This document shows, piece by piece, positions 1-64,000 of a stretch of 64,000 nt of DNA (position 1 is the stretch's first letter; each line of letters starts with the position of its first letter). Source of the stretch: Prochlorococcus marinus str. MIT 9515 (lineage in GTDB: Bacteria > Cyanobacteriota > Cyanobacteriia > PCC-6307 > Cyanobiaceae). A model generated the notes under the pieces. That model did no database searches. It saw only the letters and a program-made list of their open reading frames with translations, and had not been told where the DNA came from. The stretch is taken from contig NC_008817.1 of the NCBI RefSeq assembly GCF_000015665.1, forward strand, positions 1,364,001 through 1,428,000, read 5' to 3'. A program made the position numbers and the translations under genes.

Positions 1-80
1 GAAATATGAATAATAAATACACTTTAAATTTTTTGGTTCATATGAACACGCAACTATCTTTTATACATTATTTTAGTTAG

Positions 81-311
81 ATGATACTTTTATTTTCCTA
101 CGTTAAATATTCTGAAGCTAGTTTTCCCATGACGGGTCAGTATACGGCTCTTTTACTTTTAACTACAGTTATTTGGATACTTCTTTGGTTTGGTTATAGA
201 CAAAACAAAATAAATGATGAAATAAAGAAAAAAGAAAAGGAAGAGAGAATTAACGCGAAAATCGAAAGGAGAAAAAAGTTAGAAAATTTGTATCCAAACA
301 GAAAAAAATAA
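81..311 (+). CDS. Hypothetical small membrane protein, 76 aa
   Basis: Unrecognised family. One hydrophobic helix lies at about residues 22-40, followed by a highly charged Lys/Glu-rich tail of about 35 residues that is probably a cytosolic coiled coil. An internal ATG at 129 gives a 60-aa version that keeps the helix, and neither start has a clear ribosome binding site. The layout (single helix plus basic tail) is common among the micro-proteins of this window. No function can be assigned. Confidence 0.6.
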   Translation: MILLFSYVKYSEASFPMTGQYTALLLLTTVIWILLWFGYRQNKINDEIKKKEKEERINAKIERRKKLENLYPNRKK

Positions 312-343
312 TTTTTAAAGCTATAAATTAATTGCTAAAAATA

Positions 344-496
344 TTAATTAGATTTTACTTTAGTTTTAGTTTTGAATTCGCTTCTAATTTCAATCAGCTT
401 TGAAATTTCTTCATTAAGTTCTTCTTCCGAATTGAAGCCTAATATATCGAAAGGCGTTAGACCTAAAGAAGCATCATTTTTATTAATTATTTCCAT
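344..496 (-). CDS. Hypothetical protein, 50 aa
   Basis: Short frame that begins MEIINKNDASLGLTPFDIL. The region is soluble and acidic (EEELNEEISKL) with a basic Lys/Thr tail. It is convergent with the gene ending at 311. The amphipathic helix in the middle and the balanced codon use suggest a real micro-gene, but I do not recognise a family. Confidence 0.5.
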   Translation of the reverse strand: MEIINKNDASLGLTPFDILGFNSEEELNEEISKLIEIRSEFKTKTKVKSN

Positions 497-757
497 TTTA
501 TTGATAATTTATTTTTATAGTAGATAGTTATTAAATTAAAGTAATTGCTTGGTGATTGATTCAAGATAATACTTACTGCTTTTGGATATAAACATGAAAT
601 ATAAATTTTTTGATAAATTACTTATGAATTCTCTTACCAATAAATCTCTTTACTAATTTTTAGAATCAAATCTTACGTTAGTTTCTTGATTCATCAGCTT
701 CTAATGACTACATAGAGACGGTATATTATTTAAATATAAATTTCAAATTTAAATATC

Positions 758-856
758 ATGGAAACTAACAAATTAAAGTCTCTCATGCAATATCTACCAG
801 GTTTTATTATTCTTTTATACGTGTTATTTTTAGCAGTAACAACATTTATAAAGTAA
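758..856 (+). CDS. Putative single-helix micro-protein, 32 aa
   Basis: ATG at 758 opens 32 codons: a short polar start, then one hydrophobic helix (residues about 13-30) ending in Lys. It ends 21 bp before the TTG of the permease gene at 878 and may be co-transcribed with it. Support rests on length, hydrophobic pattern and position only. Confidence 0.4.
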   Translation: METNKLKSLMQYLPGFIILLYVLFLAVTTFIK

Positions 857-877
857 AAATTTTAAATATAATTCATT

Positions 878-1753
878 TTGATTGGAATCATTTCCGCCTT
901 TGGAGCAGCAATATCTTGGACTTATGCATGCTTCATATGGCGATCTCAGACAACAAAGTATAAATCCATTGATATAAATTTAATTAAAAATATAATCGCA
1001 TTTTTAATTTTTTTACCTGCATTTTTCAATATCAGCATTTTAACTAATTCAAAATCTATACTTACTCTTTTACTAAGTGGAGTTGTAGGAATAGGTTTAG
1101 GAGATACTTTTTATATAAAGTCATTACAGATAATTGGCACTAGAAGAACTCTATCTATTGAAACATTATCTCCACTATTAGCAGCACTATCTGGTGAAAT
1201 TTTTATTAATGAAAATTTAGCACTTAGATCTTATGTAGGGATTGCAATAATATCAACTTCACTTTTCATTTTACTTAGACAAAGAACTAACCTTGTAGTT
1301 GATAATATGAACCCCATTACAGAACACAATAATTTTAAAATTTATATATTTCCTTTTTTATCAGTTTTGTTTGCTGTATCAGGGGGGCTTTTATCTAGAA
1401 TAGTATTTTTATATAGCGATCTATCCCCTTTCCAAACAACAGAGATAAGGTTACTTGGGGCAATAATATTTTTAATAATAATAAAAAATTTTAGAATTAA
1501 TTTTTTCCTTAAGAAATTAAATAACAATGATCAAAAAAGATTTTTACTCTCAATATTTTTAGGAACAAATTTAGGCATACTACTACAACAAATTGTTTTC
1601 AAGACTCTTCCTTTAGGTATAGGGTGGACTTTGCTTAGTACCTCTCCAGTGATTTCTCTTTTTTTCGCCAATAAAGAAGAAGGAAAGATAACAAAAAGCA
1701 TAATATTGTTTACTACATTATTATTTTTAGGTTTATGTTTAATAATTCTATGA
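878..1753 (+). CDS. DMT-superfamily (EamA-type) permease, 291 aa
   Basis: The protein has about ten hydrophobic helices in two similar halves, the layout of the drug/metabolite transporter (EamA) superfamily, and close to the usual length of about 290 aa. Conserved-looking features are the GVVGIGLGDTFYIKSL segment and the helix-4 stretch ETLSPLLAALSGEIF. The likely role is export or uptake of a small metabolite at the inner membrane; the substrate cannot be read from sequence. The start is TTG, because no ATG precedes the first helix. Frames on the other strand (1342-1527 and 1531-1800) are shadows. Confidence 0.85.
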   Translation: MIGIISAFGAAISWTYACFIWRSQTTKYKSIDINLIKNIIAFLIFLPAFFNISILTNSKSILTLLLSGVVGIGLGDTFYIKSLQIIGTRRTLSIETLSPLLAALSGEIFINENLALRSYVGIAIISTSLFILLRQRTNLVVDNMNPITEHNNFKIYIFPFLSVLFAVSGGLLSRIVFLYSDLSPFQTTEIRLLGAIIFLIIIKNFRINFFLKKLNNNDQKRFLLSIFLGTNLGILLQQIVFKTLPLGIGWTLLSTSPVISLFFANKEEGKITKSIILFTTLLFLGLCLIIL

Positions 1754-1827
1754 GATAAATACATGTAATAAATACTCATGTTATTAAAAAAAACAATCAA
1801 TAAAATTATTTTAGAAATGTCTTTAAT

Positions 1828-1944
1828 ATGAAAATCCTAAAGAAAAAGAGACTTGGTATTTTTGAAGTGTATATTATTTTCTTATCATGCATATATACGG
1901 GCTATATAGGTTATAAAGCTTTATTGAGTACATTATTTACCTAA
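1828..1944 (+). CDS. Putative micro-protein, 38 aa
   Basis: A basic N-terminus (MKILKKKRLG) is followed by one membrane helix (about residues 12-35). It lies 74 bp downstream of the DMT permease on the same strand. Its last 8 bp overlap the end of the convergent gene at 1937-2080. The family is not recognised. Confidence 0.45.
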   Translation: MKILKKKRLGIFEVYIIFLSCIYTGYIGYKALLSTLFT

Positions 1945-2080
1945 ATTGATTTATCTCTTGAACTGACTTTATCAAGTGGCCTCCATCTTGATCATCATCA
2001 TCACTTGAAGCAAAAAATATACAATATATTCCTAGTGAAGCTATAGATAAAGAAATAGAAAGTGCTGAGAGCTCATCCAT
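1937..2080 (-). CDS. Asp-rich single-helix micro-protein, 47 aa
   Basis: An N-terminal membrane helix (about residues 5-25) is followed by the acidic motif SSDDDDQDGGHLI and a short polar tail. The same architecture, helix then Asp run then DGG-x-LI, occurs at 3224-3403 and 28300-28446, so this is a local paralogous family. Function is unknown. The acidic cluster could bind divalent cations or a basic partner, which is inference. Confidence 0.6.
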   Translation of the reverse strand: MDELSALSISLSIASLGIYCIFFASSDDDDQDGGHLIKSVQEINQFR

Positions 2081-2549
2081 CAAATAAAATTTTTTCTTAA
2101 TCCTAATAGAAAAGAAAATAAAAATCTGTAAATTTGTTAACAGTCTCAGTGTTTAAAACTTAGTTTTGTTTTATTTTTACTGATAACATATGACTATTTT
2201 GAAAGAATTTTTGAAGGAATTTCTTATAAAATCGCCACACAACGCAAGTTAATTATTCAGTATGGATTTAGGATTAGCCCATTTAGGAATGTGAACCATT
2301 AATTTCCAATTAAATCACAAGGAGAGTGAAATTTGTTAATCATTGCAGAATAAACAAAAATCTAAACTAAGGCAGAATAGTCAAGGAATTTTTTTTATTC
2401 CCTTAAGTTATCTCTTGTGATTTATAAATAATCAAAAGTAAAAAAATTCTTTAGATTAGGAGATTAAAAAATTTTAATACGATTAAATAAATTTGAGTAC
2501 CAATTTAAAAATTACTATTAGATTGATTCTTAAATCATATATTTTTTTT
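2081..2549. other. Gene-poor stretch with a spaced inverted repeat
   Basis: No credible gene was seen. The arms AAATCACAAG (2312-2321) and CTTGTGATTT (2414-2423) are perfect 10-bp complements 92 bp apart. Between them lies an imperfect hairpin of AAGGAAT and TTCCCTT around a T-run. A 10-codon frame at 2262 (MDLGLAHLGM) is too short to call. Confidence 0.35.
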
Positions 2550-2726
2550 ATGACTTTCACTGATAAAGAATATTTCGAAGTTATCGAAAAGAACGAGACA
2601 GTAAAAGAAGCTTATGAATTAATAAAACAAACTTGTATTAATCTACAAAAACAAACTAATTGTCCTGAAGAGGATATAGAGAATTTTCTAAAATTTATTT
2701 CAAAACAATTAAAATTTAATGAATAA
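2550..2726 (+). CDS. CPxE-motif small protein, 58 aa
   Basis: ATG at 2550 begins MTFTDKEYFEVIEKNETVKE; a longer frame from TTG 2493 would add a hydrophobic leader and looks less likely. The helical protein carries LQKQTNCPEEDIENFLKFI. The same pattern (helix, then CPxE, then Ile/Val and a second helix) is seen in the proteins at 9035-9247 and 40692-40916. The pattern resembles a two-helix bundle with a conserved Cys-Pro turn. Function is unknown. Confidence 0.6.
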   Translation: MTFTDKEYFEVIEKNETVKEAYELIKQTCINLQKQTNCPEEDIENFLKFISKQLKFNE

Positions 2727-2791
2727 TAATTCTTTTTAGAAGAAATTCATCATTAAGAACACTTTTAAAATTATTTATCAGCATTAAAAGC

Positions 2792-2920
2792 TTAAATATC
2801 TTTTTTAGGATTTGTATTCATACTAGAAGTTCCATTAGCAGCTTTAACATAGAAAAAGAAACCTACTATTCCAGCAATACCAAAAATTGCACCTAAAGAG
2901 TTAAAAGAGAAAGAGAACAT
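2792..2920 (-). CDS. Putative single-helix micro-protein, 42 aa
   Basis: The frame begins MFSFSFNSLGAIFGIAGIV, a Gly/Ala/Phe-rich membrane helix, and ends with a polar tail (NTNPKKDI). It looks like many short thylakoid- or membrane-associated peptides of picocyanobacteria, but I cannot name a family. Confidence 0.5.
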   Translation of the reverse strand: MFSFSFNSLGAIFGIAGIVGFFFYVKAANGTSSMNTNPKKDI

Positions 2921-3223
2921 AAAAAACTATAAAATCAAGATAAATAATAGTTTTTGAATCCAAATTCCACAATTATTGTTAAGTAACATTTATCACATTG
3001 ATATATCTCAAGACGTCAATATCAAAAAATTCCAAGGAAATTTCTAAGTAAAAATTTATCTGATGACATCAAAAAAGGAGAAATTTTCTTATTAAATAAT
3101 TCTCCAAACCCCTTACATCACAAGTATAAATTTAATTTTTCATTGCGTATTTAGAAAAACTAGTAGGCTAGAAGATACATCAAAATATCCACAATTTATA
3201 TTTTTTTAGTTTATGTTGGATAT

Positions 3224-3403
3224 ATGACAGAAATTTACACATCAAGTTCATCGATTAGTCCATTTGCGGCTATATTATGGTGTTTTTACCCTCTAGCAAT
3301 ATTAGTTTTAGTTGAATTATTTTTAGGTGGTGGCTTTGATGATGACAATGACGATCAAGACGGTGGAATGCTAATACCTGCATATTCAAGTTCAAAAAAT
3401 TAA
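3224..3403 (+). CDS. Asp-rich single-helix micro-protein, 59 aa
   Basis: One membrane helix (about residues 13-34) is followed by GGGFDDDNDDQDGGMLIPAY and a Ser/Lys end. It is a paralogue in layout of 1937-2080 (minus strand) and 28300-28446 (minus strand): helix, Asp cluster, then DGG with hydrophobic residues. A second micro-gene follows 43 bp downstream. Confidence 0.65.
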   Translation: MTEIYTSSSSISPFAAILWCFYPLAILVLVELFLGGGFDDDNDDQDGGMLIPAYSSSKN

Positions 3404-3446
3404 ATTTAATTTCTTGAACAATACATAAGCTCCTTACCAAAAAAAA

Positions 3447-3584
3447 ATGGGTAATACATTAATATCACTCATATTATTGTCGCTTCTCATTCTTATCTTC
3501 ATTTCATGGTTAACAACAAAAACATTAAAAGAAGGTAGAGAAGCTCTTAAAGAAATTGGAAATTTAGAAAATAAAAAAAAATAA
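3447..3584 (+). CDS. Small membrane protein, 45 aa
   Basis: A hydrophobic helix (residues about 5-22, Leu/Ile-rich) is followed by a basic amphipathic tail (TKTLKEGREALKEIGNLENK). It is preferred over the antisense 87-codon frame at 3434-3697, which has poor composition and overlaps this gene completely. Confidence 0.5.
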   Translation: MGNTLISLILLSLLILIFISWLTTKTLKEGREALKEIGNLENKKK

Positions 3585-3845
3585 TATTTACTCAATCGAT
3601 ATTTACGTACAAATAAGCTACAAGAAATTAAACTTAAAATTTCTAAAGAATTATTAGAAAACTTATTTTCCCTTATTATAAAAGTAATTTCTTTCATATT
3701 AATATTTATGATGTCCTACTAGAACGGTTTAAAACTCTATTTGGACAAGGTTTAATTTTTAACATTTATTTTAAATTAAAGAAAAACTACTCATTAAAGT
3801 AGATTAAATTTTGCTTTAATAAATTTATTCTGATGAGATCTTAAA

Positions 3846-3944
3846 ATGCATCTTAATTCCCTACTTTATATTTTTTCCATATCTTTATTTATTTATGTCA
3901 TGGCACTATTTTGGAGAGACCTTCCTAATCAAAAAAAGAAGTGA
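3846..3944 (+). CDS. Putative single-helix micro-protein, 32 aa
   Basis: The frame is MHLNSLLYIFSISLFIYVMA followed by LFWRDLPNQKKK, a typical hydrophobic helix with a positively charged end. It sits 20 bp before the next micro-gene at 3964 and is probably co-transcribed with it. Confidence 0.45.
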   Translation: MHLNSLLYIFSISLFIYVMALFWRDLPNQKKK

Positions 3945-3963
3945 AAAGTAATTATTTTTAATA

Positions 3964-4188
3964 TTGTTGACCATACCAATTTATTTAGTTATTAATTTAA
4001 TAATGTTTATATTAATTTTATATATGCCAATTGAACCATCAAATAATTCCAAAGAAAAAGATTTTTCTAAGTCTTTAAGAATTGAGAAAGAAAACATTAT
4101 ATGTAAGGACGGCTTTTGTACATTACCCAATCAAAATGAAAATCCAAACATGATAGAAAATAATGTGAATTTGTTTGATCCTATTTAA
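3964..4188 (+). CDS. Hypothetical membrane-anchored protein, 74 aa
   Basis: A TTG start gives an N-terminal hydrophobic helix (about residues 3-22) and then a polar domain with two cysteines in IICKDGFCTLPN (C-x4-C). The helix plus a small Cys-containing domain suggests a periplasmic or lumenal anchored peptide with a possible disulfide or metal site. No family is recognised. Confidence 0.5.
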   Translation: MLTIPIYLVINLIMFILILYMPIEPSNNSKEKDFSKSLRIEKENIICKDGFCTLPNQNENPNMIENNVNLFDPI

Positions 4189-4272
4189 TTCCGGGGATCT
4201 AAACCGAAGCAAAAATATTTAAGTTAATACTCCTCTAAAATAAACTTTATTCGGTTAATAAATTTTTTAAAA

Positions 4273-4608
4273 ATGTATAGTAAAATTTTTAATGCCTATC
4301 AAGAATTTTGGCTTAAAGCTACGGATTTCGAGAGTAAAACCACAAGATTGGATTGGTGGTATGTTCAACTAGCAAATGTCGCGATATCTATTATCGCTAT
4401 CCCAATTTTTTTAAGAACATTTGGTTTTAACGTTTATGGGTTAATATGTATTCTGCCTCAAATAGCTATTGATATTAGAAGATTGAAGGACTTTGGCAAG
4501 AACTGGAAATGGATTTTTATAAATTTACTACCAGTTTTTGGATGGTTAATATGGTTTATATGGCTGGGGTTTGGTAAATCTGGGAATGGAAGGTCTAAAT
4601 TTATTTAA
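4273..4608 (+). CDS. DUF805 family inner-membrane protein, 111 aa
   Basis: This matches the DUF805 pattern: an N-terminal amphipathic segment with aromatic residues (FNAYQEFWLKATDFESKTTR), the DWWY segment, then helices with IDIRRLKDFGKNWKW, the family's RRLHD-like signature, and a last helix ending GKSGNGRSKFI. Length is normal for the family. Members are integral membrane proteins of unknown biochemical role. The antisense strand carries nothing credible. Confidence 0.85.
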   Translation: MYSKIFNAYQEFWLKATDFESKTTRLDWWYVQLANVAISIIAIPIFLRTFGFNVYGLICILPQIAIDIRRLKDFGKNWKWIFINLLPVFGWLIWFIWLGFGKSGNGRSKFI

Positions 4609-4624
4609 AAAAAATATTTAAACA

Positions 4625-4756
4625 TTAACCTAAAGAATCTAGATCTCTACGATGGTGAACTGAATTTTCTTTATTATTCGAAGTGTTTTCTTTTGTATTT
4701 TTATTCAAATTCTTTTTAGTAGCAAGAATCGAAAAGGGTGTAATAAGATTTTTCAT
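4625..4756 (-). CDS. Hypothetical micro-protein, 43 aa
   Basis: The frame begins MKNLITPFSILATKKNLNKN and continues with an Asn/Lys/Thr-rich hydrophilic stretch ending HHRRDLDSLG. There is no membrane helix. It lies downstream of the AAACCGWAC direct repeat (4822-4852), whose nearer end is 65 bp from this start. Support is modest. Confidence 0.4.
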   Translation of the reverse strand: MKNLITPFSILATKKNLNKNTKENTSNNKENSVHHRRDLDSLG

Positions 4757-4821
4757 AACAATATCTAATTTCTAATAACCTAATCAAAAGATGATCACAA
4801 ATGAGGTTACTTTTCATATTT

Positions 4822-4852
4822 AAACCGAACAATTATGTTCATTAAACCGTAC
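4822..4852 (-). promoter_or_regulatory. Direct repeat AAACCGAAC-N13-AAACCGTAC
   Basis: Two 9-bp units, 22 bp apart (two helical turns), read as AAACCGAAC (4822-4830) and AAACCGTAC (4844-4852). The same pair with the same spacing stands at 28563-28593, also upstream of a minus-strand micro-gene. The strict spacing suggests a tandem binding site for a dimeric regulator, for example an OmpR-type response regulator. The regulator is unknown. Confidence 0.5.
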
Positions 4853-4885
4853 CAAAAGACAAAAGCACCTAGAAAAATATGGTTT

Positions 4886-5266
4886 TTACTTTTTTACTTT
4901 TTTACTTTTTTTAAAATCCACAAAAGTAACCTTATTACGAAACTCTAATTGTTTTTTTAAAATTCTGAATACATGCCATTCACATTCAGTTAACTTTTGA
5001 AATTGATCAAGAGTTTCTTTATCTTCTTCATCAAATTTATCAAAAATGTCAGATATCCCCAAACTATTTAATGCAATAAATTTCTCTGCCACTTCTTCAG
5101 GCTTTTGACCTGAAGCAAACTCATCAAAAGCCTCATAAGAATTTAATTTTCTAGTTAACCAACTAAACCACAATTCAGATTCACTATTATTCTCCTCTCT
5201 GACTATTTTCTTCATATAAAGATCATTTACTACATTAATGATTATTGGTGATTCTTTATTTGGCAC
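4886..5266 (-). CDS. Hypothetical acidic protein, 126 aa
   Basis: A soluble, helix-rich protein with many Glu/Asp residues (SDIFDKFDEEDKETLDQFQK) and a Lys-rich end (FKKSKKVKK). The longest frame uses GTG at 5266; an ATG at 5215 (MKKIVREENN) is an alternative. The 3' end overlaps a T-rich repeat on the plus strand (TTTTTAC units near 4879-4915), which encodes the Lys tail and could vary in length. No family is recognised. Confidence 0.65.
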   Translation of the reverse strand: MPNKESPIIINVVNDLYMKKIVREENNSESELWFSWLTRKLNSYEAFDEFASGQKPEEVAEKFIALNSLGISDIFDKFDEEDKETLDQFQKLTECEWHVFRILKKQLEFRNKVTFVDFKKSKKVKK

Positions 5267-5421
5267 CTGTACAATTACTCATATTTATTTTTTAAAGGAT
5301 TATTAAAAAGAATACTTCAAGTAATTCTTGATTTTTAATAAGAGAAGACTTTACCTTTAAGAACAAAAACCAACAAAATTTCATTATGGTTTTTTATTAT
5401 AGAGATCTAATAAAAAAAAAG

Positions 5422-5565
5422 CTAAGAAAAAATTTTATTGAGCAAACAATTTCTATACTTCTTTAGCATTTTTTCCATCAAAATTTCATCCATAATCGAA
5501 ACATTTGGAACTCTAGGAATGATAGAAGTATTTTTTTCTAGCTTATTGAAAATACTATAATTCAC
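5422..5565 (-). CDS. Possible micro-protein with GTG start, 47 aa
   Basis: The frame begins GTG at 5565 and contains NTSIIPRVPNVSIMDEILME and a basic end. It has good amphipathic character but no ATG near its start and no clear ribosome binding site. The rest of 5267-5794 holds nothing else I can support. Confidence 0.3.
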   Translation of the reverse strand: MNYSIFNKLEKNTSIIPRVPNVSIMDEILMEKMLKKYRNCLLNKIFS

Positions 5566-5794
5566 CTTTGAGAGGAAACTCTAGCGAAAGAAAAATCTTT
5601 AATAAGAGTAAAATCAAAAACAAATGAAAGACTTAAAAAAAATCAAAATTCATAAAATTTAGCAAGAAATTCAAAAGTTAATTTTGGGAAATAATTCCAA
5701 AATAAGCAAAATAATTAACTTCAAAAACAAAAAAATAAGGTATGGAATTCAAGATTTTTAGTTTTTAATATAAAAATATGGCTTATAAGGAGTT

Positions 5795-5950
5795 ATGGAT
5801 AAACAACATCTTGTAGATTTAATCTCCAGCAGTTTGATTAACGAAAGCCAAAATCTCAAATCAAGGGAAAGTTCTAGTGAAATAATAAATTATTTAAATA
5901 AATTAAATTTAGAGCAATTAAGAACCATGTCTAAAGAATTTATTCTCTAG
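5795..5950 (+). CDS. LVD/NYL-family micro-protein, 51 aa
   Basis: Preceded by AAGGAGTT, a good ribosome binding site. It aligns without gaps with the protein at 16104-16253 (minus strand): LVD near residue 6, ES near 17, SR near 23, NYL near 32, then QL and a KE end. The family looks like a two-helix soluble protein. Function is unknown; the duplication itself supports both as genes. Confidence 0.65.
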   Translation: MDKQHLVDLISSSLINESQNLKSRESSSEIINYLNKLNLEQLRTMSKEFIL

Positions 5951-6052
5951 ATATCAAAGAAATCATAAAAGTTCTATTAGAAACCAAATCTTAGTAAAGA
6001 TAAATGAAAAAATCAGTTCAAACCAAAAACCCTAATATTACCTATCTATTTA

Positions 6053-6092
6053 AATAAGCGCCTTATTCCAGCTATCTTTAAATAGCTTTTTT
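6053..6092 (+). promoter_or_regulatory. Tandem hairpins in the RRM gene leader
   Basis: Hairpin 1 is AATAAG-CGC-CTTATT (6053-6067). Hairpin 2 is AGCTAT-CTTTAA-ATAGCT followed by five T (6070-6092), an intrinsic-terminator shape ending 6 bp before the ATG at 6099. A terminator-like hairpin this close to a start codon suggests attenuation or temperature-dependent control of the RNA-binding protein. Confidence 0.5.
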
Positions 6093-6098
6093 AAAATT

Positions 6099-6389
6099 AT
6101 GACAATTTTCATTGGAAATTTATCATGGAACACTGAAGAGAAGGATCTTAAAGACCTTTTCAATACTTATGGTGAAGTTACAAAATGTATGATTCCTTTA
6201 GAGAGAAATTCAAGAAGAAAAAGAGGTTTTGGCTTTGTCGAAATGACCAGTGAAAGCTCAGAAAAAACTGCGATTGATGATTTGCAAGATGTCGAATGGA
6301 TGGGCAGGGAAATTAGAGTTTATAAGGCGGAGCAAAGAGATCGCTCTTCAACGAAAAATAGACGTTATGGTATTAAAAAAAATAGTTAA
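6099..6389 (+). CDS. RRM-domain RNA-binding protein, 96 aa
   Basis: One RNA recognition motif fills residues 2-80, with RNP2 IFIGNL at 3-8 and RNP1 RGFGFVEM at 42-49, both with the aromatic residues that stack on RNA bases. A short basic tail (KNRRYGIKKNS) follows. This is the Rbp family of cyanobacteria, many of which are cold-induced and some of which are involved in thylakoid mRNA localisation (established for the family, not shown here). The leader holds two hairpins. The frame at 6250-6435 is a shadow. Confidence 0.9.
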   Translation: MTIFIGNLSWNTEEKDLKDLFNTYGEVTKCMIPLERNSRRKRGFGFVEMTSESSEKTAIDDLQDVEWMGREIRVYKAEQRDRSSTKNRRYGIKKNS

Positions 6390-6524
6390 GAAGCCTCTTC
6401 TTTATTATTTACTTCTTAGTTTTTTTGAAAAATAAATTCCTAAAAACTGTATAAATAAGAAGCCTTTTATTTATTTATGTAGCCTAAAGAATCATAATAA
6501 AAGTAGGCATAAAATAAAATTATT

Positions 6525-7535
6525 TTGGAAAAAGTTTTAGTTACTGGAGCATCTGGGTTTATTGCTTTGCACTGCATCCATGAGCTCCTAAAAGAAGGTT
6601 ATATCGTAAAAGGATCTCTTAGAAATATGAAAAGAGCAGAGGAAGTAAGAAAATCTCTTAAGATAGATTCAGAAAATCATAAGCTGGAATTTTGTAAACT
6701 TGACCTTCTACATGATGAGGGTTGGGATGAAGCAGCCTTTGATTGTGATTATCTTCTTCATGTCGCATCTCCTTTTACTATCGCAGAACCAAAAAGAGAA
6801 TCTCTTCTAATCAATCCTGCATTGGAAGGTACTATAAGGGCATTAAATGCTTCAAAAAAATCCTCTAAAGTCAAAAAAGTTGTTCTAACTTCTTCAATGG
6901 CGGCAATTGCTTATGGACATGATAAGCAGTTATGTACGCCTCAAGACTGGACAGACACAACAAAAAACGTCGGCGCTTATGTAAAAAGTAAAACAATTGC
7001 AGAGAAAGCTGCATGGGATTTTGTTCATAATGACAATGATCATTCTTTTTCAATGACAACTATTAATCCTGGAATGGTTTTCGGTCCACTGCTCAGCGAT
7101 GATATTGATGGGGCTTCGGCAGAACTTCTTTCAAAAATGATTAATGGTAAATTCCCGGCATTACCAGATGCTTATTTTACTGTCGTTGATGTAAGAGATG
7201 TCGCTAAGTTGCATGTCGATTCTCTTAGAAATAATAAAAGTGATAATAAAAGAATTATTGCGACTTCTCCCCAAGGGATAAATATCATGAAAATTTCAAA
7301 AATTTTAAGAAAAAATGGTTATACAAAAACACCTCAAAAATTTATCCCAACAAAAATGATAAATTCTCTTGCGTCTTTTAATAAAGAGATGAAAAGTATG
7401 GCTAATATGGTTAATAGAGGTTCTTATGGTGCTGATATTTCAGAAACTATTTCTATATTTAATTGGGAACCAATTTCACTAGAAAAAACATTAATTGATA
7501 TGGGTAATTCTTTAAAACAAATTTCAACCAAATAA
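6525..7535 (+). CDS. Extended SDR, dihydroflavonol-4-reductase-like, 336 aa
   Basis: NAD(P)-dependent extended short-chain dehydrogenase/reductase. The Rossmann nucleotide-binding motif is VTGASGFIALHC at 5-16. The active-site triad is visible as TSS (122-124) and Y152-x3-K156 in AYVKSK. DVRDVAKLHVDSL is the typical helix of the dihydroflavonol-reductase/cinnamoyl-CoA-reductase subgroup, and length is normal. The substrate is unknown; in bacteria this group reduces aldehydes, ketones or sugar derivatives. The start is TTG at 6525, with the Rossmann strand beginning at residue 3. Confidence 0.9.
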   Translation: MEKVLVTGASGFIALHCIHELLKEGYIVKGSLRNMKRAEEVRKSLKIDSENHKLEFCKLDLLHDEGWDEAAFDCDYLLHVASPFTIAEPKRESLLINPALEGTIRALNASKKSSKVKKVVLTSSMAAIAYGHDKQLCTPQDWTDTTKNVGAYVKSKTIAEKAAWDFVHNDNDHSFSMTTINPGMVFGPLLSDDIDGASAELLSKMINGKFPALPDAYFTVVDVRDVAKLHVDSLRNNKSDNKRIIATSPQGINIMKISKILRKNGYTKTPQKFIPTKMINSLASFNKEMKSMANMVNRGSYGADISETISIFNWEPISLEKTLIDMGNSLKQISTK

Positions 7536-7645
7536 ACCAATAACATGGTTATAGCCATAGTTTTCGTATATCTTAAATTTATAACTTTACCACGATAATT
7601 TTTAACTCGACTATCCTATCTATAGAGAATCAAAGAAAAATTTAT

Positions 7646-8752
7646 ATGAATAAAATCAAAAGATCTGATTTTATATTAAAGCCATTTCTAAAAAGGAATA
7701 ATTTTAAAGCGTTCTATCAGCTAATAACTACTCTCGTACCAATAATCGCTATTTGGATTATTGTTTCTAAAATTGTATATTCTCCTCTTTTGCCAATTGC
7801 AAAAGGGATTTTATTGATTCCCATTCTCTTTCTTCTTACCCTATTATCTTCAAGAACATTCTCATTAATGCATGATTGTGGACATAATTCCTTATTTGAA
7901 AAACGTTCTTTGAATAACTTTTTTGGTTTTTTTCTAGGTTTGTTAAATGGAATACCTCATAAACCTTGGGCTAATGATCATGCATTCCACCATCGAAATA
8001 ATGGGAATTGGGAAATTTATAAAGGTCCTGTAGATGTGTTAAGCCTAGAAGATTATGAATCTCTTACTAAAAGAGAAAAACTTATTTATAAAATTAGTAG
8101 ACATTGGTTAATGCTTTTACCAGGAGGTTTCTTTTATTTGGTTATTAAAGCAAGATTAGGACTTATTTTGATTATCTTTAATTTTATTAAATCCTTGATG
8201 ATAGAAAGTTTTATTAAAATTAAAGAAAGAAATTATTCTCAACTTTTAAACATTAAATCAAGAATTAAACCTCCTTTCTCTGATTATGGAGATAATTTTG
8301 ATGAATTATTTGATCTGATTGCTAACAATATTATTGTTATAACTGGTTGGATAATTATGTGTAAGTGGTTAGGAGCCGTATTTTTCTTAACTTTTTATTC
8401 GATAATATTAACTTTTTCAGCAGCAATTTTCATATGTATCTTTTTCATACAACATAACTATGAAAATGCATATGCGAGTAATACAAAAAACTGGGATATT
8501 GTCGAAGGTGCAATTTTTGGAAGCAGCAATTTAGATATACCAAATTGGTTAAATTGGTTCTTAGCTGATATTTCTTTTCACAGCATTCATCATCTATCAG
8601 AAAGAATCCCTAATTACAATTTAAGAGCTTGTCATAAAGCAAATATACATTTACTAAAAAAGTCAAAATTTCTTAAATTAAGTGACTTCCCTAATTGTTT
8701 TAAATATATTATTTGGGACAGTAAAAATGAAAATCTAATCCCAATTAATTAA
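7646..8752 (+). CDS. Membrane fatty-acid desaturase, DesA-like, 368 aa
   Basis: Integral membrane di-iron desaturase. The three histidine boxes are HDCGH (76-80), HAFHH (112-116) and HSIHH (312-316), the last followed by the IPNYNLRACH stretch seen in cyanobacterial acyl-lipid desaturases (DesA, omega-3 types). Four or more hydrophobic helices lie between the boxes. The likely role is introducing double bonds into membrane lipid acyl chains, tuning fluidity with temperature or light. Exact regiospecificity is not readable. It differs strongly from the second desaturase at 12515-13693, so the two are not a recent duplication. Confidence 0.85.
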   Translation: MNKIKRSDFILKPFLKRNNFKAFYQLITTLVPIIAIWIIVSKIVYSPLLPIAKGILLIPILFLLTLLSSRTFSLMHDCGHNSLFEKRSLNNFFGFFLGLLNGIPHKPWANDHAFHHRNNGNWEIYKGPVDVLSLEDYESLTKREKLIYKISRHWLMLLPGGFFYLVIKARLGLILIIFNFIKSLMIESFIKIKERNYSQLLNIKSRIKPPFSDYGDNFDELFDLIANNIIVITGWIIMCKWLGAVFFLTFYSIILTFSAAIFICIFFIQHNYENAYASNTKNWDIVEGAIFGSSNLDIPNWLNWFLADISFHSIHHLSERIPNYNLRACHKANIHLLKKSKFLKLSDFPNCFKYIIWDSKNENLIPIN

Positions 8753-8754
8753 AA

Positions 8755-8907
8755 CTAGCTGAATCTTCTTCTCATTTTCCTTTTTAGAGGAACATTACTG
8801 TAAGCGTGGGCTCCAATAGATGGAGGCAAGTCGTTTTTAACAGGATGAATAAATGCATTTGCCATGCTTTCTAACATTTTAGAAAACCAATTTATAATTG
8901 ATTTCAT
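8755..8907 (-). CDS. Hypothetical small basic protein, 50 aa
   Basis: ATG at 8907 gives MKSIINWFSKMLESMANAFI then HPVKNDLPPSIGAHAYSNVP and an Arg/Lys-rich end. The Pro/Gly/aromatic segment with a basic tail looks like a conserved peptide rather than a random frame. It ends 2 bp after the desaturase gene, tail to tail. Function is unknown. Confidence 0.55.
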   Translation of the reverse strand: MKSIINWFSKMLESMANAFIHPVKNDLPPSIGAHAYSNVPLKRKMRRRFS

Positions 8908-9034
8908 ATGAAAATATAAAAAGTACATTATTATCATCTAACAATATTTTAAAAAAGTAAATCAGCATAAAGACTGATTTACTTTCAATATTATTAATTA
9001 GAAGATAATAACTAGTAAAGGGTAAATCATCTTT

Positions 9035-9247
9035 ATGAATAAGCAAAAATGGATCCCTACAAATTATCAAAAAGATAGGCTAATATCTTGCACGAAAAGA
9101 TACATATATCAAAAGTTAAATGAACTACAAAAAGAAATTGAATGTCCGAATGAATTTATTTTTGATTTTATAAAAGATATCCAACAAGACTGGGACTCAA
9201 ATAGTTATAAATTAAAAGCAGAGAATTTACAAAAAAATCAACTTTAG
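9035..9247 (+). CDS. CPxE-motif small protein, 70 aa
   Basis: A helical soluble protein with KLNELQKEIECPNEFIFDFI, matching the CPxE pattern of 2550-2726 and 40692-40916 (minus strand). Before the motif lies a basic helix (KDRLISCTKRYIYQ); after it, an acidic/aromatic helix (IKDIQQDWDS). Function is unknown. The antisense frame at 8879-9070 is a shadow. Confidence 0.65.
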   Translation: MNKQKWIPTNYQKDRLISCTKRYIYQKLNELQKEIECPNEFIFDFIKDIQQDWDSNSYKLKAENLQKNQL

Positions 9248-9450
9248 AGCAAAATTTAAAATAAATATAATTATGTTTTTAAGTATTAAATTAATCCTAT
9301 AAAGATAGATTGAAACTAAGTATTTGGCTGTTAATAACAACAAAATACAAAGATAGTAACTAATACTTATTTATTCGTAATTTCTTAACAAAGCAACAAT
9401 TAACTTTTAAAGCTATGCTATATCTCATTCCAAATTAAGGAACAAAAATT

Positions 9451-9609
9451 ATGGAAGATTTGTTTTTTTCTTCGAATCAAATAACAAAAAAAGATACTAT
9501 AGATTCATATTTTGAATGCATTAGTGAATGCAGCATTGTTGATGGCCATCAAGAATGTATAACTCGATGTGTAGAAATTCATCTTAAAGGAGGAAATAAA
9601 AATGAATAA
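9451..9609 (+). CDS. Twin CX3C small protein, 52 aa
   Basis: ATG at 9451, about 9 bp after AAGGAA. It contains FECISECSIVDGHQECITRC, two CX3C motifs separated by eight residues. Twin CX3C in two short helices is the pattern of helical hairpins held by two disulfides (as in small Tim proteins) or of a four-Cys metal site. Paralogues sit at 36981-37166 and 37449-37598. The 3' end overlaps the next gene by 8 bp, so translation is probably coupled. Confidence 0.7.
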   Translation: MEDLFFSSNQITKKDTIDSYFECISECSIVDGHQECITRCVEIHLKGGNKNE

Positions 9610-9751
9610 AAAATATTCTCTTCAAAGAAAAACAACTTTAAAGTGGAACTCTAATGGCGATCTTTCTGAGATTGATATGCTGAGAATTTTGGATAAAATT
9701 TCGGCTTCTGAACTGAATCAATGTGAATTAACATGTGATTTAGATCAATAA
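9602..9751 (+). CDS. Small protein overlapping the twin-CX3C gene, 49 aa
   Basis: ATG at 9602 lies inside the end of the twin-CX3C gene (ATGAATAA shared). The preceding AAAGGAGG serves as ribosome binding site. The protein has a basic start, a Leu/Ile helix and a terminal CELTC (one CX3C). The overlap and shared Cys spacing suggest the two peptides act together. No family is recognised. Confidence 0.6.
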   Translation: MNKKYSLQRKTTLKWNSNGDLSEIDMLRILDKISASELNQCELTCDLDQ

Positions 9752-9837
9752 ACACGGGAAAAATATATTGAATATCTTTTAATAAACTATTTATAAAAAT
9801 ATCAATTTTCTATATAAATATATTGTTTATTGAATCA

Positions 9838-10011
9838 ATGATTAAGAATATAAATGACTTCAAAAAGCTCAATAATGTTCACATGAGAGAAAAAAATCTG
9901 AATTTAATACTAGATTCCCGTTCCTAAAAACTTGCTCAAGAAGATCTTAATTTGCTGAGAAGTCATGAAATGCGTGGTATTAGAATGCTTCTAGAAATAG
10001 CTAAGCCTTAA
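9838..10011 (+). pseudogene. Decayed LOG-family N-terminal fragment with in-frame stop
   Basis: From ATG 9838 the frame reads NLNLILDSRS, then a TAA at 9925-9927, then continues in the same frame KLAQEDLNLLRSHEMRGIRM and LLEIAKP before a second stop. The DSRS...EDL..LR..E.RG.RM.LEI.KP pattern resembles the N-terminal arm of cyanobacterial LOG-family (lysine decarboxylase-like) proteins. The catalytic Rossmann part is absent. It is most likely a degraded partial copy. Confidence 0.5.
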
Positions 10012-10174
10012 TTAATACTAGAAGAGCAAAATATCTTATAAACTATCACTGTTTTTGGATGAACCAACAATTATTTTTGTAGGTAGGGCGTAATCCATGT
10101 TATGGCTATAATTCTATATTTGTATTATTAATATCAACCATTAAAATTTACTGAACCTGTTTTCAAAATTGAGG

Positions 10175-10321
10175 CTAATAAATATCCTTTTTAGATTTAC
10201 TTTTATTTTGTAAATTATTAGAAATTTCTTGCCTTGTTAATTGTATAGGTTCTACTTTGCCGGCATCGCCATGCGTTGGGCAATAGTAGGTCATTAACAT
10301 CCATTTTTTATCTTTATTCAT
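10175..10321 (-). CDS. Hypothetical small protein, 48 aa
   Basis: Starts MNKDKKWMLMTYYCPTHGDA after AAGGAG (ribosome binding site). The segment TYYCPTHGDAGKVEPIQLTR is followed by a basic Ser/Lys tail. One Cys and one His in CPTH could take part in metal binding, but one pair alone is weak evidence. The strong ribosome binding site supports a real gene. Confidence 0.55.
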   Translation of the reverse strand: MNKDKKWMLMTYYCPTHGDAGKVEPIQLTRQEISNNLQNKSKSKKDIY

Positions 10322-10513
10322 AAAATTCTCCTTTAATTAAATAGCAGTAACCTTATTTAGGACATAAACTTAAAATGCTTCTAATATTTAATATTTTTTT
10401 TTCTTTTGCTTAACAATATATAAAGTTGTAAAGATATTGCCTTGCTAGATATAAATACGCATGACTAAAAAAACAATTACTGCTATTTGTAAGATAAATT
10501 TTTAAATAAATTA

Positions 10514-10645
10514 ATGTCTCTAGAATCTATACTTATGGTTGTGGCTCCAATATGTGTTTTTACAGCAGGAGTTATTATTTTGCCAATATTAGTAAAACCA
10601 CGAAAGCAGTCAGATACTCCTAAAAGATATGTTCGAGGCTTATAA
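10514..10645 (+). CDS. Single-helix micro-protein, 43 aa
   Basis: The frame is MSLESILMVVAPICVFTAGV with more hydrophobic residues to about position 28, then a basic tail KPRKQSDTPKRYVRGL. One membrane helix with a cytosolic positive tail. It lies upstream of the HAD gene on the same strand. Confidence 0.55.
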   Translation: MSLESILMVVAPICVFTAGVIILPILVKPRKQSDTPKRYVRGL

Positions 10646-10756
10646 ATTTAATCCAGATTTTATAAATATTTTATTGACAGACAAAAAGTAATTGAATAAC
10701 GAAATAAAAATTAAGACTATATTAAATTAAAGTCTTTCTAAAATATTTGTATAAAA

Positions 10757-11434
10757 ATGGAATTCCCAGAAGCAATTCTTTTTGATTTAGATGGTGTTCT
10801 ATTAGATACAGAACCATTACTAGCTTATGCGTGGAATGAAACCGCCAAAGAATATAATCACTATTTATCAAACGATAACTTATTACAATTAAAGGGAAGA
10901 AGAAGAAGAGATTGCGCAAAAAAAGTTTGTAAATGGATAAATAAAGAAAATTCAATCGAGGAATTACTAATTACTCAAAAATTAAAAGTAGATAAACAGC
11001 TCAGCAAAGCAAAACCTTTTAAGGGGGCAATAGATCTAATCAAATTTTGTATAAATACAAAATTACCTATTGCTTTAGTAACAAGTAGTAGTAGCCAGAG
11101 TTTTAAAATCAAAAGCTCTTCAAATTCCTGGTTAAATTTATTCGAAACAAAAATTCTTGGAGATGATAAATTTATATCTGCTGGCAAGCCTTCACCTGAT
11201 CCTTATTTGAGAGCATTAAAGATTTTAGATGTAAATCCATTTAAAACATGGGTGATAGAAGACTCATATGCAGGATCAGTTTCAGGACTGAGAGCTGGCT
11301 GTAATTTAATATTTTTTTCCAAAGATAATGAGATCCTTAATAAATTAATAAATGAATTTAACCAAGAAAAGATTCAAAAAATTAATGAGTTGTCAGAGAT
11401 TATTTATTATTTAAAGTTATATAAAGGTTTTTAA
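10757..11434 (+). CDS. HAD-superfamily hydrolase, beta-phosphoglucomutase/CbbY-like, 225 aa
   Basis: All four HAD motifs are visible: motif I DLDGVLLD (nucleophile Asp10, acid Asp12), motif II VTSSSS, motif III Lys in AGKPSPDPY, motif IV VIEDS. The helical cap between motifs I and II (about residues 16-85) places it in the subclass with beta-phosphoglucomutases and phosphoglycolate phosphatase-like enzymes. It is probably a soluble phosphatase or phosphomutase acting on a small sugar phosphate. The antisense frames at 10722-10955 and 10975-11187 are shadows. Confidence 0.85.
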   Translation: MEFPEAILFDLDGVLLDTEPLLAYAWNETAKEYNHYLSNDNLLQLKGRRRRDCAKKVCKWINKENSIEELLITQKLKVDKQLSKAKPFKGAIDLIKFCINTKLPIALVTSSSSQSFKIKSSSNSWLNLFETKILGDDKFISAGKPSPDPYLRALKILDVNPFKTWVIEDSYAGSVSGLRAGCNLIFFSKDNEILNKLINEFNQEKIQKINELSEIIYYLKLYKGF

Positions 11435-11463
11435 ACTAATCAAATTAAATCCTAATTCTTAAT

Positions 11464-12102
11464 ATGTGCGGAAGATTTGAACTAAAAACTAAATTTGAGA
11501 ACTTACCAAAAGTTTTAAAACAAGACTATCCAAGTGCGCTTAATACTAAATACGAGACCCAGAATTTAATTCGACCTAATGATCCAGTCCTTGTAATTAA
11601 GAATGAAGGAAAAATTCAGACTACTTTTATGACATGGGGGTTTATCTCGCCATGGGCTAAAGACCCTTTTGACAAGAGAAGACCTAGACCCTTTAATGCG
11701 AGGTCAGAAAGTGTTGAAGAGAAAAAATTGTTTAGCGGAAGCTGGAAACATAAAAGATGCTTAATACCTGCAAGCGGTTTTTTTGAAAAAAAATATCGTA
11801 TTAGAAAAGATAATTATGAAACTTTTTGGTTAGGAGGGATTTGGAGTAAATGGTCTTCACTTGATGGTGCTGAGTTAGAAAGTTGCTGTATTTTAACGAC
11901 TGAAGCAAATGATTTAGTGAAACGTTTACATCATCGTATGCCAGTGATCATACCAAATGGATACGAAAAAAACTGGACTGATCAGGTTAAGGATACTGAT
12001 GAATTGAAAGGGTTAATTCCCATAATGAGGGGTTGGCCTTCTTCCGGATGGATAACAGAAGAAATTAATAAAAAGCCCACTACCCAAATGAGCTTATTTT
12101 AA
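11464..12102 (+). CDS. SRAP-domain protein (YedK/HMCES family), 212 aa
   Basis: Begins MCGRFEL, with Cys2 exposed after Met removal; this Cys forms a thiazolidine crosslink to abasic sites in single-stranded DNA in the family. Other active-site residues are seen: Asn78 in RPFNARSES, Glu108 in GFFEKK (family GFYEW), and His157 in HHRMPV. Length is normal. The role is protecting abasic sites during replication or SOS response. It starts 30 bp after the HAD gene, so the two may be an operon. Confidence 0.92.
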   Translation: MCGRFELKTKFENLPKVLKQDYPSALNTKYETQNLIRPNDPVLVIKNEGKIQTTFMTWGFISPWAKDPFDKRRPRPFNARSESVEEKKLFSGSWKHKRCLIPASGFFEKKYRIRKDNYETFWLGGIWSKWSSLDGAELESCCILTTEANDLVKRLHHRMPVIIPNGYEKNWTDQVKDTDELKGLIPIMRGWPSSGWITEEINKKPTTQMSLF

Positions 12103-12196
12103 AAAACATATTAATTTTTTTTGTTATGGAGATTTATTAACTATTTTGTTTTATCATTTGAGCTTAAATAGTTTTAGATTAGTTCCAGTTAAGTTA

Positions 12197-12328
12197 ATGG
12201 TTAAAGTAGTTAACAGAAAAATTAGATTTTTAAGATGGCTAAATACTGGTTTAATCTTACCTCTTTCTGCATTCGCTATTACTTCAACTCTATTTCTATA
12301 TTTAGTTCTATTGATAGCCCTAAAATAA
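12197..12328 (+). CDS. Single-helix micro-protein, 43 aa
   Basis: ATG at 12197 gives a basic start (MVKVVNRKIRFLRWLNTG) and one long hydrophobic helix to the end (LILPLSAFAITSTLFLYLVL). An upstream TTG at 12146 would extend it by 17 residues. The positive-inside rule fits. No family is recognised. Confidence 0.5.
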   Translation: MVKVVNRKIRFLRWLNTGLILPLSAFAITSTLFLYLVLLIALK

Positions 12329-12376
12329 TTATTTGCGATGAATTAATAACTTTCTAAAGATTTAAAAAATATTCAT

Positions 12377-12419
12377 AAATGTTCAAAAATTTACCCTAAT
12401 TAATACTATTTGAACATTT
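12377..12419. repeat. 11-bp inverted repeat upstream of desaturase
   Basis: Arms AAATGTTCAAA (12377-12387) and TTTGAACATTT (12409-12419) are perfect complements with a 21-bp loop, ending 95 bp before the desaturase start. It could be an operator dyad or an RNA stem-loop in the leader. No T-run follows, so it is not a typical terminator. Confidence 0.45.
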
Positions 12420-12514
12420 GACACTACACAGTACTTTCACAAAAAGAATCTTTGATGGATAATAAATTATGTAGATTAAAATTTATTTAAAACTAAATCC
12501 TAACCAAAAAAAAT

Positions 12515-13693
12515 TTGAGTAATATTAATTTTTCTGGCCTTAAAGGTCAAGCACTTGCAATAAAGATGAGTGATATCCCAAGCTTGAAAGAGTTTCAAAG
12601 TGTGATTCCAAATCACTGCTTCAAACCTCAAACCAGAACTTCATTACGCTATCTTTTACAGTCGACCATTATTCAGGCAATTGTTATAGCAATAGGATTA
12701 ACTATTCCTTTCACTCAAAGTATGATCCCAATTTGGATTCTTTATGCATTTTTATCAGGAACAACTGCGATGGGTTTTTGGGTAATTGCCCACGAATGTG
12801 GTCATGGGGCATTCTCGAAAAATAGGACCTTGGAAACCATTACTGGATATTTACTTCATTCATTATTATTAGTTCCATATTTCTCTTGGCAACGTTCACA
12901 TGCAGTCCATCATCGTTTCACCAATCATATAACCAATGGAGAAACTCACGTCCCAATAGTTATTGATGGGAATGGAATTAGCGAAAAAGTTGGAGGTGAA
13001 AAGGAACTTTCTTTTTCAAGTAAATTAGGCAAAACTAAGTATGGAATTCTCCAACTTGTTCTTCATCTTATTTTTGGTTGGCCTGCTTATTTATTATCAG
13101 GAAGTACAGGAGGGATCAAATATGGAACTTCAAATCATTTTTGGCCAAGGAAACCTTTTTCTAAGACATTATGGCCTGCTGTATGGGCTAAGAAAGTTTG
13201 GATTTCAGACATTGGTGTAGCTGCAGTAATAATTGGACTTATTATTTTAGTTACCAAATATGGAATTTTTCCAATAATAGCAATGTATTTTGGTCCCTTA
13301 TTAGTAGTTAATTGTTGGTTAGTTATCTATACTTGGCTTCATCATACAGATTCAGATGTTCCACACCTCGCTAATTCAGAATTTTCTTTTATGAGAGGAG
13401 CCTTCCTTTCCATTGATAGGCCTTATGGCAAGATTATTAATTTACTTCATCATAATATTGGTTCAAGTCATGTAGTTCATCATGTGTGCCCAACTATTCC
13501 TCACTATCATGCTACGAAGGCAACTCTTGCAATAAAAAAAGCATTCAATAAAGCCTACCTTTTCAATCCCGATCCAATACATAAGGCTTTATGGAATATT
13601 GCTTGTAATTGTATTGCTGTTAAATCAGAGATGGATGACGGAAGGTATATTTGGCAATCCTCTTACAAAAAAAATGTTCAAACCAAATTCTGA
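12515..13693 (+). CDS. Delta-12/omega-3-type (FAD2-like) fatty-acid desaturase, 392 aa
   Basis: Membrane di-iron desaturase with His boxes HECGH (93-97), HAVHH (130-134) and HVVHH (319-323), the latter followed by CPTIPHYHA, the signature order of the plant FAD2/FAD3-type group. Four membrane helices are arranged in two pairs. It probably desaturates acyl chains of membrane lipids. The start is TTG at 12515; an ATG inside (residue 18) would cut the conserved N-terminus. The presence of two unlike desaturases in 5 kb points to a lipid-remodelling function for this region. Confidence 0.88.
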   Translation: MSNINFSGLKGQALAIKMSDIPSLKEFQSVIPNHCFKPQTRTSLRYLLQSTIIQAIVIAIGLTIPFTQSMIPIWILYAFLSGTTAMGFWVIAHECGHGAFSKNRTLETITGYLLHSLLLVPYFSWQRSHAVHHRFTNHITNGETHVPIVIDGNGISEKVGGEKELSFSSKLGKTKYGILQLVLHLIFGWPAYLLSGSTGGIKYGTSNHFWPRKPFSKTLWPAVWAKKVWISDIGVAAVIIGLIILVTKYGIFPIIAMYFGPLLVVNCWLVIYTWLHHTDSDVPHLANSEFSFMRGAFLSIDRPYGKIINLLHHNIGSSHVVHHVCPTIPHYHATKATLAIKKAFNKAYLFNPDPIHKALWNIACNCIAVKSEMDDGRYIWQSSYKKNVQTKF

Positions 13694-13809
13694 TAATTTA
13701 ACTCATATCACATAAATTTACGCAAATCTGAAAATAATATAAAAGATTCAGGAAATTAGGTACTTTCTATCTTAAATAGTTAACTATATAAACGTTATAA
13801 GATTAAGTC

Positions 13810-13971
13810 ATGAGTGGAGACAACCTATACGGGAAACAACCAATTAAGTTTTACTCTGAGGAAGTAACACTTACCAAAGTACAATTATTAGAGAAGCAAC
13901 TAAGTTTAGGAGATAAAGTAACAGACCTAGATGAGAAACATAAGGAATGGAGTAGGAAGTTATCAGGATAG
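13810..13971 (+). CDS. FYS-family small protein, 53 aa
   Basis: A soluble, charged protein: FYSEEVTLTKVQLLEKQL, then DLDEKHKEWSRKLSG. It aligns with 29575-29760 (FYSNDMAVSKDQLAHNQL then NLDQKHKAWAQEN), so both belong to one small paralogous family with FYS, QL and DxKHKxW landmarks. Function is unknown. Confidence 0.65.
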   Translation: MSGDNLYGKQPIKFYSEEVTLTKVQLLEKQLSLGDKVTDLDEKHKEWSRKLSG

Positions 13972-14069
13972 TTTTCTAATAATATAAATTAAAGATACAT
14001 TAAAAAGTAAGGAGTATAAAAATGAATTTCGACTTTAAATGTATTGCAAGTTTTATTTAAAATTAATTA

Positions 14070-14717
14070 TTATTTAGAAACTTTCCTATAAATTACAGAA
14101 AAGTTATTTGCTGGCATTTGACATAACTTTTCTTGAACGAAACTATTTTTGATGGCTTCATTGCTTACTTCTTCAAGATTTCGGATACCCCATAACTTAT
14201 TTTGCATTTTTAATGATTTATCAAATAAATTATTACTTTGACTTGTGTGCTTATTACCAATTTTAAAAGGCCCGTACAATATTAAAAATTGTCCATTTTT
14301 TAATAATTTACTAGACTCCCTAAATAATGATTTTGTGCAATTCCAGCATGCTATATGAATCATATTTATAGATATAATAATATGAAGGGATTCTTTTACC
14401 TTCGAGGGAATTATCCAAGGAATGTTCTCAACATTTATGTCTATAGGTTGAGGCATTTTAAAATTTAGTCCTTCATAATCAATCCAGGCAGCGATACTAT
14501 TTCTATGAATAAGAAGAGGATCACTTGATTGCCATAGTATTTCCGGGAAGCGTTTTTGAAATACAACAGCGTGTTCCCCACTACCACTACCAATTTCTAA
14601 GATTGATCCTCCTTTAAGCGGAATTGTTGATAATAAATCTCCTATACACTTTCTATTACGATTAGTGGCAGGAAAAAAAAGTCTATTATCTTTAATCAAA
14701 AAAGTCCCTTTATACAA
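14070..14717 (-). CDS. DUF938 family SAM-dependent methyltransferase-like protein, 215 aa
   Basis: Methyltransferase fold with glycine motif I ILEIGSGSGEHAVVFQK and the DUF938 landmarks FFPATNRNRKCIGDLL near the start, WQSSDP, IISINMIHIACW and LILYGPFKI. SAM binding is implied; the substrate is unknown (in eukaryotes the related METTL26 is uncharacterised). Length is normal. It is transcribed away from the plus-strand micro-genes at 13810-13971. Confidence 0.85.
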   Translation of the reverse strand: MYKGTFLIKDNRLFFPATNRNRKCIGDLLSTIPLKGGSILEIGSGSGEHAVVFQKRFPEILWQSSDPLLIHRNSIAAWIDYEGLNFKMPQPIDINVENIPWIIPSKVKESLHIIISINMIHIACWNCTKSLFRESSKLLKNGQFLILYGPFKIGNKHTSQSNNLFDKSLKMQNKLWGIRNLEEVSNEAIKNSFVQEKLCQMPANNFSVIYRKVSK

Positions 14718-14768
14718 AAAAAGTAATAATTAATATTTGTTCAGCGATATAATTATATATATATTTAT

Positions 14769-14933
14769 TTATTTAGCTCGTCGCAATTTTGGGGCTTTAT
14801 AAAACATTATTTTCAAGCTAAAGAATAGGATCATAACTGTAAGCAAAGGTAAAATATAAAGTATCAAATCAGTACCAAATAAAGAAGGAATGCTTGCAAA
14901 AATTAAATGCATGTAATAAGTAGCAAATGACAT
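14769..14933 (-). CDS. Small membrane protein, 54 aa
   Basis: The frame has an N-terminal amphipathic part (MSFATYYMHLIFASIPSLFG) and a strong membrane helix (residues 21-43), then a basic end KAPKLRRAK. It lies 51 bp upstream of the DUF938 gene on the same strand and could share its transcript. Confidence 0.55.
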   Translation of the reverse strand: MSFATYYMHLIFASIPSLFGTDLILYILPLLTVMILFFSLKIMFYKAPKLRRAK

Positions 14934-15091
14934 AAATCTTTTATCTAATTAATTTATTATTAGCAATAATTTGATAAAAAAAAAAGAGTATTTTTTCTAG
15001 TTTAAAAAATTTAAATTTTATTTTAATATAAATAACTTTTTTTGATATTAGACTTTATTAATAGGGAATTCTGATTACTAATTTAAGGATT

Positions 15092-15170
15092 AAAAAAGAT
15101 GAGTCAGCCTGTATCCCTACTAGCTGACTCTTAAGTAATCTTAGTTAAGATTAACCTAAAGTGAGGTTAT
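15092..15170 (-). ncRNA. Putative sRNA with TAGTAGGGATACA loop (copy 1)
   Basis: On the minus strand two small hairpins (arms at 15153-15168 and 15137-15152) precede a third: stem GAGTCAGC/GCTGACTC (15130-15123 with 15108-15101) with loop TAGTAGGGATACAG, then ATC and six T (to 15092). The loop is the same 13-mer as in the hairpin at 19805-19830. The terminator shape plus conserved loop fits the Yfr2-type/Cyano-1 small RNAs of marine cyanobacteria, as I remember them. The 5' end is estimated. Confidence 0.55.
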
Positions 15171-15619
15171 TTAAGATAAGACTAAAGTATTAAAATTAAA
15201 AAAAATACTATTAATTGATTACTAAAAAAATAAAGAAGATTATAGTTATTATGCCTTAGATATTGCACTCACTATATTTTAGTATTGTTCAATAACTGAA
15301 AATGGAAATTCTTTTTACATCTTTATTAACAAATTAAAATTAACATTTGGAGAAAATAAATTCCAAATAACGTAATAAAATTTTGGATATTACTTTTTAA
15401 AATCTAACTATAAACACAGTAATAGATTAAATTATGTTATAGTTAAATCATCTCAGGTAGAGATAAGCATAATTTATATTGACAACGCAAAAAAAATTCT
15501 CAAATTGCAAGAGTCAATAACTTTAAATGAATAACTAAATTTGTTATTTAAAACACAGGTCAAACAGTAAAAATCAATTCTTATCAAGCCTGAATTAATA
15601 GCTTCAAAAAATTAATTCA
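15171..15619. other. Gene-poor stretch, no gene seen
   Basis: Very AT-rich, with frames broken on both strands. It probably includes the promoter of the minus-strand sRNA candidate and of the micro-gene at 15620. Nothing else is supported. Confidence 0.4.
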
Positions 15620-15757
15620 ATGAAAAAACTTAACAAAAAGTATGCTGATTTATTGCATCAAGCTTCTATAGCAACTGGAAGAAAAGAAGCAGTAGGACTT
15701 CTACATAAAGCAGCTAAGCTACAAACTAAATTTGAGAAAAGCCTAGATTCTAAATAA
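15620..15757 (+). CDS. Hypothetical small basic protein, 45 aa
   Basis: Starts MKKLNKKYADLLHQASIATG, then RKEAVGLLHKAAKLQTKFEK. A soluble amphipathic two-helix peptide (Ala/Leu on one face, Lys on the other) with good codon pattern. No family is recognised. It could bind nucleic acid through its basic face, which is inference only. Confidence 0.55.
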   Translation: MKKLNKKYADLLHQASIATGRKEAVGLLHKAAKLQTKFEKSLDSK

Positions 15758-15880
15758 CATTTATTTGATTTGGAACTGAAATTAAGGTGTATAGATTTCA
15801 TTTTGATTTTTCTTCAAAAATTGTTTATGAAATTATCTAATTATAAATAAAAATATTATCAAGTAATTACGACATATAAA

Positions 15881-15958
15881 TTGCAAAATCTTAAAGGATT
15901 ATTACCAGATTATGTAGTTATTGAAAGATACAAAAAGGTAATTTCCTTAACCAAGTGA
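15881..15958 (+). CDS. Possible 25-aa peptide with TTG start
   Basis: The frame is MQNLKGLLPDYVVIERYKKV then ISLTK. It is very short and uses TTG, but it is followed 36 bp later by a strong plus-strand terminator, which suggests a transcript ends here. It is a weak call. Confidence 0.3.
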   Translation: MQNLKGLLPDYVVIERYKKVISLTK

Positions 15959-15994
15959 TTACAAAATTTAAATACATTTTACCTAGAAAAACCT

Positions 15995-16019
15995 AAAAGA
16001 ATTAAGCTATTCTTTTTTT
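15995..16019 (+). terminator. Intrinsic terminator
   Basis: Stem AAAAGAAT / ATTCTTTT with loop TAAGCT (15995-16016), running into further T to 16019. It would end a plus-strand transcript from 15620 or from the 15881 frame. Confidence 0.5.
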
Positions 16020-16103
16020 AATCTGCAATTGAAGAAATAAAAAACTTTCCCAAAATGTTTAAACTTCTAATGCAAATAATTTTAGATTCAATACTAATAA
16101 TTA

Positions 16104-16253
16104 TTATTTCTCTTTGAGCAATGCCTTGAGTTGTAGGTCATCCAACTGCTCTAAATAATTTCTCATTGCAAGCCATGACTTGCGACTTTCTATTTTTCCA
16201 CTTTCCTTAAAAATGTTTGCGGAAACTTGATCAACTAATTCTTTATGATTCAT
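16104..16253 (-). CDS. LVD/NYL-family micro-protein, 49 aa
   Basis: ATG at 16253 is chosen because the product then aligns end to end with 5795-5950: MNHKELVDQVSANIFKESGK versus MDKQHLVDLISSSLINESQN, sharing LVD, ES, SR-x-S, NYL-x2-L, QL and KE. A longer frame from 16289 adds a basic leader absent in the paralogue. Probably a soluble helical hairpin. Confidence 0.65.
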   Translation of the reverse strand: MNHKELVDQVSANIFKESGKIESRKSWLAMRNYLEQLDDLQLKALLKEK

Positions 16254-16388
16254 AAAATTATTCTTCACCAACTTGTATAAATAAACCATTAAAAAATTCT
16301 AAAAAAAATTTCGATGGATAATTTCCTGCAACTCTTTGCTTTTTATTAAAAATTTTCTCTTCGTTTAAAATGAGATTTGTCATGTGGC

Positions 16389-16676
16389 TTAAGATTTTTG
16401 GTTGAGTTTTTTATGAGTCCCTAAAATTACTTTCTCTTGATATTGTTCGCATGAATGAGTCAAATGCTGACCATGCCAAATAAGTTTTTGATGGCAGTTG
16501 CAGCAGAGAATTGAACCACGACTTGCTTGACTGGAGTAATCAAATTTTGAGCAAGTAATACAGACATGACTACCTATCGATCTCGAATATGTTGGATCTT
16601 CAATATATTCCCATTTTTCATGAAGCTTACGATCCCTCTGAAATAACGAAAGCGCTGCGACTTTTTTTTCGACCAT
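16389..16676 (-). CDS. CITC-type small zinc protein, 95 aa
   Basis: ATG at 16676 (a longer TTG frame begins at 16682). The Cys/His-rich core runs CITC (39-42), CCNCHQKLI (58-66), then HGQHL and SCEQY. The paralogue at 40219-40449 shares CITC, CxxHQKLI, HL and the final C, so a CxxC + CxxH + C zinc site is likely. The first 30 residues (LSLFQRDRKLHEKWEYIEDP) are an extra charged arm lacking in the paralogue. A LexA-box-like palindrome stands 10 bp upstream, suggesting SOS control. The biochemical role is unknown. Confidence 0.7.
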   Translation of the reverse strand: MVEKKVAALSLFQRDRKLHEKWEYIEDPTYSRSIGSHVCITCSKFDYSSQASRGSILCCNCHQKLIWHGQHLTHSCEQYQEKVILGTHKKLNQKS

Positions 16677-16685
16677 CACCAAAGC

Positions 16686-16699
16686 AATACATTTGTACT
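16686..16699 (-). promoter_or_regulatory. LexA-box-like site before CITC zinc gene
   Basis: Reading the minus strand: AGTACAAATGTATT, compared with the cyanobacterial LexA consensus AGTAC-WNW-TGTACT; one mismatch, in the right half. It lies 10 bp upstream of the ATG at 16676. The paralogous gene at 40219 has a perfect match in the same place. Confidence 0.5.
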
Positions 16700-16912
16700 A
16701 CTATTCTTACCCTTCGTTAGGCGGATGTCAACTGCCGAGATGAAAAACTAGTGTTATCGCGGAACTCTACCAAACAAATCGTAATAAATATGATATGGCG
16801 CATATATGTAGCAAAACTGTCGCTTTTACAGCCAAAGCAGGCGGGATTTAGACTATTTATTTACAAAACTATATATATGTGTTATATTAATTAATATTAA
16901 TTATTTTCAAAA

Positions 16913-17020
16913 ATGACTCCAGAAGCAGAACGTTTTAATGGTTGGGCAGCAATGTTAGGTTTTGTAGCAGCTGTTGGTGCATACGTAACAACTGGTCAAA
17001 TCATACCAGGTTGGTTCTAA
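16913..17020 (+). CDS. hli: High-light-inducible protein (Hli), 35 aa
   Basis: A minimal one-helix Hli: AERFNGWAAMLGFVAAVGAY then VTTGQIIPGWF. It carries the chlorophyll-binding helix (E-R-x-N-G-x-x-A-M) and the TGQ-IIPG end of the family. Hli proteins sit in thylakoid membranes and protect photosystem assembly by binding chlorophyll and carotenoid. The stop TAA shares its last A with the ATG of the next hli gene (TAATG), so the two are translationally coupled. Confidence 0.93.
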   Translation: MTPEAERFNGWAAMLGFVAAVGAYVTTGQIIPGWF

Positions 17021-17160
17021 TGAAGAACAACGACACTAAAATTGTTGAAAAAGAAAAGGTTGTAGCTGAAAGGCTAAATGGAAGATTTGCGATGTTGGGT
17101 TTTGTAGCCTTAATAGGAGCTTACCTGACAACTGGTCAAATTATTCCTGGATTTATTTAA
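17020..17160 (+). CDS. hli: High-light-inducible protein (Hli), 46 aa
   Basis: A charged N-terminus (KNNDTKIVEKEKVV) is followed by AERLNGRFAMLGFVALIGAY and LTTGQIIPGFI. It has the full Hli helix with Glu, Asn and Arg positioned for chlorophyll ligation. It overlaps the previous hli stop by one base. A strong terminator follows 20 bp downstream (17181-17210), closing a two-gene hli transcript. Confidence 0.93.
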   Translation: MKNNDTKIVEKEKVVAERLNGRFAMLGFVALIGAYLTTGQIIPGFI

Positions 17161-17180
17161 AGATTCAATAACATTTCTTC

Positions 17181-17210
17181 CCAGATTGTTAATAACAATC
17201 TGGTTTTTTT
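17181..17210 (+). terminator. Intrinsic terminator of the hli pair
   Basis: Perfect 10-bp stem CCAGATTGTT / AACAATCTGG with loop AAT, followed by seven T. Among the strongest terminators in the window. Confidence 0.85.
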
Positions 17211-17454
17211 GTCTATAGTTTTGATAGTTTCATTATCTTTAATCCCTTTAATTATGGATTTTAAAATTTAGAAAATAATATAAATTTTAAACTGCTAAAA
17301 AATGGCTAGATCCATCTTTATTATTAAAAAAAATGAACACATTTAATAAATATTTACCTTTTGGATTTAAAGCTCAAAATATTATGCCATTTTTTATTAT
17401 TTTTAAACTTCTTACCTTCTCTCGTTTTATTTCTTATCTGATGAACCAATAAAA

Positions 17455-17568
17455 ATGATTTATCCTCCCCCTCAAGTGGTTTTTGCTTTGCTAATTTTAT
17501 CTACAGCAGTAGTCCTGATTTGGGATCTTAGATACAATCCTTTCGGAGAGGACCAAGACGGGATATAA
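17455..17568 (+). CDS. Single-helix micro-protein, 37 aa
   Basis: The frame is MIYPPPQVVFALLILSTAVV, more hydrophobic residues, then LRYNPFGEDQDGI. The helix plus the acidic EDQDGI end resembles the Asp-rich family (DQDGG motif) in short form. It could be thylakoid-associated, given the hli neighbours. Confidence 0.55.
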   Translation: MIYPPPQVVFALLILSTAVVLIWDLRYNPFGEDQDGI

Positions 17569-17744
17569 AAAAGGCGTATTCAATTTTATTAAGAGCTATT
17601 GATTTTCTAAAATTCTTTGTAACTAGATTTTCTTTTTTTTAATTGAAGGTTCAAAGTTTATAAATTCTCCACTTTTAGTTGCCATAAAATTTTTTTGTTT
17701 TTAAAAGCTTTTTGCTCGTTTGTGTTTTATTTAATTTATGCGAG

Positions 17745-17909
17745 ATGATTCAAGATCTTTGCGATAATCAAAATCATCTTTACCATACTTACAATTGTAA
17801 CTTAGATGATAGTGGAAATAATAAGATGATTATATTAATAGATTACTTCTTTAATCAGTATAAAAACTCTATCGGAATAATAAAAACTATATTAAAGTCA
17901 AAGAAATAA
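17745..17909 (+). CDS. Hypothetical small protein, 54 aa
   Basis: ATG at 17745 starts MIQDLCDNQNHLYHTYNCNL; an upstream TTG at 17712 adds 11 residues. Two Cys and two His in the first 20 residues could chelate metal, but spacing does not match a known motif. The C-terminal half is hydrophobic then basic. It is followed after 15 bp by a micro-gene with a strong ribosome binding site. Confidence 0.4.
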   Translation: MIQDLCDNQNHLYHTYNCNLDDSGNNKMIILIDYFFNQYKNSIGIIKTILKSKK

Positions 17910-17924
17910 TTGGAGGGAAATCAG

Positions 17925-18026
17925 ATGAACAACCTCGGATTGGAGATTGTATTCTGGCTAACTTTATTAATGTATCTTGGAGCTAGACTTACTCAAACTA
18001 AGAAAGATTACAAACAACAGCATTAA
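17925..18026 (+). CDS. MxNL-family single-helix micro-protein, 33 aa
   Basis: GGAGGGAAATCAG precedes the ATG, an excellent ribosome binding site. The peptide starts MNNLGLEIVFWLTLLMYLGA, then a basic end. The protein at 37730-37888 has the same start (MTNLAIEIL) and nearly the same leader DNA (GGAGGGTAATCTT), so they are paralogues. Likely membrane-embedded. Confidence 0.65.
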   Translation: MNNLGLEIVFWLTLLMYLGARLTQTKKDYKQQH

Positions 18027-18243
18027 AAAGGCAGTTTCTAATTAATTGTTTCTTATGGATATCATTTCACATATATTCAAAAAAAGTTCTAGATTCTTTA
18101 TTTAATATTTATTTATTAGTCAAGATGAAATAAAGAACTAAAAAAGAGAGTCAAACTGAATGTTTGCAATTTGGCATTTGCTCCTCTGAAACTAAAAAAT
18201 CAGAGGTCATTCCTTATTTTTATTATTAAAAGAGGTATTAATC

Positions 18244-18393
18244 ATGGCATTAAATGATACTTTTAATATTCTTCCAAAAAAAACAACTAAATCAAAAAAC
18301 GAGTTAACATCAAATTTTGCTATTAAAGATTATTGGGAAGAAAAATGCAGGGAGAATCCCTCTAAAAAAGAATGTCTTTTTTATTGCGACTAA
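18244..18393 (+). CDS. Small Cys-tail protein, 49 aa
   Basis: Hydrophilic N-terminus with the fixed end IKDYWEEKCRENPSKKECLF then YCD: three Cys spaced C-x9-C-x3-C. A W-E..C..NPS..EC..Y end is a pattern I associate with a recurrent marine picocyanobacterial peptide family, but I cannot name it. It has a good ribosome binding site (AGAGG). Confidence 0.6.
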   Translation: MALNDTFNILPKKTTKSKNELTSNFAIKDYWEEKCRENPSKKECLFYCD

Positions 18394-18481
18394 AATTTTC
18401 TTTTTTTACGTAAAATTGTAAATTTTGCAGATTGATTTTCAATAGATCCGTTTTAAATTAAAAATAATTTGAGGAAGAATT

Positions 18482-18592
18482 ATGCCTACAAGAAAGAAAA
18501 ATTCCAAGGCAAAAAAAGTTGAAACCAATACTGAATGGTTGGATAAAGTTATTAATCAATTAACAAATAAAGAGTCAAGTCATTATCTTTAG
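18482..18592 (+). CDS. Hypothetical basic micro-protein, 36 aa
   Basis: Begins MPTRKKNSKAKKVETNTEWL, preceded by GAGGAAG. A Lys-rich start, then a short helix (DKVINQLTNKE). Soluble. No family is recognised. Confidence 0.5.
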   Translation: MPTRKKNSKAKKVETNTEWLDKVINQLTNKESSHYL

Positions 18593-18873
18593 ATTTTGAT
18601 TTGTTTGGATTTAATTTCAAAAGCTAAGACTAGCAGTAATAGATTAATATTTAGCCTCCAATTTTTTTGAATACAGTTTTAAAAAATCCCTTAAATACTG
18701 CTACTCAAGAAGTATATCTAAATTGAGAAAAATCTCGTTTATATAAATATTCTTGTGGTTAGTATTATTTAAAAATTTTAAGTCAGTGTTTTAGGGTAGG
18801 TCTGTAATAATCTAAAGAAAAAAAATATCAGTTTATAAAGGTGCTAGATTTATTATTAAATTAAGGGTAAAAA

Positions 18874-19002
18874 ATGAGAGTAAAGCTTGAACCTGAAACA
18901 GCTTTTATAGGAAAAAAATTTGCATATATTTTCCTAGGAGTAATGTTTAGTCTTAATGCAATAGCATTTGTTTGGTATTTCTTTTTTTCTAAACTAAATT
19001 AG
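18874..19002 (+). CDS. Single-helix micro-protein, 42 aa
   Basis: The frame is MRVKLEPETAFIGKKFAYIF with a continuing Phe/Leu-rich helix to the end. A charged head of 15 residues precedes the membrane segment. It is followed 5 bp later by another micro-gene at 19008, a probable pair. Confidence 0.55.
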   Translation: MRVKLEPETAFIGKKFAYIFLGVMFSLNAIAFVWYFFFSKLN

Positions 19003-19007
19003 ATCTT

Positions 19008-19088
19008 ATGAATTATCACTTTTTAATTGATATTATATTAATTTCTACAGCTATATCTTTCGTTTTGATACTTAGAGCTAAAAAGTAA
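19008..19088 (+). CDS. Possible 26-aa membrane peptide
   Basis: The frame is MNYHFLIDIILISTAISFVL then ILRAKK: one helix with basic end. It sits directly after 18874-19002. The size makes the call uncertain. Confidence 0.35.
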   Translation: MNYHFLIDIILISTAISFVLILRAKK

Positions 19089-19261
19089 ATCTTCTAAAAA
19101 ATTTAATTAGATATGAATAAGGGATTTATAGATAAAAATTTATATTCTTATTATTTAGGTATTAAAATAATTTTATCATCTTCTTGAGGTTGATTCATTA
19201 GTTACCAAATAAATCTATCCGTCAAGGATTCAATAAATATCAAAAACTAGCTTATTAGAGA

Positions 19262-19468
19262 TCAAAAGATGCCTGGGATAATTTGACCCGTTGTTACATA
19301 AGCACCAAGTAAAGCAACAAAACCAATCATTGCCCAACGACCATTAACCTTCTCTGCATTTTGAGGGTAACCTTCATAGGAGACAGACTCATCGATATAT
19401 GGACGAGTTTCAGCTGGAAACATATTCTGTCTTCCGCCTGATTCTGTTGTTACTTCTGAGTTTGACAT
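19262..19468 (-). CDS. hli: High-light-inducible protein (Hli), 68 aa
   Basis: A longer Hli with a 40-residue soluble N-terminus (GGRQNMFPAETRPYIDESVS) and the one-helix core EKVNGRWAMIGFVALLGAYV ending TTGQIIPGIF. The chlorophyll-ligand Glu/Asn/Arg positions are intact. In this position it is a single-gene unit. Upstream on its own strand are two (T/G)TTACAT half-sites 21 bp apart, resembling HLR1 elements bound by RpaB in cyanobacteria (weak). Confidence 0.92.
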   Translation of the reverse strand: MSNSEVTTESGGRQNMFPAETRPYIDESVSYEGYPQNAEKVNGRWAMIGFVALLGAYVTTGQIIPGIF

Positions 19469-19491
19469 TTTGAATATACAATTGTTAATGA

Positions 19492-19519
19492 ATGTAACAT
19501 AAATATTAAAATATGTAAA
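19492..19519 (-). promoter_or_regulatory. HLR1-like TTACAT half-sites upstream of hli
   Basis: On the minus strand TTTACAT (19519-19513) and GTTACAT (19498-19492) are 21 bp apart, 24-51 bp upstream of the hli start. HLR1 sites are (G/T)TTACA repeats but usually only 2 bp apart, so this is a tentative call. Confidence 0.3.
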
Positions 19520-19737
19520 GCTAATGGCCTATTAAAAGAGGTCAAGCGGAAAATATGCCAAATGTGTGTCGAATATGCAGATATTCAGAAATGAATCTAA
19601 GATGCTCTTTCAAATTTACCAGAAATTTATGAACTCTTATTGACTCAAGACCTAACACTAAAGAAAAAACATCAGTCTTGGATTACTTATAAGCATTTAT
19701 ACTCACGCTAAGTATTTTTGCTTACTATGATACAAGT

Positions 19738-19838
19738 ATGGCATTTAGGAAGTGCTTAGCTGTTTAAGCTCAGTTCATCTGAATTTAACTTATTCGTCAT
19801 GAGAGTTTGCTAGTAGGGATACAAGCAAACTTTTTTTT
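19738..19838 (+). ncRNA. Putative sRNA with TAGTAGGGATACA loop (copy 2)
   Basis: A -10 box TATGAT (19726-19731) is followed by about 100 nt without a gene, ending with stem GTTTGCT/AGCAAAC (19805-19811 with 19824-19830), loop AGTAGGGATACA and eight T. The 13-mer TAGTAGGGATACA equals that of the minus-strand hairpin at 15101-15130. An inner hairpin GCTTA...TAAGC lies near 19758-19773. Consistent with a Yfr2-type (Cyano-1) regulatory RNA; the assignment is from memory. Confidence 0.6.
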
Positions 19839-20024
19839 AATTTATGGAGTTAATGAATTAGTTTCTAGCAGATAAATTATTCTTTTAATAAAAATGTTTT
19901 TAGATCAATTGGTACATAGAAAAAATCTATGCAATAAGAATTTATAATTTACAAATATTTTCAGGAAATAAACCTGTCAAAATAAAAAAAATTTGCTAAA
20001 AAAAGGATACATATTATAAACGGA

Positions 20025-20129
20025 ATGTCCCTAGATTTCATTCTTATCCCTTTTTGCATTATTGCTATTTTATGGCTTTTTAATCGGGAGAACAAAATTT
20101 ATCGTAATAATAAAAAAGAAGTCCGATAA
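20025..20129 (+). CDS. Single-helix micro-protein, 34 aa
   Basis: The frame is MSLDFILIPFCIIAILWLFN followed by a very basic tail RENKIYRNNKKEVR. A standard one-helix anchor with cytosolic positive end. Confidence 0.5.
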   Translation: MSLDFILIPFCIIAILWLFNRENKIYRNNKKEVR

Positions 20130-20343
20130 GAATGAATTTAAACTTCAAAAATTTCAACTTTAAATTTAATATCACTAGATTTTTTTAAGTATGATTTTAT
20201 TTAGATAACCATTTTCTCTTGACTAAAGTCTGCCAAAACAATACAAAGAGTCTTTAGTTTCAATTAAAAAATGTTGGATATATGGATAAATAACTTAAAC
20301 AAACTAGAAAAGAAATATATCATTTTAAAAGATCAATACCTAA

Positions 20344-21531
20344 CTAAACTCCGTTAGATCTCCATAGTAAGAAGGTTCCAAAACCTAAAAACATAAGGAC
20401 AGGTATCCAAGCTGCAAAAAAGGGAGTCAATATACCAATAACCCCCATCGAACTAAAAACGAAACAAGTTAAATAATATAAAAAAATAAGTATAATACTA
20501 ATACCAAATCCTTGACTCTTTGAAGATCTAATATTTTGTTTTATCCCAAGCGTGCTACCTATCAAAGCAAAAACTATGCAGGACATAGGTAATGTCATTT
20601 TTTCATAAATTCTTACTTTCATCTTTCTAGATTCTTTTGTATTTCCTGACATCTCATACATTTTCTGAGCTTTTCTAGCTTGAGATATTGTCATATTATT
20701 TGCGTCAAGAGGGATCTCAGCTAATTTAGATGGACCATTATCTAATGGATAAATGTAGGTATCAAATATTATCGTTGATACAGATCCCTCATCCTCAGTA
20801 GCCATTATCTTTCCATTATTAAATTGCCAACTACTTAATTCTTCATCAAATACACCATTTTGAGCGGTTATTAATATTTTTGTTCCTTTTTTTGAAAAAT
20901 CAATAACTGTAATATCATACATGGTTTTCTTTAGGAATCTCCGTGCATAAAAAATATGAGTTAAATGAGAAGCTCCATCAATAGGTTTATTAGTATTACT
21001 ATCTACAATTGAACCATATTTCGAAAATGAAATATTATATCTTCCTCTTTCAGTTCTCATTGATTTCCCCATACTATTCTGCAATAAATCAGCGGCCAAA
21101 CGATTTGAAATTGGAACCAAATTATCACTAAAAGTAAATGTAAGAAATGTCATAAAAACTGCCAAAAGCAAAGAAGGTAAAACTACTCGAAAATTATTAA
21201 CTCCTAGACTTTTTAGCGCTAATATTTCTGAATTTGAAGAAAGATTGCCATAAGTTAGTAAGCATGAGAGTAGAACGGACATAGGAAATGCAATAACCAA
21301 GAATCCTGGCAGGCTTAAAAAAAAGATTTTTAAAGCTATAAAAATAGGTAATCCATACTCAACAATCTTTCTTATGAGATCAAACATTACCCCTACGGAG
21401 AGAGATACGATGGTAAAAGCAGAAATTGCAAAAAATAATATTGGTATTAATTTCGATATTATCCACTTATCTATAAGAGGAATTTTTCTTAAAATTGCAG
21501 ACATCTTATAGTGCAGTTTTAAATTTCTCAA
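20344..21531 (-). CDS. LptF/LptG (YjgP/YjgQ) family permease, 395 aa
   Basis: Three N-terminal and three C-terminal membrane helices flank a periplasmic domain (about residues 130-290), the LptF/LptG layout. Family landmarks include the start region WIISKLIPILFFAISAFTIV and KMTLPMSCIVFALIGSTLGI before the last helices. In proteobacteria LptF and LptG form the inner-membrane part of the lipopolysaccharide exporter with LptB; picocyanobacteria usually have one such protein. It overlaps the upstream 581-aa membrane gene by 4 bp (ATGA type), so the pair is one operon. Confidence 0.85.
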   Translation of the reverse strand: MRNLKLHYKMSAILRKIPLIDKWIISKLIPILFFAISAFTIVSLSVGVMFDLIRKIVEYGLPIFIALKIFFLSLPGFLVIAFPMSVLLSCLLTYGNLSSNSEILALKSLGVNNFRVVLPSLLLAVFMTFLTFTFSDNLVPISNRLAADLLQNSMGKSMRTERGRYNISFSKYGSIVDSNTNKPIDGASHLTHIFYARRFLKKTMYDITVIDFSKKGTKILITAQNGVFDEELSSWQFNNGKIMATEDEGSVSTIIFDTYIYPLDNGPSKLAEIPLDANNMTISQARKAQKMYEMSGNTKESRKMKVRIYEKMTLPMSCIVFALIGSTLGIKQNIRSSKSQGFGISIILIFLYYLTCFVFSSMGVIGILTPFFAAWIPVLMFLGFGTFLLWRSNGV

Positions 21532-23273
21532 GATAATAATTCTAGACTAGAAGGAACTACTTTTATTGGAAAAATATATATACTATTAGATCTACTAAAG
21601 AGATTATCCCTTTTTGCATATAGTGAAGAATTCTTATCGAAATTCATAGAATCAAAGAATATATTACTTTCTTTAAAGTAAGGTTCGTCAACAAGCGTAA
21701 TTTTTACATTTTTATATTTAGTTATTAGCTCATCGCCTTTTTTTAAATCGAATGAAAAATTTTCTATTTCTCTGATACTTTGGGTAACTAATAATCTTGT
21801 TCCAATAAAATCTAATGGAACATATGTTTGAGGATCTTTTTTATTATATGTAGCCCTTATCTCTGAAAAATCGTTATATAAATAATGAGTATCACAATCA
21901 ACTAAAGACATTGTATTAGTATTATTTTTGGCAACAAATTCTCTAATATTCAATGGAATTTCGTTAGTTTTAAGCGGATCAAAACGTAAATAAGAAGAAT
22001 AAGTTGACAAGATCATTAAAAATGTAAGTAATGAAATGCTTAATATTTTTTTAATTAGAAATGCTTTAAAAAATTTTTTTTTGAACTCCAAATATATCAA
22101 CTGTAAACCAACTGCAACCAAGAACAAAATATATGGTGCTATAAATAGTGAATGTCTTGTTAAGCCAAAAGATAACTGCCCAATACTTATTAAGAGAGTT
22201 ATAAAAATTAAATTAATTATTGAAATATCAATAGCAAAATTTAATGATTTAGAGTTTTTATATGGAATCGAAATCTTTATCTCATTTAAAAATCTTTTAT
22301 ATATGGTGTAGAAAGATATAACAAACAATGAGATTGAGGTAAAAATTGTAAGAATGCTAATTTTTGAATACTGAGGAAAAAAAGCAAATGGGGTCAAAAA
22401 ACCTCTAAAGTCAAAATCAATTCTATTACCGCTATTAAAAGGAAAAAACAATAAGATTATAAATAACAATGTTAGAAAGCCTATTTTATTCGAATTAATT
22501 ATCAAAATAAATTTATCAATTAATATGTTTTTATTCTTATTGTTTGCCCTTAATTTTTTTGTAAAAATCCTCTTAATATAAAGATAAATATTATGAGCAA
22601 AAAAGTGAACGATTGAAGGATAACTAGTTATTAAAGCAAGACTAAATCCATATTTTGAAGCCTTATTACGAAAAAATATTGTTGAAGAAATAGATATTAA
22701 CGAACCTGAAATAAACCAAATAGTACTTCCTAAATGATAGGTATATGAATTTATAGAATAAAAACTTAGAATACCAAACGAACAAAGAAATGATATGTAT
22801 TTTGATACGCCAACAAATTTAAGAGATTGATAGAAAAGTAGTATTACTGAAATAAAAAAAACTATATTTATAAATGAAGCGTATTCATAAAACGACCCAA
22901 ATCGATCAGGTAAATATAGTCCATAAATAAAACCCTCTAGAGGAGGATATGTCATTTTTAAAGGTAATAATATTAAGGAACTTATAAAATCAAATGGAAT
23001 AATTGAGACTGTTAAAGCAAACACAATTCTAAGAGGAGCAAAAATAAAGCCTGTTTTCCATATATGACCAATAAAATGGCCTTTTGAAAATAATGAAGAA
23101 TCAGTTAAGTATTTATAAACATCACTTGAGTCACATTCGTGAAAATGAAACAAGGAGATAATTGAATGAGATATCAAAACTAAAAAAATAAATAATGAGG
23201 TAATTATTTTTTCTTTATCGCTCAAAAAATTTTTTAATTTAGTCAAAATAAACAATTTATAAAATTGCGTCAA
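21528..23273 (-). CDS. Large polytopic membrane protein, 581 aa, unknown family
   Basis: More than ten hydrophobic helices, a long loop after the first helices with Arg/Asp (LYLPDRFGSFYEYAS), and a soluble C-terminal domain of about 150 residues (FSEIRATYNKKDPQTYVPLD onward). The outline resembles GT-C-fold glycosyltransferases or the DUF2079-like membrane proteins, but no catalytic motif is certain. Being translationally coupled to an LptF/LptG-type gene, a role in surface glycolipid or lipopolysaccharide assembly is a reasonable guess. The antisense 22036-22311 frame is a shadow. Confidence 0.75.
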   Translation of the reverse strand: MTQFYKLFILTKLKNFLSDKEKIITSLFIFLVLISHSIISLFHFHECDSSDVYKYLTDSSLFSKGHFIGHIWKTGFIFAPLRIVFALTVSIIPFDFISSLILLPLKMTYPPLEGFIYGLYLPDRFGSFYEYASFINIVFFISVILLFYQSLKFVGVSKYISFLCSFGILSFYSINSYTYHLGSTIWFISGSLISISSTIFFRNKASKYGFSLALITSYPSIVHFFAHNIYLYIKRIFTKKLRANNKNKNILIDKFILIINSNKIGFLTLLFIILLFFPFNSGNRIDFDFRGFLTPFAFFPQYSKISILTIFTSISLFVISFYTIYKRFLNEIKISIPYKNSKSLNFAIDISIINLIFITLLISIGQLSFGLTRHSLFIAPYILFLVAVGLQLIYLEFKKKFFKAFLIKKILSISLLTFLMILSTYSSYLRFDPLKTNEIPLNIREFVAKNNTNTMSLVDCDTHYLYNDFSEIRATYNKKDPQTYVPLDFIGTRLLVTQSIREIENFSFDLKKGDELITKYKNVKITLVDEPYFKESNIFFDSMNFDKNSSLYAKRDNLFSRSNSIYIFPIKVVPSSLELLS

Positions 23274-23369
23274 TTAATATAAAAATAACTTAAATATCGA
23301 AGTTATCAAAATATTTTAAATTGATTGATAATCGTCCTAAAATATTGATTATGTAGCTTATTATTTTTT

Positions 23370-23654
23370 ATGACTATTGAAACAACTGTTTTCACCTTTA
23401 AAATTTCTAATACTTTTGAAGAATGGGCTAAAATGTTCGATAGTAAAGAGATTGATGAATTTCATAAAAGTGTAGGAATATCTCCTATCTATAGAGGTAG
23501 AGGTTTAACAGATCACCAAGAAGTTATTGTTATTCATCAAGCAGAAGAAGGAGTAGCTAAACATATATTTTCCGATCCAGAAACAATAAAGAATATTGAA
23601 GCTGGAGGACATATCTATAGCACTACAAAAATTACAAGTTGGTTATCAGATTAA
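23370..23654 (+). CDS. DUF3764 family protein, 94 aa
   Basis: ETTVFTFKISNTFEEWAKMF at the start, then GISPIYRGRGLTDHQEVIVI and GHIYSTTKITSW match the small cyanobacterial DUF3764 family: an alpha-beta barrel-like single domain. No enzymatic residues are known for it. Length is typical. It is transcribed divergently from the large membrane gene. Confidence 0.8.
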   Translation: MTIETTVFTFKISNTFEEWAKMFDSKEIDEFHKSVGISPIYRGRGLTDHQEVIVIHQAEEGVAKHIFSDPETIKNIEAGGHIYSTTKITSWLSD

Positions 23655-23838
23655 ATGGGAAAGGAATTCAACTTAACTCAAGGGATTACTTTACTACTTT
23701 TGAAACCTTTAAATTTGCCATCAAACTACGTTTTGAATTTGATTATTTGGATTACAAATCCCAAAAATAATATTGGTTAATAATATTGGTTAATAATTTT
23801 AATTAATATTAAATTCATTTTTAGAGAGAATTATTGAA

Positions 23839-23982
23839 ATGAATAATTATTTTATTTATTTTTTCGTTTTATATATATTGATTGTTTACCGTAAATTAAA
23901 AAAGAAAAAAAATAATTTGAATAATATATTTATAGTCACTTTCGATAGTCTTAGATTGCGTGAAGAGATCACAATTAAGTAA
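23839..23982 (+). CDS. Small membrane protein, 47 aa
   Basis: Starts MNNYFIYFFVLYILIVYRKL, then a Lys/Asn-rich link and a mixed tail (FDSLRLREEITIK). One aromatic-rich helix. Unknown. Confidence 0.4.
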   Translation: MNNYFIYFFVLYILIVYRKLKKKKNNLNNIFIVTFDSLRLREEITIK

Positions 23983-24195
23983 GAAAAATTTCGCTAAGAT
24001 AAATTATTTAGAGTGATCTAGAAAAGATTAGTCACTAAATAATTAACTAAAACCAAATAATTATGACCATAAAAATAATTTAACTAAACTTTTGATAAAA
24101 AACTTCAAGTCAGAATCAAACTAAATTCACCTTTAAAAACTCGCACATTTATGGCTTCAAATTTATTATAGGTCTACATATACTATTTTTAAAAT

Positions 24196-24396
24196 ATGGG
24201 AGAAGCAAAAAGAAGACAAGATTTAGGTATTCCTCCAAGAATAAAGAAAGTAAATCACGAAAAATCAGATAGATATATTTCTTGGCTACCTATTACCAAA
24301 TCAAGAATTAAAAAATATCCTTACATGGGAGTAGCAACTATGGCTTTAGGTGCCATTATCTTCTTAGTTAGTGGAGGATTTAATACTACTAGTTAA
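24196..24396 (+). CDS. DUF2839 family protein, 66 aa
   Basis: The MGEAKRRQDLGIPPR start is the signature of the cyanobacterial DUF2839 family; the middle is basic (KSRIKKYPYMG) and a C-terminal helix (VATMALGAIIFLVSGG) is membrane-like. Length and order match the family. Function is unknown. Confidence 0.85.
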   Translation: MGEAKRRQDLGIPPRIKKVNHEKSDRYISWLPITKSRIKKYPYMGVATMALGAIIFLVSGGFNTTS

Positions 24397-24450
24397 TTAT
24401 TAATAATTTAATTCTGAACTTTTACGTGGTGAGTCTTTATATATTTAAAA

Positions 24451-25032
24451 TTACTTTTTATCTATTCGCATATAACCAAACCAATCAGGAACATTTTTTT
24501 CTTCCACATAACTATCATCCGGTATTAATTCTATTTCCCAATTTCTTATTTTTTTTATAAGCTCACAATCATCTACATCCGTAAAACTATCAACCTCAGA
24601 TATATCGTCTTTATGTTTTTGTTTACAGTCAATCAGCCATTTTGATTTTGCTCTATTTTTTGCTTCTGATGAATTAGAGGCAACGATAAGTCCAAATTCA
24701 TGTTTTTCTTGCATAGAGCTAGGATCATATCCTCCAATATTTACAAACCATAAATTCTTATTAGGAATTTCTACTTTCTTCAAAGAAGTTTTTTTTGATT
24801 TAGTTTTATCTGTATTTTTAAGATTTATTTTATAACCATCAATTGAATCGATCTTTTTATAACTATCAATATGTAAACCATTGTGAGATCCAAACCAAGC
24901 ATTTCTTAGTTGATCAAAGGTATCCTCAATTTTTGAACCGATAACCCATCTGACATCATGTAGTTCAACATTTGCTTTTGGAGATCTTCCTCCAACCACA
25001 ACTAAATAAAGAAATTTTTTAAGAGTTTCCAT
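24451..25032 (-). CDS. DUF1543 family protein, 193 aa
   Basis: Two related halves: YLVVVGGRSPKANVELHDVR (N-terminal) and FVNIGGYDPSSMQEKHEFGL (C-terminal), both of the DUF1543 type with G-G-x(5-6)-E-x-H. A basic linker (KTKSKKTSLKK) joins them. Length fits the two-domain form. Function is unknown. Transcribed divergently from the oxygenase at 25127. Confidence 0.8.
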   Translation of the reverse strand: METLKKFLYLVVVGGRSPKANVELHDVRWVIGSKIEDTFDQLRNAWFGSHNGLHIDSYKKIDSIDGYKINLKNTDKTKSKKTSLKKVEIPNKNLWFVNIGGYDPSSMQEKHEFGLIVASNSSEAKNRAKSKWLIDCKQKHKDDISEVDSFTDVDDCELIKKIRNWEIELIPDDSYVEEKNVPDWFGYMRIDKK

Positions 25033-25126
25033 TTGTTTACATTAAATAGATAGATAATTAAAATAAATAGTTAACTGAAAGATATGATTAAAGGATAATT
25101 TATATTTTTAAAGAGTAATCCTTTTT

Positions 25127-25759
25127 ATGAAACTAATTGGGAAATATAAAAATTCAGGATTTGAGGCTGTAGCTGATGGTGTGATTTCTTTCTTTGATAG
25201 ACGAGAAGACTTACATACTAATGGTATCGCTTTTGGGCAAAACATCTCCTTAAATAATGATCCTTATAAAGTTTCAACAGATATTAGTCTTGTTTCTATA
25301 GACAGATCGGACCCAGAAGCTTTTGCAATATCTGAAGTCATAATTAGAGGGGTTAATGCAGGACTAAAAAAATATCTGGAAGATCACTCATTAATTAGAG
25401 AATGCTGCCCAGAACAATCTTTATTTGTTAACCCAATATTTAATTTACAACGTTATGCACCAGGAGAAGGATTTAAAAAATGGCATTGTGATTGGACTAT
25501 TAGTAATGAAGCAACGGAACCTGTACATAGAGTCTTAGCTTGGATTCTTTATTGTAATGATGTGGATTCAGGCGGAACTGAGTTTCTTTGGCAGAAACAT
25601 CATGAAGCTGCTGAAAGGGGTAAACTTATTATCTTCCCCGCGGGGATATCTCACATACATCGAGGAAGAGTAAACAAAAAAGATATAAAAACTATTGCAA
25701 CTGGTTGGATAAATGCTGGTAATTTTGAAGACTACATTTCACGATTAGCAAGCTCCTAA
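25127..25759 (+). CDS. 2OG-Fe(II) oxygenase (prolyl-4-hydroxylase-like), 210 aa
   Basis: The double-stranded beta-helix core carries the iron triad His120-x-Asp122 (KWHCDW) and a distal His at 176 or 178 (FPAGISHIHRG) with nearby Arg179 as a possible 2-oxoglutarate contact. LQRYAPGEGFKKW upstream and GGTEF between them are family features. Substrates of free-standing bacterial members are mostly unknown (protein prolines, lipids or small molecules). The enzyme needs Fe(II), O2 and 2-oxoglutarate. Confidence 0.88.
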   Translation: MKLIGKYKNSGFEAVADGVISFFDRREDLHTNGIAFGQNISLNNDPYKVSTDISLVSIDRSDPEAFAISEVIIRGVNAGLKKYLEDHSLIRECCPEQSLFVNPIFNLQRYAPGEGFKKWHCDWTISNEATEPVHRVLAWILYCNDVDSGGTEFLWQKHHEAAERGKLIIFPAGISHIHRGRVNKKDIKTIATGWINAGNFEDYISRLASS

Positions 25760-25862
25760 AATACAAACTATTCATAATTATCAAAGTAGAAAATTATTTT
25801 ATGTAGTGTCGCACTAAATCTATCTTATAAAATTGATGAATGATAAATTAAAAAATATTGAT

Positions 25863-26006
25863 TTATTTAAACCAACCCTTTTTATTAGTTTTAATTTCAG
25901 GAACTGTTTTAACCTTTTTTATTTCATCTTTTCTACCTTTGATAATCATAAGTGGTACTATTGCCCACAAACCAAGGAATAATATCCAAAATACGTAAAC
26001 GTTCAT
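25863..26006 (-). CDS. Single-helix micro-protein, 47 aa
   Basis: The frame is MNVYVFWILFLGLWAIVPLM followed by a strongly basic tail (IKGRKDEIKKVKT...KKGWFK). One membrane helix with cytosolic positive tail. Tail to tail with the oxygenase gene, 103 bp away. Confidence 0.55.
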   Translation of the reverse strand: MNVYVFWILFLGLWAIVPLMIIKGRKDEIKKVKTVPEIKTNKKGWFK

Positions 26007-26235
26007 AGCTATTGAATTAATTTTATTCATCCTAAAGATGTTTTCTATCAGTCTGTGGCTTTCTTTTTATAGTACTCTTTTAGATGTATAATCTGCATCA
26101 TTTAATTATTTTAAGATTTAAATATAGACCAAAATTACAAATAAAAAGTATTAAATCCAAATAAGAGAATGTTAACAAGATATTAAGCAAAATTATCTAC
26201 TATTTTTATATAAATCATTTAAGCTAGAAAGTTTA

Positions 26236-26421
26236 CTAAATATAGATTCCATCGAGCATTATTATGTGTTGAGAATGTATTGAATCTATACTATCTTCTT
26301 CTTCAGGATCCTTATAAGATTCAATCTCAGATTGAACTCTTCTTTTGTAAACTTCCTTGATATATGACATTTCTCTTGCATTTTTATTTAAAATTGAGAA
26401 TGATATTGTTTTTAATTTCAT
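26236..26421 (-). CDS. Hypothetical protein, 61 aa
   Basis: ATG at 26421 opens MKLKTISFSILNKNAREMSY, then basic and acidic stretches (KRRVQSEIESYKDPEEEDS). Soluble. It has no recognisable family and the codon pattern is only moderately convincing. Confidence 0.45.
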   Translation of the reverse strand: MKLKTISFSILNKNAREMSYIKEVYKRRVQSEIESYKDPEEEDSIDSIHSQHIIMLDGIYI

Positions 26422-26597
26422 ATTTAAATTCCCTAGAATTTTTAATGGACTCTGACTAATGAACTTGAATTTTCATAGTTGAGTAAAGTCTGTTCTTCGC
26501 CTAGTAAAAGGAGAAAATAGGCATAAATCACCAAGATTCGAATTTGATGAATTTATACAGCTCAATACATATTTTGTACTGGTGTAGTTAGCGTTAA

Positions 26598-26723
26598 ATG
26601 TATTTAGCTTACTTTTGTTACCTTACAGTTTTAGCTAGGTTTTTCACAATTTTGGCTATGAGATATGTTCGGTTTGAGGAACATTTATATACGGATAAAG
26701 GATCAACAATAGAATTTTTTTAA
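26598..26723 (+). CDS. Small membrane protein, 41 aa
   Basis: MYLAYFCYLTVLARFFTILA forms a helix; then MRYVRFEEHLYTDKGSTIEF. The tidy amphipathic tail and the in-frame ATG support a micro-gene. A GTTCGGTTT unit (the reverse of AAACCGAAC) lies inside it at 26667-26675, probably by coincidence. Confidence 0.5.
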   Translation: MYLAYFCYLTVLARFFTILAMRYVRFEEHLYTDKGSTIEFF

Positions 26724-27115
26724 TGTTAAGTGAATATAAAAACAAAATGATATCAATATAAATTTAAAATTGATATTTGGTAGCTATTTATTGGTGCTAA
26801 TAATTTTTAAATTAGAGAAAATATGAAGTCTCATTTGCAAATCAGAATGTATCACGCTAGAAACAAATTTTACAAATACAACCACAAAGGTTTTATAAAA
26901 AATAATCCCTTATGTTATTAATCTATTTTTATTTGAATTAGGTAAATCACCGATTTCAGAAAATATTCTTAAGGAGAAATTCTATGTTGGAATATATATG
27001 ACTTTATCTTCTAATTTTTGTAAAAATTGAACTTCTAGTTCTACTGAAATAGAAGATAAAAAAATCCCTACTATAATCTCTATTAAATGAGTAATGAATC
27101 AGTTACTAATTAATA
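26724..27115. other. Gene-poor stretch holding a structured element
   Basis: No gene longer than a few codons. AAGGAGA (26971-26977) precedes a five-codon frame MLEYI (26984-27001) that ends 1 bp before the three-helix-junction element at 27003-27060. The rest is featureless AT-rich DNA. Confidence 0.4.
27003..27060. ncRNA. Predicted three-helix-junction RNA or DNA element
   Basis: Outer stem TTTATCTTCT (27003-27012) with AGAAGATAAA (27051-27060), 10 bp perfect. Inside, hairpin A AATTTTT-GT-AAAAATT (27013-27028) and hairpin B GAACT-TCT-AGTTC (27029-27041), then an 8-nt single-stranded link. Strand and function are unknown: leader element after the five-codon frame, sRNA, or DNA cruciform. 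Confidence 0.4.
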
Positions 27116-27592
27116 TTAAAAAAGGATTTTAAATTCTTTTTTGATAACTTTATATTCGGAATTAATATCATTTAATATTCCATCTACTTCATTTTTCAAA
27201 TCTTTAAATTCATTAATTGTTTTTTTACTTTTCGCGTAAATAATTGATTCAAATGTTCCAGGATTTGTATTCTCAATCCAATATCCTGCATAGCAATAAA
27301 TCCTATTAGGGACAATTTTTATTATTTGAGAATTCTTAGAAGCTTTATATCGATCAATCATCTTGTTTACTAAACGTCCTCTAGTTTTACTAACACCAAA
27401 TTTTAGAATATCTTTCGAAATTAAACTAAGATTTTGGGATACATTTTTTCTCTTTTGTATCGAATTCCTAGAAAGTATCTTTTCAAGAGAGTAACAGTAA
27501 TCAAATAATTTTGTATTTTCTTTTTTTGAAGGGTAAACTAAACCGGTTAAGTTTAGAAGTAAAAAAGAAGTGAAAAGTAGGTTTTTAAACAT
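27116..27592 (-). CDS. Secreted hypothetical protein, 158 aa
   Basis: A signal peptide is likely in residues 1-22 (FKNLLFTSFLLLNLTGLVYP). The mature part is basic with two Cys (CYSLEKILS and IYCYAGYW) that could form one disulfide, and amphipathic helices in the last 40 residues. Probably periplasmic. It ends up against the recombinase-like gene (7 bp apart), same strand, suggesting co-transfer. Confidence 0.65.
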   Translation of the reverse strand: MFKNLLFTSFLLLNLTGLVYPSKKENTKLFDYCYSLEKILSRNSIQKRKNVSQNLSLISKDILKFGVSKTRGRLVNKMIDRYKASKNSQIIKIVPNRIYCYAGYWIENTNPGTFESIIYAKSKKTINEFKDLKNEVDGILNDINSEYKVIKKEFKILF

Positions 27593-27599
27593 TTTTAAT

Positions 27600-28163
27600 T
27601 CAAGAATTTTTAGGTTTGTGATCTGAACTTATATAATTATCATGAAAAAACCTGATTGAGTTTCCCATTGAAATTGCACAATCAGAGGAAGAAAACATTA
27701 ATTTCATAGCTCTCTTAGCCCAACTATGCCTAATCATATTTATTGTAAATCGAGGGAATTTCTCTTTTTTAATAATTTTCTTTAATCTTTTACTCATTTG
27801 TTCTGTTTTGATTTTTGAATAAATAGCATCATATTTTTTATCATTCATATTGTATTCCCAAGGTCTATCAATATTATTTAAATCAAAAACATCTACCAAA
27901 GATTTATCTAGAGAAAAAGCTTTCCTATCCTCAACTTGATTCTCCTCCCCCTTAAGTCCTAATACAGTGCAAGTTTTATTTTCTTGTTTAACTTTCGATC
28001 CGAAAACTTCATAAGGTCTTAAACCGTAGCAATACATCATTCCAAGACTCCACTTCCATTCAGACATCAGATCCATCAACTTTAATACTATTTCAAGTAA
28101 CTGATCATTTTCAAGGTTAAGTTTAGTTTTTACCATGTATTTTTTAACATCTAGATCAATCAA
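27600..28163 (-). CDS. Core-only tyrosine recombinase-like (integrase) protein, 187 aa
   Basis: Matches the catalytic half of phage integrases: first Arg in YCYGLRPYEVFG, second Arg in INMIRHSWAKRA, and a candidate nucleophile Tyr in FFHDNYISS. The family HxxR box reads NMIR here, so the first His is replaced by Asn. The N-terminal DNA-binding arm (about 150-200 residues) is missing. It may be a decayed integrase or a specialised stand-alone domain. It marks past mobility near this locus. Confidence 0.6.
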   Translation of the reverse strand: MIDLDVKKYMVKTKLNLENDQLLEIVLKLMDLMSEWKWSLGMMYCYGLRPYEVFGSKVKQENKTCTVLGLKGEENQVEDRKAFSLDKSLVDVFDLNNIDRPWEYNMNDKKYDAIYSKIKTEQMSKRLKKIIKKEKFPRFTINMIRHSWAKRAMKLMFSSSDCAISMGNSIRFFHDNYISSDHKPKNS

Positions 28164-28299
28164 AATTTATTTATATCCTCAGTAATAGTTGCAATAAGTA
28201 AATTATATAATCCTCTAAAACTTAATAACAATGTATTTATGAGTTTTTATATTTGGGAGGTTACCCTTCAAAAAGAGATAAAGTGATTTGTTTTAATAA

Positions 28300-28446
28300 C
28301 TATTTAAATGCCTTTGAGTATTCGAGATTATATATTAATCTTTCTCCATCATCACTATCATCGTCATCATCGCTAAATAAAGAAATTAGCACATAAACTC
28401 CTGCAAGTCCTAAAGTCATTGAAATATAGAGAATTGGATCGGCCAT
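28300..28446 (-). CDS. Asp-rich single-helix micro-protein, 48 aa
   Basis: MADPILYISMTLGLAGVYVL forms the helix; then SLFSDDDDDSDDGERLIYNL. Third member of the helix-plus-Asp-cluster family (1937-2080, 3224-3403). Upstream lies the AAACCGWAC direct repeat at 28563-28593, 117 bp from the start. Confidence 0.65.
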   Translation of the reverse strand: MADPILYISMTLGLAGVYVLISLFSDDDDDSDDGERLIYNLEYSKAFK

Positions 28447-28562
28447 ATTTATTTTTTTATAAAGTATATGGTTGATTTCTAAAGCTTCCGCAGTAGTTTC
28501 ATGATAACCATAGAAACAATCTAAGAAGTTTTATTTTTTTATTTATTATTTATGCATACCTG

Positions 28563-28593
28563 AAACCGAACTAGAACATTCCTTAAACCGTAC
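28563..28593 (-). promoter_or_regulatory. Direct repeat AAACCGAAC-N13-AAACCGTAC, copy 2
   Basis: Units at 28563-28571 and 28585-28593, spacing 22 bp, identical in unit sequence and spacing to 4822-4852. In both places a minus-strand micro-gene starts 65-120 bp downstream. Probably an operator recognised by an unidentified regulator. Confidence 0.5.
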
Positions 28594-28710
28594 CCACTTC
28601 TTATCACGAATCAAAAAACAATAACTTTCGAATTTACAAAATCATTTTGGAAATGACTTATATTTTTAGGAATTTCATAAAATTTACTTAATTAATAAAA
28701 TTACGAGTGT

Positions 28711-29115
28711 TCATTCTTCAAAATCAATCTCATTGAAATCTTTTACATCCTCATAAAGAGTACTGAAAGACTTTTCTATTAAATCCTTACCTTTCCTAGT
28801 AAGTTTCAAAAGTGTTCTTCTTCTATCATTTGGATCTTGTTCTTTAGAAACTAAACCTAAGCCTGGCTTACCTAGTCTATGATATCTGCTTATATAGTCC
28901 GTCATCCTTGAGGCACTAGCTTTGCTCATTTTGAAGTGATCTTCTATATCCTTTTTACTACACTTTTGATAAGTAGCTACATACCAAAATACAGCCATTG
29001 ATTGTAATGGCACTTCCTGAGTATTATCTAACTTCATGAACATATGTAGAACTCTTAAAAGGTTGTACGATTCGTTATCTATCTTGAGTAATTCTTCGAG
29101 TTTCGCTTGTGTCAT
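28711..29115 (-). CDS. MarR-family transcriptional regulator, 134 aa
   Basis: Winged helix-turn-helix: helix-turn-helix KKDIEDHFKMSKASASRMTD (about residues 55-75), then the wing region GLVSKEQDPNDRRRTLLKLT with the DPNDRR signature of MarR proteins. Length is typical and dimerisation helices flank the DNA-binding part. MarR members commonly repress genes for stress or export and respond to small ligands; the target is unknown here. Confidence 0.85.
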   Translation of the reverse strand: MTQAKLEELLKIDNESYNLLRVLHMFMKLDNTQEVPLQSMAVFWYVATYQKCSKKDIEDHFKMSKASASRMTDYISRYHRLGKPGLGLVSKEQDPNDRRRTLLKLTRKGKDLIEKSFSTLYEDVKDFNEIDFEE

Positions 29116-29574
29116 CTCTGATAAACTCTTCTTTCTATCATTATCATACTAAACTATATAATTCGTTTTATACGTTTAGATCCATGCATGGATCATTTGT
29201 AATCTATTTATAGTTGGTGATCCTATGTAAATGTCACATAATTAATCATGAGATTTTTATAAAGCATTAGAAGACACAAAATATTTTTTACAATTTTTAT
29301 CTAATAAAACCTTAAAAATAAAATATAATAATCATTCTTTATCGCTACATCAACTTATATAGACTAATAATCATATTTTGCTGCAACAGATGTAGACAAT
29401 TAAATATAAAGATAGAGAGAGATGGATTATGGATCAACACTTTTAGATTTTAAGTCAAAAAAAATTTCCACTTACTAAGTAAGTTTTATTAAATCTGTAA
29501 AGCAAAGCCAAATAAAAAGTTAAATTTCTGGGGTTTCTTCCCAAATCATCTTATAAATATTATCAGATTAATAT
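29116..29574. other. Gene-poor stretch with a terminator-like palindrome
   Basis: No gene was seen. It probably holds the MarR promoter. A palindrome ACTTACT-A-AGTAAGT (29470-29484) is followed by TTTATT and could terminate a plus-strand transcript. An 18-codon frame near 29438 is not called. Confidence 0.35.
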
Positions 29575-29760
29575 GTGGAGAATTTTTTGGAAAATAGAAA
29601 AAAGATAAAAGTAGCTCCATTGAGTTTTTATTCAAATGATATGGCTGTTTCGAAAGATCAGCTAGCTCATAATCAATTGAAGTTAACTTTTCAACGAGAC
29701 TCAGTTATGAATTTAGATCAAAAACATAAAGCATGGGCTCAAGAAAATAAGGCAAATTAA
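29575..29760 (+). CDS. FYS-family small protein, 61 aa
   Basis: GTG start; SFYSNDMAVSKDQLAHNQLK then MNLDQKHKAWAQENKAN. It aligns with 13810-13971 in the FYS, QL and DxKHKxW positions. Soluble. The basic N-terminal leader (NRKKIKVAPL) differs between the two. Unknown function. Confidence 0.6.
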   Translation: MENFLENRKKIKVAPLSFYSNDMAVSKDQLAHNQLKLTFQRDSVMNLDQKHKAWAQENKAN

Positions 29761-29906
29761 AAAAAATTCTGCTCTTATGGAATTTATGAAAAAATCAAAT
29801 TTCGCTCAAAAAATATTCTTGACATATCAAAACTAACTTGATAAAAAAATCCATGCTGAACTTAACTCTCAATGTTGAAAAATATCTTTAATTTTTTATC
29901 TGATGT

Positions 29907-30017
29907 ATGTTTAAACTCGATGTAAATATTATTTTTGAAAGAAAAGTTAAATATTCCAAAGAATTTGAAAAACTTAAAACTCCCAAAAATAACCATATAA
30001 TATTAGTTCTCAGATAA
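29907..30017 (+). CDS. Possible micro-protein, 36 aa
   Basis: The frame is MFKLDVNIIFERKVKYSKEF, then KLKTPKNNHIILVLR. Soluble and basic. Only composition supports it. Confidence 0.3.
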   Translation: MFKLDVNIIFERKVKYSKEFEKLKTPKNNHIILVLR

Positions 30018-30024
30018 AAATTTT

Positions 30025-30347
30025 ATGGAAGAAGATATTAACTTTAGAATCTCAGAGACAATAGAGGCTTGCAAGAGTGTGCATTACTTTAAACAAGAAA
30101 AAGAAACACATATCTCAATATAAGAGTTATTAATTCTAGAGGAAATTTATGGATAAAACTTCCTAAAATCATCTCAAGTAAAACTGTTAGTAGCTCTAGG
30201 AGAGATAAGTTTAGGTGTTTTACTAGGAATAAAGATAAGCTCTTTGAATATATGTTTATATATGAAGAATTAGTTAGGGCATTACTTAATAAGCCCCAAT
30301 TTATGAAAACGAGAAAAGAATTTAAATTAGATTCACGTAAAACTTAA
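30025..30347 (+). pseudogene. Possible frameshifted gene
   Basis: ATG at 30025 opens 32 codons (MEEDINFRISETIEACKSVH), while another frame stays open from about 30093 to 30347 without a start (NLWIKLPKIISSKTVSSSRR ... EYMFIYEELVRALLNK). One frameshift between them would join a coherent basic protein of about 105 residues. Alternatively the second frame is random. The end overlaps the hli stop by 4 bp. Confidence 0.3.
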
Positions 30348-30487
30348 ATTATTCCTGGGACGATTTGGCCTGTTGAAATATAAGCACCAACTAAAGCTAT
30401 AACACCTACGAGAGCAAATCTTCCATTAAGTTTTTCTGCACTTGTCTTTTGTGGATCAATGTTCCTTTTTTGATTTTGATTTTCCAT
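30344..30487 (-). CDS. hli: High-light-inducible protein (Hli), 47 aa
   Basis: Polar start (ENQNQKRNIDPQKTS) then AEKLNGRFALVGVIALVGAY and ISTGQIVPGII. The Hli helix is complete. It follows the other minus-strand hli gene (30487-30603) with a one-base TAATG overlap, exactly as in the 16913/17020 pair. Confidence 0.92.
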   Translation of the reverse strand: MENQNQKRNIDPQKTSAEKLNGRFALVGVIALVGAYISTGQIVPGII

Positions 30488-30603
30488 TAGAATACTCCTG
30501 GAATAAGTTGACCTGTAGTAACATATGTTCCCACTAAAATCATGAAAGCCATCATTGCTGGTCTTCCAATAGCTCTATCGAGAATGTCTTTGTTTGAATT
30601 CAT
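30487..30603 (-). CDS. hli: High-light-inducible protein (Hli), 38 aa
   Basis: Short Hli: DILDRAIGRPAMMAFMILVG then TYVTTGQLIPGVF. The helix is slightly unusual (DRAIGRPAM in place of ERxNGRxAM), with Asn replaced by Ile and the Arg kept. First gene of a two-gene minus-strand hli unit; the other follows with TAATG coupling. Confidence 0.88.
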   Translation of the reverse strand: MNSNKDILDRAIGRPAMMAFMILVGTYVTTGQLIPGVF

Positions 30604-30750
30604 GGTTTGAGTATAATTAACTCTTAAATATTACTAATTGTAAATAAAATTCGAGAGCAGTTTGTATCATTTAAGTTAATTTACACATAAATGAGTCAGA
30701 TGTGTCGCAAACAGTCTAGTATCTCATTATTAAATTAACATTTCCTCACA

Positions 30751-30888
30751 ATGACTACTAACGAAGATTTAGAAAAAAGAATTGAAATTTTAGAAAAAGA
30801 AGTTAAACATTTAAAAGCAGCATTACAATACCAAAAAAAAAAAAAAATGATTAAAAGATCCAAATTAACTGAAGGTTGTATTATTTGA
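30751..30888 (+). CDS. Coiled-coil micro-protein with A15 tract, 45 aa
   Basis: NEDLEKRIEILEKEVKHLKA reads as heptad repeats with Leu/Ile at a/d. It then passes through a run of 15 A (30833-30847, KKKK) into MIKRSKLTEGCII. The homopolymer is prone to slippage; loss or gain of one A would change the end of the protein, so the C-terminus may be variable or a sequencing artefact. Confidence 0.55.
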   Translation: MTTNEDLEKRIEILEKEVKHLKAALQYQKKKKMIKRSKLTEGCII

Positions 30889-30947
30889 TATTGATAAAAA
30901 GAGCTCTCTAAATTATTTTAATAAAGTTAATTTAAGAATATTGGATA

Positions 30948-31322
30948 ATGGAAGTTTTTCTTTTTGCACTGTTTTTTTTAGTTACTATTATTTTCTTTGT
31001 CGCAGGGAAAGATGATTTTGGAAGAAAAGAAATCAAATTGACATCTGAGCAGAAAGAAGAAGTTAAAAAAGATATTAAGGATGTACCTACAGAGGATATA
31101 AAAAAAGAAGTAGTTGAAAAAGATATTAAGGATGACTCTAAAGGGGATGTAAAGAAAGAAGAAGTCAAAAAAGATATTAAGGATGTACCTACAGAGGATA
31201 TAAAAAAAGAAGTAATTGAAAAAGATATTAAGGATGACTCTAAAGAGGATGAAAAGAAAGAAGAAGTTAAAAAAGATATTAAGGATGACTCTAAAGAGGA
31301 TGTCAAAAAAGAAGTAGAATAA
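30948..31322 (+). CDS. Membrane-anchored KDIKD repeat protein, 124 aa
   Basis: An N-terminal helix (MEVFLFALFFLVTIIFFVAG) is followed by KDDFGRK, matching the helix-plus-DFG pattern of 35497-35598 and 35621-35740. Then 34-residue tandem repeats VKKDIKDVPTEDIKKEV ... KDIKDDSKGDVKKEE fill 39-124. The highly charged alternating Lys/Glu/Asp pattern suggests an extended helix. The antisense frame (30932-31306, Ser-rich) is a shadow of the repeat. Confidence 0.65.
   Translation: MEVFLFALFFLVTIIFFVAGKDDFGRKEIKLTSEQKEEVKKDIKDVPTEDIKKEVVEKDIKDDSKGDVKKEEVKKDIKDVPTEDIKKEVIEKDIKDDSKEDEKKEEVKKDIKDDSKEDVKKEVE
31062..31319 (+). repeat. 102-bp coding tandem repeat
   Basis: Units at 31062-31163, 31164-31265 and a partial copy 31266-31319. 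The first two units differ at only a few bases, so the array is recently expanded or kept by conversion, and copy number may vary between strains. Confidence 0.75.
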
Positions 31323-31343
31323 TAACTAGATAAAAAACTATCA

Positions 31344-31499
31344 ATGATTTATGGATTTGCTTATCTTGGAATGGTTATCGCTATTAGCGCAGGGTGGGTT
31401 ATTCTTGCAGTATTAAAGAAACCTGAGTTTATTGAAAAGCCAATTGAGGAATTAAAAAATAAAATAAGACCTTTTTTAAATTCCAAAAAAGATGAATGA
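31344..31499 (+). CDS. Small membrane protein, 51 aa
   Basis: MIYGFAYLGMVIAISAGWVI forms one helix, then a charged amphipathic tail (KKPEFIEKPIEELKNKIRPF). It overlaps the next gene by 4 bp (ATGA), so both are co-translated. Confidence 0.6.
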   Translation: MIYGFAYLGMVIAISAGWVILAVLKKPEFIEKPIEELKNKIRPFLNSKKDE

Positions 31500-31924
31500 G
31501 AGTTTCAATAATCTCATGTCTCTTATCAATTTTAGCTATACATTTTATTTACCTTAATACATTACCAATTTTCGCAAACACATATCCACAAAATCATCTC
31601 ATTACTAATCAACTTGCAGAGAAATATTGTGATTCTATAAAAAAAAATCTTTTCACTGGTCTTGATAATGAATCAACATTGAAATATGAATACTTTTTCT
31701 CCGCAATTCCTGAGAACGCTATTCAAGATAAAAATAAATTCTTAGAAAAATTTAAATTAGAGGTTAAATCTACCTGTTCATATAAGATTTCAAAATCTAA
31801 TGAAGCAGAGTTTAATTCATTTTTAAAAAATTATTTTAACAATAGAAGTAATACTCCAAAAATCAAAGTTGAAGCAACAAATCCAACACCTACTAACCCA
31901 GCAACAATACCAGTATTGAGGTAA
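31496..31924 (+). CDS. Secreted hypothetical protein, 142 aa
   Basis: A signal peptide of about 27 residues (ISCLLSILAIHFIYLNTLPI ...FAN) precedes a soluble domain with two Cys (AEKYCDSIKK and VKSTCSYKIS), probably a periplasmic disulfide, and a Pro/Thr-rich end. Starts inside the previous gene's stop. No family is recognised. Confidence 0.65.
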   Translation: MRVSIISCLLSILAIHFIYLNTLPIFANTYPQNHLITNQLAEKYCDSIKKNLFTGLDNESTLKYEYFFSAIPENAIQDKNKFLEKFKLEVKSTCSYKISKSNEAEFNSFLKNYFNNRSNTPKIKVEATNPTPTNPATIPVLR

Positions 31925-31972
31925 ACCTTCACTGTAGCTAATTCTTTACCTTCTTTTTTAGACATGATTTTT

Positions 31973-32089
31973 CTACTTAAATAAGCACATCCAAGCTATC
32001 AAAGAGAACAGTACTAATGTAAGACTTAAAATACTTTTACTATTTGCTTTGCCTTTTTTCTCAGTTGATTTGAAAGGTACTAATGCCAT
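31973..32089 (-). CDS. Single-helix micro-protein, 38 aa
   Basis: Basic polar head (MALVPFKSTEKKGKANSKS), then one Leu-rich helix to the end. Tail-anchored topology. Convergent with the secreted protein gene (48 bp). Confidence 0.55.
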   Translation of the reverse strand: MALVPFKSTEKKGKANSKSILSLTLVLFSLIAWMCLFK

Positions 32090-32245
32090 AAATTTTGTCT
32101 AAAAATTTATAACCACTATTACATGAGATTTTTAGAAAGCAAGAAAGTTTTATACAGGAATTTGTATTGTCTAAGTTAAAAGTTTATAGATAATTACTAA
32201 ACTTAAAAAGTTAACCAAACACTATATAAATTCTTTGTTAGGAAA

Positions 32246-32383
32246 CTATTGCTTTTTAAACATTGCATTCTGATTAGTTAACCAAAAAATAAGGAAAATA
32301 AAAAAAGATAATAAGGCTCCCGAAAAAATTGAAATAAAGAAGAATTCAGTTGTTAAATCAGAATCAAAGAAAAACAAATACAT
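32246..32383 (-). CDS. Single-helix micro-protein, 45 aa
   Basis: MYLFFFDSDLTTEFFFISIF ... a long Phe-rich helix, then TNQNAMFKKQ. It lies 14 bp downstream of the PsbN-like gene on the same strand, so the two are probably co-transcribed and perhaps partner in the thylakoid membrane. Confidence 0.6.
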   Translation of the reverse strand: MYLFFFDSDLTTEFFFISIFSGALLSFFIFLIFWLTNQNAMFKKQ

Positions 32384-32397
32384 CTAAATACACTTTA

Positions 32398-32613
32398 TTA
32401 ATGAATATGATCTGCTTCATTATGGTTTTGACTATTGTGCCCATGAGCAATACCTAGTTCATGCAACCTTGCATGTTCTTTAATAGTGTCTCTTAACTTG
32501 TATGAAGATGGTCCAACTGTAGTATATATTCCATATCCTATTGAACCGAAAAGTAGTAATCCAATACTCCCTAAAAGTAAAAATAATGTTGGATCTTTAG
32601 TTACACCTACCAT
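32398..32613 (-). CDS. PsbN-like protein with His-rich tail, 71 aa
   Basis: The N-terminal helix and GSIGYGIYTTVGPSSYKLRD correspond to the PsbN pattern (GYxLYTAFGxPSxxLRD-x-x-EEH); EHARLHELG follows. PsbN is a thylakoid assembly factor of photosystem II. Unlike standard PsbN (43-50 aa), this protein ends with HGHNSQNHNEADHIH, a metal-binding-like His/Asn/Asp tail. It is likely a divergent PsbN paralogue. Confidence 0.65.
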   Translation of the reverse strand: MVGVTKDPTLFLLLGSIGLLLFGSIGYGIYTTVGPSSYKLRDTIKEHARLHELGIAHGHNSQNHNEADHIH

Positions 32614-32917
32614 TTTTTGAATTTAAAAACTCTCATAAACATAGTTATTTTACTAAAAAGATTCAAGTTCAAAATTTATAAAATAAGGAGGCAAATTTTA
32701 ATTAAAAATATAAAGAATAAATGTTTAAAATGTAAATAATTACTGTAATCTAAAATTAATTATCACACAAATATCAATTAAAAATATTTTTAAAGGTATC
32801 TTAAATTACAAACTAGTGTTGGGAAACATTCAAATCAATTGATATTAAAGAGTTACATCTAACATTAAAAATTTGACAGTTGGTATAAACTAATTAGCAA
32901 TTAACTCTTTTTTTTTT
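32614..32917. other. Intergenic, no gene seen
   Basis: Divergent spacer between the PsbN-like gene and the micro-gene at 32918. AAGGAGG near 32686 is not followed by an ATG. Presumably promoters for both sides. Confidence 0.4.
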
Positions 32918-33088
32918 ATGAAACTTGAGTCGATTTCAATCGCAGGTAATAAGACCACTCAATCCGGAGTTGGTAAGAAATTTTTAATAATTTCCATCTC
33001 ACTGACTGTCCTTTTAAATACTTCAGTTGCGATTTGGTTTTATATTTATCTCCAACAAAATGGTTTAGATAAATTTTTAAATAAATGA
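32918..33088 (+). CDS. Small membrane protein, 56 aa
   Basis: Polar start (MKLESISIAGNKTTQSGVGK), then one helix (about 21-45) and a polar tail. The stop overlaps the next ATG by 4 bp (ATGA). Unknown family. Confidence 0.55.
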   Translation: MKLESISIAGNKTTQSGVGKKFLIISISLTVLLNTSVAIWFYIYLQQNGLDKFLNK

Positions 33089-33165
33089 ATAGCTTTCTTC
33101 TCTCAGCAATTGTTTTTATAGGTGTTCTTTATGGTTGTGGTTTATTTTGGCTACTATGGCATTAA
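33085..33165 (+). CDS. Possible 26-aa membrane peptide
   Basis: ATG overlaps the previous stop by ATGA. The peptide MNSFLLSAIVFIGVLYGCGL then FWLLWH is one Trp-capped helix. The coupling argues for a real micro-gene despite the size. Confidence 0.5.
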   Translation: MNSFLLSAIVFIGVLYGCGLFWLLWH

Positions 33166-33246
33166 TTATTTAATTAAAAAATTATTCATTAGTTACTCAC
33201 AGTAGAGTTAAAATAAGAATCTATAACCCTTTTTTGTTTTAAGCTT

Positions 33247-33669
33247 TTGTATTTTCTTTTAGCTGAAATAATTCAACCTATAAATTGTATTTTAGTTTCC
33301 GAAGAAGTCCCAAATATTTCTATAATTTTATCTGAAAGAAGATCTAATGCCCTTAAGGGCATAATTTCAAAGGGGTCTAGTATTAAAGGAAATTTTTACA
33401 CAAAAAAACCCAATAAATCAAAGCCTTCAAGTTGGAGCTTTGAAAATACAAATATTAAATTTAACGGGGAAATGATACTACTAAAGGATGATAAAATATG
33501 GCATCCTTATCAAAACAAAATCAAATCTCATGAAGTGAATAAAGTTCTGTTTTCAAGTTTGTCGTCAAAACTATCAAAGGTTACTAATGAAACAGATTTA
33601 CTGAAAGCAACTTCAGGATTTTTTAAAATTGAAACTGGGTGCTATGGAGGGCGTATTAATAAAGTTTAG
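33247..33669 (+). CDS. Hypothetical protein, 140 aa
   Basis: Starts with TTG; a mixed alpha-beta soluble protein with the basic middle ALKGIISKGSSIKGNFYTKK and a C-terminal IETGCYGGRINKV. No signal, no membrane helix, no recognised motif. Start codon is uncertain. Confidence 0.55.
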   Translation: MYFLLAEIIQPINCILVSEEVPNISIILSERRSNALKGIISKGSSIKGNFYTKKPNKSKPSSWSFENTNIKFNGEMILLKDDKIWHPYQNKIKSHEVNKVLFSSLSSKLSKVTNETDLLKATSGFFKIETGCYGGRINKV

Positions 33670-34405
33670 ACATTTCTCAAAAATACATAATTTTCTTAAC
33701 GATTAATCATGAAGAGTATAAATATACACTTTAATAAGCAAGTCAAGTGACTTGTAAACACACTTTATCTATAAAAAAGTTTTTATACTCTCGAATAGGA
33801 GAGAATAGACAACCTTAAAACCACGACATTCAAGTTCTTAGAAAAAAGATAAGTCTTTAGACAACTCTTCTCAGACTAATTGCTTACAAGATAGTGAAGT
33901 TATAACTTCCTATTCACAATCAATTAAACAATGCTTATTTGTTTGATGTTCTTCGCGTTCACTCTTCCAGTGATCAACTCTATTTTCCTCTAAGTAATCA
34001 AGGTCTCATAAATTCTTTTTGATGATAGTGAATTGACTAAATATTTTTATTGAAACTTCCTAGATACCTACACCAACATATCCTTTGATTACTTTGGAAT
34101 TGATAGAGTAGTTATAAGTTAGATGAACATATTGGTACGAGAAGACGTACATAACTTAAGTCTATCAATAAGATGGCACAGTCAAAAAATTAACTTACTA
34201 TTATCAAAAAACAGTTAAAGGTATAAAAGCAAGCTATAAGAGTTTAATTAAAAAAACAAAATACTTACCAAATACTGCCATTGTCAAATTTTTTATAAAA
34301 ATACTTTCCTCATAGTACTTAATCAAAAATAAAGTCCTGTTTATAATTTTGAAGAGATTATTAAAAAGCGTACAAATAAAGAGGTACTGGCGAAGTTATC
34401 TCCAT
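33670..34405. other. Gene-poor stretch with palindromes and decayed coding frames
   Basis: No intact gene. Palindromes: CAAGTCA-AG-TGACTTG (33739-33754) and GAAGTTATAACTTC (33896-33909). Two startless but protein-like frames: minus 33910-34005 (DLDYLEENRVDHWKSEREEH) and plus 34172-34315 (DGTVKKLTYYYQKTVKGIKA). Likely remnants of lost genes. Confidence 0.4.
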
Positions 34406-34500
34406 AAAAAAAGGGCGTTATCTACGCCCAATTAAAAAGCAAGATAATCCCCATCACCTAGCCTTTTATAAAATACTAGCACCACATATGGTGTTTGACT
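34406..34500 (-). ncRNA. Candidate minus-strand sRNA ending in a strong terminator
   Basis: Terminator on the minus strand: GGGCGT / ACGCCC stem (34413-34429) with seven T beyond (34412-34406). Upstream is hairpin CACCA-TATG-TGGTG at about 34480-34493 and no coding frame, so a transcript of about 90 nt starting near 34500 would be non-coding. The terminator is clear; the 5' end is inferred. Confidence 0.5.
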
Positions 34501-34594
34501 GTAATATTTATTACTTTAGATGGGGTTGTTTGTTTTTGTTTGATTTGCGATGATAGAAATCCTCATCACCTTGGCTCGCAAGAGTCTTTTTTTT

Positions 34595-34849
34595 ATGTCA
34601 CCTCATAAAAGTCCAAACATTATAAAATACTGCGTAATCACATCGACAGCTGCAATAGTTTTAATAGCAATTTCTTTAATTCCTGTTTCAAGAAAAGCTA
34701 CTTACTGGAATCGCTGCCTTCATAGAACTGTTAGCTGGATTAATAACAAGGAAAAGGATTTAAAAGGTTGGGATAAACAATCAAAAGAAAGTCTTGCAGT
34801 AGCAGTATGTAATGGTGCTGTTTATGAACCTGCAATTAAAACTAAGTAA
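34595..34849 (+). CDS. Membrane-anchored small protein, 84 aa
   Basis: ATG at 34595 is used; a longer frame from 34550 adds a hydrophobic leader. One helix (about 10-30) is followed by a soluble tail with two Cys (WNRCLHRTVSWI and VAVCNGAVYEPAIK), and KEKDLKGWDKQSKESLAVAV. The tidy pattern suggests a conserved picocyanobacterial protein, possibly with a lumenal disulfide. Unknown function. Confidence 0.65.
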   Translation: MSPHKSPNIIKYCVITSTAAIVLIAISLIPVSRKATYWNRCLHRTVSWINNKEKDLKGWDKQSKESLAVAVCNGAVYEPAIKTK

Positions 34850-34897
34850 TTTAATTGATATAAAATCTAAACTAAATAATTAACTAACTTCTTTGTC

Positions 34898-35023
34898 ATG
34901 TCTCCTTCAACTAAAGAATTTTCAGATAATTTTTTTGAGTTTTATCGACAATATCAAGCAAAAATTCCACCTCATAAAATTACGTATATTTTTAAAGATA
35001 ATGCCGATAGGTTGGATAGATAA
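34898..35023 (+). CDS. Hypothetical micro-protein, 41 aa
   Basis: MSPSTKEFSDNFFEFYRQYQ, then HKITYIFKDNADRLDR. Soluble and aromatic. Its TAA overlaps the next ATG by one base (TAATG), so the two are coupled. Confidence 0.55.
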   Translation: MSPSTKEFSDNFFEFYRQYQAKIPPHKITYIFKDNADRLDR

Positions 35024-35208
35024 TGATAAGTACATCTGAAGCTAATTCTTTAGGTAAATGGATACAGAATTGGAAAAAAACTTACGGAGAAAATCCAAAC
35101 CTAAATGAGTGCATCACTTGGTTTGAGTGGAAATATGAAGATAAAGAACTATCCCCAAGCGACAAGAGTTCAATCGCAACTATTTTGAGATTTAATTCAG
35201 AAAAATAA
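35023..35208 (+). CDS. Hypothetical small protein, 61 aa
   Basis: GKWIQNWKKTYGENPNLNEC then ITWFEWKYEDKELSPSDKSS: a soluble Trp-rich peptide. Coupled to the preceding gene through TAATG. No family recognised. Confidence 0.6.
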   Translation: MISTSEANSLGKWIQNWKKTYGENPNLNECITWFEWKYEDKELSPSDKSSIATILRFNSEK

Positions 35209-35274
35209 TTACTTCTCTTCAGTTTTTCTTATTTTTTAAAAAGCGTTTAGAAAAAAATCGGAGGATATTATTTT

Positions 35275-35409
35275 TTAAATTCCAAAAAAGAAGCCATCTT
35301 TTTGGTAAGAAAAAATTATGACCGATATCACTATTAAAATAAGGATAAATTTAAATATGTTATTTTGTGGATTCTTCCTTCTTAAATAGGATGCTTCTGA
35401 TTCTTTCAT
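35275..35409 (-). CDS. Single-helix micro-protein, 44 aa
   Basis: Polar basic head (MKESEASYLRRKNPQNN), helix IFKFILILIVISVIIFSY, tail QKDGFFFGI. Tail end KDGFFFG recalls the DFG motif of its neighbours but is not identical. Confidence 0.5.
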   Translation of the reverse strand: MKESEASYLRRKNPQNNIFKFILILIVISVIIFSYQKDGFFFGI

Positions 35410-35496
35410 AACATGACATTAAATAATCGAATAAATTTAAAAACTTTGAAGTTAATTGATGGGATAGTTTTCAGTAAGGTAAGAAAAAAAAATGAA

Positions 35497-35598
35497 TTAC
35501 TTTTTTCTTGGTGTAGGTTTTAGACCAAAATCATTTTTACCTCTAAAAAAGAAATTAATTACCAATAAAAAAAAACTTAAAATTGCGATAGTTTCCAT
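35497..35598 (-). CDS. DFG-family single-helix micro-protein, 33 aa
   Basis: METIAILSFFLLVINFFF is the helix, followed by RGKNDFGLKPTPRKK. Same design (helix, then K/S-N/D-DFG-x-K) as 35621-35740 and the start of 30948-31322. Motif lies right at the membrane face. Confidence 0.6.
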   Translation of the reverse strand: METIAILSFFLLVINFFFRGKNDFGLKPTPRKK

Positions 35599-35620
35599 TT
35601 TGTATTTACATTATTGTTGA

Positions 35621-35740
35621 CTAGAAAGTTTTGATACCATTTTTTTGTAGCTTACTAGATTTGATTCCAAAGTCATTTGAACCAATCTTCATAAAAGCAA
35701 CAAAAGCAGCAAAAAAGGTCAAAACTATAAAAAGATACAT
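35621..35740 (-). CDS. DFG-family single-helix micro-protein, 39 aa
   Basis: MYLFIVLTFFAAFVAFMKIG, then SNDFGIKSSKLQKNGIKTF. It is the gene before 35497-35598 on the same strand, 22 bp apart; probably a tandem duplication in one operon. Confidence 0.6.
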   Translation of the reverse strand: MYLFIVLTFFAAFVAFMKIGSNDFGIKSSKLQKNGIKTF

Positions 35741-36022
35741 TTGATAAAAGATATATTTGTATGGACAATAAAAATATTTTAAAAAAGAGTCAAGAACAAC
35801 TTTTACATTATTAATCGCTAAAAATACAACATTTACTTATAAAAATTACTTATAAATAATTATTTGATAATGCTTAGTGAACCAAATTTTCTAGGGAGAA
35901 TGATTAATTAAAGCTTCTCTAACTCAATAAAATTAAATCTCTTACTTTCCTTAATATGAAATTTGATAGATAATAAACTGTTTACGTATCCCATTAGTCA
36001 CTAACTTTGCTGAGTATAAATT

Positions 36023-36160
36023 TTGATAGATATTGAATTCAAAGAAGAAATATTTATTGATATATTTTGGAGTTTTTATTCATTAAATAAAGACGCTAAA
36101 AAATTTCAAGAAGTTTTTATACCTCCAAATGAATGCGAGATCTTAAAAAGATTTAATTAA
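36023..36160 (+). CDS. Possible small protein with TTG start, 45 aa
   Basis: MIDIEFKEEIFIDIFWSFYS, then AKKFQEVFIPPNECEILKRF. The acidic/aromatic pattern looks coding, but the start is TTG and no ribosome binding site is obvious. Alternatively the remnant of a longer gene. Confidence 0.4.
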   Translation: MIDIEFKEEIFIDIFWSFYSLNKDAKKFQEVFIPPNECEILKRFN

Positions 36161-36266
36161 TGCCACCAGCTATATCTATTTAGAAATAGTATTTTCAACC
36201 TTTTGGAATCTCGGTATCATTGCTTTGGGAACAATGAATTCAATAATTTAATTATCTAAAAAAATA

Positions 36267-36803
36267 ATGAAACCTCTTTTATCCTCTTTAATTAGATTCT
36301 GCCAAAAAGAACTTGATAAAGGTCGATATACCCAACCAAGTTGTAAAAGATGGCAGCCGTTACTCTCTTTTATAGGGGGATTAATTGCGATAAGTTGCCT
36401 AGGAATAATTAGCAATTTATCTAACTACTCTCTACTTGTTGCACCTTTTGGAGCTTCTACCGTTCTTTTGTTTGCCGCTCCCAATAGCCCTTTAGCTCAG
36501 CCAAGAAATCTTGTTTTTGGAAATTTAACAGGAGCTATCTCTGCAGTTCTTTGTGTCTTTTTAATAGGAACGTCTCCCTTAGCAAGTGGTATAGCAGTTG
36601 GACTGGCTATTGCTCTTGGTCAAGCTTTTCGATGTTTACATCCACCGGCTGGCGCAGTTGCATTACTGGGCGTCTTGCTAAAAGCATCACCTATTTTTAT
36701 TTTAATTCCTGTCCTTTCTGGTTCACTAATATTATTAGTTATTGCCTTTTGCTTTCATCGTCTTCAAAAAAGAGAACAGTCTTATCCATTGCATTGGCTG
36801 TAA
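36267..36803 (+). CDS. HPP family integral membrane protein, 178 aa
   Basis: Four helices after a cytosolic start, with the family motif LHPPAGAVALLGVL (HPP) and the preceding APFGASTVLLFAAPNSPLAQ and PRNLVFGNLTGAISAVLC segments. HPP proteins of cyanobacteria and plastids have been linked to nitrite transport across membranes (established for some members), so nitrite movement is a plausible role. Length is standard. Frames at 36551 and 36742 are shadows. Confidence 0.88.
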   Translation: MKPLLSSLIRFCQKELDKGRYTQPSCKRWQPLLSFIGGLIAISCLGIISNLSNYSLLVAPFGASTVLLFAAPNSPLAQPRNLVFGNLTGAISAVLCVFLIGTSPLASGIAVGLAIALGQAFRCLHPPAGAVALLGVLLKASPIFILIPVLSGSLILLVIAFCFHRLQKREQSYPLHWL

Positions 36804-36980
36804 ATATCTAAAGATAAGTCATAGAAAAAAATCTCAAAGATTTAAATCTAAGTATGTGGTGGTAATAGTTAAGGATATAACTTGTGAAAAAGATTATTTC
36901 ATCTTTATTAAAGAGAGTAATTATGCTCTATGCAGAGCAATCAATATCTTATAAATTAATCTCACATTTTGGAGATCGAC

Positions 36981-37166
36981 ATGAAAACATTTAGAGATAA
37001 GCACTTTAAAAACAAACTAGATCCAAAAGCTGCCTATTATGATTGCATCAGAAGTTGTGAATTAAATATCTCTACTGAACAAGGTTCAGAAAGTTGTGAG
37101 ATTAAATGTACATTGCCATTAGCAGCCTCAGAGGGCTACAGATATCTAAAAGCTGGACTCAAATAA
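36981..37166 (+). CDS. Twin CX3C small protein, 61 aa
   Basis: ATG at 36981 with GGAG 9 bp upstream is preferred over TTG 36969. It contains YYDCIRSCELNISTEQGSES then CEIKC: two CX3C motifs, 12 residues apart (8 in the other two members). N-terminal Lys-rich and C-terminal Gly/Tyr parts differ from the paralogues. Likely a disulfide-stapled helical hairpin. Confidence 0.7.
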   Translation: MKTFRDKHFKNKLDPKAAYYDCIRSCELNISTEQGSESCEIKCTLPLAASEGYRYLKAGLK

Positions 37167-37448
37167 TTAAATTATCACTAAGATATTGTATTGAAGCGCA
37201 AAGTAGCACGAATATAAACCTTTAAAAAATGAATAAAATCAGCTAACCCTTAACTTAAATCCAAAGACTGTAAGATTCATTAAAGTATATGAATAATCGC
37301 TTAAAAAAAGTAATTGCCACTATCCATTAAGATTTTTTGGTTTATTGATCATCTAAATCATTAAAAAATAGGTACTTAACCAAACTTATTATTGATTTGA
37401 CTCGACTTAATTCAGTCTGCTAAATAATCACCAGAATATTGAGGCCTT

Positions 37449-37598
37449 ATGAAAAAGGATATTTACTCCAATATTAAAGATAAAGATGCGTTAGAAAGTT
37501 TTTTTGAATGCATTACTTACTGCAGTATTAATAACGAGGGTGTTGCATGCGCCACAGCATGCTACGCAAAACATCTAAAGTCAATTGAATCTTCTTAG
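37449..37598 (+). CDS. Twin CX3C small protein, 49 aa
   Basis: FFECITYCSINNEGVACATA then C: CX3C-x8-CX3C, aligned with 9451-9609 (FECISECSIVDGHQECITRC). The flanks are also alike (DKDALESFFEC versus KKDTIDSYFEC), so these two are close paralogues, separated by 28 kb. Confidence 0.72.
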   Translation: MKKDIYSNIKDKDALESFFECITYCSINNEGVACATACYAKHLKSIESS

Positions 37599-37729
37599 AA
37601 AAAAATTTATTAAGCTAAAAAACAAAACTATTCAAATACTAGGGTAACTTCTTATAAATAAGAATTTTTGCTCTATACAAAACTAACAAGATCTTTTTAT
37701 ATTAAATTCACATTAAGGAGGGTAATCTT

Positions 37730-37888
37730 ATGACCAACCTCGCAATAGAAATACTTGTTTTAACTTTTGTATTAGTAAATTTTGGAGCAATCCTAACTGC
37801 AAATATTTATGACTCTTCAAAAAGGGCGCTCCAACGAAGAAAATTATTTTGTGGGAATACTCTTAGTAATCCTTACTGCATAATTTAG
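37730..37888 (+). CDS. MxNL-family membrane micro-protein, 52 aa
   Basis: AAGGAGGGTAATCTT precedes the ATG. MTNLAIEILVLTFVLVNFGA is one helix, as in 17925-18026; the tail is longer and ends with two Cys. The start and leader DNA are shared with the paralogue. The stop lies 8 bp from the tRNA-Pro fragment. Confidence 0.6.
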   Translation: MTNLAIEILVLTFVLVNFGAILTANIYDSSKRALQRRKLFCGNTLSNPYCII

Positions 37889-37896
37889 GTTTTTAC

Positions 37897-37950
37897 TGAT
37901 CAGGGCGACAGGATTAGAACCTGCGACCTAGTGCTCCCAAAGCACCCACT
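37897..37950 (-). pseudogene. 3' fragment of tRNA-Pro(UGG), decayed
   Basis: Reading the minus strand: anticodon arm GTGCTTTGGGAGCAC (anticodon TGG), variable loop, T-arm GCAGGTTCTAATCCTGT and acceptor end CGCCCTGATCA. Compared with the usual proline tRNA (GCAGGTTCGAATCCTGT, CGCCCCGACCA) it has substitutions in the T-loop and acceptor, and the 5' acceptor and D-arm are absent. This is the classic scar of integration at the 3' end of a tRNA gene (att site). Confidence 0.75.
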
Positions 37951-37972
37951 GTAATTTATATTTTATTTTAAA

Positions 37973-39532
37973 CTAACCTTTTTTTAACCTTACATATTCT
38001 TTTATTGCAAGTTTCGGAGCTGTCCATATGGTGGAAATTATTAAGGGAGTGACAGGGACTGCAGTTATGACAATAAATGCTTGAAGAGCATCGATACTTG
38101 TTTTATCTCCAACTTCTGATCCGATTCTTAAAAGAGCTATTGTAAGAAAACCTATCATCAATGCCCAAAATAATCTTATCTTTTTTGGAGGATTTTCCTT
38201 ACCACTAACGACAATTGCAGCTGCATAACTTATTGAATCAGCACTCGTACACATGAATAAGACTATAAGTAATATTGAAATTGGTATCATTAAAAACGAT
38301 AAAGGCAACTGACTTAAAATTGAGAATAATACGCCTGCTTCTCCGCCCTCTACTAACTCTTTTCCTAATAAATTAGGATTATTTAATTCAAGAAATATTC
38401 CATTACCTCCAAGGATTGTGAACCACAAATTAGTCACAAATGGACAAATAATACAAACTACAATTATTAATTCTCTAAAAGTACGACCTTTACTAACACC
38501 AGCGGCAAACAATCCCATTAAAGGTGCATAACCTAAAAACCATCCCCAATAAAAAATAGTCCAGCCCTTGACCCAAGCATCATTAGGATTTGGTAATGCA
38601 AGTTTTTTAACATCACTCAAGTATAAAAAATTACTACTAAGAAAATGATTAACTAACCAAAAAGTAGGTCCAATCAATAAAAGTATTACGCCTAGAACAA
38701 TGGTAAGCCAAATATTAATTTCAGAAAGAAACTTAATACCTTTTTGAATACCGCTCAAGGTTGAAATTGTGAAAATCAAAGTCAAGACCAAAACTATCAA
38801 AGTTTGTAAAAAACTATTATTTGACAAAAAAGATAATTTTCCAGCAGCATTACTTAATTGAAGTGATAAAAATCCTAAAGGGCCCACAGTTCCTGCTACC
38901 GCTGCAACGACGGATAATCCATCAGTAATATCTCCAACTAATCCTTCAACAATTCTTTTTGGGAATATTGGTATTAATAAACTTCTTGGTCTAAGAGGGT
39001 ACCCATTTTGAGAAAGCAAAGAGAAAGTTATAGTTACAGTACTTGCAACTAATCCCCAAGCAAGAAAACCCCAGTGGAGAAAACTTACTGCTAAAGAAGG
39101 ATCAATAGCCTGTTCTGTTCCACCCGTAATATCAGAAAAATAACTAGCGGGACTTAAGAAGTGAATCAAAGGTTCTGCAGCAGACCAAAAAACTCCACCA
39201 CCGGCAAGAAGAGTACATATTAAAACCGCACACCAATCAAAAAAATTCAGAGATGGTTTTACATCAGGTCCACCAATTCTTAAAGAGCCAAGAGGAGAAA
39301 ATCCTAAAAAGAACCCAACAATGCATATCCCAACCACCATTATTAGCCAAGTAGAACCAAAATTTGTCAAAGCAAAGTCTTTGCCATAATTAGTAATTTT
39401 TTCAGCAAGATTTAAATTTATTGAACAAATAGCCAGAAATATAATTAATGGCAAGCCCCCTATTATTAGTGATTTACTTCGTAAAGATTGATCACTTAAA
39501 AATGCTTTCGCACTATTTATAGCTTTATACAT
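37973..39532 (-). CDS. BCCT family transporter (betaine/carnitine/choline type), 519 aa
   Basis: Twelve hydrophobic helices with BCCT landmarks: GGVFWSAAEPLIHFLSP in the region of helix 3, and FYWGWFLGYAPLMGLFAAGV with the tryptophan-rich signature of the substrate site, followed by SKGRTFRELI. It moves quaternary-ammonium or related osmolytes (glycine betaine, choline, DMSP) with Na+ or H+. In picocyanobacteria such transporters are scattered and often in islands, consistent with the tRNA scar directly downstream. Single-gene unit. Confidence 0.92.
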   Translation of the reverse strand: MYKAINSAKAFLSDQSLRSKSLIIGGLPLIIFLAICSINLNLAEKITNYGKDFALTNFGSTWLIMVVGICIVGFFLGFSPLGSLRIGGPDVKPSLNFFDWCAVLICTLLAGGGVFWSAAEPLIHFLSPASYFSDITGGTEQAIDPSLAVSFLHWGFLAWGLVASTVTITFSLLSQNGYPLRPRSLLIPIFPKRIVEGLVGDITDGLSVVAAVAGTVGPLGFLSLQLSNAAGKLSFLSNNSFLQTLIVLVLTLIFTISTLSGIQKGIKFLSEINIWLTIVLGVILLLIGPTFWLVNHFLSSNFLYLSDVKKLALPNPNDAWVKGWTIFYWGWFLGYAPLMGLFAAGVSKGRTFRELIIVVCIICPFVTNLWFTILGGNGIFLELNNPNLLGKELVEGGEAGVLFSILSQLPLSFLMIPISILLIVLFMCTSADSISYAAAIVVSGKENPPKKIRLFWALMIGFLTIALLRIGSEVGDKTSIDALQAFIVITAVPVTPLIISTIWTAPKLAIKEYVRLKKG

Positions 39533-40195
39533 AAATTTTCAAATCTTTTGTTACTTTAAACAAAATAAGAATAGAGAGCAAGGCAACTTGGATAGTAAAT
39601 AATTTATTATGGCAATTGAAATGTCAGATTATTAGGGAATATTTTTTGTAAATGGATACTCCCAAAGCAAACGCCCTACGATTATTTAGTAATAAGCAAT
39701 TGGATATTAACGAGGTCAAAACAATTCCGAAAACAATAAAATAAATCACTTTTGGGGTTTAAATATACACGCGGCACGGATTTACCCCCATGCCGCCCCA
39801 CCGAAAACTACACAGACATAACTAACAACCAAAACTTAAAAAATGGACAGAACACAACAAATTAAATATGCTCAGCCTTAGCTTTCCTCTGACAAAGTAG
39901 TGAAGGCTATTTTCTATCGTCATGGGGGGGGGTTCAATATGTACAGAGAACCTTTAAAGAGACAAGTTTGAGAGCTCGAAAGAAGCTTTTAAGCGTCTTC
40001 AATCAAAAGTATGAAAGCATTTAAAACTTTTCTTGAGAACGTTCTTGCCGAATACTACAACGGTGCTGATAAGTACTGTAATCAGATAAAAGTAATCAAA
40101 AATGCATAAATGAAAAGATGGCACAAAGCAAAAGAAATCTTACAAAAAAGTAAATAAGTTTGTTGACCTTTAACCTTTAACGATGATATATATAT
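39533..40195. other. Gene-poor stretch with GC-rich hairpin, G9 run and decayed frame
   Basis: GC-rich hairpin GCGGCA...TGCCGC (39771-39776 with 39791-39796) stands out from the AT-rich surroundings. A run of nine G lies at 39924-39932. From 39939 a frame continues through two stops to 40109 (MYREPLKRQV, then KAFKTFLENVLAEYYNGADK), looking like a dead gene. No intact gene was seen. Confidence 0.4.
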
Positions 40196-40209
40196 AGTAC
40201 TTTTGTACT
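40196..40209 (+). promoter_or_regulatory. LexA box, perfect consensus match
   Basis: AGTACTTTTGTACT fits the cyanobacterial LexA consensus AGTAC-WNW-TGTACT at every position and lies in a larger palindrome TAGTAC-TTTT-GTACTA (40195-40210), 9 bp before the ATG at 40219. Binding here would block both transcription and the ribosome site region. Confidence 0.65.
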
Positions 40210-40218
40210 ATAAAAGTT

Positions 40219-40449
40219 ATGGATGACTGGCAAGAATGGGGCTACTTCGATCACCACGGAGAGTTAAAAAGCAAGCGTACAAAGATTTGCATTACTTGCT
40301 CTTATTTTCGCTATAGCACTACAGATCAATGTGTAATTATTCTGACTTGTCCCTTTCATCAGAAACTTATCCCTCAAGGAGATCACTTAATTAAGGGGTG
40401 CAGATACTGGAGAAAAGACAGTCGGATATTTGCTCTAGAAGCCGCTTAA
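40219..40449 (+). CDS. CITC-type small zinc protein, 76 aa
   Basis: Cys/His core: CITC (24-27), CPFHQKLI (44-51), GDHL (54-57) and Cys61 in KGCRYW; probable zinc site CxxC + CxxH + C. It is paralogous to 16389-16676 (VCITCSKFDYS versus ICITCSYFRYS). The short N-terminus has acidic/aromatic residues (DDWQEWGYFDHH). A perfect LexA box 9 bp upstream predicts induction by DNA damage. Function is unknown; DNA repair or a checkpoint-like role is inference. Confidence 0.75.
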   Translation: MDDWQEWGYFDHHGELKSKRTKICITCSYFRYSTTDQCVIILTCPFHQKLIPQGDHLIKGCRYWRKDSRIFALEAA

Positions 40450-40494
40450 GGTCCTGGTAAGTGGTTCTTTAGAGAGAGCATCAAACCTTAATAT

Positions 40495-40695
40495 ATGACT
40501 GTTTTTACGTACCTAGCTGGTACAGATTTGCAAATCTACTGGCACAAAAGACTCTCTCATTCCCTAAAAAGCATTGCAAATACTGCTTTTTCTAGAAAGC
40601 AACTAATTCTTGAGAATAAAAATAAAAATTCGTCAGCAGCGATCTGTAACTATGTAAAATTCAATTTGCTAAAGATAGAATTTTTTATTATTTAA
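40495..40695 (+). CDS. Doubtful frame, 66 aa
   Basis: The frame MTVFTYLAGTDLQIYWHKRL ... ends in low-complexity hydrophobic residues and touches the stop of the minus-strand gene at 40692. It contains an inverted repeat GTACC-TAGCT-GGTAC (40509-40523). There is no ribosome binding site. It may be noncoding. Confidence 0.2.
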   Translation: MTVFTYLAGTDLQIYWHKRLSHSLKSIANTAFSRKQLILENKNKNSSAAICNYVKFNLLKIEFFII

Positions 40696-40916
40696 CAACA
40701 AGAGCAACCGCCCTCAGATTCAGATTCAGATTCTGGATGAATAGAAATTAGTGCATCTGCGATATCTCTCAACATATCTGCGACATATTCAGGAGGGCAT
40801 CCAAATTGATTAACATAAGCAACACTTTGTTTCGCCATATCTGTGTAGGCAGGTAAGATCATGTCATCTAGCTGGTCTTTAGTTGGTTGCCACCTTAATT
40901 CGGAATTATCAGACAT
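40692..40916 (-). CDS. CPxE-motif small protein with CSCC end, 74 aa
   Basis: RWQPTKDQLDDMILPAYTDM, then AYVNQFGCPPEYVADMLRDI matches the CPxE pattern of 2550-2726 and 9035-9247. It ends with an acidic-Ser stretch and GGCSCC, which could coordinate a metal or anchor by thiols. Good start after TTCAG, no strong ribosome binding site. Unknown function. Confidence 0.68.
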   Translation of the reverse strand: MSDNSELRWQPTKDQLDDMILPAYTDMAKQSVAYVNQFGCPPEYVADMLRDIADALISIHPESESESEGGCSCC

Positions 40917-41105
40917 CTGAAAGAATATATTTAATTTTTATTTTAAAGACTAAAAAACAATTAACAATTAGTCTGTATACTTTGTTTTCAAAACTTTCTT
41001 CGATTATCTTCGATAAACTAAATAAAACGCTTTGGATTTGGCTGATTTTCGAAAAAGTCAACAAAATGCCATACCAGCAGCACTATTTCCCGCAAATCAT
41101 TGTCT

Positions 41106-41573
41106 ATGAATGAACCTAATTACTGGCTAATGAAAAGTGAACCAGATGCTTATAGTATCGACACATTAAAAAGGGATGGAGTAACTTTATGGGATGGCAT
41201 TAGAAATTATCAGGCACGCAATTTCATGAGAAGGATGATGATTGGAGATAAAGTTTTTTTTTACCATTCAAATTGTAAACCTCCAGGAATTGCTGGTTTT
41301 ATGGAAGTTGTAGATTTGAATATTATTGATCCAACTCAATTTCAAAAAGAATCAGGTTACTATGACCAAAAATCTTCTAAGGAGAATCCAAGATGGGATT
41401 GTGTCAAAGTAAAATACCTTTTCAAAGCAGATAAATTTTTAAGCTTGCCAGAATTAAAAATCTTATTCAATGAAGAAGAATTATTACTGGTTAAAAAAGG
41501 TAATAGATTATCTATAATTCCTGTAGAGACTAAGATAGCTAAATCGATTTTAGAAAGAATTAAACAAGGTTAA
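41106..41573 (+). CDS. EVE domain protein, 155 aa
   Basis: NYWLMKSEPDAYSIDTLKRD is the typical opening (YWLMKSEP), then WDGIRNYQARNFMRRMMIGD, VFFYHSN and WDCVKVKYL. EVE domains are PUA-like folds that read modified bases or bind nucleic acid. ATG at 41106 matches the family start better than the upstream TTG at 41100. First gene of the core-like right half. Confidence 0.92.
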   Translation: MNEPNYWLMKSEPDAYSIDTLKRDGVTLWDGIRNYQARNFMRRMMIGDKVFFYHSNCKPPGIAGFMEVVDLNIIDPTQFQKESGYYDQKSSKENPRWDCVKVKYLFKADKFLSLPELKILFNEEELLLVKKGNRLSIIPVETKIAKSILERIKQG

Positions 41574-41580
41574 TCATCTA

Positions 41581-41883
41581 TTAATTATCAAAATCCATTG
41601 AAAACATTTTGCCAACATAGAGTCTTGTAAGATCCCTATTTTGAAATCCCTTCTGCATTAAAAATCCTGCTATTGCTGCTTGTAGTATTCTATATTGATC
41701 CCATTTTGGGTGATCCTCAACGAATTTATTCATAGCTTGTTGAAGATTTCTATGCAGGTCACATTTAAAGCTAACAATTTCTTCTTTTTTGTTTAAAAAT
41801 GTTTGATTAACATCACCTTCTAATTCTTGCATGATTTTAATAATGAAAAAATTTGTCGAAATATAAAAACTATGTTTCTTCAA
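41581..41883 (-). CDS. DUF2811 family protein, 100 aa
   Basis: DLHRNLQQAMNKFVEDHPKW followed by DQYRILQAAIAGFLMQKGFQ and RDLTRLYVGKMF match DUF2811, a cyanobacteria-specific small helical family. An ATG at residue 18 (MQELEGDVNQ) may be the true start. Function is unknown. Convergent with the EVE gene, 7 bp between stops. Confidence 0.82.
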   Translation of the reverse strand: MKKHSFYISTNFFIIKIMQELEGDVNQTFLNKKEEIVSFKCDLHRNLQQAMNKFVEDHPKWDQYRILQAAIAGFLMQKGFQNRDLTRLYVGKMFSMDFDN

Positions 41884-42146
41884 AAAAACTAAATAGTCAA
41901 CTTTTAATATTCAATCAAAGTCTCATTCTGTATTATTTTAAGAACCCAATAGACAAAGGGATTTATATGGAAAGTTTTCTAAATTCTTAAGATCTTATAA
42001 GTAATATAAAATTTTCTTATCTTTATAACTTTTTCCACATAAGGCTGTTCTAGAAATATTTTTGTTGAATTATCTGTGGAAAAGATGTGAAAAAATTTTT
42101 TTTTGTAGGGGAATTTTTTTAAAAAAATTCCAAATTAATTAATTTT

Positions 42147-42518
42147 TCAATCCATTGATTCCCACATTTTTTTTATTTCAAAAGATAAATTTTCAGCTAT
42201 TGGTATAGGCCAATACATTTCAAAAGATCGAGTTTGTTCCAAGCTTTCAAATATTAATCTTAAGTTCCATTCATATTTTTTACCCTCTAATTCTGCATAC
42301 CAAGGCATTTGTTCTATTTCTAAATTAATTAACTCTTCATCCATTAATTCATCTTTTATTTCCAAAAATTGACTGTTAAGTTTCAAAAGTAATTTATATA
42401 ATAATTCGAATTCATGTTTTTGTAACTCAATCGCCCAATTATTTACTCTAATAAGAAAACAAAATTTACCTTTTTTGATATCTTTTATTAATTTCCAATT
42501 TTTTTCTTCTGCTAACAA
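42147..42518 (-). CDS. DUF1818 family protein, 123 aa
   Basis: NWKLIKDIKKGKFCFLIRVN, WAIELQKHEFELLYKLLLKL and the C-terminal YWPIPIAENLSFEIKKMW segment fit DUF1818, found throughout cyanobacteria. Soluble beta-alpha fold; biochemical function unknown. It lies 2 bp downstream of rpoZ and is surely in the same operon. Confidence 0.85.
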   Translation of the reverse strand: MLAEEKNWKLIKDIKKGKFCFLIRVNNWAIELQKHEFELLYKLLLKLNSQFLEIKDELMDEELINLEIEQMPWYAELEGKKYEWNLRLIFESLEQTRSFEMYWPIPIAENLSFEIKKMWESMD

Positions 42519-42520
42519 AA

Positions 42521-42757
42521 TTAACCAGGGAGTAAATCTGGCTGATCTTGTTCATCACTTAGTTCGATTATAGATCTTTGAACTGGTTTGATTGAGGACT
42601 CTTCTAACAAACCATCAAAGTCATCAAAACGTCTTTGTTTAGCTCTAAAAGCAATTCTTACAGTAGTTAAATATCTATTAGTAGATTTTCTTATTAAACT
42701 TTCCCCTCTTTTTGCAAGATCGTTATGATCAATACTAGAATTATGTGATACGTTCAT
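42521..42757 (-). CDS. rpoZ: RNA polymerase omega subunit RpoZ, 78 aa
   Basis: [20 protein letters not shown] then [20 protein letters not shown]: the cyanobacterial omega subunit, which binds the beta' C-terminus and assists polymerase assembly and sigma choice. Length is typical for cyanobacteria. Divergent from the Hsp70-like gene at 42861; leads an operon with DUF1818. Confidence 0.93.
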
Positions 42758-42860
42758 AAAAAAATTTTTATTTTAATTATACAATAAAGTTTACATCAAC
42801 ATTAAAGCCATTAAATTTATAAATTTCCAAACAAACTTAATAACATAAAAGTAATTTGAT

Positions 42861-44426
42861 ATGGAAAAGAATTTTTCAGGAACTCTTGCTCTTGATTTGG
42901 GAAATACTAATACCGTAATTGCTTTTCAAGATGAAAAAGGTAAAGATTTAAATTTAATAGAAATACCAGGCATTACATCTTCTCCTGGAGTCATCCCAAC
43001 AGTCATTTGGTTCGAAGGTGAAGACAATATCGCTAAGATAGGATTATCTGCATTGAAAAAGAAAAATTTATCTAATTCAGAAACATATTTTCATTCAAAT
43101 TTCAAAAGATTAATTGCTAATCCTGTTGAGAGGCTTCAAAAGAAAGTTTTAAGTCCTAATGAATCCGGTGAAAAATTTTTCAAAATTCTTTGGGAAAATA
43201 TTCCAAATGAACTAGAAATCAAAAGGCTCGTCTTGACTGCACCAATTGACACCTATAAAGGTTATAGAAAGTGGTTAATAAATCTCTGCGAAAGTTTACC
43301 TATTAATGAGATTGCACTAGTTGATGAACCTACTGCTGCGGGAATAGGCATCAATGTTCCATTGGGTTCAATCATTATGATTATCGATATTGGGGGAAGT
43401 ACAATCGATATGAGTGTAATTAAAACACAAGGTGGCGAAGGTAAATCTGCCCCTATTGCAGAACTATTGAAGTTTCAAGGAAAGGATGTGAGTTCAATAT
43501 CAAAGCAAAAAATAAGATGTGCAGAAACAATAAGCAAATCGGGATCAAAAATTGGAGGTAAAGATATAGATCAATGGATTGTTAATTATTTTTTACCATC
43601 AAATCAAGATGAAAGAAATCTTTCAATAGCAGAAAAATTAAAATGTAAGCTTAGTAGTCCAGGAGTCGAATCTGAAACAAGGCACCTTATCTCATTATTT
43701 ACAGAAGAAAATGAACAAAAGGAATTTTTTTTGAGTAAAGAAATTTTTGAAAAGATTTTGATAGATAACAATCTTTTAAATCACTTAAATTCTTTACTTA
43801 AAGATTTATTAAATGAAGCTAGAGGCAAATTTTGTACTATAGATGATTTGAACTCTGTGATTTTGGTTGGAGGAGGAACACAAATTCCTTTAATCAAAGA
43901 GTGGATAGCTAATGAGATTTCAGGGATACAAATCAGAACTCCTCCTCCTATTGAATCAATAGCAGTTGGAGCTCTTGCTATGACTCCCGGAGTTAAGATT
44001 AAAGATATTCTAATTAAAGGTATATCTATAAGATTATTTAATAAAAGAGAGCAAAAACAATTCTGGCATCCGATTTTTTATAAGGGCCAAACATGGCCTA
44101 CAGAAAAACCATTTGAGTTAATTCTTCAAGCCAGAAAAGATGGTCAGAGCATTTTCGAGATCATTATTGGAGAAACTAAAGAGAAAAGAAATTATGATGT
44201 GATTTTTGAGAATGGTTTACCCAAGTTATCAGAGTATCAAAATGAAGAGGAGGTTCTTAAATGGAATAAAAAGCCCTTAAAAATAAAATTAAACAATGAG
44301 TGTAAAATTGGAGAAGATTGCTTAAAGCTCTATTTCAGTATTACGAAGGATTCATCTCTTTATGTAAAATATCTAGATATTAATGAAAAAGAATTAGGCG
44401 AATCTAATTTAGGAAATATCTTTTAA
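42861..44426 (+). CDS. Divergent Hsp70 (DnaK-like) family protein, 521 aa
   Basis: ATPase-domain motifs of Hsp70/actin: phosphate 1 LALDLGNTNTVIAF, connect/phosphate 2 IIDIGGSTIDMSVI, VDEPTAAGIGI and adenosine motif VILVGGGTQIPLI. The total of 521 aa is shorter than DnaK (about 640) and the substrate-binding domain is reduced and lacks the long lid and EEVD-like end. Picocyanobacteria carry several DnaK-like genes; this is probably a specialised chaperone or regulator, not the housekeeping DnaK. Confidence 0.88.
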   Translation: MEKNFSGTLALDLGNTNTVIAFQDEKGKDLNLIEIPGITSSPGVIPTVIWFEGEDNIAKIGLSALKKKNLSNSETYFHSNFKRLIANPVERLQKKVLSPNESGEKFFKILWENIPNELEIKRLVLTAPIDTYKGYRKWLINLCESLPINEIALVDEPTAAGIGINVPLGSIIMIIDIGGSTIDMSVIKTQGGEGKSAPIAELLKFQGKDVSSISKQKIRCAETISKSGSKIGGKDIDQWIVNYFLPSNQDERNLSIAEKLKCKLSSPGVESETRHLISLFTEENEQKEFFLSKEIFEKILIDNNLLNHLNSLLKDLLNEARGKFCTIDDLNSVILVGGGTQIPLIKEWIANEISGIQIRTPPPIESIAVGALAMTPGVKIKDILIKGISIRLFNKREQKQFWHPIFYKGQTWPTEKPFELILQARKDGQSIFEIIIGETKEKRNYDVIFENGLPKLSEYQNEEEVLKWNKKPLKIKLNNECKIGEDCLKLYFSITKDSSLYVKYLDINEKELGESNLGNIF

Positions 44427-44429
44427 ACA

Positions 44430-44969
44430 TTAACGATCCAAGAAGATACCCTCTTCCCCGTCCACTTGCTTTAAACATAAATGAACAGTTTCTTTTTTGT
44501 TAGTAGGAACTTTTCTTCCACAAAAATCAGGCTGAATTGGTAGTTCTCTATGTCCTCTATCAATCATTACTAATAACATTACTCTTTTCGGTCTTCCCCA
44601 TAAAAGAAGAGCCTCAATCGCAGCTCGAATTGTTCTTCCTGTATAAATAACATCATCAATTAAAACAATATCTTTTTTTTCTATTGAAGTAGGAAAATCA
44701 GTTGCCTCAATTAGACGAGTTCCAACTCTATTTTGATCATCTCTATAGAAAGTCGGATCTATTATTCCTTTATTTACATTAATCCCAGTTTTATCAAACA
44801 TGTCTTTTCTCAAAACTTCAGCGAGATGAACTCCTCTCGTAGGGATACCAACCAATAAGAGATTTTCTAAATTTGAGATCTTTTCAATAATTTCAAAAGT
44901 TAAGCGCGAGAGAGTTTTTCTTAACTCATCTTCAGTAAGTATTGTGATTCTTTTATCTTGATTGGACAT
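44430..44969 (-). CDS. pyrR: PyrR bifunctional regulator / uracil phosphoribosyltransferase, 179 aa
   Basis: PRPP-binding motif VLIDDVIYTGRTIRAAIEAL, GIPTRGVHLAEVLRKD and the RGHRELPIQPDFCGRKVPT stretch identify PyrR. It converts uracil and PRPP to UMP and, in Bacillus, binds pyr mRNA to control attenuation; in cyanobacteria the RNA-binding role is less certain. Divergent from gpmI, convergent with the Hsp70-like gene. Confidence 0.93.
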   Translation of the reverse strand: MSNQDKRITILTEDELRKTLSRLTFEIIEKISNLENLLLVGIPTRGVHLAEVLRKDMFDKTGINVNKGIIDPTFYRDDQNRVGTRLIEATDFPTSIEKKDIVLIDDVIYTGRTIRAAIEALLLWGRPKRVMLLVMIDRGHRELPIQPDFCGRKVPTNKKETVHLCLKQVDGEEGIFLDR

Positions 44970-45108
44970 GACTCACATGAAAATTAACTTTATTCAACAT
45001 CCTATTTAAATTAGCAAAAGCTAACTAAATTAAATATAAATTGTATGGAACTGCTTTTACAGCTAAATTAAAGATTAATGCTTTAAAAACTTGCATTTTA
45101 TTTAAGAG

Positions 45109-46731
45109 ATGTCAAAGATTAGCAAAAAGAATATAAATAAAATAAAAGTTACTGAGAGTCCAGTTGTTCTTGCAATTCTTGATGGTTGGGGACATAGAGA
45201 AGAAACCTCAGATAATGCCATAAAACAGGCCAATACTCCCGTAATGGATGCTTTATGGCATGCTTATCCTCATACACTTATTAGTGCGAGCGGGGCTGAT
45301 GTGGGTTTGCCAAATGGCCAAATGGGTAATTCTGAAGTAGGCCATCTCACAATTGGATCAGGAAGAATTATTCAGCAAGAACTTGTAAGGATTACGAATG
45401 TAGTTAAAAATAACCAATTAACTCAAGTACTTGAGTTAAATAACATGGCTAATTCTATTAAGAAGAACAATGGAACCCTTCACATCACTGGCTTATGCTC
45501 AGATGGAGGAGTTCATAGCCACATTGAGCACTTATTGGGATTAATAAAATGGGCATCTGAATCTGGTTTAGACAAAGTAGCTATACATGTTATTACTGAC
45601 GGTAGAGATACCCCAGCAAAAAGTGCTTATAAATACATCAAACAAATAGAAGATTGCATAAAAGAATTCAAAGTTGGAGAAATAGCATCCATATGCGGTA
45701 GATATTGGATAATGGATAGAAATTTATTATGGGAAAGAACTGAAAAAGCTTTTATAAATCTAACTGATCCAAATCTCCAAGTAACTGATCTTTCCCCTGA
45801 AGATTATCTTAATAAAAGTTATGGCGAAAATATTACCGATGAATTTTTAGAGCCAGTAAGAATATCTAAAAAATTCTTAAAAGATGGAGATAGTTTAATA
45901 TGCTTTAATTTTCGTCCAGATAGAGCAAGACAAATAATAAAGGCTCTTTCGGAAAGAGAATTTGATAACTTTAAAAGAAACATAATACCTGATATAGATA
46001 TCTTAACTTTCACTCAATATGAAGCGAACTTACCAGTTAAAGTTGTATTTCCGCCTGAGTCTCTCAACAACTTTATTGGCCAAATAGTTTCAGAGAACGG
46101 CCTTAAACAATACAGAACAGCTGAGACAGAAAAATATCCACACGTAACTTATTTTTTTAATGGAGGAGTAGAAGTCCCCTCTCCTGGAGAGCATAGGCAT
46201 TTAATTCCCTCTCCGAGGGTCGCAACTTATGATATGGCTCCAGAAATGTCTGCTGAAGAATTAACTATTAGTTGCTCTAATGCTATAAAAACTGGACAAT
46301 ATTCTTTTGTAGTTATTAATTTCGCTAATCCTGATATGGTTGGACATACAGGTGATATGGAGGCCGCCATAAAAGCTATTGAAACTGTTGATAAATGTAT
46401 AGGCAAAATAGTTAATGCTACAGGAGAGATGGGAGGCAGTATCCTTATCACTGCAGATCATGGCAATGCTGAATTAATGAAAGGTCCTGATGGGGAACCA
46501 TGGACAGCCCACACTATCAATAAAGTCCCTTTAATTTTTATTGAAGGTGAGAAAAGAAAAATTCCAAATATGGGGAATGAGATTTATTTGAGAGATAATG
46601 CTGGATTAGCAGATATTGCTCCAACATTATTACAGTTGTTAAGTCTTCCAGTTCCAAAAGAAATGACAGGAAAATCACTTATTAAAGAAATTGAATTAAA
46701 AGGATTTAATAAAGTCGTTCAACATGTTTAA
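45109..46731 (+). CDS. gpmI: 2,3-bisphosphoglycerate-independent phosphoglycerate mutase, 540 aa
   Basis: Catalyses 3-phosphoglycerate to 2-phosphoglycerate in glycolysis. Metal ligand Asp25 is in LAILDGWG and the phospho-serine is Ser75 in [34 protein letters not shown] and ITADHGNAE (metal Asp/His) are conserved. Length is typical. An N-terminal basic extension ([13 protein letters not shown]) precedes the catalytic start. secG follows 25 bp downstream, probably co-transcribed. Confidence 0.96.
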
Positions 46732-46756
46732 ATTAAATACATAACAAATTCTAAAA

Positions 46757-46981
46757 ATGAGTCAAATATTTACTTGGATATGGGTTGGTTCTGGAATTCT
46801 TCTAATACTTTTAGTTTTGCTTCATAGTCCTAAAGGAGATGGTATGGGAGGAATAGCAGCTAGTGGAAGCTCAATGTTTACTAGCGCTAGTAGTGCTGAA
46901 GCATCACTTAACAAAATAACTTGGACAACTTTGATAATATTTTTATCTCTTGCAATCATTCTGAGTGCTGGTTGGATTTAG
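46757..46981 (+). CDS. secG: Preprotein translocase subunit SecG, 74 aa
   Basis: Two hydrophobic helices joined by LHSPKGDGMGGIAASGSSMF, the SecG loop. SecG assists SecYE during membrane insertion of SecA-driven proteins in plasma and thylakoid membranes. Length and loop fit the cyanobacterial family. A bidirectional terminator separates it from groL. Confidence 0.93.
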   Translation: MSQIFTWIWVGSGILLILLVLLHSPKGDGMGGIAASGSSMFTSASSAEASLNKITWTTLIIFLSLAIILSAGWI

Positions 46982-47030
46982 TATTTTAAAATTACATTTA
47001 TTTTTCTTTAAATAATTTTTTGAACAAAAA

Positions 47031-47054
47031 AAGGGATTGTAAAAACAATCCCTT
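47031..47054. terminator. Bidirectional intrinsic terminator (secG / groL)
   Basis: Perfect stem AAGGGATTGT / ACAATCCCTT with loop AAAA, flanked by A-rich left and T-rich right sides. It serves the convergent secG and groL transcripts. Confidence 0.85.
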
Positions 47055-47076
47055 TTGAACTAGAACATGTAATTAT

Positions 47077-48738
<1,662 letters not shown>

Positions 48739-48762
48739 TTAATAATTTTTGAAACAAATAAA

Positions 48763-49074
48763 TTAGCTTACAACAGCCAAAATATCTTTTTCTGAAAGCA
48801 AGACGTACTCATCTCCTCCCAATTTGATGTCAGTTCCAGCATATTTGCTGTATAAGACTTTGTCGCCAATACTCACTTCGGGAGTTTGACGAGAACCATC
48901 ATCGTTAAGTTTCCCAGGGCCAACCTGAGCAACTTCTCCTACCTGTGGTTTTTCTTTAGCTGAGTCAGGCAAAAGGATGCCCCCAGCAGTTTTTTCCTCA
49001 GATTCGGAAACTTTGATAAATATTCTATCTCCCAGTGGTTTGACTGTAGAGACTGTAAGTGAAACAGCTGCCAT
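48763..49074 (-). CDS. groS: Co-chaperonin GroES, 103 aa
   Basis: [20 protein letters not shown], mobile loop [20 protein letters not shown] and the C-terminal half [20 protein letters not shown] match GroES. It caps GroEL. No CIRCE element (TTAGCACTC-N9-GAGTGCTAA) was seen upstream; instead a GACGC-TAT-GCGTC palindrome lies at 49099-49111, 25 bp before the start. Confidence 0.96.
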
Positions 49075-49098
49075 AGATTAATGGAGGGTCATAAATGC

Positions 49099-49111
49099 GA
49101 CGCTATGCGTC
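49099..49111. promoter_or_regulatory. GACGC-TAT-GCGTC palindrome upstream of groS
   Basis: A GC-rich 13-bp palindrome just upstream of groS, in the divergent groS/atpD spacer. It could be an operator or a leader stem-loop of the heat-shock operon. It is neither CIRCE nor a clear K-box. Confidence 0.4.
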
Positions 49112-49274
49112 AAAAATTTGGAAAGATTGTTAATCAATACCGTATGATCAATAACATAATCTGTTAAGCAGCAATTCAACCACTCTTTAACTGTGCGGTT
49201 GGCCGAACCCAGTTAACGAATATACCCTCGAGGTGGTAATATTTCGCATTATGGGCTGTTCTAAAATCAGCTAA

Positions 49275-50756
<1,482 letters not shown>

Positions 50757-50804
50757 ATTATCAACTTTAATAAATAATTCTAAAAACTTTAAAAATTTAA
50801 ATTA

Positions 50805-51209
50805 ATGGCAATTTCACTCAAGGTTTTAGCTCCAAATCAAAATGTTTACGAAGGTGATGCTGAAGAGGTAATTCTTCCAAGTACGACCGGTCAGATTGGG
50901 GTGCTTCCGGGTCACATATCCTTGGTTACGGCAATTGATATTGGTGTGTTAAGGCTAAGAATGAATTCAAAATGGACATCAATAGCTTTGATGGGTGGCT
51001 TTGCTGAAATTGAATCTGATGAAGTTATAGTATTAGTTAACAGTGCTGAAATTGGTTCTGAAATTAATACCCAAAATGCTGAAGAAGCTCTTAAAAAAGC
51101 AAAATCAGCAATTAGTAAATTTCCTGAAAATGAGAAAAGTCCAGAAAAGATTAAAGCTCTTAATGAAATTTCAAAGGCTGAGGCAAGATTTCAAGCATCA
51201 AAAAACTAA
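50805..51209 (+). CDS. atpC: ATP synthase F1 subunit epsilon, 134 aa
   Basis: N-terminal beta sandwich ([20 protein letters not shown] ... [17 protein letters not shown]) and a C-terminal helical hairpin region. Epsilon couples rotation and regulates ATPase activity. It follows atpD and is convergent with the PSRP-3 gene, only 3 bp between stops. Confidence 0.95.
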
Positions 51210-51212
51210 ATT

Positions 51213-51689
51213 TCATGCAGTCCCACAGAAAGCAACTTCAGGAAACTTTAGCTTTGCCTCTTCCAATTTTTTAGTTTTACCTTCTTCTTGCCAATAATTT
51301 ATTACTTCAGTAGCTTTATTCAATATTTCAACTCTTTCATTATCTGTAATCCAACTTTTATTCTCTAGTTCACTTTTTAATTTTTCCCAAGCATCATCTC
51401 TTGGCCAAAAATAGTAAGCAGTAAGAGGACTTGGACCTCCACCAACAATTTGATCTACTGCCAATGCAACATTATCAGGTAACCACAAAATTTTAATAAT
51501 AAACCTTCCTTCATCCGGTTTAGGTGTATAGCCTGTAGGAACTCCATCTTCATCAATTTTGGCAGCAGCTAAAACAGCATTTGCCCCCATCATCCCAGCA
51601 TTTGGGAAAGTTTTTTTTGATTTTGAAGAATCATTTTTTTGTTCTTGTTGCTCCTGCGTATTCTCAATGTTTTTATCTGATGAAGTCAT
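51213..51689 (-). CDS. ycf65: Plastid-specific ribosomal protein 3 homologue (PSRP-3 / Ycf65), 158 aa
   Basis: Landmarks of PSRP-3 (cS23): [40 protein letters not shown] and [15 protein letters not shown]. It is a small-subunit ribosomal protein of cyanobacteria and plastids. A polar N-terminal extension ([20 protein letters not shown]) of about 50 residues precedes the conserved part. Confidence 0.92.
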
Positions 51690-51796
51690 TAAATATTAAT
51701 TAGATTTAGTTAATAATTTATCAGCTTATGGTCACTTATTGATCAATTTGATCAAAAATTCTTGTTTTTATTTATTCAAAATAGCTTAAAATTAAT

Positions 51797-51955
51797 TTAT
51801 CTATCGCTGGACACCTCATAAAATTCGTAAATAGTTGCCTCTAAAGAATCCCAAAGATCTTTGGGAATATCATTTTCTTCTGCAAACATACCAAGTTGAC
51901 TAGCTAAACCTCTTGCTTGAGATAATTTGGAATCATAAGAATTTGATTTATCCAT
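51797..51955 (-). CDS. Hypothetical small protein, 52 aa
   Basis: MDKSNSYDSKLSQARGLASQ, LGMFAEENDIPKDLWDSLEA, then a Glu/Tyr end. Soluble helical peptide with acidic character. It lies between PSRP-3 and pepP on the same strand; possibly conserved in picocyanobacteria, but I do not know the family. Confidence 0.6.
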   Translation of the reverse strand: MDKSNSYDSKLSQARGLASQLGMFAEENDIPKDLWDSLEATIYEFYEVSSDR

Positions 51956-52010
51956 TTTTAATTTTTATACTAATAAAAAAATAAAACCATTAATTGGATA
52001 AGTCAAATAT

Positions 52011-53336
52011 TCAATACTCTAAATCAGAAATTTCTTTCAGCGCAGCGATGCTAAGAATTTCTGGTTCTTTTTCTTTTACAAGAATGTCATCTTCTATTCT
52101 TATTCCAATACCTTTCCATTTTTCATCAATACTAGGTTGTCCTTCGGGGACTGGGATCCTATCACTTATATAGATACCCGGTTCAACAGTAAGTATCATG
52201 CCATTCTGTAATGGAACATCATATTCTCCCATCCTGTAAGCCCCAACATCATGAACGTCTAAACCAAGCCAATGTCCAGTTCTATGCATATAAAGATGTT
52301 TATAAGATCCGTTTTCAATTATTCCATCAGTATCTCCTCTCAACAGTCCAATTTCCTTTAATCCATCTACCAAAATTCTCAAAGCAACATTATGAACATT
52401 AGTAGTATTAGAACCTTTTACAGAATGCTTAATTGCGTTTTTTTGTGCTTCTAAAACAATTTCATATATAATTTTCTGCTCTTTAGAAAACTTCCCTCCT
52501 ATCGGAATAGTTCTTGTTATGTCCCCATTGTAATAATCCATTAATGAACATCCTGCGTCCACCAATAATAGATCTCCTTTATTTAAGTCAGAGTTATTTA
52601 ATGTGTAATGCAAAATGCAGGCATTATCGCCTGAAGCAACTATTGAGTTATAAGCTGGTCCTCTTGCACCTTTTTCTAAAAAGAATCCTTCTATTAATCC
52701 CTGAATTTGTCTTTCATTTTTTTTTAATGAAATAGATTCCCTAACTAATTCATGAGCTTCGGCAGAAATTTGAGTTGCCTCTCTCATCCTACTGATCTCA
52801 AAATCACTTTTAATTAAGCGCATCTCATTGAGATAAATTTCTGGGGATTCTATATTAATTTCTTCTTTTCCTTCTTTTGAACGAGCTTCAATTTGTTTTG
52901 AGAATATTTCCAAAACTATTTTTTCAAATTTGGAATGTTTGTTTTGTGAATATACGATGTCTTCTGAATCACTAATATAAACTGGAAGTAAACGCTTAAA
53001 ATCACTAATTGAGTGGGCTTTATCTGCCTTGAATTCTCTTTCAGCGCCCTCTACACCCCATCTAAAGCCATGCCAGACCTCGCTAATAATGTCTTTTGGG
53101 GCAACAAACAAGATGTACCTTTCACCTTTTGGCTTATTAGACAAGAAAAGAGCAATTGAATCAGGCTCATCAAATCCAGTAAGATACCAAAAATTACTAT
53201 CTTGTCTAAAAGGGTATTCACAATCAGCATGATGATTAACTAAACTTGAGCTTGAAATGATGGCAGCTTTACCATTTAATTTTTTTAGGAAAATTTCTCT
53301 TCTTTCTTCAAAAATTTTTGTATTAGTTTTAAACAT
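52011..53336 (-). CDS. pepP: Xaa-Pro aminopeptidase (M24B, PepP-type), 441 aa
   Basis: Pita-bread fold peptidase removing N-terminal residues before proline. Metal-site residues are visible: VDAGCSLMDYYNGDITRTIP (two Asp), HRTGHWLGLDVHD (His), VEPGIYI (Glu) and GIRIEDDILV (Glu). N-terminal domain with CEYPFRQDSNFWYLTGFDEP is typical of PepP. Length is standard. Frames on the plus strand (52211, 52514, 53029) are shadows. Confidence 0.94.
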   Translation of the reverse strand: MFKTNTKIFEERREIFLKKLNGKAAIISSSSLVNHHADCEYPFRQDSNFWYLTGFDEPDSIALFLSNKPKGERYILFVAPKDIISEVWHGFRWGVEGAEREFKADKAHSISDFKRLLPVYISDSEDIVYSQNKHSKFEKIVLEIFSKQIEARSKEGKEEINIESPEIYLNEMRLIKSDFEISRMREATQISAEAHELVRESISLKKNERQIQGLIEGFFLEKGARGPAYNSIVASGDNACILHYTLNNSDLNKGDLLLVDAGCSLMDYYNGDITRTIPIGGKFSKEQKIIYEIVLEAQKNAIKHSVKGSNTTNVHNVALRILVDGLKEIGLLRGDTDGIIENGSYKHLYMHRTGHWLGLDVHDVGAYRMGEYDVPLQNGMILTVEPGIYISDRIPVPEGQPSIDEKWKGIGIRIEDDILVKEKEPEILSIAALKEISDLEY

Positions 53337-53409
53337 AAATTGTCAATTGGCGGGTTTTGTAAAAAAGTGGAAGAATGAATTAAAAGATATTTAAAACTAA
53401 TCAATTTAA

Positions 53410-54387
53410 ATGGAACCAAGTGTTTACATTCTAATTTTACTAATAATAATAATATTAGTAGGTTCCGCATGTTGTTCAGGAGTAGAAGCAGCTTTTTTAG
53501 CTGTCAACTCCATAAGGATTTTAGAATTAGCATCAAAACAAAAACCTAAAAGTTCTGCTAATCAACTTCTTAAACTTAGAAAACATCTTGGAAGAACTTT
53601 AACTGTAATTACCATAACTAATAATGGTTTTAATATAATAGGTAGTCTCCTTTTAGGTGTTTATGGAGCCTTAATAATTAAAAGTAGTTTTGGTTTAACA
53701 TTATTTTCGATCGCTTTTTATGTATTAGTAGTATTACTTGGCGAAGTACTTCCTAAAGCAATAGGTACAAGATTTTCATTGCAAATAGCTATATTATCTG
53801 TTCCAATTTTGAGAATGTTAAATAGTTTAATGAGGCCTTTCTTAATATTAATAGAGCATTTATTTCCTGTGATCACTGCAGAGAACGAAATATCAACGGA
53901 TGAAGAAGAAATTAGGCAAATGGCAAAAATTGGTTCACAGAAGGGGTTCATAGAGGCTGATGAAGCCGCAATGATACTTAAAGTTTTTCAATTAAATGAT
54001 TTGAAAGCTAAAGATTTAATGATCCCAAGAGTATCTGCACCTAGTCTTGATGGTTCCTCAAATCTTGATGAAATTTCAAAACTAATAATTTCAAATAATT
54101 CTCCATGGTGGATTGTCTTGGGTGATAAAGTTGATAAAATACAAGGAATAGCCAAACGTGAAAACTTACTAACTAGTCTTATCAAAGGAGAAAATAAAAA
54201 ATTACTATCAGATTTATGTGATCCTGTGGACTACATACCAGAAATGATAAAAGTAGACAAGTTATTAACAAAATTTGACAAGGATAACAAAGGAGTGAAA
54301 GTAGTAGTAGATGAGTTTGGAGGATTCGTGGGAATAATTGGATCAGAAGCTGTATTATCTGTATTGGCAGGATGGTGGCAAGAATAA
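53410..54387 (+). CDS. CNNM/DUF21-CBS membrane protein (CorC/TlyC-like), 325 aa
   Basis: DUF21 (CNNM) membrane domain with about four helices (to about 140, GEVLPKAIGTR is characteristic), then an acidic helix and a paired CBS domain (about 190-310; DLMIPRVSAPSL and VKVVVDEFGGFVGII). Such proteins move or sense divalent cations (Mg2+, Co2+). The C-terminal CorC-HlyC transporter-associated domain is absent or short. The next gene, a GTPase, starts 2 bp after the stop. Confidence 0.88.
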   Translation: MEPSVYILILLIIIILVGSACCSGVEAAFLAVNSIRILELASKQKPKSSANQLLKLRKHLGRTLTVITITNNGFNIIGSLLLGVYGALIIKSSFGLTLFSIAFYVLVVLLGEVLPKAIGTRFSLQIAILSVPILRMLNSLMRPFLILIEHLFPVITAENEISTDEEEIRQMAKIGSQKGFIEADEAAMILKVFQLNDLKAKDLMIPRVSAPSLDGSSNLDEISKLIISNNSPWWIVLGDKVDKIQGIAKRENLLTSLIKGENKKLLSDLCDPVDYIPEMIKVDKLLTKFDKDNKGVKVVVDEFGGFVGIIGSEAVLSVLAGWWQE

Positions 54388-54389
54388 AT

Positions 54390-55631
54390 ATGAAACAAAT
54401 CAATATTGATAAAATTTATTTACTTTTAAAAAAATGGTGGGAGAGTATCGACCTTAGCAACTATGAAAAAAGTAATTTAAATAAGGAAATTATATCTTTT
54501 AATCAACAACTTTTTAGGCTCAAAGAAAAACAGTTAAGAATTGGTATTTATGGCAAGGCAGGAGTTGGAAAGTCCTCAATACTAAATTTATTGTTAAACA
54601 AACACGAGTTTAAGACAGATATTATTAATGGATCAACAAAAAACATTGAAAAAAAAGAGTGGTCTCTAAAATTTCAAAATTTAAAAACTATCGAATTAAT
54701 TGATTCTCCCGGTTTTGACTTTTGTGATATTAAAGATCCAGAAAAAATATTTTCTCAAGTGAGTAATTCAGAACTGATTTTATTTGTCATAGCTGGAGAT
54801 ATTAACAGAAATGAGCTATCTCAAATTAATTCATTTATCAAAAATGGAAAAAAAATTATTATTATTTTTAATAAAATTGACACATGGAAGGAGCATGAAT
54901 TTATAAATATCATCAAAAATATAAGATTAAAACTGCCTCAACATATTCATATCCCAATAATATTTAATTCAAAAAAGAACATTCAAAACGAGATAACTGA
55001 ATTAATAAATAGATATGGGGAAAGTTTATTAACTTTTAACTCCCTTCAATTAGCTGATAATTTATCCTTGAAAATAAAAGAACAAAGGTTAAAAAGAAGA
55101 CAATTGGAAGCTCAATCAATTATTGGTAAATTTGCAACAATCAAAGCATCGGGAGTTGCATTAAACCCATTAATTTTTCTTGATATTGCAGGAGGTTTTG
55201 CTTTAGATACTGCTTTAGTTTGTGAATTGAGCAAAGTTTATGGCTTAAATCTTAAAGGCCAATCAGCACGAAAAATCGTCAAAAAGATTTCTATAAATAA
55301 CATTCTCCTAGGAGCCTCTCAAGTCGGTATAAATACATCTTTTAATTTATTACGAAAAGTTTTCTTAGCTACTGCTCCTTTCACACACGGGTTGTCATTG
55401 TTACCATATGGGCCGATAGCTATTGTACAAGCAGCAATATCTGTTAAATCTACAAAAATTATCGGTAAATTAGCCGCTAAAGAAATATTTAGAAAAAGCA
55501 AAGGATATCTTTTAGATCCATCTCAAATAATCACAAAATTCATAATGAAAGAACCTGAAATTTTTGATTACACAAAAATTTATTTATCTAATAAAAATTC
55601 AGAGAATAATTTCGCTACTTTTCTACCTTGA
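54390..55631 (+). CDS. Era-like GTPase with C-terminal DUF697 domain, 413 aa
   Basis: G1 GIYGKAGVGKSSILNLLL, G3 DSPGFDFCDI and G4 NKID define a small GTPase (about residues 50-210). The rest (ALNPLIFLDIAGGFALDTAL and LPYGPIAIVQAAISVKST) is a DUF697 hydrophobic membrane-associated domain. ATG at 54390 follows the upstream stop closely; 54372 would overlap. It overlaps nadD (TTG 55628) by 4 bp, so these form one operon. Exact role unknown. Confidence 0.87.
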   Translation: MKQINIDKIYLLLKKWWESIDLSNYEKSNLNKEIISFNQQLFRLKEKQLRIGIYGKAGVGKSSILNLLLNKHEFKTDIINGSTKNIEKKEWSLKFQNLKTIELIDSPGFDFCDIKDPEKIFSQVSNSELILFVIAGDINRNELSQINSFIKNGKKIIIIFNKIDTWKEHEFINIIKNIRLKLPQHIHIPIIFNSKKNIQNEITELINRYGESLLTFNSLQLADNLSLKIKEQRLKRRQLEAQSIIGKFATIKASGVALNPLIFLDIAGGFALDTALVCELSKVYGLNLKGQSARKIVKKISINNILLGASQVGINTSFNLLRKVFLATAPFTHGLSLLPYGPIAIVQAAISVKSTKIIGKLAAKEIFRKSKGYLLDPSQIITKFIMKEPEIFDYTKIYLSNKNSENNFATFLP

Positions 55632-56209
55632 AATTTGATAATAAAAATCGAATCGCCCTATTTGGAACTAGTGCAGATCCACCAACAAAGGGCCATAAGT
55701 TAATACTGGAAGAATTATCAAATATTTATTCTTGCATTATTACTTATGCAAGTGATAATCCCAAAAAACAGCATAAAGAAAATATTTTTTTTCGAAACCT
55801 TTTATTAGAAACACTAATCAAAGATATCAATAATCCAAAAGTAATATTCAATCAAAAAATAAGTAGCCCGTGGGCAATAGAATCAATTGAAAAATGTAAA
55901 AAAATTTATTCCTTCGATAAAATCGATTTTGTGATAGGAAGTGACTTAATTACAGAAATTTTTTCATGGAAAAATTTTAATAAAATTATTGACGAAGTTA
56001 AATTACTAATAATCAAAAGAGAAGGCTATCCAATTGAATCTAATACTTTAAAAATGCTAGAAAATAATAAAGTTATATTTGAAATTTCTTCATTAAATAT
56101 TCCAAATATTTCTAGTTCAACGGTTAGATTAAATAACAATTATTCTGACCTACCAAAAGCTTTAATTGATATAGTGAAGAAGAATAATTTATATGAATTT
56201 GTTACTTAG
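55628..56209 (+). CDS. nadD: Nicotinate-nucleotide adenylyltransferase NadD, 193 aa
   Basis: Nucleotidyltransferase fold: FGTSADPPTKGHKLILEELS corresponds to the FDPxHxGH motif (one His replaced by Thr, His kept in KGH), and ISSSTVR is the ISSTxxR motif. Converts nicotinate mononucleotide to deamido-NAD. It starts at TTG inside the GTPase stop and is followed 4 bp later by nadE, the next step in NAD synthesis. Confidence 0.9.
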   Translation: MKFDNKNRIALFGTSADPPTKGHKLILEELSNIYSCIITYASDNPKKQHKENIFFRNLLLETLIKDINNPKVIFNQKISSPWAIESIEKCKKIYSFDKIDFVIGSDLITEIFSWKNFNKIIDEVKLLIIKREGYPIESNTLKMLENNKVIFEISSLNIPNISSSTVRLNNNYSDLPKALIDIVKKNNLYEFVT

Positions 56210-56213
56210 TTGA

Positions 56214-57911
56214 ATGAAGTTTTTCCTTGCTCAATTAAATCCAATTGTGGGCGATCTAGATGGAAATGCAAAAAAAATACTCTATGTAGCTAATAAAGCA
56301 CATTTAAATTCTGCTGATATGGTGCTCACCCCAGAATTATCTTTGTGGGGTTATCCTGCAAAAGATTTACTTTTAAAAAAAAATTTAATTGAAAGACAAT
56401 ATACTATTCTAGATCAGCTATCCAAATCTATTAATAAAAAATATGGGGATTTGAGCATTACGGTAGGGATTGCTGAAAAGATTGATGACTCTTTTTTCCC
56501 AAATCTTTATAATTCTGTTGTTCTAATTGAGAGTGGTCATTGGAAAACAATTGCACGAAAAATTATTCTCCCTACTTATGAAGTATTTGATGAGAAAAGA
56601 TACTTTCGATCCGAAGAGAAAGTATCTGTAATCTCCAAGAAAATTAAAGATAAAACTTATAAGATTGGCTTAACTATATGTGAAGATTTATGGGTTAATG
56701 AAAATATAGATGGGAGAGGTATTCATGAAAAGAATCCAATTTCGCAATTAAAGAGTAAAAAAATTGATCTTTTATTAAATTTATCGGCATCTCCATACAC
56801 CTTCAAAAAATTTAAGTTAAGAAATAAAATTTCAAGTTTTGCGGCTCAATATCTTAATGTGCCTTTGGTATACATCAATCAAGTAGGGGCTAATGATGAT
56901 CTAATTTTTGATGGGAATAGTTTCATTATCAATAAAAATGGATCAAAAATTAAGCAATTAAAATCTTTTTCAGAAGATACATTCATTTGGAATATTAATG
57001 AAAATTTAAATTTGGTAACTGAAAAAAAATCTTCTGATATTTCTTCAGTTTTTGATGCTTTAGTTTTGGGAGTAAAAGATTACGCTAAAAAATGCGGATT
57101 TAGATCAGCTTTGATTGGCTTAAGTGGAGGAATTGATTCGGCACTCGTTTCAGTAATTGCAACTGCTGCATTAGGACATGAGAATATCTTCTGCGTCTCA
57201 ATGCCTTCTAAATGGAGTTCAAATCATTCTAAAATCGATGCAAAAGATTTAGTCGAAAGATTAAATGTAAATTTAAATACAATTTCAATTGAAAATATCA
57301 TGTCTTCTTTTGAGGACTCTTTTTTAGAAAGCTTTAATTTCAAAGTAGAAGGCGTAACAAATCAAAACATCCAATCGAGGATAAGGGGTACCCTTCTAAT
57401 GGCTTTAGCTAATCAAGAAAAGCATTTATTACTTGCAACTGGTAATAAATCAGAACTAGCTGTTGGATATTGCACACTATATGGCGATATGAATGGAGGA
57501 TTATCTGTAATAGGTGATTTATATAAAACTAATGTTTTTAAATTGTGTAATTGGCTAGATAGTGAAGATTCATTAGAACGCCGAAAAGCTTACAAATTAG
57601 ATACTAAAGTTAAAATTATTGGGGACCAAATCCGAAAGAAGGCTCCCAGTGCTGAGTTAGGACCTAATCAACTTGATACCGATTCACTGCCTCCATATTC
57701 TTTATTAGATAAAATTCTTAAAGGAATTATTGAGGAAAAAAAAGATTTACAGCTTCTTGAACAAGATGGTCATACCAAAAAACAAATTTTAAAAATAATT
57801 ACACTAATTAAAAAAGCCGAATTCAAAAGAAAACAAGCTCCTCCTATACTAAAACTAAGTAGTCAATCACTGGGAAGTGACTGGAGAGTCCCAATTGCAA
57901 TTTCTTACTAA
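56214..57911 (+). CDS. nadE: Glutamine-dependent NAD synthetase NadE, 565 aa
   Basis: N-terminal nitrilase-type glutaminase domain (Glu near LTPELSLWGYP, Lys in IARKIILPTYEVF, Cys in LTICEDLW) and C-terminal synthetase with P-loop GLSGGIDSALVSVIA and TGNKSELAVGY. Uses ammonia released from glutamine to amidate deamido-NAD. Paired with nadD in one operon. Ends 4 bp inside the convergent DUF3326 gene. Confidence 0.95.
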   Translation: MKFFLAQLNPIVGDLDGNAKKILYVANKAHLNSADMVLTPELSLWGYPAKDLLLKKNLIERQYTILDQLSKSINKKYGDLSITVGIAEKIDDSFFPNLYNSVVLIESGHWKTIARKIILPTYEVFDEKRYFRSEEKVSVISKKIKDKTYKIGLTICEDLWVNENIDGRGIHEKNPISQLKSKKIDLLLNLSASPYTFKKFKLRNKISSFAAQYLNVPLVYINQVGANDDLIFDGNSFIINKNGSKIKQLKSFSEDTFIWNINENLNLVTEKKSSDISSVFDALVLGVKDYAKKCGFRSALIGLSGGIDSALVSVIATAALGHENIFCVSMPSKWSSNHSKIDAKDLVERLNVNLNTISIENIMSSFEDSFLESFNFKVEGVTNQNIQSRIRGTLLMALANQEKHLLLATGNKSELAVGYCTLYGDMNGGLSVIGDLYKTNVFKLCNWLDSEDSLERRKAYKLDTKVKIIGDQIRKKAPSAELGPNQLDTDSLPPYSLLDKILKGIIEEKKDLQLLEQDGHTKKQILKIITLIKKAEFKRKQAPPILKLSSQSLGSDWRVPIAISY

Positions 57912-58975
57912 GATCCCATCTTTTTAAAAGTCATTTCTTGAATTTTATTTAAAGGTCTTTTAATTGATTTAGGGTTAATTCCTTCTCTTATAGCAAGAAC
58001 TAAACCTGATGCCTCAAAATAATTATCCACCTCAATGAGTTTAGGATAGTTATAAATATTATTATCAAGGTTTATAATATTTTGATTTTTTACAGCAATT
58101 ATATTTAATCCTCTTTCCATTCCGGCTAAAACTGCTTCTCCGCCTAATGAACCACTTGGAATCACAATAGATTCGACATGACTTGGGTGTAAGGTAATAC
58201 TGTCGCTTTTATCAGATAATTCTATAAGATCTGGAGCCTTACTTAAACCAATCAATACTGAGGGCAAAAATGTATATCCTATTTCTTCGGAAGCCGCCCG
58301 AGGATCTAAATTTTCATTCAATTCAATTGGACTTAATGCAGGTGCATGTGCACAGGGAACTTTGAGAAACTTACTTATCAAATGACTTATTACAGCCTCA
58401 ACTCCTGCTATGGGATCAACACCTTTTCCCTCCCTATATGAATTTGTTTCAACTAAATCTAAATCATCAGGGAATTTAGCTACTATCGCTATTGCCGTCA
58501 TACCTTTATTTATCAACATTTCTCCTGCTTCAATTAAAGTATCGGGATTTTCAATTAAACCTTCGCTGATACCTTGTGATTCAGAATCAATACTTATTCC
58601 TAAAGGCTTTTTTGTTAATACATAAGAATCAACATCAATTCCTAATGTTGCGACACAAGCATCTGCGACTTGTAAATGTCTTATTAATATTTCATGTTCA
58701 ATGCTTGAATCAAAAATTATTCCAATTTTCTGCTGTTTTACACTTTTGAGGCCAATTTCTCCTTTAGCAAATCTATCTAAGCTATAACCTTCGACATAAA
58801 AAATATCTTTGTGTTTTTCTGCAAGAGAACCCCCATTCATAACATTGGGATGAGTAATTAAGCATCCACTTGCGGAGGCTAACAATTTTGCAGCAGGGAG
58901 GGAATCTCCAGCAAAACCTCCGATTTCACATCCAATCCCAGTTGGAATAATAAAAATTGTAGGTGAAATGTCCAT
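57908..58975 (-). CDS. DUF3326 family protein, 355 aa
   Basis: FIIPTGIGCEIGGFAGDSLP at the start, and later CAHAPALSPIELNENLDPRA are fixed features of DUF3326, a cyanobacterial and plant/alga family of unknown activity with a Rossmann-like appearance. Length is typical. The 4-bp stop-to-stop overlap with nadE is unusual but not rare in compact genomes. Confidence 0.83.
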   Translation of the reverse strand: MDISPTIFIIPTGIGCEIGGFAGDSLPAAKLLASASGCLITHPNVMNGGSLAEKHKDIFYVEGYSLDRFAKGEIGLKSVKQQKIGIIFDSSIEHEILIRHLQVADACVATLGIDVDSYVLTKKPLGISIDSESQGISEGLIENPDTLIEAGEMLINKGMTAIAIVAKFPDDLDLVETNSYREGKGVDPIAGVEAVISHLISKFLKVPCAHAPALSPIELNENLDPRAASEEIGYTFLPSVLIGLSKAPDLIELSDKSDSITLHPSHVESIVIPSGSLGGEAVLAGMERGLNIIAVKNQNIINLDNNIYNYPKLIEVDNYFEASGLVLAIREGINPKSIKRPLNKIQEMTFKKMGS

Positions 58976-58988
58976 TTACTATCTTGAT

Positions 58989-59198
58989 TTATATTGATGA
59001 ATTGATTTGTTTTTCTAAAACAGCTTTAATTCTTATTTTCTTTACATGAGATGATTCTACTGAAGCTTTTATATCGGCAATAGACCATCTTATAATTCTC
59101 CCTTTTTTCATTAGATTTCCGATAATAAATCTCCTCAAATTAAAAACTTTTATTGATGGTGGCCAATCTAAATAAAAATCAACCTTTATTAATTTCAT
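58989..59198 (-). CDS. Hypothetical conserved protein, 69 aa
   Basis: MKLIKVDFYLDWPPSIKVFN, then LRRFIIGNLMKKGRIIRWSI. A small basic alpha-beta protein, overlapping the ferredoxin-like gene by 4 bp and upstream of DUF3326 (13 bp). The triplet may form one operon. I do not recognise a named family. Confidence 0.7.
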   Translation of the reverse strand: MKLIKVDFYLDWPPSIKVFNLRRFIIGNLMKKGRIIRWSIADIKASVESSHVKKIRIKAVLEKQINSSI

Positions 59199-59506
59199 TT
59201 TTGGTAGTTACCAAATTGACTACTAGATAGATGATCTTGAGCTTCATTTCCGATAATAATATGTAAATCAGACTTTGAATAAGCAAAACTCTTTCCCTTC
59301 AAATCATTCTTTAAACCAATTGCATCCTCATGTTCAACTGATCTATCAACTAACATTGAGGAAGTATTAGTAAATACTCCCGAAGAGCAACTTGTTGGAA
59401 TATCAATTTCAATAACTTTAGCGAAAGTTATGGTATTTGGATACACCGGACATAAAAAAACACGTCCATTTTTTTTTAATTCAACTTTAATACTATATTC
59501 CGACAT
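59195..59506 (-). CDS. Ferredoxin-fold protein lacking the 2Fe-2S cysteines, 103 aa
   Basis: It resembles a cyanobacterial [2Fe-2S] ferredoxin: EIDIPTSCSSGVFTNTSSML replaces the CxxxxCxxC loop, and the fourth Cys region before SKSDLHIIIGNEA is absent. Only Cys40 of the four ligands remains (Cys19 lies outside). The rest, DAIGLKNDLKGKSFAYSKSD, keeps the family's fold. The protein probably cannot hold a cluster and may serve as a scaffold or binding partner. Overlaps the next gene by 4 bp. Confidence 0.75.
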   Translation of the reverse strand: MSEYSIKVELKKNGRVFLCPVYPNTITFAKVIEIDIPTSCSSGVFTNTSSMLVDRSVEHEDAIGLKNDLKGKSFAYSKSDLHIIIGNEAQDHLSSSQFGNYQK

Positions 59507-59520
59507 TCTTGAGGATTCAG

Positions 59521-60471
59521 CTAGACTGCTGAACCTCCTACCACCTCTAAAATTTCCTGAGTTATTGCAGCTTGTCTTGCTTTGTTATAGGTAAGGTTTA
59601 AAGTACTTGCTAATTCTTTAGCATTATCACTTGCATTATTCATTGCAGTCATTCTGCAGGCAAGTTCTGATGCAGCAGACTCTTGAAGTGCTCTAAGAAT
59701 CTGATTCTGCAAGTACAAAGGTAATAAGGAATCCAATAACTGATCAGGGCTTTGTTCAAAAACGATATCAGAAGGCAATCTGTCTGATTCATTCTTTTCT
59801 AAATTAGATTTTTCAACTAGTAACTTACTATTTTTTGTAGTTAATCTAAAGATCTCATCATTTTCCTGTGCAATTCCTTGAGGGTCTAATGGCAGCAACG
59901 TTTGTACAACTGGAGCACAACTTACGAGAGTGATGAATTTGGTATAAATGATTTCTACCCTATCTGAGTTTTCTGATAAAAATTCCGCTAAAACCTCATT
60001 GGTTATTCCTTCAGAATCTATAGCTGTTGGGACTTGTTCTAGTTCTTTGAATGTACTTTTAATTACGTATTTATCCTTCCTATTTTGGAAGTAACCTATT
60101 GCTTTTTTCCCAACTAAAATCAAATTTGGTTCATAACCTTGTTTAATTAACTCTGCATACCTAATTTCTACCTTTTTAATTATGTTTGTATTATATCCAC
60201 CACATAAGCCTCGATCCGCAGTTATGCAAACCAAAGAAATTGATTTCACTTCTCTTTTGGATAAAAGTGGAGAGTCTACAGCCTCAAACTGGACCCTCGA
60301 TTGAATATTCTCTAAAACACGAGCAAGTTTGTCTGCAAAAGGTCTACTCTTGAGGACTTGATCTTGTGCTCTCCTAACCTTCGCAGCCGCAACCAATCTC
60401 ATGGCTTCTGTTATTTTTCTAGTATTTTTAACAGAAACAATTCGATCTCTAATTTCTTTAAGATTTGCCAT
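59521..60471 (-). CDS. atpG: ATP synthase F1 subunit gamma, 316 aa
   Basis: MANLKEIRDRIVSVKNTRKI and the C-terminal ASDNAKELASTLNLTYNKAR helix identify gamma. The insert of about 35 residues after residue 195 is the cyanobacterial/chloroplast-type insertion, without the redox cysteine pair of plants. It is the central shaft coupling F1 to the c-ring. Last gene of the atpE-F'-F-H-A-G cluster here. Confidence 0.95.
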   Translation of the reverse strand: MANLKEIRDRIVSVKNTRKITEAMRLVAAAKVRRAQDQVLKSRPFADKLARVLENIQSRVQFEAVDSPLLSKREVKSISLVCITADRGLCGGYNTNIIKKVEIRYAELIKQGYEPNLILVGKKAIGYFQNRKDKYVIKSTFKELEQVPTAIDSEGITNEVLAEFLSENSDRVEIIYTKFITLVSCAPVVQTLLPLDPQGIAQENDEIFRLTTKNSKLLVEKSNLEKNESDRLPSDIVFEQSPDQLLDSLLPLYLQNQILRALQESAASELACRMTAMNNASDNAKELASTLNLTYNKARQAAITQEILEVVGGSAV

Positions 60472-60491
60472 AATAACTCCTTAAAATAAAT

Positions 60492-62021
<1,530 letters not shown>

Positions 62022-62040
62022 TTAAGGTTGAATTTTGAAT

Positions 62041-62583
62041 TTACTTGGATAGTGACAAACCAAGCTTTCTAATTTGAGAGGCAAGACTAGCATCAATTAC
62101 TTTAGATCCTACACTCGCGACGAAACCACCAATGAGTGATGGATCAATTTTAGTTACAAGTTCTAATTTTTCAGTGCCCGCTATATTGATGATCTTTTTG
62201 GTAATTAAACCTTTTTGGTCATCAGTAAGCTCAACGGCGGAAGTAACAGTTGCCAATGCAATATTACTATTTTCTCTGTGAATTTCTAAAAATCTATTGA
62301 GAATTGAAGTTACAATTCCAATTCTTTGCCTATCAGCCAATAATTTCAAGAAATTAAGAAGAGAAGAATTAATCCTATCTGAAAAAATTTCAATTATAAT
62401 TTTTCTCTTAGTTTCTGTCTCTAAAACTGGAGAAGATAATGTTTTCTCTAGCTCAGGGGCATCATTAATTAAAGTAAGTAGTTGTTTTACTTCATTAACC
62501 ATTTCTTCAGTTTGATCATTTTCATTAACAACCTGAAGTAATGCTTCTGCATATGGAGTAGTGACTGAATTTAAAAGTGGCAT
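62041..62583 (-). CDS. atpH: ATP synthase subunit delta, 180 aa
   Basis: Helical N-terminal domain (VTTPYAEALLQVVNENDQTE) and C-terminal LVTKIDPSLIGGFVASVGSK are typical of delta/OSCP. It forms the peripheral stalk with b and b'. The start shares its base with the end of atpF (ATG/stop overlap at 62583). Confidence 0.95.
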   Translation of the reverse strand: MPLLNSVTTPYAEALLQVVNENDQTEEMVNEVKQLLTLINDAPELEKTLSSPVLETETKRKIIIEIFSDRINSSLLNFLKLLADRQRIGIVTSILNRFLEIHRENSNIALATVTSAVELTDDQKGLITKKIINIAGTEKLELVTKIDPSLIGGFVASVGSKVIDASLASQIRKLGLSLSK

Positions 62584-63095
62584 TAGTTCATCTCAATATT
62601 GTTTATGGATTGAGTTACCAAATTTTCTTGAGTTGTTTGATCAAGTCTATTTGGTAGAGAATCTAAAGCTTTCTTAATAGCTAATTCAACAGCTTCTTTA
62701 CGAAGTTGAGAAATCGCTCTTGAGGCTTCTGAGCTTTCGTCAGAGATGGCACTTTGTTTTATTCGTGCCATTTCTTCAATAGCTTTTTTCTCACTTTCCA
62801 TCCTGATTGATTCAGATCTCTTAAGAGAATCTGCCTTTATTTGACTAGCTTTTTCTTCTGCTAAGGATAAGTCAGTCTTTGCTTTCTCTAAAGCTTGTGT
62901 TGCTTTAAGAAGTCGATCTTCTGCATCTTTTAATTCAAGAAGTATTCCCTCTCTTCTTTTTTGAAGCATTTTACCGAGAAAACTTGGTAAAAATTTGTAA
63001 AGACCAAAAACGACTACAGCCCAGTTAAGAACGTTAGTTTCGAATAAATTAAGATTTAATCCAAAACCTTCTGTAGCTAAAAGAGGTAAATTCAT
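62583..63095 (-). CDS. atpF: ATP synthase F0 subunit b, 170 aa
   Basis: One membrane helix near residues 25-45 ([20 protein letters not shown]) and a long charged helix that pairs with b'. Part of the peripheral stalk. It overlaps b' by 4 bp and touches atpH by one base, so translation is coupled. Confidence 0.95.
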
Positions 63096-63553
63096 TTTTC
63101 TAGAATTAATCTATTAACAATAAGTTCGCTTAAGTCATCAGCTTGCTTAAAAAGTTGGTCACGAGCAGAAGATGTCTGATTTTCTATTTCTAACCTTGCT
63201 TTTTCTTTAGAAGCATTTGCTTCATTATTAGCAAGTTCAAGAGCTTCTTTGTAAAGCTTATCAGATTCATTCTCGGCATCACTCACAATTTTTTGAGCTT
63301 CAGAACGAGCACTTTGAAGCTGGCTTAATAAATCAGCTTCTAATTTTTCAACTTCTGAAAGTTTATTTTTGGCCTCCATAATATTATTACTTACAAATTT
63401 TTCTCTTTTTTCAACAACCTTGCCTACAGGTTTAAAAAAGAGAGAATTTAATATGTAAGTAAGAGCGACTACTTGTATTGCCATAAGAGGCAAAGTGGCA
63501 TTTATGTCAAATAACCCACCTTCGGTAGCTCCAAAAAAATTAAAGGCCAACAT
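63092..63553 (-). CDS. atpF': ATP synthase F0 subunit b', 153 aa
   Basis: Helix near residues 18-38 ([20 protein letters not shown]) then a long coiled coil; the second b-type subunit (b') present only in photosynthetic organisms, which heterodimerises with b. The gene lies between c and b, the expected order. Confidence 0.94.
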
Positions 63554-63622
63554 ATGTTTCAGTTGATAATTAAAAAATTATATTTAAATATTGCTAATAA
63601 GAATTAAAAGCAACATTAACTT

Positions 63623-63886
<264 letters not shown>

Positions 63887-63926
63887 TTAATGCTTGTGAT
63901 AAATCTTTTTGTCTGTCACGCTTGGA

Positions 63927-63963
63927 CATTCTTTTTTAAGAATGGGTCTGAATTTTTCAGACC
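63927..63963 (-). promoter_or_regulatory. Tandem hairpins upstream of atpE
   Basis: CATTCTT-TTTT-AAGAATG (63927-63944) and GGTCTGA-ATTTT-TCAGACC (63945-63963), directly adjacent, both with 7-bp perfect stems, 59-95 bp before the atpE start. They may protect or process the mRNA upstream of the highly translated c subunit, or act as a weak terminator between atpB and atpE. Confidence 0.5.
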
Positions 63964-64000
63964 TACGCGATTAAATATTTTGCCAGATTACAGGCCCTTT

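Follow-up and report, generated by a model that had tools for sequence, protein, structure and literature searches.

The window considered here is a stretch of 64,000 nucleotides from Prochlorococcus marinus MIT 9515 (positions 1364001-1428000 of the 1,704,176-bp genome) that carries two copies of a gene for a small protein with four conserved cysteines. The main copy (40219..40449, plus strand) is an ORF for 76 amino acids in which alignment identified C24, C27, C44 and C61 as the family cysteines. Upstream lie a -35-like TTGACC (40163..40168, plus strand), a predicted -10-like TATATA (40187..40192, plus strand) after an 18-nt spacer, and the box AGTACTTTTGTACT (40196..40209, plus strand), a putative LexA operator at or just past the expected transcription start; orthologues have exact boxes in the same place. 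The original prediction had seen in it a full match to the cyanobacterial LexA consensus just before the gene and, in fact, it matches exactly the pattern that we searched (AGTACN4GTACT), with nine bases between the box and the ATG at 40219. Together with its flanks, it differs by one inner base from TAGTACA-N2-TGTACTA, the form of the box quoted in PMC2921402. The second copy (16389..16676, minus strand) is an ORF for a 95-amino-acid paralogue that aligns with all four cysteines retained, and the two window proteins share 37% identity across 62 residues (E 5e-12). It is preceded by a -35-like TTGACA (16726..16731, minus strand), a putative -10-like AAGAAT (16703..16708, minus strand) after a 17-nt spacer, and the box AGTACAAATGTATT (16686..16699, minus strand). 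The predicted site, read from 16699 to 16686 with a single mismatch, was found as described, but the gap to the ATG at 16676 is of nine bases and not ten.

The 64-kb window contains one exact site where 0.04 are expected (4 of 100 shuffled sequences have one) and three sites with at most one mismatch where 0.71 are expected (4 of 100 shuffles reach three). Sites with up to two mismatches, by contrast, are at chance level (16 observed, 14.75 expected), so that loose matches in the window are meaningless and were left unused. The third one-mismatch box, at 59712-59725 within a minus-strand ORF of 316 amino acids, is probably due to chance. The window also encodes the cyanobacterial RNA Yfr20 (Rfam RF02367; 19739-19827, plus strand).

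At the scale of the 1.70-Mb genome, exact boxes were found at two places, one at the main four-cysteine gene and one at recA. The latter, AGTACGCATGTACT, sits 81 nt ahead of recA and is identical to the P9515 recA box printed by Li 2010 (PMC3091678). There are 21 additional one-mismatch sites, which makes a total of 23 against 40 for the reversed-pattern control; since the control exceeds the pattern at one mismatch, weight can be given only to boxes that are exact or fixed in position. For this reason, the box of the second copy is unconvincing on its own, and what makes the case convincing is the fixed position of the box throughout the family. One-mismatch boxes also occur at 345960-345993 and 30358-30371 of the genome, 0-26 nt ahead of small uncharacterised ORFs, one of which has two of them.

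Nine single-contig Prochlorococcus genomes contain 17 exact boxes, distributed among recA (9), the four-cysteine family (6), a DUF3104-like gene (1) and a site where no gene was found (1); the reversed pattern gave two exact matches in all in the same genome set. DUF3104-type genes with a box at or near their start were seen in two genomes (L264, where the gene was named by likeness only, and L033:1220-1474). The lexA box GGTACAAATGTATT was present in the three genomes inspected, and the box of the MIT 9515 lexA gene is the one that Li 2010 (PMC3091678) prints for lexA of MED4. These observations bear on whether a different repressor might use a LexA-like palindrome at the family genes. LexA occupancy of the boxes is itself a prediction and, as described below, a phage-induced neighbour of the family (PMM0686) can be boxless. 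However, the same exact-arm sequence stands in front of recA in 9 of 9 genomes, lexA has a close variant of it, and such sites are assigned to LexA in the text of Li 2010 (PMC3091678), all of which makes another repressor very unlikely.

The four-cysteine family is widely distributed in a single lineage. It is present in 339 of 400 sampled Cyanobiaceae genomes, and a single-protein query had no match in 23 genomes from other families of the class. In a peptide-pattern scan of a genome collection, the best 80 of 112 confirmed stretches were all from Synechococcus, Prochlorococcus, Cyanobium or other cyanobacteria. The family appears, so far, to be known from picocyanobacteria alone. For box counts, we used 212 genes having at least 300 nt upstream, collected from profile hits and the peptide-pattern scan, both blind to the box; hits below 45 bits and those with less than 300 nt, or runs of N, upstream were dropped before counting, as were subsequently members more than 90% alike, which reduced the 212 genes to 92. 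The one exception to blind sampling among the 92 is a region (L034) fetched for its box, which was scored as a miss.

Boxes with no more than one mismatch occur within 110 nt upstream of 158 of the 212 genes (99 exact) and of 71 of the 92 members in the 90%-identity set (41 exact), counts that do not represent independent events, as family members overlap in lineage. The rate of boxes within these 110 nt exceeds that found between 110 and 1500 nt upstream 91-fold for up to one mismatch and 158-fold for exact boxes. Such a box is found before only 8 of 499 other ORFs with 60 or more amino acids in the same loci, a control set that excludes NVW/NVR-type DUF1651 genes as well as any gene that diverges from the family gene. 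Among the 21 misses, nine have a two-mismatch box within 110 nt (expected, 0.03 per gene), several of them in a Cyanobium-like group; six have a one-mismatch box 313-456 nt upstream, ahead of a co-directional DUF1651-like gene; and in three the box lies at some other place no more than 325 nt upstream, with the farthest, at 325, the least secure. The remaining three (L030, L121 and L172) have no box by any criterion used, although L030 is also downstream of a DUF1651-like gene. A box of some kind was hence recovered in 89 of 92 members. A general lack of the box among homologues had been named beforehand as the outcome that would speak against the prediction; we found the opposite, with 71 members of 92 boxed directly and 3 having none.

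The four inner bases of the box are variable, with 32 distinct cores among the 71 boxes, which points to selection. Comparison of the main gene with its orthologue in genome G015, which we take as MED4 (see below), gave a dN/dS of 0.06 with a dS of ~1.1. Purifying selection acts on the family protein and, at such a dS, identity of the upstream sequences can hardly be passive. Another possibility is that the boxes arose by chance or were passively inherited: in the window, loose matches do occur at chance level, but the 91-fold positional enrichment, the 32 cores and the 8 boxed ORFs in 499 controls contradict this explanation, which is hardly credible.

The sequence around the boxes resembles a promoter. 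Of the 71 non-redundant genes with a box, 50 have TTGAC in the 45 nt that precede it, and 38 have it at -25 or -24 relative to the start of the box; in this layout, a TAGTAC-like hexamer 17-18 nt past the -35 overlaps the first part of the box. The close relatives of the main gene have TTGAC at -33 or -34 and a TATA-like -10 before the box, which falls on the expected start site. Both layouts, as predicted, would suit a repressor. In 19 of 71 genes, 76-95 nt separate the box from the start codon as assigned.

The same arrangement was found in front of another group of genes, those encoding DUF1651 (PF07864). A search guided by neither family, for TTGAC-N20-box (one mismatch allowed) in ten genomes from two further genera that we take as Synechococcus, gave ten sites in five genomes and zero in the other five. 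Five of these sites precede members of the four-cysteine family and four precede DUF1651 genes above the Pfam cut-off; the tenth has a DUF3764 ORF 157 nt downstream. Similarly, a DUF1651 model built from five boxed members gave 13 genes scoring at least 145 bits, 12 of which carry a one-mismatch box whose distance to the ATG is 6-8 nt, whereas 1 of the 16 lower-scoring DUF1651 genes of the same list is boxed and 15 are not; this list is incomplete, as some DUF1651 loci known from another scan are absent from it. The remaining high scorer, from MED4, has its only one-mismatch site at -86 and a two-mismatch box 9 nt before the ATG. Tandem boxes whose starts are 17 nt apart precede DUF1651 genes of genome G023 (L048:3413-3443 and 5874-5904), the upstream one having two mismatches. 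DUF1651 proteins are thus like the four-cysteine family in their TTGAC and box operator, in being small picocyanobacterial proteins and in forming a joint operon with it in several genomes of the genus. They differ in that PF07864 did not turn up when 55 members of the four-cysteine family were scanned.

MIT 9515 has a third family copy, outside the window (384263-384493 of the genome, minus strand; L034:1764-1994), which is degenerate: its alignment lacks three of the four cysteines, its dN/dS is ~0.46 against the G015 operon copy, and it lies downstream of a boxed DUF1651 gene. A nuclease-like ORF similar to a PD-(D/E)XK gene of other loci adjoins it, and the vicinity of the third copy (L047:13796-17998) also includes a Vsr endonuclease and matches, in three genes, to A, B and C of PDC-M33, a candidate defence system. 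Other neighbourhoods provided comparable anecdotes, such as what appear to be a resolvase and type I restriction genes next to one family copy, PD-T4-9_A and PDC-S02 matches flanking a family gene and DUF1651 in an IMG/VR contig, and genes for an SRAP (SOS-response-associated peptidase) and a PD-(D/E)XK nuclease upstream of a family gene (L204:593-2146).

The idea of a defence island, and with it the PDC-M33/Vsr, PD-T4-9_A/PDC-S02 and resolvase/restriction anecdotes, was not borne out by a comparison of 20 family loci with 20 control regions. PADLOC reported six names (11 models) in the family loci, each model in 1 of 120 ORFs, and 34 models over 125 ORFs in the control regions, largely helicases and ATPases by name among the 25 listed. 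Since the control regions were richer in PADLOC matches, the comparison yields neither a positive nor a clean result. Long-ORF sequence is scarcer in the family loci, with 24,921 amino acids in ORFs of 110 amino acids or more against 38,221 in control regions of equal length. The two window proteins themselves had no PADLOC match. Six of the 92 loci have an SRAP-like cluster upstream, which in 5 of them is on the opposite strand, and six have an upstream PD-(D/E)XK-like cluster on the opposite strand, each cluster being named from one member; these are too few loci to provide a functional clue.

Published reports also suggest a link with phages. We take G015 as MED4 because its 6S and Cyano-1 RNA matches, which begin at 652620 and 654509, agree with the printed starts of Yfr7 and Yfr3 in MED4 (652625 and 654511), which PMM0684 and PMM0686 adjoin, respectively (PMC1242208). 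Between these RNAs, MED4 encodes a DUF1651 protein (652944), a 45-amino-acid ORF, the four-cysteine gene (653377-653607) and a 60-amino-acid ORF (654112) with weak ClpS likeness, below the Pfam cut-off. PMM0684 is a DUF1651 gene (PMC5490813) and PMED4_07401, 07421 and 07441 correspond to PMM0684, PMM0685 and PMM0686, all reported as phage-induced (PMC2518516); from the gene order between PMM0684 and PMM0686, the family gene at 653377 should be PMM0685. DUF1651 genes of three strains are described as phage-induced, with PMM0684 and PMM0819 named (PMC5490813). Interpolation between PMM0686 and PMM1027 places PMM0819 at ~778 kb, close to a boxed DUF1651 gene at 774456-774755, the next nearest DUF1651 gene (816590) being some 40 genes away. 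MED4 has six DUF1651 genes, of which two carry a one-mismatch box next to the ATG and one a two-mismatch box at that place; the other three have none.

It might be that the family acts chiefly in phage infection: induction in infected cells would be the reason for the retention of the box, the protein would promote or impede replication of phage DNA, and SOS would serve as the sensor only. The position of the family gene as PMM0685 within the induced PMM0684-PMM0686 group (PMC2518516) favours this possibility, as does the correspondence between the DUF1651 genes of MED4 boxed with at most one mismatch by the ATG and the two named as induced, PMM0684 and, by interpolation, PMM0819 (PMC5490813). 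On the other hand, the third such gene (1085062) has a rightly placed two-mismatch box and is unnamed among the induced genes, PMM0686 is the most phage-induced neighbour in MED4 and has no box, and PADLOC matches near the family are not above controls. Likewise, the protein P0001 had zero matches in 50,697 phage records, which led us to reject a phage origin of the family. Among 33 pattern matches in IMG/VR, one contig has a relative (L232, 2625-3209), boxed and with DUF1651 next to it, which we took as a putative picocyanobacterial island. On balance, a role in infection seems possible but rather doubtful; it is compatible with regulation by LexA, and the likelihoods that we attach to the two are not exclusive.

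The family proteins are small (mostly 75-95 amino acids) and their four cysteines are invariant in both sets taken for alignment (55 of 55 and 80 of 80 members), the 80 having been selected from the 92 and the omitted copies including truncated or broken ones and the third copy with three cysteines lost. The spacing C-x2-C-x16-C-x16-C occurs in 81 of 92 members (85 if extra-cysteine members are counted), F follows CxxC in 80 of 80 and W follows the last cysteine in 77 of 80. A C-terminal PExx tail is found in 63 of 92 members (e.g., L106:1949-2203) and a terminal A or G in 66 of 92; the tail might bind a partner or mark the protein for a protease. The cysteines could hold zinc or a 4Fe-4S cluster. 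Weak Pfam matches among 55 members comprised DUF7140 (10 of 55, best E 0.002) and the zinc-type zf-Tbcl_FmdE (3; E 0.35), zf-dskA_traR (1; E 0.048) and ZF-HD_dimer (1; E 0.2). PHROG 8162 matched 5 of 55 weakly (best E 0.0089), and a scan of two proteins against NCBIfam gave a weak match of P0002 to PRK07758 (E 0.04). The top match of the family profile among solved structures, a starch synthase (E 0.0041 over 39 residues), was deemed unlikely.

A more specific proposal is that of a 4Fe-4S protein with a HiPIP-like fold, acting as a redox protein or sensor. HiPIPs (PF01355) are similar to the family in size, in having four cysteines and in weak fold similarity, and the spacing of the first three is that of the Chromatium HiPIP (C-x2-C-x16-C-x13-C), from which the family differs in its last spacing (16 residues instead of 13). 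With two AlphaFold models (mean pLDDT 80 and 79), the rows listed by VIA-align were HiPIPs or small subunits of benzylsuccinate synthase in 8 of 10 cases for one model and in all 11 for the other, with Z from 3.0 to 4.1; these Z values are low, the tool warns that they may mean little, and many rows are near-identical HiPIPs. However, the best Foldseek E values for the two models were only 1.8 and 2.1, Pfam HIPIP matched 1 of 55 members (E 1.2), and profile comparison was non-significant (local E 0.019 to 0.075 with probability below 3%; global E 0.65 and 0.71), and HiPIP homology by profile was set aside; a HiPIP-like protein appears unlikely.

The original prediction of a conserved SOS-type box before diverged copies is thus borne out by the 71 boxed members of 92 and by a genome that encodes both lexA and a boxed recA. 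Because the box is conserved, has many cores and belongs to an operator common with DUF1651, control by LexA is very likely, and we predict that both window genes belong to the LexA (SOS) regulon, repressed in normal conditions and released upon DNA damage. Several observations count against this reading. Nine family members have two-mismatch boxes only, one-mismatch sites are no commoner than the reversed control and PMM0686 is boxless. In PCC9511, lexA expression is reported as nearly unchanged under UV (PMC2921402), whether Prochlorococcus uses the SOS repair system has been called unknown (PMC2955971), and mitomycin C raised 15 of 27 (CC9311) and 10 of 46 (WH8102) genes with earlier-predicted LexA boxes (PMC3744912). 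The same source describes a conserved gene without a name, SYNW1405/sync_1474, as highly induced by mitomycin C (PMC3744912).

Under LexA control, the promoter of an undamaged cell would be shut by LexA bound to the palindromic box over the -10 or the start site of the TTGAC promoter. Single-stranded DNA, coming from damage or from phage DNA replication, would load RecA, and self-cleavage of LexA would then open the promoter together with those of DUF1651 genes, which have the same operator and sometimes are in the same operon. The product would be a compact, probably metal-holding protein serving as an SOS effector. Instead of being an enzyme, such an effector would bind a protein of replication, repair or division; by analogy this is the most likely mode of action, but as a specific claim we hold it to be speculative. 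The small-protein gene is probably an unrecognised part of the DNA-damage response and perhaps part of the response to viruses.

Compared with the LexA (SOS) regulon described in marine cyanobacteria (recA, lexA, umuCD; Li 2010, Kolowrat 2010), the four-cysteine genes have the same operator near the gene start in the same genomes; unlike the known regulon members, they encode small proteins without known function and are not repair genes. The sections of Li 2010 (PMC3091678) that were consulted do not name the family, which its supplementary site tables may list, and the accessible portions of the literature on LexA/SOS, DUF1651 and cyanophages contained no description of the family or of DUF1651 as LexA-controlled. 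Cyanobacteria retain DUF1651 genes that may help phages, for reasons considered unclear and guessed to lie in a stress response (PMC5490813). The operator common to DUF1651 and the four-cysteine family makes both this retention and the use of SOS by Prochlorococcus directly testable, and the four-cysteine gene could be a compact DNA-damage reporter in very abundant marine phototrophs. As a tentative synthesis, plausible rather than probable, the four-cysteine family (possibly of HiPIP type) and DUF1651 would form a private picocyanobacterial SOS effector arm under one TTGAC and LexA-box operator, which would explain the rise of PMM0684, PMM0685 and PMM0819 as phages tripping a DNA-damage switch. 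Other phyla have SOS-induced small checkpoint proteins, such as SulA, YneA and SidA. The four-cysteine family resembles them in being small, restricted to a single lineage and, as predicted here, repressed by LexA.
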